Part shown: piece by piece, positions 1-23,095 of the stretch
Numbering within the stretch: the stretch's first letter is position 1
Layout: the number at the start of each line of letters is the position of its first letter
Source: a virus
IMG/VR virus record: IMGVR_UViG_3300037231_000029
Coordinates: 1 to 23,095 of that record
Strand: one strand, 5' to 3'
DNA length: 23,095 nt
Translations under genes and position numbers: made by a program
The notes under the pieces: model-generated
Told to the model about the DNA's origin: nothing
Databases searched by the model: none
What the model saw: only the letters and a program-made list of their open reading frames with translations

Positions 1-739
1 TGACGAGCGCGGTCTTCGCTTCCTCGGCCTTCTGTCCGGTGATCTGCGCGAAGTCTGAAAAGACGGCCGTCAGAGCGTGCACTTCGGCCGCCGACATGTT
101 GTGCATGCTGGAGAACGCGCCGACGATTTCGCGTGCATCCGCGCTGGAAACACCCTTGGCGTGCGAGAGTTCGTCTGCGAACTGCGTGAGCGCTTCACGC
201 GTGAGGGTAAGATTGCCGGCGAACTCGGAACCCAACTGCATCTGATTGAGCGCCTTGCCGGCTTCGAGCGCCCTATAGGCCAAATATGCAAGGCCACCGA
301 CCAGGGCCATAACGCCGGCGACGGCACCGAGGGCTGCGGGTCCGAGGCCGAACACTTTTGAGGCGATTATTGCCAGAGTTCCTGGCGTCATCCGCGTCCG
401 GCCGCTCGATAACTCATCGAACAAAGCTCTGAATTCGCGCGTCGCGGTGCTGATCGAGCCGTGCGCCTCCGCCAAGTGGCCAGTCATGCCGACGATACCA
501 CCGCTCGCCTGACCGAGAGCGCCGCCGAGCGCGGCGGCTTGAGTCTTGGCGGCGACGAAGTCTCCCGCTACTTGCTGCAGGCGCGTCGCCGAGGCCGGGT
601 CGATGAACCCCGCCGAGGAGGCCTTCGCGAGTTTGTTTAACTCGCTAGATAATCCAGCGACTTCGGCCTTCGCCACCGCAAACTTCGATTGCAGGTCAAC
701 AATGTCGGCAGTAACTTTGACGTTGAGATTATTGGACAC
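1..739 (-). CDS. Tail tape measure protein, N-terminal part (cut by window edge)
   Basis: An open frame of 246 codons starts at a GTG (739-737) and runs off the left edge. An in-frame TGA lies just upstream, and GAGG is 9 bases before the GTG, so the start is well defined. The N-terminal part is helical and rich in Ala, Lys and Glu, as expected of a tape measure that sets tail length. A hydrophobic Gly/Ala-rich segment at about residues 135-165 (beginning GLGPAALGAVAGVMALVGG) is typical of the membrane-active stretches of this family, followed by an amphipathic Ala-rich stretch. Position supports the call: it directly follows the tail assembly chaperone pair and tail tube gene, the invariant siphovirus order. 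The family is usually far longer than the part seen here. The call rests on context and composition more than on a conserved motif. Confidence 0.85.
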   Translation of the reverse strand, partial: MSNNLNVKVTADIVDLQSKFAVAKAEVAGLSSELNKLAKASSAGFIDPASATRLQQVAGDFVAAKTQAAALGGALGQASGGIVGMTGHLAEAHGSISTATREFRALFDELSSGRTRMTPGTLAIIASKVFGLGPAALGAVAGVMALVGGLAYLAYRALEAGKALNQMQLGSEFAGNLTLTREALTQFADELSHAKGVSSADAREIVGAFSSMHNMSAAEVHALTAVFSDFAQITGQKAEEAKTALV

Positions 740-758
740 AGTCGATCACCTCGCTCCC

Positions 759-1151
759 CTACAATATCCGCTCGGCACCGAGTGAGCCCACCAGATCCTT
801 CGCCGACATCGCGCCCGCAGCCCAGCGCTGCTCTAAGGATCTCTGATGCTTGACGCGCGCCTCCTCTTCCGTCATGGGTTCGCCGCCCGGCGTCCATGTC
901 GTATAGATCTGGGCGAACATCGCGAGCATTTCATGCTCGGGCGGTGAAGTTTTCCAATAACCGAGAATCTCGAAGGCATCCGGGACCGTCATGGAGTAAA
1001 TCTCGGAGGGGAGTTTCTTCAATCCCGTCGCGAGCCGGCCGACCAGCGTCGGCCAGTCTAGGACGTTCCCGGAGGCGCTTCCCCCGAGGCTTTCTCCACT
1101 GGCTGCCTGACGAGCCCCGCGAAGGCGAGCACATCGTTCATCGCCTTCCAC
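759..1151 (-). CDS. Tail assembly chaperone, frameshift extension (lambda gpT-like)
   Basis: This frame overlaps the end of the preceding chaperone gene and is most likely made only as a C-terminal extension by -1 ribosomal frameshifting, as in lambda G/GT. The part after the overlap reads like a genuine protein: NVLDWPTLVGRLATGLKKLP, then an acidic helical segment with the WK-x-SPPEHEMLAMFAQIY region. The ATG at 1151 sits inside the upstream coding frame, has no ribosome binding site and would add a low-quality leader (MEGDERCARLRGAR), so I do not believe it is used. If the shift occurs at 1085-1079 the fused product has about 219 residues, with about 106 from this frame. The stop TAG at 761-759 is 19 bases from the tape measure start, the usual position. 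Confidence 0.75.
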   Translation of the reverse strand: MEGDERCARLRGARQAASGESLGGSASGNVLDWPTLVGRLATGLKKLPSEIYSMTVPDAFEILGYWKTSPPEHEMLAMFAQIYTTWTPGGEPMTEEEARVKHQRSLEQRWAAGAMSAKDLVGSLGAERIL

Positions 1152-1417
1152 ATCTCATCCGTGGTTGCCGTCGAGGCGAGGATCTTCTCGGACGTCATCT
1201 CGGGATAAGCGCCCTTGAGCGCCACCGAGATGATATTCACCGCACTATCGAACATGCGCGAGAACTCGGCCTGGTTGTCCACGAGCGGATCACCGGCGCA
1301 GCCAACGCCGATGTCCCGCAGCTGCCCCAAGTTGAGCGGCGACTTCAGCCCGTAGTCGACTCCCGCGAGCGTGATGGTGATCGACGCAGGCCGCGTTTTA
1401 TTCTTCGTTGTGCTCAT
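1058..1417 (-). CDS. Tail assembly chaperone (lambda gpG-like)
   Basis: A 119-residue protein located between the tail tube and tape measure genes. Members of this group bind the tape measure protein and help the tube polymerise around it; they are not usually part of the virion. The N-terminus (ASITITLAGVDYGLKSPLNL) is a beta-rich start often seen in siphovirus chaperones that resemble their own tail tube domain, followed by a helical half containing FDSAVNIISVALKGAYPEMT. The ATG at 1417 lies 5 bases after the tail tube stop codon, suggesting translational coupling; I see no good Shine-Dalgarno sequence of its own. The stop codon is at 1060-1058, and a second open frame displaced by -1 continues to 759, which is the hallmark of this gene pair. 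Confidence 0.8.
   Translation of the reverse strand: MSTTKNKTRPASITITLAGVDYGLKSPLNLGQLRDIGVGCAGDPLVDNQAEFSRMFDSAVNIISVALKGAYPEMTSEKILASTATTDEMWKAMNDVLAFAGLVRQPVEKASGEAPPGTS
1079..1085 (-). other. Candidate -1 ribosomal frameshift site (GGGGGAA)
   Basis: In the frame of the first chaperone the codons here read TCG GGG GAA GCG. The heptamer G GGG GAA permits the tRNA on GGG to re-pair perfectly with GGG one base back; re-pairing of GAA on GGA has one mismatch at the middle base, so the site is not an ideal X-XXY-YYZ heptamer. Shifting by -1 enters the open frame that ends at 759. It is the best slip site I can see in the region shared by both frames. The direction matches the classic lambda G/GT arrangement. 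Confidence 0.5.
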
Positions 1418-1422
1418 AGCGC

Positions 1423-2298
1423 TTAAGCCGTCGTCGCCAGGCTGATGATGCCGATCTGTTGCGAGGCATTTGCGAAGAACTCAAAGTCATACTCTGGCAT
1501 CGCAAAGTCATCGATCTTGCTCGCTATGGTCGATTTGCCACCCACACAGGCGAACAACCGCACGTAGTACTCAGCGCCGTTGAGGATGGTCGAGTAATCG
1601 AGTTGGAAGGTGGGCGTGGTCCCGATCAGCGCGTTCTGGATGATCTGGTACTGCCCGGCGGACCCCGTGGTCCAGGTGTAAACAATACTGATCTTGACCG
1701 TAACCCCGGCGACCTCGTCCGCGCTACTGAAGAGGTAGACACCGCCGGTAACGGAGTATTGTCCCGCAGCGGGCGCAGAGGCAACGAGCGTCAAAGGCTC
1801 GCCGGTCACGGCATTGATGACACCACAGTCCCCGTTCCAGGTGCCGCTATTCGGGGGCGGCGGCGTGATCGTAAAGGGCGTCGTCGGAATCGGTGTGGCG
1901 GCTGTCTGCGTCAATCCATACTGCGTGCCGGCGGTCCATGTGCCGCCGTAGAGCAGTGTATTCAAGGCGCGTCCCGAGAGGGTTGCGGCCTTCATTTTGC
2001 CGCTGGTCTTTGCCGTGCCGCGCGCGACCAGAAGCGGAAACTGGTATTGGCCCTTCAACTGCTTCGTGTCGAAGCCCCAATCCATGGACAGTTCGTTGAT
2101 AAAGCCGATATTGAACGGCGTTTTATCCCCGCCATCGGTTCGAGTGAGAATGGCGACGCCGGGGCCGAAAAGCGCCTGCGGAACCGTGTTCGTATTGCTC
2201 ATTGAAGACGCTCCAGAGTAGAGGCCGCCATCGGCCGTGTATAAACCAGAATCAGCGGTGACTTCCGAGGAATCTGCTGACCAGGGGAATGTCGCCAT
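1423..2298 (-). CDS. Major tail (tube) protein
   Basis: A 291-residue, beta-rich protein with phrases typical of siphovirus tube subunits: PFNIGFINELSMDWGFDTKQ near residue 65 and a C-terminal YDFEFFANASQQIGIISLA. It should polymerise into the tail tube. Around residues 155-210 a module with GQYSVTGGVYLFSSADE followed by KISIVYTWTT resembles small Ig-like segments found in many tail proteins. Two starts are possible. The ATG at 2202 has GGAG 8 bases upstream. The ATG at 2298 lacks a clear Shine-Dalgarno but adds 32 residues containing ADSGLY and ADGGLY, repeats written with different synonymous codons, which argues that this stretch is translated; I therefore keep the longer form. Downstream are the two chaperone frames and the tape measure. 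Confidence 0.85.
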   Translation of the reverse strand: MATFPWSADSSEVTADSGLYTADGGLYSGASSMSNTNTVPQALFGPGVAILTRTDGGDKTPFNIGFINELSMDWGFDTKQLKGQYQFPLLVARGTAKTSGKMKAATLSGRALNTLLYGGTWTAGTQYGLTQTAATPIPTTPFTITPPPPNSGTWNGDCGVINAVTGEPLTLVASAPAAGQYSVTGGVYLFSSADEVAGVTVKISIVYTWTTGSAGQYQIIQNALIGTTPTFQLDYSTILNGAEYYVRLFACVGGKSTIASKIDDFAMPEYDFEFFANASQQIGIISLATTA

Positions 2299-2368
2299 TA
2301 GGAAACCCCCATTGATATTGACTCAGCCGTCCGCGTGAATTACAGCTCAGATTGAATGATCATCACGG

Positions 2369-4855
2369 TCACAAGAAGACGCTCGCAGGAGTGGCCAGCG
2401 CATGCACGCCGGTGGTCGGATTCCACGCCGCATCAAGCCCTACGTTCGTGTTGCTGGTCGGCTTCGCGTAGGTACCATTCACCAGACACGCACCGAACCA
2501 GTTCTGCGAGACGTTGGAGGCAGTAAGATCGTTATCGTCGATTGCCCAGTACATCCAACCCAAACCTTGCGCTTCGCACTCGCTCACGATTTGCGCGGCG
2601 CTGGTGAGCGTCGGGCTGCCGTCACTCGTACCGATGTACTTGCCAGGGCCGAACTCGCCCACGATCACGCACACGCCGGAACTTGCGAGCGCTGCCAACG
2701 CCGGAATGATCAATTGATAATGATCACCCGAGTAAATCGTGCCACCGCTCGTATAAGGGCTGAATGCGCTGCTGTCGAGCGTCACTGTTATCTCGCCCAG
2801 GCTGCCGTAGCCAGTCAGGGGCGGGGACAAACCATTGATCTGCGTCATGCCATCGACGCCATCGATATACACCGTCGAGGCGGCATCTGTGCTGCCTGAC
2901 GGGGACACGCCCGGGATAAAGTTCGCAAACGTGTTATGCGCCCCGGCGTTGGTAAAAGCAATCACTGTACTGGTGGCGCCCGGCGTGATGCCGGTAATTT
3001 GCGCCTGCGCGTTCATGCAGCCGCCATACGCATGAAACGAGAACATCGTATTCTTCAGCGTATCGCTCGCGAGCACCGCGGCTGCGGAGCTGACAATCAC
3101 TTCGTACGACTGACCATCACCACACGCATCGACCAACAGCGGACAGGTATAGCCTGCCGTGCGCATGTTCTCGACCGCACTTACATAGGACGATTCCCAA
3201 GTCGCGGCGGTATTATCGCCGTCCCATTCGTTGGCGATGTTGATGATGATCGAATCCATGATGGGCGCGAATGTCGCCACATTCGCCACCCACCAATCAA
3301 CACACGTCGCCAAATCCGCCGTGCTCGTATCACCGCTCGTGCGAGTCATCGTATTAGGCACGTAGGACATGGTGATGACAGGCAGAATGCCGAGGCTCAC
3401 ATATTCAGCGGCCACCGCCTCATAGGTGCTGGCGGGATTACCGCCTGTCCCCACCAAATACATAAACACCCGTTGCGTGTTGCAACCGAAGGCGGTTGCA
3501 ACCGAATACGAATCCGAATCATAGTGGTTCTGATTCATGCCGCGGATGCGAAATACCGCGCCGTTCGGATCGCGCAAGATACCGCCAGGATCGACAAAGA
3601 AGCCGTTCGATGCGCTCGAATTGTACGAAGGCCGCGAGACGTTGGTATTCTCTGCGACCACCATACTGAAGGTCGCGGATACTGGAACCGCCGCGCTATC
3701 GACCAACGTCACCACGATGTCATTGAAGGTACCGTTCTCCGTCGGCGCACCGCTGATATTGCCCGCCGTCGACATCGAATGTCCCGAGGGCAGTCCCGTC
3801 GCGCTCCAGCTTTGGCCGCTGCCTGTCCCGCCTGCGCACGTCATTTGATGCTGGTAGGCGTTCGATTGCATCGAACCTGGCAATGGCGTAACCGCCTTTT
3901 CCAGCGCGCAGCCCAAGATGGTCAGCGCCGTGTTGGTCGTCACGCTGATGTTCGCGGTCGCAGTCGCGCCGGTGTTATCCGTGGCGATCACGGGTAACGT
4001 GACGGGGCCTTCAGCGGTAGTCGGCGCCACCTCGAGACAGCCAGTCAAAGACATCTGATAGGAATTAACGCCGCCCAATCCAGCGCACAGCATTGCAGGC
4101 CCAGTGCTATTGCCATTGGAGAAGTTCATCGTCGTCGTGATAGTCCACGCGCCCGAAGATCCGCCCAATCCGGTAATTGCACCGCTCGAATACAGCGTCT
4201 TCGGCCACGAGCCATTGACCGGAATTGCCACCGTGCACTGCGTCTGCCCGGTGAAGGGGTTTGTCTCGGAGACCGTGCTGACCGTGAACACTGCATCCGT
4301 CGTCGCCGTGGTGGCGCTGATCGTCGCCTCTACCTCCCAGTCAAATGTCCAGGTGATCGGCGCCACGCCGCCGGTCTGGGACAGTTGGTAAAACCCACTA
4401 CCATTGACGGGAATGGCCGGAATCGTTGGCAACGTGATCGCGAAGCCGCCGGTGATGGTGTACGCAGCGCTCGCTACCGCGCTATTGGCAAGCCCCCCCG
4501 CCACCCCGATGGCATTGACCGTCTGCGAGCTGCTGACCGTGATAGCCGCGGTATAGATCTGCGTCGTACCGGTGATCGGATACGTCGGCGTCGAATCATC
4601 CGTGGTGTAGTAAATCGACGAACCGGCCGTCGCGCACGAAATGGCGACGCTCTGCGAACTCGAATAACTGCCCGCGACGGGTGAAAACGTCGGCGGCACC
4701 ACAGATCCGCCGAACGGCGTGCCGCGCGGGTTACGCGCCCACGAACGGCGCCCGAGAACCGATGCGACCGCAGTCGCAAGCGCGCTTTTGGCAAACTTCC
4801 GCCGATCCATGGCGCGGCGCCGATAGCGCCAATATTTCCGGGGAAGCGCGCTCAT
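2369..4855 (-). CDS. Tat-signal GH5-family glycoside hydrolase (mannanase-like) with Ig-like domains
   Basis: An 828-residue multidomain protein. Residues 16-35 hold a twin-arginine type signal (MDRRKFAK followed by a hydrophobic SALATAVASVLG). Residues about 50-134 resemble the chitobiase/hexosaminidase C-terminal Ig-like domain (SSIYYTTDDSTPT). Residues about 310-400 look like a putative-Ig domain (GLPSGHSMSTAGNISGAPTE). Residues about 411-795 are a glycoside hydrolase family 5 domain: the acid/base Glu543 is in NIANEWDG, KNTMFSFHAYGG precedes the seventh strand, and the nucleophile Glu734 is in VIVGEFGPG, followed by GWMYWAIDDND. These phrases are closest to bacterial beta-1,4-mannanases of GH5 (subfamily 8 from memory). 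A foreign beta domain (about 617-707) interrupts the catalytic domain. The ATG is 4 bases after the stop of the 835-residue gene, implying coupling. It may degrade host surface polysaccharide; substrate is inferred. Confidence 0.8.
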   Translation of the reverse strand: MSALPRKYWRYRRRAMDRRKFAKSALATAVASVLGRRSWARNPRGTPFGGSVVPPTFSPVAGSYSSSQSVAISCATAGSSIYYTTDDSTPTYPITGTTQIYTAAITVSSSQTVNAIGVAGGLANSAVASAAYTITGGFAITLPTIPAIPVNGSGFYQLSQTGGVAPITWTFDWEVEATISATTATTDAVFTVSTVSETNPFTGQTQCTVAIPVNGSWPKTLYSSGAITGLGGSSGAWTITTTMNFSNGNSTGPAMLCAGLGGVNSYQMSLTGCLEVAPTTAEGPVTLPVIATDNTGATATANISVTTNTALTILGCALEKAVTPLPGSMQSNAYQHQMTCAGGTGSGQSWSATGLPSGHSMSTAGNISGAPTENGTFNDIVVTLVDSAAVPVSATFSMVVAENTNVSRPSYNSSASNGFFVDPGGILRDPNGAVFRIRGMNQNHYDSDSYSVATAFGCNTQRVFMYLVGTGGNPASTYEAVAAEYVSLGILPVITMSYVPNTMTRTSGDTSTADLATCVDWWVANVATFAPIMDSIIINIANEWDGDNTAATWESSYVSAVENMRTAGYTCPLLVDACGDGQSYEVIVSSAAAVLASDTLKNTMFSFHAYGGCMNAQAQITGITPGATSTVIAFTNAGAHNTFANFIPGVSPSGSTDAASTVYIDGVDGMTQINGLSPPLTGYGSLGEITVTLDSSAFSPYTSGGTIYSGDHYQLIIPALAALASSGVCVIVGEFGPGKYIGTSDGSPTLTSAAQIVSECEAQGLGWMYWAIDDNDLTASNVSQNWFGACLVNGTYAKPTSNTNVGLDAAWNPTTGVHALATPASVFL

Positions 4856-4859
4856 GCGA

Positions 4860-7367
4860 TCAATAGGTCGTGATGACTATGACTTCCCCACCACCACCTG
4901 CGCCACCTGCGCCCGATGCTGCGCCGACTGATGCACCACCACCACCGCCGCCGGAGCCGTAGCCGGCTGTACCACCTGCGCCACCGGCCCCGCTCGCGTT
5001 AGCCCCGCCGCCCCCCGCAGAGCCGCCAACCCCCCATTGGGCTGTTGGATTGGTACCGCTACCGCCAGCACCTCCAGTATTTGCTCCCCCGGCGGGACTG
5101 GAATAAGGAGGGCTCATGGACGGCATGCCGGTACCGCCAGCAAAGGCGGCAGACGTGCTCAAGCCGCCGCCCGAGGCCCCACCGACCCCTCCTATACCGG
5201 AATTGGCGTTCGCTCCTTGAGCAAAACCTCCCGCCGCGCCGCTGGCCGCAGTCGCGCCACCGGCGCCGCCAAAGCCCGCTGAACCTGTCGTAGAGCCGCC
5301 CGCTGTCGCGCCGCCGCCGTATAGAGCGCCGCCGTTAGTAGCGCCCGTGGCAGAGACTCCTGGTCCCCAGTAACTACCCCCGCTACCGCCTCCAGCAGCG
5401 GCGCTCTCCGCACCCGGACCTCCGCCGCCGCCGCCCCACGCTTTTACCCAGGGTGTCGTTCCGAAGATGCTTTCGCCGCCGAGACCGCCACCATTACCTG
5501 AGCCGGCCGCAGAGGTTGCCGCTCCTGCCGTGCCGCCCGCACCAATAGTGACGGTCTCTGTGGCGTTCAGATTCGCAGTATTAAAAGTCGCGTCAACAGC
5601 CGCCGCGCCGCCGCCGCCGCCACCCCCGGAACCCGCGGTGCCCAAAGCGGCTATTTCAAAGCCGCTGCCACCACCCCCGCCGCCGCCGATGACAATGACG
5701 CGCGTGACCTGCGGCGAGTGACCACCCACCGCGCCGGGCTTCGTCCAAGTGCCGCTTGAGGTAAATATCTGCACGTTGCTGATGACGCCGCCCGCTACCG
5801 TGACAGCCGTGCAGGCGCTCACCTGATAATTCGTGCCATCGCTCGTGACGGTGCAGCCGTTGTTCTGCGCGATGGTCAGGGTCGAGGCGCCATTGATGGT
5901 GCTCGTGGTGGGCGTGATGGTCACGGTCCCCGCGCCGTTGTTCTGCACATCGAAGGAGAAGCCGGCCGTGTAACCCGTGGTGGTCGCTTGCGCGAGGGTG
6001 ACTGCGACGGCGCTGGCATTGCTGAGCGTCAGGAGGCGGCCGGCGTCGGTCGTGGCGACGCTGTAGCTCGTCCCCGTCTGCGCATTGATCGTTTGCGAAG
6101 TGCCGAGCACGCCGCTATTGATGGCAAGATTGCCACCGAGCGTGAGTGCCGTCAGTTGATTGAAGGAGTTTGTCGCAACGACGGCTGCACTCGTCGGCAC
6201 CGCAGCGCCATTCACCTTAACCACAGTCGCAGCGAGCGTCCCGGAGGTCGTCACATCGCCGCTGAGGTTACCATTCGTGATCGTGGCAACCCCGCTGAAC
6301 GCGGCGAGATTCCCGCTCGCTGGCGATCCGGTCGTGGTAACCGTCCCGCTACCGCTGGGAGTCGCCCAGGTGCCATCGCCGCGCCAATAGGTCGAGGAAC
6401 TCGCGCTCGTGCCTGAATTGAGATTGCCGACAGGCAGATTGCCGGTGACACCGGTGCTGAGCGGTAAGCCCGTGAGGTTCGTTGCCGTACCCGAGGAGGG
6501 CGTACCCAGTGCGCCACCATTGACCAATAATGTCGCCGAGGAGGGGATCGAGGTGCCGTTGACGCTCGTGACATCGCTCAAGCTCGAGGAGTAGGACGGA
6601 TAGGCGGATGCGCCGCTGGAGATCAGCGCCTGGCCCGCGCTCCCCGGCCCGATGCCCTCGATCGCTGTCGAGCTGACCCAGGCCGGGATCTGATACTGAG
6701 TCGGCGTACCGGAATTGGAGACATTTCCGCCGCCAGACGGCGTTTGGCAGGCACCGTCACCGCGCAGGAAGGTGGAGCTCGAGCAGGTCCCCGTCCAGAG
6801 ACCATAGATATTCGCTGCGGTAGCGGCAGAGAGGGCTGTGCCGGTGCCTTCCAAAGGACCGGTGATGCTGGTGGCGATTGTAATGGCGGGGGTCGTTGTG
6901 GGATTGGCCACGGTGCCTGTAAAACCGTTCGCCGATACAACCGACGCGCTCGTGACCGTGCCAGTGCCGCCGGCCGCCGCACACGCTCCATCTCCACGTA
7001 GGAACGTGGACGATGAACATGTGCCGCTCCACAGCGCATAAATATCGGCTGCCAGCGCAGGACTGATCGCACTCGTACCATTGCCCTTGATCGGGCCGGT
7101 GATCGTGAGGACGCCGGTACCGCCTTTATTGACGGGTAGCGCGGTGCCGGCGAACAGCTGCGAGGGAAGTAGGGCTAAATTTGAATTGATCTTGCCGAAT
7201 GCCGCCCACGCAGCATCACCGGTGCCAGTATTGCTCGGACCAGTCGATGGATTACACGGCGTCGATGGCGCGCAGTTGATCGACGCCTGAGCGCTCGCCG
7301 GGGATGCGCTGAAAAGGCAGGCAACCAGCAACGTCAGCACTGAAAAATGCAGTCGAAGCGATTTCAT
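4860..7367 (-). CDS. Glycine-rich fibre-like protein with Sec signal peptide
   Basis: An 835-residue protein. Residues 1-26 form a classical Sec signal peptide ([20 protein letters not shown], then ASPASA before Gln27). The mature N-terminus has a Cys pair, C32-x5-C38, and the phrase [19 protein letters not shown], which is matched in the 883-residue protein at 16819-19470. The middle is a tail-fibre type low-complexity region with three copies of an SSS-T-(F/Y)-(L/W)-RGDG-(A/T) unit near residues 117-129, 195-207 and 322-334. From about residue 531 ([14 protein letters not shown]) to the end it is a glycine-rich domain with runs of 7 Gly, as in tail adhesins built from polyglycine helices. 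A function in host recognition is likely. AGGA lies 12 bases before the ATG. It follows the tail terminator gene by 17 bases. Confidence 0.75.
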
Positions 7368-7384
7368 ATGAAGGGTTTTCCTAA

Positions 7385-8014
7385 TTACGGAACTGTGATC
7401 TGCACTTCAGCGACGGCGATCGCCTGGCCGCTGATATCGCCGGGATCCTTGTCGATCTTTCCCTCGAGGCGGCACCACTGGACGAGGCCGTTCAACGTAA
7501 AGCGATTGGTGCGCGAATCATCGGGTGCGAAGGCCGCCTGCACGGCATCGAGCAGATTGTTGAGCGCGGTTTCCGGCACCGTGTCCGGATTCTGACCCGC
7601 GTTCGAATAAATCCAGATTTCGGCGGCGATGGTCTGCTTTTGATTCGGTGCCGCGTCGTAATCTAAGTCCTCGTCCCCGGAGCGCAAGAACAGCGCCGGC
7701 TGAGCACTCACATCCGACCAGTACTTCAAGCGGCGTCCCGTGGTCAGAAAGCCGGTAGTCATCGGGACGGCCGTCGCATTGGCCGTGGGTGGCAGCGACA
7801 GCGTGAGCGGCGAGAGAGCCGTGATGATCGATCCACGCGGAACCGTGCCGCCGATCACCGGCAGCCCCACGAACAAGCCCGCGGCAGCGCTCGGGTCCGT
7901 GAGGACGACGTTTCCCGCCGTCGTATCGGCCGTGAATGAGGTCTGCACGCAGGCCACGAGAACGTTGAACAGCGCCGTCATCACCGATTCGCGCGACGGT
8001 CGCTGATACATCAT
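7385..8014 (-). CDS. Tail terminator / tail completion protein with inserted beta domain
   Basis: A 209-residue protein in the place where siphoviruses encode the tail terminator (lambda gpU-like), immediately after the gp10-like gene with an ATGA overlap (stop at 8013-8011, ATG at 8014). The start [18 protein letters not shown] and the later block [35 protein letters not shown] and [12 protein letters not shown] are what I expect for this family, which closes the distal or proximal end of the tail tube. Between them, residues about 30-90 form an extra beta-rich segment with [20 protein letters not shown] that is not needed by the core fold and has a relative in the connector protein encoded at 8500-9399. 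A second in-frame ATG one codon later could also be the start. Confidence 0.75.
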
Positions 8015-8499
8015 GAATCGTCACCCTCTGAGGCGGTCTCGGCCAGCGCCTCCTCAAGCCCCGCCTCAATCTCCGGCCTCATCTCATCGAGTGGGCCGCG
8101 TAGATAGCGGAAGGCTTCGATGTGCGGGGTTTTCGACAACCGCCGCTCGAACCGCCGCGAGCGGGAGAACAGAGCCATAATTCGGCTGCCGCGGTCGGTG
8201 AGCTTTCGCGGCTTGTTGGAGCCGTACTCCAGGGTTGCCGCCTTCGCGTATTCCTTCGAATTGCCGCCGGCGGATACCGATACATAGCCGGCGACGCGGT
8301 CTGCACTATCCGAGGCATAGACCTGGGATTTGATCTCGCTGCGCAGACGCCCGGTGCGCACCGGCGCCGCGGCGCGCACGCGCTCTTCGAGTTCCGTCGT
8401 AAGTTCGGTGATCCGCTCTTTGAGTTTGTCGTGGGCGCGCGCTGGGAAGGTATCGAAGCGCAGCGAGATCTCGCGATCGCCGCGTGTGACGACGCCCAT
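8011..8499 (-). CDS. HK97 gp10-like head-tail joining / tail component
   Basis: A 162-residue protein with the family's signature after a long helix: RVRAAAPVRTGRLRSEIKSQ at about residues 41-60, then AKAATLEYGSNKPR and a C-terminal helical region with FRYLRGPLDEMRPEIEAGLE. Proteins of this family sit at the neck and join the head-completion complex to the tail. The ATG at 8499 directly abuts the stop codon of the connector gene, and the stop overlaps the start of the tail terminator gene by 4 bases, so the three are translated as a tightly coupled unit. Length is normal for the family. Confidence 0.85.
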   Translation of the reverse strand: MGVVTRGDREISLRFDTFPARAHDKLKERITELTTELEERVRAAAPVRTGRLRSEIKSQVYASDSADRVAGYVSVSAGGNSKEYAKAATLEYGSNKPRKLTDRGSRIMALFSRSRRFERRLSKTPHIEAFRYLRGPLDEMRPEIEAGLEEALAETASEGDDS

Positions 8500-9399
8500 C
8501 TACGCGACGACCGGAGTCCGGTAATGGTCGCAGAGCCCGACGACGTCCGGCGGCAGCGTACCCACTTGGCCGCGAGCGGCGCCGACCCAATAGCGCTCGC
8601 TGCCGAGACTTTGCGGCTGATCGCGCTGGACGAGGAACGGATCGCGGCCACGGGCCCTGAAGCGCGCCGTCACCATGCGCAGCGCCGCCTCCACCAGATC
8701 ATCGGGAATTATCGGATAGCCACCCTGGTACTGCACCGTCACGGGCTCCGATTCCCATTTCTCGGATGTGCCCGTCCACGAGTTCAGGCGAATCAGCCAG
8801 CCGCGGCATGCGTCGACCGTGAAATCCTTACCGTAGACCAGGGTTTGCGTGTCACCGGCGGCGAGGGTTTGGACCACCTGCAGGGCCGTGGTGATTGAGA
8901 GACCGATTTCGGAGCTCGTCGCCGCTTGGCTCAAGATGATCGAATTGGGGTTGACGGTTTCAATCGTCGTGCCCGGCGGGATGCTGCCGTCGGCCGCGAA
9001 CGCAAGATCACCCTCCTCGATCCCCGCGGTGCTCGCGATGGTGTCGACGAGCGTCGAGCCGTAGGTGTTCCCCGTAAAAGTAACCGGCGTTGAATCGACG
9101 AGCGGCCAGCGCGTGAGCTGCAACGGATAGATGCCGCCCGGGACCTGCCATGGGAAAGGGTCCTGCTGGATGAATATCTCGTCCTGAATCGCCTCGACCT
9201 GAAAGGTGCGATTGCAGTAATGCTTGATCGCGATCGAGGACTGCGTGATGGCCCGCGAGAAGAAAGGGTCATTCGACGTGTCCGTCGTCGCCACGCTCAA
9301 TTCATCGTGCACCGTCGCCAGCTCGGTCAAATCGTAGGGGCCCGCCGGTGCTGTGGCCGTCGCGGCGATCAGCACCGTCGTAATGATCTCGACGGCCAC
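8500..9399 (-). CDS. Head-tail connector (gp6-like) with inserted beta domain
   Basis: A 299-residue protein, longer than the usual roughly 190-240 of the family. The N-terminal helical half (LTELATVHDELSV, then ITQSSIAIKHYCNRTF) and the C-terminal block DLVEAALRMVTARFRARGRD with LVQRDQPQSLGSERYWVG are typical of phage head-tail connectors that form a ring under the portal. Residues about 112-172 are an extra beta-rich segment containing GIEEGDLAF, then SIPPGTTIETV and SIILSQAATS, related to the segment inserted in the terminator protein. Start codon is GTG (9399-9397), two bases after the stop of the preceding 135-residue gene; no strong Shine-Dalgarno is visible, consistent with coupling. 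Confidence 0.8.
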   Translation of the reverse strand: MAVEIITTVLIAATATAPAGPYDLTELATVHDELSVATTDTSNDPFFSRAITQSSIAIKHYCNRTFQVEAIQDEIFIQQDPFPWQVPGGIYPLQLTRWPLVDSTPVTFTGNTYGSTLVDTIASTAGIEEGDLAFAADGSIPPGTTIETVNPNSIILSQAATSSEIGLSITTALQVVQTLAAGDTQTLVYGKDFTVDACRGWLIRLNSWTGTSEKWESEPVTVQYQGGYPIIPDDLVEAALRMVTARFRARGRDPFLVQRDQPQSLGSERYWVGAARGQVGTLPPDVVGLCDHYRTPVVA

Positions 9400-9401
9400 G
9401 C

Positions 9402-9809
9402 TTATCCGACCTGATCAGATTGCATATCGATGCTGAGCATCGAGGCACCCCCATAAGTGCCGGTCGTCTGATATTTGATGCGGATCTGGTTTCCGAGAAT
9501 GCCATCCTTCGATGTATTGCCCGTGAGCGTCCCATCGGATGGCGTATACTCCGCGGTCACCGGTGTCTGACTGTTCAGGTTGTACACGAACCGGCCGGAG
9601 GCCGTTGTGAATCCGAATTGAGCAACATCGATCCATGTCGCAGCATTGTCTAAAGTCGTCTGCACCCAGGCATTGACCGTCGCGCCGCCTGAGTCATAGT
9701 TGAAATTCCCTTGTATACAAAGATTGCGCGGCGCCACAGTGAATCGAACGGGATTGGTCGTCGCGAGCGCGACCGCGGTGCCGATGGCTTTCAAATTCAG
9801 GAGATTCAT
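9402..9809 (-). CDS. Small beta-rich protein of the head module, function unknown
   Basis: A 135-residue protein that I cannot assign. It is predicted to be beta-rich, with NAWVQTTLDNAATWIDVAQF in the middle and RIKYQTTGTYGGASMLSIDM near the end. The TLDNAATW phrase resembles a degenerate Asp-box (S/T-x-D-x-G-x-T-W). The 146-residue protein encoded at 11187-11627 has a similar arrangement. The location between capsid and connector genes fits a minor head or decoration protein, but this is inference. GAGG lies 6 bases before the ATG at 9809, which is itself only about 20 bases after a terminator-like hairpin, so expression may need readthrough or a local promoter. Confidence 0.65.
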   Translation of the reverse strand: MNLLNLKAIGTAVALATTNPVRFTVAPRNLCIQGNFNYDSGGATVNAWVQTTLDNAATWIDVAQFGFTTASGRFVYNLNSQTPVTAEYTPSDGTLTGNTSKDGILGNQIRIKYQTTGTYGGASMLSIDMQSDQVG

Positions 9810-9828
9810 GATCAGCCTCGCTTAAATG

Positions 9829-9861
9829 AAAAAGGGCGGCGCCCTTTCGGACGTCGCCCTT
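9829..9861 (-). terminator. Intrinsic terminator-like hairpin downstream of the HTH cassette
   Basis: On the minus strand AAGGGCGAC (9861-9853) can pair with GCCGCCCTT (9840-9832), with one A/C mismatch and a 12-base loop, followed by TTTTTC. It lies between the downstream pentamer array and the 135-residue gene, so it would end transcripts coming through the HTH gene. The next gene starts about 20 bases later. Confidence 0.6.
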
Positions 9862-9867
9862 CGAATT

Positions 9868-9962
9868 ACCTCACCATGCCTCGCCATGCCCAGCCCTACC
9901 ACAGCCCAACCCACCTCACCAAGCCGAGCCGTTCCTGACCAGAACTAGCCGCACCTCGCCAC
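9868..9962 (-). repeat. 5-bp periodic NNGGY array, downstream copy (19 units)
   Basis: Read in steps of five on the minus strand from 9962, the units run GTGGC, GAGGT, GCGGC, TAGTT, CTGGT, CAGGA, ACGGC, TCGGC, TTGGT, GAGGT and so on to GAGGT at 9872-9868. Sixteen of 19 units have GG at positions 3-4. There is no insertion or deletion of a base over 95 bp. The first three units encode the last residues (VARCG) and stop of the HTH gene; the rest fill the gap to the terminator hairpin. Unit sequences vary except for the GG, so this is not a simple tandem duplication. Confidence 0.8.
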
Positions 9963-10136
9963 AGGATCTTCGATCTTATTCACCATCTTGAAAAGCTTCA
10001 CCGCGCCGGGCGGAACATCGTTCTTCCCAGATTCCCAGCGCGCCCACGTTCGTACTGAGACTTCAACCTGCCTCGCAGCCTGCGCGAGCGAGAGCTTGAG
10101 CGTTTTCCGCAGGGCCTTGAGTTCCGCTCCGGTCAT
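9945..10136 (-). CDS. Small XRE-family helix-turn-helix protein
   Basis: A 63-residue protein that is almost entirely a Cro/C1-type HTH domain: ELKALRKTLKLSLAQAARQV is the first helices, then the recognition helix in VSVRTWARWESGKNDVPPGA. It probably binds DNA as a dimer and acts as a local regulator. It is out of place in a structural operon. Its gene is flanked on both sides by the 5-bp periodic arrays: the unit GAGGT at 10144-10140 provides a GAGG 4 bases before the ATG, and the last codons GTG GCG AGG TGC GGC TAG are themselves array units. A perfect inverted repeat at 10869-10889, upstream of the partner gene, is a reasonable operator candidate. Confidence 0.85.
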   Translation of the reverse strand: MTGAELKALRKTLKLSLAQAARQVEVSVRTWARWESGKNDVPPGAVKLFKMVNKIEDPVARCG

Positions 10137-10139
10137 TGA

Positions 10140-10204
10140 ACCTCACCATACCCAACCACGACGTGCCCGACCGAGCCGTGCCACGCCCGACCAAACCAAG
10201 CCTC
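10140..10204 (-). repeat. 5-bp periodic NNGGY array, upstream copy (13 units)
   Basis: Read on the minus strand from 10204 the units are GAGGC, TTGGT, TTGGT, CGGGC, GTGGC, ACGGC, TCGGT, CGGGC, ACGTC, GTGGT, TGGGT, ATGGT, GAGGT. Twelve of 13 have GG at positions 3-4 followed by C or T. The array starts within the TGA stop of the 206-residue gene and ends 3 bases before the ATG of the HTH gene, so it fills the whole gap. The last unit doubles as Shine-Dalgarno sequence. Confidence 0.8.
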
Positions 10205-10823
10205 AAATCCTCTCGAACCTTGTAACCTCAAATCGCCCATAGGTTGGTCTGAAGTCCCCAACGCCGACGAGCCGCCCGGCCATGCCGAGCACCTCCATGA
10301 GGAAAGTCTGGTCAATGTACTCCGGCACGTTCACCATGAGATCAATCTCGCATTTCCACCCGACGCGCAGCGCCGGCCGCACGCGGGTGATGGCGTTGCG
10401 CTGAACAACGGCACGGCGCCGGTCTTCGTATTCCCACGCTTTCACCCCCAGCGAGGCAAGCGGCGTCATGGCAATGATGCCAGCCTTGAAGAGATCCATC
10501 GCCGACTTGCGCGGGCTGCGCGGGTCTTGGCGGAATTTCGCCGCCGTCACAATCGAACCACGCAGATATTCGCCCGGCAGGCAGAGTTGCTCCTTGTCGT
10601 TGCGGTAGACGTAGCTCTCGACGTTATCCGTCTTTTTCGCGGCGCTGCCCTTGCGTGCGTTGGCCTTTTCAGCGACCGCCTCATTGTTCCAGCGGTGAAA
10701 TAACAGGTCCGCCACACCAGTGATCTGCACACGGCAGGCCCACGGCTCTCCGATCGCAATCTGTTCCTTGGCGCCGTTCGTCGTCGATTCGACCGCCAAT
10801 CCCAATTTCAATGCTGCATTCAT
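10203..10823 (-). CDS. Unknown 206-residue phage protein upstream of HTH gene
   Basis: I chose the ATG at 10823 because GGAG lies 6 bases upstream; the frame is open to an earlier ATG at 10895, but that would place the coding start across the inverted repeat at 10869-10889. The protein begins MNAALKLGLAVES, contains ITGVADLLFHRWNNEAVAEK, a basic stretch NARKGSAAKKTDN, then CLPGEYLRGSIVTAAKF and, near the end, GRLVGVGDFRPTYGRFEVTR. I recall phage proteins of unknown function with the same order of blocks (LLxHR, LPGxxLRxxxVxAA, VGxxDFRPxxGRF). The glycine-rich C-terminal part is loosely reminiscent of RAMP/Cas7-type RNA-binding proteins, but I cannot support that without structure comparison. 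It is coupled with the HTH gene through the array. Confidence 0.65.
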   Translation of the reverse strand: MNAALKLGLAVESTTNGAKEQIAIGEPWACRVQITGVADLLFHRWNNEAVAEKANARKGSAAKKTDNVESYVYRNDKEQLCLPGEYLRGSIVTAAKFRQDPRSPRKSAMDLFKAGIIAMTPLASLGVKAWEYEDRRRAVVQRNAITRVRPALRVGWKCEIDLMVNVPEYIDQTFLMEVLGMAGRLVGVGDFRPTYGRFEVTRFERI

Positions 10824-10866
10824 GGCTCTCTCCATACCACGGCCAAACGCCACGGTTTCAACATGC

Positions 10867-10895
10867 AGCCTATGCCATTTTGGCATAGGAATCAA
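10867..10895 (-). promoter_or_regulatory. Candidate operator/promoter: perfect 9-bp inverted repeat
   Basis: The arms CCTATGCCA and TGGCATAGG (10889-10881 and 10877-10869 on the minus strand) are perfect and separated by AAA. The repeat lies in the 85-bp gap before the 206-residue gene, 45 bases from its ATG. TTGATT (10895-10890) and TAGGCT (10872-10867) are 17 bases apart and could be weak -35 and -10 elements with the repeat between them; the -10 match is poor. A symmetric site here fits binding by a dimeric regulator such as the nearby HTH protein. Confidence 0.5.
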
Positions 10896-10908
10896 CCAAA
10901 CGTCCCGA

Positions 10909-11118
10909 TCAGCCTCGTTTTCTAGTCATGTAACGGCCCTTGTTGGGCGGCAACGGTGCTGCCACGGGAACCCGTGGCGCAACATCCGGTGGCGGAAAGG
11001 GCCGCGAATCTTCGGCATCGCCATCCTTGACGAGCTTCGCCGCGAGCGCTTCGGGCAGCACGGCATCCTGGCCTTTACCCCACGGGCGCATATCGCGCGT
11101 CATCCGAACAATGCGCAT
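10909..11118 (-). CDS. Small head-module protein, 69 residues
   Basis: A short gene starting at the ATG at 11118, with AAGGAG 5 bases upstream. The protein begins MRIVRMTRDMRPWGKGQDAV and continues LPEALAAKLVKDGDAED, a layout common in small phage proteins encoded after the capsid gene: a short beta strand, a Gly turn and a helix ending in GDAE. The C-terminal third is Pro-rich (FPPPDVAP, then APLPPNKG) and ends in a basic tail (MTRKRG). No function is known to me. It lies between the 146-residue gene and the HTH cassette. A longer frame reaching 11493 exists, but it overlaps the 146-residue gene and is not credible there. Confidence 0.75.
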   Translation of the reverse strand: MRIVRMTRDMRPWGKGQDAVLPEALAAKLVKDGDAEDSRPFPPPDVAPRVPVAAPLPPNKGRYMTRKRG

Positions 11119-11186
11119 ACCTGCTCCTTGAGCACTGAGGAAGACGCCGACGCATGGGCGCCGGCGCCATCTCCATCCATGGCCGG

Positions 11187-11627
11187 TTAGACCGCGGCGA
11201 TCGTCTGCTCGCCGCCCAGGATGACCCCGGCGCTGACGCCAATCGTCGGCGTGGTGCCGCCGGTGAAGCTGACCACCGTCACGACGCGGATATACCGATA
11301 GGCGAGCGCGAGATCGATCGCATAGTTCTGGTCGGTATTGACGGCCGTGATCGCTGCACCCTGCGCGGTGTTGGTCCCGTCGAAGAGAAAGTTGGTCCAG
11401 GTCGCATTGTCGGGCGCGTGCTGCAGCGTCGATTGAACGCTCACACCGCTGGGCGCGCCCGTCTCGGCGCCGGTGGAGGTGCGAAGGACGCACGAGAGCG
11501 GCATCGAATGCTTTTGCCGGTCGATGCTCACGCCGTCGATGGTCGCCGCAGCAGAGGCCTGCGGCTCGACGCTCGACGCCTCGACAACGAGCGCGCCAAT
11601 ATTGTGCTGTTGAACTTGGTCAGACAT
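11187..11627 (-). CDS. Small beta-rich protein following the capsid gene (possible decoration protein)
   Basis: A 146-residue protein encoded directly downstream of the major capsid gene, a common place for head decoration or stabilisation proteins. It has VQSTLQHAPDNATWTNFLFD in the middle and YRYIRVVTVVSFTGGTTPTI near the end. The DNATW phrase and the following strand pattern recall the 135-residue protein at 9402-9809, and the two could share a fold. AGGAG lies 8 bases before the ATG at 11627. The ribosome binding site comes right after the T-run of a strong hairpin, so this gene is separated from the capsid gene by a terminator or attenuator. Role as decoration protein is an inference from position. 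Confidence 0.65.
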   Translation of the reverse strand: MSDQVQQHNIGALVVEASSVEPQASAAATIDGVSIDRQKHSMPLSCVLRTSTGAETGAPSGVSVQSTLQHAPDNATWTNFLFDGTNTAQGAAITAVNTDQNYAIDLALAYRYIRVVTVVSFTGGTTPTIGVSAGVILGGEQTIAAV

Positions 11628-11640
11628 GGAAATGACTCCT

Positions 11641-11668
11641 GAAAAGAAAAGGGCGGCCGAAGCCGCCC
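11641..11668 (-). terminator. Intrinsic terminator with TTCG loop after the capsid gene
   Basis: On the minus strand GGGCGGC (11668-11662), loop TTCG, GCCGCCC (11657-11651), then TTTTCTTTTC (11650-11641). A perfect 7-bp GC stem with a stable tetraloop and T-run is a textbook intrinsic terminator. It lies 41 bases after the capsid stop codon and immediately before the Shine-Dalgarno of the next gene, as expected if the capsid mRNA is partly ended here. Confidence 0.85.
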
Positions 11669-11708
11669 CTAATGGTCCTGAGTAGGGGGATGAACTAACC
11701 CAGGGACA

Positions 11709-13160
11709 TCAACTTATGGCGGGGGCCCAGCGAACAAACTGATCAACTGCCACCGCCGCATCGTGCCGAATCTGGAAATCGTGCTCGGCGATCGCGCGGA
11801 TCAACGTCTGATCGCTCTGGAACGCCGACCAGGTCGTACCGCCCGCATCGATGTAGGTGCCTTCGCGGGACACCGCGAGTTCCAAGGACATCGAGTCCAG
11901 GATCATCGATTCGTCCATTTCGGCCAGAATCACGAACGAGCAATCCGAATTGGTGCCCGTCGTGTCGACGATGTTGATCGGGATCTGCGTGGACTTCTTC
12001 ACCGGATAGCTCAACAGCTTGCCGGTCAGCAGTTCCTCGCGATACACGTACACGCCCAAGGAATTCTGCACGTTGAAGAGATAGTTGTAGCTCCTCGGGT
12101 GCATGAACCAGGTGCGCCGGGTATCTTCCACGTTCGCGGTATCGAGCTTGTTCACCAGGCCGCCGAGTTCTTGCGCCGCCGTTGCCAGCGTGTAGGTCTC
12201 GTTCGAGGTGATGAAGTTGCCACCGACCGCCGCCGTTGAGTCGGCAGTGCTGGACCAGGCGCCGGCCGTGCCGCCGCCGGTGAGCGCGAACCGATTCGCA
12301 AACGCCGTGTAACCCATCGGGGTCGCCTGCGTGCCGTCACCCAGGAGGAACGCCAAGTCTTCGCGCAGCGCCACGATCTTCACCAGATCGTCACGCACGA
12401 AGGCATCGGCCGCCGGATCCGCGTAGCGCATCAGGTCATTGGTCACCGGGACCAAGGCCGTGAGCTTCTTGAAGCTCGCGATGATCTGACCGACCGTCTG
12501 CTGGGAGCTTGCGATCTTGGAGATCTCCGTCCCGTAGCCTGCGGTACCGGCTCCGGTCTGTGCCGGCATGGTCATGGTTCCGCGGGGCATCGGAATGACG
12601 CGCGGGCCAGAGCTTCGCACGACCGCCTTCGGACGCAGGAGCTCGATGATCTCGTTCATGTAATCGGGCGGCACGATGAAGCCGCCAGAGGCGCCGACCG
12701 AGGTCACGAGAGCGCGAGTGACCGGATCGCGCCGCATCTCGAAGGCGCGAACGATCGGGTGGCGTTCGCCGAAACTGGCAATTGCCATCTCCCGCGCACC
12801 CTGCAGGCTATTGCCGGCGCTGTGGAACATCTTGGCGCAGGCGATCGCGCGCAGGCCCTTGTGTGTGGTAAGCCCGCGCTGAATCGCAGCCGCTTCGTTC
12901 GTATACGGGTCGTCATCGACGGCCTGGATATGCACCTCACCGGCACCGCTCGGGTCCGACGGCTGGGCGCCGGCGGTCATCAACGTCTGAATCTCGCGTG
13001 CGCGCGTGATCTGACCGTCGATATCCTCAACGGCGCGCTTTTTCGCCGGATAGTCTTTTACCTCGTCATCGCTGAGCTTGTCTTTGACCGCCAGCGCCTG
13101 GTACGCGTCGAAAGCGAGCGCGCGCTTTTTCACGAGGTCACTGATTTTGACCTGATCCAT
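11709..13160 (-). CDS. HK97-type major capsid protein
   Basis: A protein of 483 residues from the ATG at 13160, chosen because AGGAG lies 6 bases upstream; a frame extension to 13208 has no such signal. The first 75 or so residues are a charged helical region (ISDLVKKRALAFDAYQALA, then DIDGQITRAREIQ), the delta/scaffold domain of HK97-fold capsid proteins, normally removed by the prohead protease. The core follows with GASGGFIVPPDYMNEIIELL, ASFKKLTALVPVTNDLMRYA, EDLAFLLGDGTQATPMGYT and a C-terminal AIAEHDFQIRHDAAVAVDQF, all typical of the Phage_capsid family. It assembles into the icosahedral shell. The protease gene is just upstream and a strong terminator just downstream. A short hairpin (GCGCTT-TTG-AAGCGC) precedes the ribosome binding site. 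Confidence 0.95.
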   Translation of the reverse strand: MDQVKISDLVKKRALAFDAYQALAVKDKLSDDEVKDYPAKKRAVEDIDGQITRAREIQTLMTAGAQPSDPSGAGEVHIQAVDDDPYTNEAAAIQRGLTTHKGLRAIACAKMFHSAGNSLQGAREMAIASFGERHPIVRAFEMRRDPVTRALVTSVGASGGFIVPPDYMNEIIELLRPKAVVRSSGPRVIPMPRGTMTMPAQTGAGTAGYGTEISKIASSQQTVGQIIASFKKLTALVPVTNDLMRYADPAADAFVRDDLVKIVALREDLAFLLGDGTQATPMGYTAFANRFALTGGGTAGAWSSTADSTAAVGGNFITSNETYTLATAAQELGGLVNKLDTANVEDTRRTWFMHPRSYNYLFNVQNSLGVYVYREELLTGKLLSYPVKKSTQIPINIVDTTGTNSDCSFVILAEMDESMILDSMSLELAVSREGTYIDAGGTTWSAFQSDQTLIRAIAEHDFQIRHDAAVAVDQFVRWAPAIS

Positions 13161-13231
13161 TGCAATCTCCTGAGAAAGCGCTTCAAAAGCGCGGGATACC
13201 TTGCCCAAGGGCTAAAGAAGGGCGGATTCTG

Positions 13232-14989
13232 TTACGAGTAGGATCGAGCGATGCCGGCGAGGGCTTCGAGATCGCGCTTGCGGCGCTTCCGATCGAGGCT
13301 TCGATCGTTCTTCGAGCCGCCGCTATCTTCGGTGCCGGCCGAGGTCTGAACGTTCTTCGAATCGCCATCTTCGCCCTCAGCCGCTGGCGATGCGCCCTCG
13401 ACAACGCCGCGCACGCAGCGCTGGGCGGAGCGCACGCACCGGCCCAACGCCTCGTGCGAATCGCCCAAGTCCTGGTGACGATCCTTCATGTCGGTCGCTG
13501 CCTCACCCATATCGTCGAGTTGGCTGCCCACCGCCTTGTGAGCTTTGAATGCTCGGGCGACATGCTCGGTTGCCTTTTCCGGCTCGTTCTTGACCGCATG
13601 CAGCGCTTCTCCGAGTTCGCCATGCGCCTCGGAGGCCTTCGACTGCTGCGCGGTAATCGCGTCCAGGTGGCCGCCGACCGCCTCCTGATGCTCGCCCAGA
13701 GTTTTATGGTGCTTCATGGCGCGGTCCAGATGGTCCTGCGCCTGCTCGAGCTTTTGCTCGTTCGTGGCTGAGAGCGTCTTGCCGGCGCGCGCGATCGTGA
13801 TACCGCGGCGCCAGGCGCGTGTCCGAGGAGTCTTCGCGGCCTCAATATAGGCGCGCTCCTCGATCTTGATGATGGTCACGTCGGGCTCGTCGAGTTCGAG
13901 ATCCTTGCCCTCAAGGAGCTCGCCAACTTCCTCCTCCGTCATGGCGATCAGCGCCTTGCCGAACTGGGTCAGCACCTCGCCGAGCATGGCGGGGACGGGA
14001 CTGTCATCGCCTTCGATCGCCGCCTCGAATTCGGATGAGGAATGCGCATAGCCTAAGCATTCGAGCATGTGCGCCAGGTGCGCGACGTCGTAGAGCCCAC
14101 GCTTGAAAACGGGCCGCACTGATTCGATCGAACGGCGGAATTTATCCGAGATGCTCCGGTCACCTTCTTTCTTGGCCATGCCCGCTTTCTCCTCGTAATG
14201 ATCGATAACCGCCTGGGCGGCCGTCTTGGTTTCGTCCGGAATCTCGGTCTGCGACAGGCGCGAGGCGGCGGCGCGGATGGCGCCCTTGGGAACTTTCAGG
14301 CGCCCATCGACGATGTGTGCGATCGGGAGCTTGTAGGAACCGCGCTCTTTGGGCTTCGCGGCGTTGTAGGCGAGAAAGCCCTTGCGCGCCTTGGAGGGGT
14401 CGAAGTCATCGCCGCCCGCCCACGTGAAAATAGAGGCCTCAGCCGCTGAACCGTCCCACTCGTCGGAATCGTCAATCGGCAGGTCCCGCGAGGCGCCGCA
14501 TTTCCAATCGGCCGCGCTTCGTTGGGTCACAACCGCTCCGGGGTCTGCGGGTACCGCGACGATGCTGAGCTCGAGCAATTCTGAGCGCGTGATGCGCGAC
14601 CCGTCCCTCGGTCGTTTCGGATCTAATGGCTCGCTATCCAAAACGTCGAAACCGACGCTGCCAGCCCGAAGAATTCCGTTCTTGACAAGCCCTTTCACCT
14701 TCCTGACGTCTTCGGAGATATCATCCGGCGCCCATTCGATTTCAATCTCGAGATCACCATTCGGCTTGAGTTCTGCCGATACCGGAACGGCCACGGGGAT
14801 CTTAGAGTCGTGATCGAAGAGCACGGCTCCGGTGCGCATAAAATTTTCGTAGTCGAGATTCTCCGTCGCGAGGATGTGCCCGTCGCGTGCTCGCTTGTTC
14901 GTCGCAGCGATGAGCTTCGAGCGATTCGGCGCGCTTTCCGTAAACTGGAGGGGCGTGACTACCTGACGGACGATGCGATCAGTTGACAC
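13232..14989 (-). CDS. HK97 prohead protease fused to a His-rich coiled coil
   Basis: A 585-residue protein, far longer than the usual roughly 200 of the family, starting with GTG at 14989. Residues 1-160 are a peptidase S78 (HK97 prohead protease) domain: His60 in VLFDHDS and Ser111 in GILRAGSVGF are the likely catalytic residues, and LSIVAVPADPGA closes the domain. Residues about 170-275 form a second conserved unit (DEWDGSAAE, SYKLPIAHIVDGRLKVPKGA, then QTEIPDETKTAAQAVI) that often accompanies phage proteases and related proteins. Residues about 405-525 are a long coiled coil with many His residues (HHKTLGEHQEAVGGHLDAI and HQDLGDSHEALG). The tail is basic and polar. The protease matures the prohead by cutting capsid delta domains; the coil may act as internal scaffold. 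It overlaps the endonuclease gene by 11 bases. Confidence 0.9.
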   Translation of the reverse strand: MSTDRIVRQVVTPLQFTESAPNRSKLIAATNKRARDGHILATENLDYENFMRTGAVLFDHDSKIPVAVPVSAELKPNGDLEIEIEWAPDDISEDVRKVKGLVKNGILRAGSVGFDVLDSEPLDPKRPRDGSRITRSELLELSIVAVPADPGAVVTQRSAADWKCGASRDLPIDDSDEWDGSAAEASIFTWAGGDDFDPSKARKGFLAYNAAKPKERGSYKLPIAHIVDGRLKVPKGAIRAAASRLSQTEIPDETKTAAQAVIDHYEEKAGMAKKEGDRSISDKFRRSIESVRPVFKRGLYDVAHLAHMLECLGYAHSSSEFEAAIEGDDSPVPAMLGEVLTQFGKALIAMTEEEVGELLEGKDLELDEPDVTIIKIEERAYIEAAKTPRTRAWRRGITIARAGKTLSATNEQKLEQAQDHLDRAMKHHKTLGEHQEAVGGHLDAITAQQSKASEAHGELGEALHAVKNEPEKATEHVARAFKAHKAVGSQLDDMGEAATDMKDRHQDLGDSHEALGRCVRSAQRCVRGVVEGASPAAEGEDGDSKNVQTSAGTEDSGGSKNDRSLDRKRRKRDLEALAGIARSYS

Positions 14990-15638
14990 GGGAATAGGTC
15001 TCCCCTTTTAGCAGTCGCTGAACTCGCTCTACCGAACAATCGAAGCGTTCGGCGAGATGCAATTCATTCCATCCGAGCGACTCCAGATAGCGAGCCTCAC
15101 GAACTTGTTCAAGCGTAAAGTTGTTTGGGTTACCGCAAATCACGGACGCTGCATAATCGCCGTTCATCCATCGTGCGGCGGCCAACGGATTCGGTTTGCC
15201 AGCGCGGCCGCAATGCGCGCCGAATTGGCGCACCAATTTCTCGCGGTTCTCCCAGTCCTTGCGCGTCGTCTGAAATCCAAACTTAGCGAGATATCTGATA
15301 CCGGCGTGCCCACCAGGAATCATGTTCAGGCCCCTCGGGTACAGCGACAGGTCGCTGACACAAATCTCTTCGAGATCCATCGCTTCGTCAAACGATAGCC
15401 CGCATGAAATTACCTGATGAGTGCTAATCGCTTCCTCACCAAGTTCTCGCATGGCCTGATGAAGACGGTACGGCGATCCGGTATTGGCCGCATGGCGATG
15501 TTGGCCCCATCTCGCCGCCCATCCCCGCTTCGTGATGCCGACATACGTCAGTCCGTTTTCCTCGCCACAACCGGCACCCCGGATAAACGTGTCTTCTCGT
15601 TCGTGAAAGTATGCGCATAGACGACATGCCTCCCATCC
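14979..15638 (-). pseudogene. GIY-YIG homing endonuclease, frame-split or lacking a normal start
   Basis: The frame is open from 15638 to the TAA at 14981-14979, but its first ATG (15452) comes after essential motifs. Upstream of it lies GLTYVGITKRGWAARWGQHR, the YIG half of a GIY-YIG nuclease, followed by SPYRLHQAMRELGEEAIS and, further on, YPRGLNMIPGGHAGIRYL. The C-terminal part (FTLEQVREARYLESLGWNEL, then FDCSVERVQRLLKG) is a DNA-binding helix-turn-helix as in phage homing endonucleases. The GIY strand seems to be in the neighbouring frame: HVVYAHTF at the end of the 184-residue frame (15548-16102), displaced by one base. No ATG, GTG or TTG start exists between 15638 and the YIG motif; only a CTG at 15551. 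Either a one-base indel has broken the gene, or a -1 frameshift joins the frames. Such genes are free-standing mobile elements in phage genomes. Confidence 0.65.
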
Positions 15639-16102
15639 TCATCACTTGATGTCGAAAGTAGGGGCGCGAGTGGGATCACAACTTGATCCCACCGGCGATC
15701 AGTGAAGTCAGAGGATCTCTGAAGGCTAAATACACACTTCGGTCCCACCGGAAGTGAATATCGTTCGTCGGTCTCCGTCGCTCGGCTATGACATTCGATT
15801 GAACGGCCGTCATCCTGGATGGTGAGAATGACGTGCAGCGAAAGATGGCGGCTCGAATCATCGGCAAAATCGGCGTTAGCAAGCGCGAGATAGTCGCCGC
15901 CATCCCTCACCCACCCGATCAATGCTTGCTCGAACGAATGCGCCAGGGAGCCTAATCCTGAGCCAATCCGCATCTTGAAAGCTCCGCCGAGCCCAGATAG
16001 GAATTCAAGGTTTTTGGCGTTGGAAAGCACCTTTGGGATGCGGGTGATGCGTTCTCGCGGCTTATGGCCTAAAACAAACGGCAGTCCAGCCCTAAGCGCC
16101 AT
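15548..16102 (-). CDS. Unknown 184-residue protein, end overlapping the endonuclease frame
   Basis: I do not recognise this protein. The ATG at 16102 overlaps the stop of the 90-residue gene (TGATG), a sign of coupled translation and hence of a real gene. The sequence begins MALRAGLPFVLGHKPRERIT, has a short Gly/Ser segment GSGLGSLAHSFEQALIGWV and a beta-rich second half (LSLHVILTIQDDGRSIECHS and WDQVVIPLAPLL). The last part, GRHVVYAHTFTNEK, looks like the first strand of a GIY-YIG nuclease, whose remaining parts are encoded in the -1 frame at 14979-15549. One reading is that an endonuclease gene has inserted into or fused with the 3' end of this gene. Confidence 0.55.
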   Translation of the reverse strand: MALRAGLPFVLGHKPRERITRIPKVLSNAKNLEFLSGLGGAFKMRIGSGLGSLAHSFEQALIGWVRDGGDYLALANADFADDSSRHLSLHVILTIQDDGRSIECHSRATETDERYSLPVGPKCVFSLQRSSDFTDRRWDQVVIPLAPLLSTSSDEDGRHVVYAHTFTNEKTRLSGVPVVARKTD

Positions 16103-16374
16103 CAGCTGTAGCTCGCTTTACCGGCAGTCACTAGCGCGGACGCCTCGCCAGCAAGCAATGCGATGCGCGTACCGGAGGCAAGCGTGCGCGGATAGTCCAA
16201 ATTCGCGCACACAACACCGGTCATGCCGGGACGGCGTGGTATTCCTGGAGGATCCAGTGTTGTATAGGCCGCGCTTAAGGTCACGTACACAGCCACACTC
16301 GATTCGATGCGCGACACGTCCACGTTGATCACTACGCCGCCGGGGGTGTCGTGCTGCACGAGACTTGGATTCAT
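16102..16374 (-). CDS. Unknown 90-residue protein
   Basis: A small gene with AAGGA 6 bases before the ATG at 16374. The product begins MNPSLVQHDTPGGVVINVDV and appears beta-rich, with alternating hydrophobic residues (SSVAVYVTLSAAYTTL) and a Pro/Arg turn GIPRRPGM. No signal peptide, transmembrane helix or recognisable motif is present. It belongs to a run of small genes between the portal-linked fibre gene and the protease; its stop shares a base with the start of the 184-residue gene. Function unknown. Confidence 0.6.
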   Translation of the reverse strand: MNPSLVQHDTPGGVVINVDVSRIESSVAVYVTLSAAYTTLDPPGIPRRPGMTGVVCANLDYPRTLASGTRIALLAGEASALVTAGKASYS

Positions 16375-16422
16375 GGAATGTCCTTAATCTAGAGGGTCTA
16401 GAGACCTGAGTTGCGTTTTAGG

Positions 16423-16623
16423 TCATCGATGCCGCACTGCCGCTTCCGGATCATTTTGTGCGACGAGCAACTTCCGTAAAATGCGCCACGCCCGCAGATC
16501 GTCAGCAGCGACCCACAGGTGTCCATTGGGCTTCTGTGGATACGGCTTGCTCAGATCCGCATCGTCCTTGGTCAGTTCCTCGATCTCGCCCAAATCCGTG
16601 ACCGGCGTGAATTTGTCTGCCAT
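16423..16623 (-). CDS. Unknown 66-residue acidic protein
   Basis: A small gene beginning MADKFTPVTDLGEIEELTKD and ending in a basic segment (VRHR). The centre has a short LWVAADDLRAWRILRKLLVA helix. I cannot assign a function. Its ribosome binding site GAGGA (16635-16631) and the first two bases of its ATG are part of a strong hairpin, so translation may be controlled. The 195-bp stretch between this gene and the 883-residue gene holds that hairpin and otherwise no feature I can identify. Confidence 0.6.
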   Translation of the reverse strand: MADKFTPVTDLGEIEELTKDDADLSKPYPQKPNGHLWVAADDLRAWRILRKLLVAQNDPEAAVRHR

Positions 16624-16655
16624 CGGAATATCCTCGTTTTAAAGAGGATTCCGAT
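16622..16655 (-). promoter_or_regulatory. Hairpin covering the ribosome binding site and start of the 66-residue gene
   Basis: On the minus strand ATCGGAATCCTC (16655-16644) pairs with GAGGATATTCCGAT (16635-16622), 12 base pairs with a 2-base bulge and an 8-base A/T-rich loop. The 3' arm contains the GAGGA Shine-Dalgarno and the A and T of the ATG. In the folded mRNA the start would be hidden. There is no T-run, so it is not a terminator on this strand. Confidence 0.55.
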
Positions 16656-16818
16656 ACTATTCGCGCAAAGGCTCCGTTTTCGCCAGAGGTGAAGCATGGC
16701 CGCGCAAGTAGCTGAGAACGCGCAATATTTTCCGCAACTATTTGCATTTTCGCGGGGCCACTTGGAAATCGAAGCATAGAATTCGCGCTCGCTTTCCTAT
16801 GGCCGTGGAGGGGGATCA

Positions 16819-19470
16819 TCATTGCACCCGACAGAAAGACCCGGCTTGAATCTGAAGCTGCACGGCGGTCGAAGCCTTCGCCAACAGGTTGACCGTTCCC
16901 GCATTCGCTCCGTTGATGAGCGAGAAGGACACGAGTGCATCAAAGTTCGTGGCCGCCGTCACGATCACATTCCCCAATGAAGTGCTATACGCCGTTGCGA
17001 CCGAATTATCCGTGGTGCCCAAAGCCGTGGGCTCGCTCAAGCCGTAGGTTACGGCGGTGGGCGATGCGGGTCCGGTAAACTCTATATTCAAGCCACCCAG
17101 CGCCACCGACTGGTAATAGAGGTGACACTCTGCGGTGTAGGTCGTGCTGGCGAGCACCGGGAATTGCAGCGTGTTTCCCCCTGCCACGTTTGAAAAGGTG
17201 GTGGTTGAATTGGTGTACTGACTCGTTAAAATCGTGATGCCAGGATAGTTCTGAGTGGATGGACCGTTGGCTCCAAAGTCCCACAGATTAATAATACGGG
17301 CTGCTGCTGTTGCTGCGGGCTGAAGCTTGAAATTATTAGTCGCTGCGGTGCCTAGCCAAAGATTTGCAAAGGGGAGAGCCGTGCTCCCAATATCGCCGCT
17401 CGCCGCGGCAGCGGCAAGAATCCTAGTTGTGGTAAAATTTTGACTCGATTGAATAATGACGGGACCTTCAAAATTCGTCGTCCCAGTCGTCCCAAAAGTG
17501 ACAGTCTGATTCTCGGCAGAATTGCCAATTTGGATGGTTGAGGCGTTCGCAGTGAAATTGATGTGGCCCGCACTGATATTGTTGGAATCGTAGACCGATA
17601 GAGTATTGCCGTCGAGGATTCCTCCCGCCGTGCGCAATGACCACAAATTCGTCGCCGTCACATTCGTGCCCGCGATAGGCGCAGCAATATAGACGTTATC
17701 GAGATTCGTGATCGTGGTCGCGGCGTTGGTCGCCGCAATCGTGGGCGCCCCGATGCCGATAGAGGTCTCTTCCGCGATAGTGCCGCTCGCCGTACCGTCT
17801 GTTACCGAGAGCGCGGGAATCGAAACCCCATAGCCTGCTGTGCCCCAAGAACTGGGTGCCGTAAAGAACGCTCCCTGCGTCGTGAGGGTGAGCGGCATCC
17901 CGAGGGTCGAGCCGCTTACCTCGCCCGTCCTATTCCAGATCGCATCGGTGGGTACACTGGTATTGGGATATCCATAGGTCGCGCTCATGAGTGTCTGCGT
18001 CGTCATCGTCATCGCAGTGCCCGAGCCTAACTGAACACCACTCCACTTGATGCCAAAGTCAGAACTGTCCGCGACCATAAAACTAGTGCCGCCGCCGTAA
18101 AAATTAGCACCATCAATGACCGTGCTAAAAGCGCCGTGAAGATACCAGCCATTCGCGGCGGTGCCGACCAGAATATTGCGAAATATGGGTTGATCTATCC
18201 TGACGTTCGAGGAGAGATAAAACAGATAATCGGTTGACACACTGCCCTGCTCTCCTCGAACATTATCGAAGCTCAGTTGGTGATCGCCATACACGGCGGC
18301 GGTCTTGTTCATGTAGAAGCCATAAGTGCCCCCCACCCACGCCTCAACCCCGTCGAACGTGATGTTGGTCATCACCGCGAGCGGATCGACCCAAATCAGT
18401 GCATTGGCAACGCCTGCTACTTGAGTGATATAGACATCTTGGAAGTGCCAGTGGTCATTGGATTCAGTCGCCACATTCGGGTCAACGGAGAAAACAATAT
18501 TGCGATCCGCGATGAAGTACAGATCCTCGGCGTGATCGTTGTCACGTCCGCAGATGCGAAGCGCGATGGAGCCGGCTTGCGTGTCCGTGGTCCCGCAGTC
18601 ACTCGCTATGGCACTTCCTCCCGTCCAGCTCGTGCCGCCAGTAACTAAAATATCCTTAAGTTCAAAGCCGCCTTGGTCAATGATTTCAATGGCCGTCTTG
18701 GTGTAGGTCGTATCGGCGGTGCGAAAGCCGACGCCGATCAGCGAATTGCCAAACGATTCCCCCGACCCTCCGTTGTAGAACTTAAACACCGAACCGTTGG
18801 CGCTCGGCACAAAAGTGATTTCTGAGGAGTAACGCCCCGCGCCAACAATCCTGACGCCGTTTCCCGCCACGGTAATGGTGGAATTGACATAACAGGTCGC
18901 CCCTGTAGGCATCTGTACAGTGCCGCTGCTGCCTATATAGTTGATCGCTGCCTGAATGCCCGCCGTGTCCACCGTCGCATTACTCGAGGAGCCGTTGCAA
19001 ATCGCGCCGAATTGAAGGGGGCTCACCATTGTTGCGTAAGAAAGCATCGCCGGAGTGACGGCAAGGGCCGTGATGCTCGAAGCAACGCTGCCCGTACCGC
19101 TCGCCGTCACTGGGCCGGTCAAAGCTGTGATGCCTGAGCCGCCGCCCGTCGCATTTAAAACCGAGCCCGCGAAGGACAGATTCGTGCCAAGCGTGATCGC
19201 TCCCGGCGCCGCAGTGGAGCCTGTGGCGTTGCCGAGGATGGTGCCGGTGGGGCTTGACGTGAGCGCTAACCAAGGCAGCATAGAGAAATTTGAATTGACA
19301 ATCCCGAACTGATTACTGATCGGGTCGCCCATCGGGCTGGACGTGCAGGGATTCGGGCCACACAGAATTGTCGCCTGCGCGAGTGCCTGGTGTGCCGGCA
19401 GAGAGAGTAAGGCGAGCGCGAGCAACGCTGCAGCGATGATCGTTTTTAAAAACCTCACACCTGGTTGCAT
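16819..19470 (-). CDS. Tailspike-like protein with Sec signal peptide and pectate-lyase-type beta-helix
   Basis: An 883-residue protein. Residues 1-31 are a Sec signal peptide (FLKTIIAAALLALALLSLPA, cut predicted after ALA). The mature N-terminus has C37-x4-C42 and FGIVNSNFSMLPWLAL, paralleling the 835-residue fibre protein. From about residue 148 a pectate-lyase-3-like repeat begins (PLQFGAICNGSSSNATVDTA, then GIQAAINYI, MPTGATCYVNSTI and GVRIVGAGRYSSEI), the fold of many phage tailspike depolymerases. Strands of short polar repeats continue to about residue 650. The C-terminal 160 residues form a separate beta domain ending VQLQIQAGSFCRVQ, like a receptor-binding or trimerisation tip. It begins 12 bases after the portal stop with AGGA upstream. 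Cargo between portal and protease genes is unusual. Likely target: host polysaccharide, not provable here. Confidence 0.75.
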   Translation of the reverse strand: MQPGVRFLKTIIAAALLALALLSLPAHQALAQATILCGPNPCTSSPMGDPISNQFGIVNSNFSMLPWLALTSSPTGTILGNATGSTAAPGAITLGTNLSFAGSVLNATGGGSGITALTGPVTASGTGSVASSITALAVTPAMLSYATMVSPLQFGAICNGSSSNATVDTAGIQAAINYIGSSGTVQMPTGATCYVNSTITVAGNGVRIVGAGRYSSEITFVPSANGSVFKFYNGGSGESFGNSLIGVGFRTADTTYTKTAIEIIDQGGFELKDILVTGGTSWTGGSAIASDCGTTDTQAGSIALRICGRDNDHAEDLYFIADRNIVFSVDPNVATESNDHWHFQDVYITQVAGVANALIWVDPLAVMTNITFDGVEAWVGGTYGFYMNKTAAVYGDHQLSFDNVRGEQGSVSTDYLFYLSSNVRIDQPIFRNILVGTAANGWYLHGAFSTVIDGANFYGGGTSFMVADSSDFGIKWSGVQLGSGTAMTMTTQTLMSATYGYPNTSVPTDAIWNRTGEVSGSTLGMPLTLTTQGAFFTAPSSWGTAGYGVSIPALSVTDGTASGTIAEETSIGIGAPTIAATNAATTITNLDNVYIAAPIAGTNVTATNLWSLRTAGGILDGNTLSVYDSNNISAGHINFTANASTIQIGNSAENQTVTFGTTGTTNFEGPVIIQSSQNFTTTRILAAAAASGDIGSTALPFANLWLGTAATNNFKLQPAATAAARIINLWDFGANGPSTQNYPGITILTSQYTNSTTTFSNVAGGNTLQFPVLASTTYTAECHLYYQSVALGGLNIEFTGPASPTAVTYGLSEPTALGTTDNSVATAYSTSLGNVIVTAATNFDALVSFSLINGANAGTVNLLAKASTAVQLQIQAGSFCRVQ

Positions 19471-19482
19471 CGTGTTTCCTGT

Positions 19483-20820
19483 TCAGCCGTCCGAAACCGT
19501 ATCGTCCGCTTGCGCACTGCCGCTCCCTGTCGGAACGCCGGGTGTCGGTTCCTGGCCGGCGGCCGGCCGCCCCGCGGCATCCGGCGCCGTGCCCGTCATG
19601 TCGCTGCCCAACGCAGCCAGGTTCACCGGCACACGCACCTCATCGCCGCCGGGCACCGGCGGCAGGCGCTCGCCGCGGCGCCACTCGTTCGTCGTGATGA
19701 GACCCGATAGCGCGCCGATGCGGCCCAGGTTGTAGCGTGTCAGCGGATCCGCGCGCAGCAGCGGGCTCTCGTCCAGATCGACGCCCAAACCCTCTTCGTC
19801 GAGATCGAAGGTCTGCACCAGCTTTTGCTCGAACATCTCCAGATCCGGCGCCACCGTCTCATTCACATAGCTCTGATCTTCCTGGATGATCGTCGAGCCC
19901 TTAGAGGTGTCGGGCTGCATGAGTTTTCGCGTCGGGACGCCGAAAAAGCGCGCGATGTCCTGCACGGACATCTGCTGCTGATTGATGAACTGCAGATCGA
20001 CCGCCGTCAGCTGCAACTGCTGCCATTTCAGACCTTCTTCGAGCACCGCCGTGCGGCCGGTGTTCTGCACGCCGGATTGAAACTCCTCCCATTGCGCCTT
20101 CAGGCGTTTCGCGGCGGAGTCTGAGAGCGTCTTGTCGGTCTGCAGGACACCGGAGGGTCGTGCGCCGTTGTTGACCCAGCGCGAGGCCTGTAAGCCCTGC
20201 CCCATCGCAAGCCCGATCGAATCTCTCGCCATGCCGATCGTCGAGGCGGCCACCAGCATGTTGAAGCTGATTCCCCGGATGTGGACGATGTCCTCGGCCG
20301 GGATCGCGACGGGGAAATTGCGCAGCATCGCGATTTGAAAGAGGCCAATCCGGTTCACGTTGTAGAACCAACTGCCGTCGGAGGCTTCCAGCACCATCAC
20401 CGCATCCGGATTGATCCAGATGAGCTCGGCCGGATCGCCGCGGCGGTCGCGAAGGATCGCCCAGTAGGCGTTGCCGCGCAGCAGGTAGGCGACCCAGGTA
20501 TCGCGGACGAACTCGAACCAGGTCTGCACCCGATTCGGGCGAATCATCAGCCGCGCGATCGCGTGATCATTGATCTTGGTGCGCGTACCGTTGGCCGCCT
20601 CGGTAAAGAGCGCGGGCGTGCAGCGGGCGACGTCGTGCGCCCGAACATAGACAGCCCGATATACCGAGCTCACCGACATTGCGGTGGCCTGAGATACCAG
20701 CAGGCCGCTCGCCGACTGCACGGAGCCTAACGGTGGCACCATTCCGTATGAGGGCACTCCTGCTGAGCTGCGCTGCATCGACGCAGTCATGCCTCGCGCG
20801 ACGCGATCGAACAGCCCCAT
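19483..20820 (-). CDS. Portal protein (HK97 family)
   Basis: A 445-residue portal protein, normal length for the HK97 type. Typical blocks are MSVSSVYRAVYVRAHDVARC near residue 48, FEFVRDTWVAYLLRGNAYW, DIVHIRGISFN, the helix with SRWVNNGARPSGVLQTD, and SVQDIARFFGVPTRKLMQPD near residue 285. Twelve copies form the ring at one vertex through which DNA is packaged and to which the tail attaches. AAGGA lies 7 bases before the ATG at 20820. The C-terminal 40 residues are Gly/Pro/Ala-rich and likely disordered. It follows the terminase and the small membrane protein, and is followed at 12 bases by the 883-residue spike gene. Confidence 0.95.
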   Translation of the reverse strand: MGLFDRVARGMTASMQRSSAGVPSYGMVPPLGSVQSASGLLVSQATAMSVSSVYRAVYVRAHDVARCTPALFTEAANGTRTKINDHAIARLMIRPNRVQTWFEFVRDTWVAYLLRGNAYWAILRDRRGDPAELIWINPDAVMVLEASDGSWFYNVNRIGLFQIAMLRNFPVAIPAEDIVHIRGISFNMLVAASTIGMARDSIGLAMGQGLQASRWVNNGARPSGVLQTDKTLSDSAAKRLKAQWEEFQSGVQNTGRTAVLEEGLKWQQLQLTAVDLQFINQQQMSVQDIARFFGVPTRKLMQPDTSKGSTIIQEDQSYVNETVAPDLEMFEQKLVQTFDLDEEGLGVDLDESPLLRADPLTRYNLGRIGALSGLITTNEWRRGERLPPVPGGDEVRVPVNLAALGSDMTGTAPDAAGRPAAGQEPTPGVPTGSGSAQADDTVSDG

Positions 20821-20838
20821 GCGGTGATCCTTGAAGGG

Positions 20839-21003
20839 TTAGGACGCGCGGGCGTCGAGCAATGCGCCGATGAGCAGAAACGCGCCCGCGACGATGAAGC
20901 CGGCCGGTCGATAAATGCACCAGGCGCCGTAGGACACCGATGCGGCACCGAGGATCCCGGCGACGTCCCTGGTAATGGATCCGAGCGCGGGCGTCTTGAG
21001 CAA
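20839..21003 (-). CDS. Small two-helix membrane protein between terminase and portal (TTG start)
   Basis: A 54-residue protein beginning at a TTG (21003-21001). AGGAG lies 6 bases upstream and overlaps the stop codon of the terminase gene, which makes the start convincing. The sequence holds two hydrophobic segments, DVAGILGAASVSYGAWCIY and GFIVAGAFLLIGALLDA, separated by a short RPA turn. It probably forms a membrane hairpin. Tiny membrane proteins of this type are common at this site in siphovirus genomes, but no role is established to my knowledge. The TAA stop is 18 bases before the portal ATG. Confidence 0.75.
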   Translation of the reverse strand: MLKTPALGSITRDVAGILGAASVSYGAWCIYRPAGFIVAGAFLLIGALLDARAS

Positions 21004-21012
21004 AGAAATCTC

Positions 21013-22926
21013 CTAGAGCATGAGCAGCCCGCGCTTCTCGTACGTGGATTCGGTTGGTGCCGGTGCGGCTGTGGCCGCGCCGACGGCCATGGTGAGGGCG
21101 ACTAAAGCATCGATCCTGTTCACCGCGCGCCGCTTGGAAAACCATCGATTGTCGAATGGGTCGCGCTCGACCGCCGCGGACATCATGGCGGAGATCAACA
21201 CCGGGCTTCGCCGGATGCGGATCCGCTTCTCCAGGATCAGCGTCTCCAGCGCGAGCACCGAACCCGGCATCCAGAGACCTTGCGGCGGCTCCTCGCCGGT
21301 AAGCCTGGCCGCTTCGAGCTGCTCCGGAGTCGGCTTCGCGCGGCGCACGCCGCCTTGGGGATGCTCGGCCTGCGGAAGTGTGAGTCCCTGCGCGTCGAGT
21401 TCCTCCTCGAGCTTGCGGTACGCATAGCGGTCGTAGGCGAGCAGCGCGATCTGATATTCAACGTTCACCTCGGCCAAGCGCGCCGCGACGAAGTCGAGCC
21501 GGATGTTCCGACCCTCGACGGCGTTCAACCAGCCGCCTTTCACCCAGACCTCGTAGGGCGCCTGATCGCGCAGTGACCGCTCGACGAGCGTGTCCTTCGG
21601 CGTCCAGGCCTCGACCCAAGCATCGTAGGTCGGCATCTGCACCGGCTTGCCATCGCGCTCAAGCGTCATCATGCCGGTCTGGACGCAGAAGCCGAGCGCG
21701 GTCAAATCTTGGCTGCCGGAGAGGTCCGCGCCCGCCCAGAGTTGCTTGCCCGCATGCTCGCGCGGGTCGAACTCGGCCAGCACGCCCTCGAGCGCTTGGC
21801 GCCCCATCCAGGCCTGTTCGGCGTCCGTCCATACGCAGAAATGCAGACGCAGGATGCCGTTGAGCTTGCCGGGGATCGCCTTCGCCTGGCGCACGACGCT
21901 TTCTAGGTAGTCGTGCTGGATGGTCACGCCCAGGAGCGGATTCGCCTTGATCCAACAGGTCGGATCTTCGAGCGGGTCATCGCTCTCGTCGAGCGCACAG
22001 ACATACGAAAAAGTCTCATCGTCGATCACTTCACCTATGTAGGCGAAGGCCTTGTCCGGCGTCATCGTGCCGGCGGCGACCCGCACCGCGTGCTGGTGCT
22101 CCTGCCAGCAGACGGAGTTTCGATCGGACCCCGAGTTTGTGATCATGATCAGGAGCGGCTGGCGGCGCCATTTGAAGCCGCGCTCCAGCATCTCGATCAC
22201 TGTGCCGTTCGGATGCTCGTGCACCTCGTCGCAGAGCGCAAAGTGCGGCCGCGGACCCGATTGACTGTTCTCGCTCGAAATCGGCCGAAAGAACGAGGCC
22301 GATTCCATGTCCGCCAGATTCCAGACCGGGTTGCCGCCCGACGGGGTCAGCCGACTGGCCAGCTTTGGCGATTGCTCGCGCATCGCGACCGCATCGCGAA
22401 AAAGAACCATGGCCTGGTCCTTCTTGCTCGCGGCGGCGTAGATCTCGGCGCGCGGTTCACCGTCCGAGGTCAGCCCGTACATGCCGATGCCGGCGGCCAA
22501 CGGGCTCTTGCCGTTGCCTTTGCCCTGCTCGAGGTAGGCGCGGCGAAAACGCCGGCTGCCATCCTTGCGCCGCCAGCCTAAGATCGAACCAACGATGAAG
22601 ATCTGGGACGGTTCCAGATGGAATGGGCGCCCCTCAAACTGGCCGCCGGCGAGCTGCAGAACGTCAGTGAAATAGCCAAATACGCGATCCGCAGGTCCCT
22701 CGACGGGATAGCCCGCTTTCTTGGCTTCCTCACGCTCTTCGGCTGTCGGCTCGTTCCAGGTCAGGCCGCGCTTCGGCCCGCGCTTCAAATCGTCGAGGTG
22801 ACGCCGGCAGGCGTTGCGGACGTGGGGGCCGGCGATGATCTTGCCGTCGCGCACGGCCGTGGCGTAGGCGGTAACCGGGTCCTTACTTGAAGAAGCGCCC
22901 CGCCGGATCTTTCTTTTCGCCACCAT
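21013..22926 (-). CDS. terL: Terminase large subunit
   Basis: A 637-residue packaging motor and nuclease from the ATG at 22926; the frame is open further upstream but that part overlaps the small subunit gene more deeply. The ATPase has a Walker A motif EQGKGNGKS at about residues 133-141 and a Walker B with acidic pair HFALCDEVHE at about 228-237, followed by a coupling stretch LLIMITNSGSD. The nuclease half shows GADLSGSQDLTAL at about 399-411, LLAYDRYAYRKLEEEL and the late acidic motif VNRIDALVALTMAV. These match the Terminase_1 family (HK97-like). It uses ATP to pump DNA through the portal and cuts at the end. The Shine-Dalgarno is weak, and the gene overlaps the small subunit by 44 bases, suggesting translational coupling. 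Confidence 0.95.
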   Translation of the reverse strand: MVAKRKIRRGASSSKDPVTAYATAVRDGKIIAGPHVRNACRRHLDDLKRGPKRGLTWNEPTAEEREEAKKAGYPVEGPADRVFGYFTDVLQLAGGQFEGRPFHLEPSQIFIVGSILGWRRKDGSRRFRRAYLEQGKGNGKSPLAAGIGMYGLTSDGEPRAEIYAAASKKDQAMVLFRDAVAMREQSPKLASRLTPSGGNPVWNLADMESASFFRPISSENSQSGPRPHFALCDEVHEHPNGTVIEMLERGFKWRRQPLLIMITNSGSDRNSVCWQEHQHAVRVAAGTMTPDKAFAYIGEVIDDETFSYVCALDESDDPLEDPTCWIKANPLLGVTIQHDYLESVVRQAKAIPGKLNGILRLHFCVWTDAEQAWMGRQALEGVLAEFDPREHAGKQLWAGADLSGSQDLTALGFCVQTGMMTLERDGKPVQMPTYDAWVEAWTPKDTLVERSLRDQAPYEVWVKGGWLNAVEGRNIRLDFVAARLAEVNVEYQIALLAYDRYAYRKLEEELDAQGLTLPQAEHPQGGVRRAKPTPEQLEAARLTGEEPPQGLWMPGSVLALETLILEKRIRIRRSPVLISAMMSAAVERDPFDNRWFSKRRAVNRIDALVALTMAVGAATAAPAPTESTYEKRGLLML

Positions 22927-23095
22927 TACCACCGCCCACGCGACGGCGGGCGGAGGTATCGAGTCCGAGCTCGCTGCCGAGCGCACGCAGCTGCGCGATG
23001 CGCGAGGACAACATTTTGCCGCGGGACTTCAAGAACTCCGCTTGGAGGTAGCACCAGACCAACCCCTTCGGGCTGTCCGCCCATGTAAGCCAGAA
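22883..23095 (-). CDS. terS: Terminase small subunit, C-terminal part (P27-like)
   Basis: The right edge cuts this gene; 70 codons and the TAA stop (22885-22883) are visible. The end of the protein, MLSSRIAQLRALGSELGLDT followed by SARRRV, a Gly-rich linker and KKDPAGRFFK, matches the C-terminal pattern of P27-family small terminase subunits (a last helix, the GLT/D-x-SAR motif and a DP-x-x-x-FF tail). The small subunit recognises the packaging site and recruits the large subunit. The overlap with the large subunit gene is the arrangement expected for this pair. Confidence 0.8.
   Translation of the reverse strand, partial: FWLTWADSPKGLVWCYLQAEFLKSRGKMLSSRIAQLRALGSELGLDTSARRRVGGGNGGEKKDPAGRFFK

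What the first reader, a model, noticed from the sequence alone, without database searches (positions are those of the whole stretch)
9868..10204. Two 5-bp periodic NNGGY arrays flank a small HTH gene
On the coding (minus) strand, 13 units fill the gap upstream of the HTH gene and 19 units run from its last codons to a terminator. GG recurs every 5 bases in 28 of 32 units without an indel, while the other three positions vary. That is not what slippage or duplication produces; selection for the spacing is more likely. The arrays tile the transcript exactly between coding signals. Possible roles: (a) an RNA site for an oligomeric protein reading a 5-base pitch, as TRAP does with NAG repeats (analogy only, motif differs); (b) serial two-layer G-quadruplexes, since GG-N3-GG-N3-GG-N3-GG is the basic pattern; (c) a decoy or modulator for ribosomes because units such as GAGGT resemble Shine-Dalgarno; (d) a recombination or mobility signature of the HTH cassette.
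Basis: partly seen in the sequence, partly recalled or inferred. Interest (0 to 1): 0.85.

Follow-up and report, generated by a model that had tools for sequence, protein, structure and literature searches.

The report
Phage VIPR guide-RNA cassette
The odd five-base repeats are two RNA guides of a newly described, CRISPR-like phage weapon (VIPR), sitting beside their own RAMP protein, and one guide spells out the counterpart, in other phages, of the very gene next door.

Summary
Shuffled windows never exceed a score of 6, against 10 observed. The arrays are vrRNAs of a VIPR system (preprint PMC13142463). The gene just upstream (10203-10823, -) is a Vipr/RAMP protein: a profile of its family hits one PDB sequence, SUSP1 Vipr 36pp, E=5e-43, and its AlphaFold model matches CRISPR Cas7/Csm3 subunits. 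GGY arrays follow this family: 71 of 96 viral contigs found by pattern alone carry it, 193 of 196 nearby arrays are on its strand, and 6 of 7 loci found by protein alone have arrays beside it. Read with the published one-base-skip rule, array 2 spells D/E-A-Y-L-Q-T-S-F-D-G-G-V-S-W-I-D. The best site in the window lies in frame in the adjacent downstream gene (26/38). Homologues in other viral contigs match better (28-32/38), including L271, which has the same head-gene module without the cassette. An 11-bp direct repeat brackets the cassette. The HTH gene recurs between arrays in another Vipr locus and is probably an accessory regulator. New member of a known kind; target and insertion site are new. 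Array 1's target is unresolved.

The parts
10203..10823 (-). vipr gene (RAMP/Cas7-like protein, 206 aa from ATG 10823; ATG 10835 and TTG 10895 are alternative starts)
   Evidence: Profile vs PDB: only hit 36pp SUSP1 Vipr, E=4.9e-43; phmmer E=1.6e-5; AlphaFold pLDDT 89.8, Foldseek PDB top hits type VII Cas7 and Csm3, E 4e-7; phrog_4652
10138..10202 (-). vrRNA array 1, 13 NNGGY units; NN = TT TT CG GT AC TC CG AC GT TG AT GA TC
   Evidence: score 10 vs shuffle maximum 6
9945..10136 (-). small HTH gene (63 aa), HTH_31 / Aca2-YdiL-like; candidate Vipr-accessory or autoregulator
   Evidence: Pfam; homologues beside Vipr in L257 and, again between two arrays, in L043
9866..9960 (-). vrRNA array 2, 19 units; NN = GA GC TA CT CA AC TC TT GA GG GG GT AG TG AT GA AT GA AA
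   Evidence: decoded target
9828..9862 (-). stable hairpin followed by T run after array 2: candidate vrRNA 3' tail and/or terminator
   Evidence: RNA fold -23.4 kcal/mol, z -2.8, 0/200 shuffles as stable; hairpins also follow arrays in L259, L260, L004, L015, L003. The simple consensus terminator scan reported none
9402..9809 (-). downstream structural-module gene (135 aa), the phage's own member of the family that array 2 matches
   Evidence: phmmer vs the target proteins E down to 5e-33
9618..9674 (-). best site in the window for array 2 under the 1-nt skip rule, 26/38 bases, skip base = codon wobble
   Evidence: 2/3000 order-shuffled guides reach 26
10869..10889 (-). perfect inverted repeat CCTATGCCA-AAA-TGGCATAGG upstream of vipr: candidate operator
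   Evidence: related motif GCCAATATGGCATA upstream of vipr in L257
10907..10917 (-). upstream copy of 11-bp direct repeat CGAGGCTGATC (holds the stop codon of the upstream gene)
9810..9820 (-). downstream copy of 11-bp direct repeat CGAGGCTGATC, abutting the ATG of the downstream gene

Best explanation
The arrays are the variable guide regions of two vrRNAs of a VIPR system carried in the head-gene module of a tailed phage. The Vipr protein (10203-10823) is inferred to polymerise along the RNA, holding each GGY and presenting each NN. The NN pairs are read against double-stranded DNA as NNxNNx (one base skipped), which falls on codon wobble positions. Array 2 is inferred to target a small structural-module gene of other phages. 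The phage's own copy of that gene, immediately downstream, is diverged at 12 of 38 guide positions and so would be spared or only weakly bound. Binding is expected to block transcription of the rival's head operon (exclusion of competing phages). The HTH protein is probably an accessory or autoregulatory factor. Shown here: array statistics, Vipr identity and fold, linkage, strand, decoded match, empty site in a related contig. Inferred: RNA processing, binding, repression, roles of the HTH protein and operator.
For: Vipr identity: profile vs PDB E=4.9e-43 to 36pp only; Cas7/Csm3 fold. Published mechanism: GGY/NN vrRNAs, 1-nt skip, wobble alignment, repression of rival phages (PMC13142463). 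Linkage: 71/96 GGY-array contigs carry Vipr against 3/24 contigs with other arrays; 6/7 protein-only loci have arrays within 300 bp; 193 same-strand vs 3 opposite. Target: a scan with 8 middle units gave 12 hits; 6 share one reading-frame motif, 5 of these 6 proteins are detectable homologues of the window's downstream gene, and the 6 match 14-16 of the 22 guide bases not used in the scan, the other 6 hits about 4-7. Self site 26/38 in frame, next best 21; skips 0 and 2 give at most 21; 2/3000 shuffled guides reach 26. L271 has MCP (70% identical), the upstream small gene, the target gene, head-tail adaptor and neck in the same order without the cassette; L271 site 31/38, L270 32/38, L290 11 consecutive units.
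Against: No perfect target was found; the best is 32/38 and the preprint gives no mismatch tolerance that I could apply. Array 2 has three units without GG and 19 units, above the 9-16 reported. Array 1 has no evident 3' hairpin and no significant target. Skip-0 and skip-2 control scans of the viral collection were not run (only in held DNA). No expression data. The self match of 26/38 leaves self-regulation possible.
Confidence: 0.9

Rival explanations
1. A VIPR system, but array 2 is an autoregulatory guide that tunes the phage's own downstream head operon rather than a weapon against rivals.
For: The best site in the window lies in the immediately downstream gene, in frame, and that gene starts 56 bp after the end of the array.
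Against: Own site matches only 26/38 with a longest run of 3 units, whereas homologues elsewhere reach 31-32/38 with runs of 8-11. The preprint reports targeting of competing elements.
Confidence: 0.12
2. The arrays are G-quadruplex-forming RNA or DNA elements (GG-N3 tetrads) acting on transcription or translation.
For: GG every 5 bases fits the minimal two-layer pattern; arrays lie on one strand.
Against: Third position is C/T in 94% of 3188 units, without need in a quadruplex; linkage to one protein family; NN order decodes a neighbouring gene family.
Confidence: 0.02
3. Ribosome decoy, low-complexity filler or a slippage product without guide function.
For: Units such as GAGGT resemble Shine-Dalgarno; the last units of array 1 lie just upstream of the HTH start codon.
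Against: Not reproduced by shuffles; NN near-uniform and no indel, so not slippage; Vipr linkage and decoded target.
Confidence: 0.02

Closest known systems
VIPR (Viral Interference Programmable Repeat) systems, e.g. Escherichia phage SUSP1 (PMC13142463; Vipr structure 36pp)
   Same: RAMP-fold Vipr protein, sense-strand GGY/NN arrays beside it, small accessory DNA-binding gene, phage location, match in rival phages read with 1-nt skip at codon wobble positions.
   Different: Full-length similarity to SUSP1 Vipr is remote (seen clearly only by profile); two arrays separated by an HTH gene; array 2 overlaps the HTH coding end and has 19 units; target is an ortholog of the neighbouring head gene rather than a satellite or a lysogeny regulator.
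Class 1 CRISPR-Cas RAMP backbones (Cas7, Csm3, type VII Cas7)
   Same: Fold (Foldseek E 4e-7) and the principle of a protein filament interrupting guide-target pairing at a fixed pitch.
   Different: No repeats-plus-spacers array and no cas genes noted around the locus; noncontiguous guide.
Phage DSL-LC04 (OR003939.1) locus
   Same: Vipr 60% identical, GGY arrays directly upstream.
   Different: Different accessory gene; Vipr is deposited as 'helix-turn-helix transcriptional regulator'; no HTH between arrays.
TRAP / trp leader NAG repeats
   Same: Oligomeric protein reading a short RNA pitch.
   Different: Different fold, motif and role; analogy only.

Membership tests
VIPR system | Vipr protein of the RAMP lineage, homologous to SUSP1 Vipr | tested here: met
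   Profile vs PDB: single hit 36pp, E=4.9e-43; Cas7/Csm3 fold
VIPR system | vrRNA of tandem YNNGG repeats with conserved GGY and hypervariable NN next to vipr | tested here: met
   13 and 19 units, the second above the 9-16 reported
VIPR system | Invariable structured 3' tail after the repeats | tested here: inconclusive
   Array 2 is followed by a stable hairpin; array 1 is not; the tail families of this clade were not modelled
VIPR system | Guide matches targets by the 1-nt skip rule, skip at wobble | tested here: met
   Array 2. Array 1: no significant target
VIPR system | Accessory vap gene in the locus | tested here: inconclusive
   HTH gene between arrays, recurrent in L043 and L257; identity with a published vap could not be checked
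VIPR system | vrRNA expressed, bound by Vipr, represses target DNA | not testable with these tools
   Needs small-RNA sequencing, pull-down and reporter assays
CRISPR-Cas class 1 | CRISPR array of identical repeats with unique spacers and cas genes | tested here: not met
   No such repeats in the region; no Cas family named among the window proteins scanned
Rfam-described RNA | Match to any of 4227 families | tested here: not met
   No hit at E<=1 in 8500-12000

The most novel reading that the evidence does not exclude
The cassette is a roughly 1.1-kb mobile moron that inserts beside a head gene and carries a guide against the rival allele of that very gene, so that weapon and resistant allele travel together (a gene-for-gene superinfection exclusion module), with the HTH protein as an Aca-like autoregulator acting on the palindrome upstream of vipr.
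Probability: 0.4. Interest if true: 0.78.

Novelty: new member of a known kind. Interest (0 to 1): 0.62.

Why it matters
VIPR was described only in 2026 and few natural targets are known. This locus gives independent support for the one-base-skip code from sequence alone. It also gives a clear natural target, the ortholog of the neighbouring head gene in a related phage that lacks the cassette, and shows how such a cassette can sit in a structural operon. It points to target choice by allele competition between close relatives, which can be tested with four short DNA sites and one small protein.

Tried and rejected
Nucleotide search of named phages with the array region: no match. Literature searches by repeat sequence or pentanucleotide terms found nothing relevant; the PDB hit led to the right paper. 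Pattern search of bacterial genomes alone is unspecific: only 5 of 119 hits have Vipr, many are GC-rich actinobacterial chromosomes. Array 1 target: best hits 20/26 (a large phage protein, phrog_38076) and 19/26 (a neck protein; a LuxR-like recognition helix by eye), all at the level expected by chance; not claimed. 398 genomes of the order of Shinella: no good target for either array. No tRNA, no Rfam RNA, no sigma-70-like promoter or consensus terminator in 9780-11200. No relative of the downstream gene among named phages. Self-targeting by arrays of the other Vipr loci: few, with skip 1 slightly ahead (4 of 168 at p<0.01, the window's own included, against 0 for skips 0 and 2); too weak to generalise. 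Reading the 11-bp repeat as proof of insertion: two unrelated stretches of similar size and distance share an 11-mer in 3.4% of trials, so the claim rests on its exact placement at both gene borders and on the empty site in L271.

Full report
OBSERVATION. The two arrays exist exactly as described: 13 units at 10202-10138 and 19 at 9960-9866 on the minus strand, GG in 28 of 32, no indel, pyrimidine third in 31 of 32. With +1 per GG unit and -2 otherwise both score 10. The best of 300 Markov-shuffled strands at each of four orders was 6, and shuffling the G-rich stretches themselves reached the observed score in 0 and 1 of 5000 trials. The plus strand has nothing above 3.

WHAT THE NEIGHBOURS ARE. 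Array 1 begins at the base after the stop codon of an unnamed gene (stop 10203-10205). Its product matches phrog_4652, unknown function, and no Pfam or NCBIfam model. Scanning viral contigs for nine GGs at 5-base pitch, with no reference to any protein, returned 120 contigs. Of those with diverse GGY arrays, 71 of 96 carry a homologue of this protein in the DNA held, against 3 of 24 with other kinds of array. Starting instead from the protein alone, 6 of 7 loci have arrays within 300 bp; the seventh, L254, has a more degenerate tract by eye. Within 2.5 kb of the homologues 193 arrays lie on its strand and 3 on the other. Over 3188 units the composition is G 98%, G 97%, C 72% + T 22%, then two nearly uniform positions.

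IDENTITY. One phmmer search of the PDB hit 'SUSP1 Vipr protein' (36pp, E=1.6e-5). A profile of 47 homologues hits that sequence only, over its whole length, at E=4.9e-43. The AlphaFold model (pLDDT 89.8) matches type VII Cas7 and Csm3 subunits of CRISPR effector complexes (best E 3.9e-7). The name led to a preprint (PMC13142463) describing VIPR: a RAMP protein older than CRISPR; vrRNAs of 9-16 YNNGG units with conserved GGY and hypervariable NN; double-stranded DNA recognition in which the NN pairs are read with one skipped base (NNxNNx), the skip falling on codon wobble positions; and use against competing phages. The window is a member.

DECODING. Array 2 read this way gives GAx GCx TAx CTx CAx ACx TCx TTx GAx GGx GGx GTx AGx TGx ATx GAx ATx GAx AAx. 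In the window the best site (26/38) is 9618-9674 (-), in frame, in the immediately downstream gene 9402-9809: N-A-W-V-Q-T-T-L-D-N-A-A-T-W-I-D-V-A-Q. The next best scores 21, and skips of 0 or 2 give at most 21. Shuffling the order of the NN units reaches 26 in 2 of 3000 trials. Independently, scanning viral contigs with only 8 middle units gave 12 hits. Six (L264, L266, L268, L269, L270, L271) read '[YW]VQTS[FL]DGGVT' or, in L266, 'YLQTSFDGGVT' in the same frame and match 14-16 of the 22 guide bases not used in the scan, while the other six match about 4-7 (expectation 5.5). A second scan added L288, L290 (two genes) and L303. All ten sites score 28-32; the best site outside this group scores 25. 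phmmer with the window's downstream protein finds the L290, L271, L270, L288, L269, L264 and L268 proteins at E 5e-33 to 1e-24 and L303 at 9e-7; L266 was not found, so its membership rests on the motif alone. The guide matches these genes better than it matches the phage's own copy (longest run of fully matched units 8-11 against 3).

THE RIVAL AND THE EMPTY SITE. L271 carries, in the same order as the window, a major capsid protein 70% identical, the small upstream gene, the target gene, the head-tail adaptor and the neck protein, with other genes between capsid gene and small gene. In L271 the small gene and the target gene overlap by ATGA with nothing between. In the window the same two genes are separated by the Vipr-array-HTH-array-hairpin cassette, and CGAGGCTGATC stands at both borders (10917-10907, holding the upstream stop codon; 9820-9810, abutting the downstream ATG). 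This suggests insertion with an 11-bp duplication. An 11-mer shared by chance between stretches of this size is not rare (3.4%), so the weight is on its exact placement and on the empty site.

THE HTH GENE. The 63-aa protein is HTH_31 and also passes the Pfam cut-off of Aca2/YdiL. Close homologues occur just downstream of Vipr and arrays in L257 (62% identical) and, again between two GGY arrays and before a terminator-like hairpin, in L043, whose Vipr is distant. A perfect 9-3-9 palindrome, CCTATGCCAAAATGGCATAGG, lies upstream of vipr (10889-10869). Its core GCCANNNTGGC occurs once in the window, and L257 has GCCAATATGGCATA about 150 bp upstream of its vipr ORF. I infer an operator for the HTH protein, by analogy with anti-CRISPR-associated (Aca) regulators (own knowledge). 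The last units of array 1 (GGTGAGGTTCA-ATG) can serve as the HTH gene's Shine-Dalgarno, and array 2 starts in its last codons.

TAIL. A stable hairpin with a T run follows array 2 (z -2.8, 0/200 shuffles); hairpins follow arrays in L259, L260, L004, L015 and L003. Array 1 has none, so whether it gives a separate vrRNA is open.

HOST. The terminase is closest to Sinorhizobium and Rhizobium phages (61-63% identity), so an alphaproteobacterial host is likely but not shown.

LIMITS. Array 1 has no significant target. No perfect target of array 2 was found. Control scans of the viral collection with other skip lengths were not run. Everything about RNA processing, binding and repression in this phage is inferred from the preprint.

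Noticed in passing
L004 500-1200 (minus strand): Downstream of Vipr, short GGY arrays alternate with near-identical copies of a hairpin unit (TTATTGCRAGGAATARGGCGGCTAA...CCGCCTTATRACGTGCAATC): a CRISPR-like layout in which the variable parts are vrRNA guides and the constant parts look like tails.
   Followed up: partly
L027 6311-7015 (+), L090 minus strand: Very long GGY arrays, scored as 141 and 161 units in one register (L090 with further arrays of 50 and 33 units), far above the 9-16 units of published vrRNAs; possibly the staggered overlapping type.
   Followed up: no
L243 3977-4594 (phage DSL-LC04, OR003939.1): Its Vipr is deposited as 'helix-turn-helix transcriptional regulator', and the GGY arrays upstream (3660-3940) carry no annotated feature.
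   Followed up: partly
window 11187-11627 (-): This 146-aa protein contains 'SVQSTLQHAPDNATWTNFLFDG', which resembles the target-gene motif by eye; it may be a paralogue of the gene at 9402-9809.
   Followed up: no
L194: A bacterial MAG contig (Alphaproteobacteria CAR1_bin_3) carries two Vipr homologues within 8 kb.
   Followed up: no
L206 635-1210 (-): A Vipr homologue on a contig of a Thermoplasmata archaeon MAG that was found by its GGY array.
   Followed up: no
window 3479-3502: Perfect inverted repeat with 10-bp arms inside a long predicted ORF (2369-4855, -) of unknown function.
   Followed up: no
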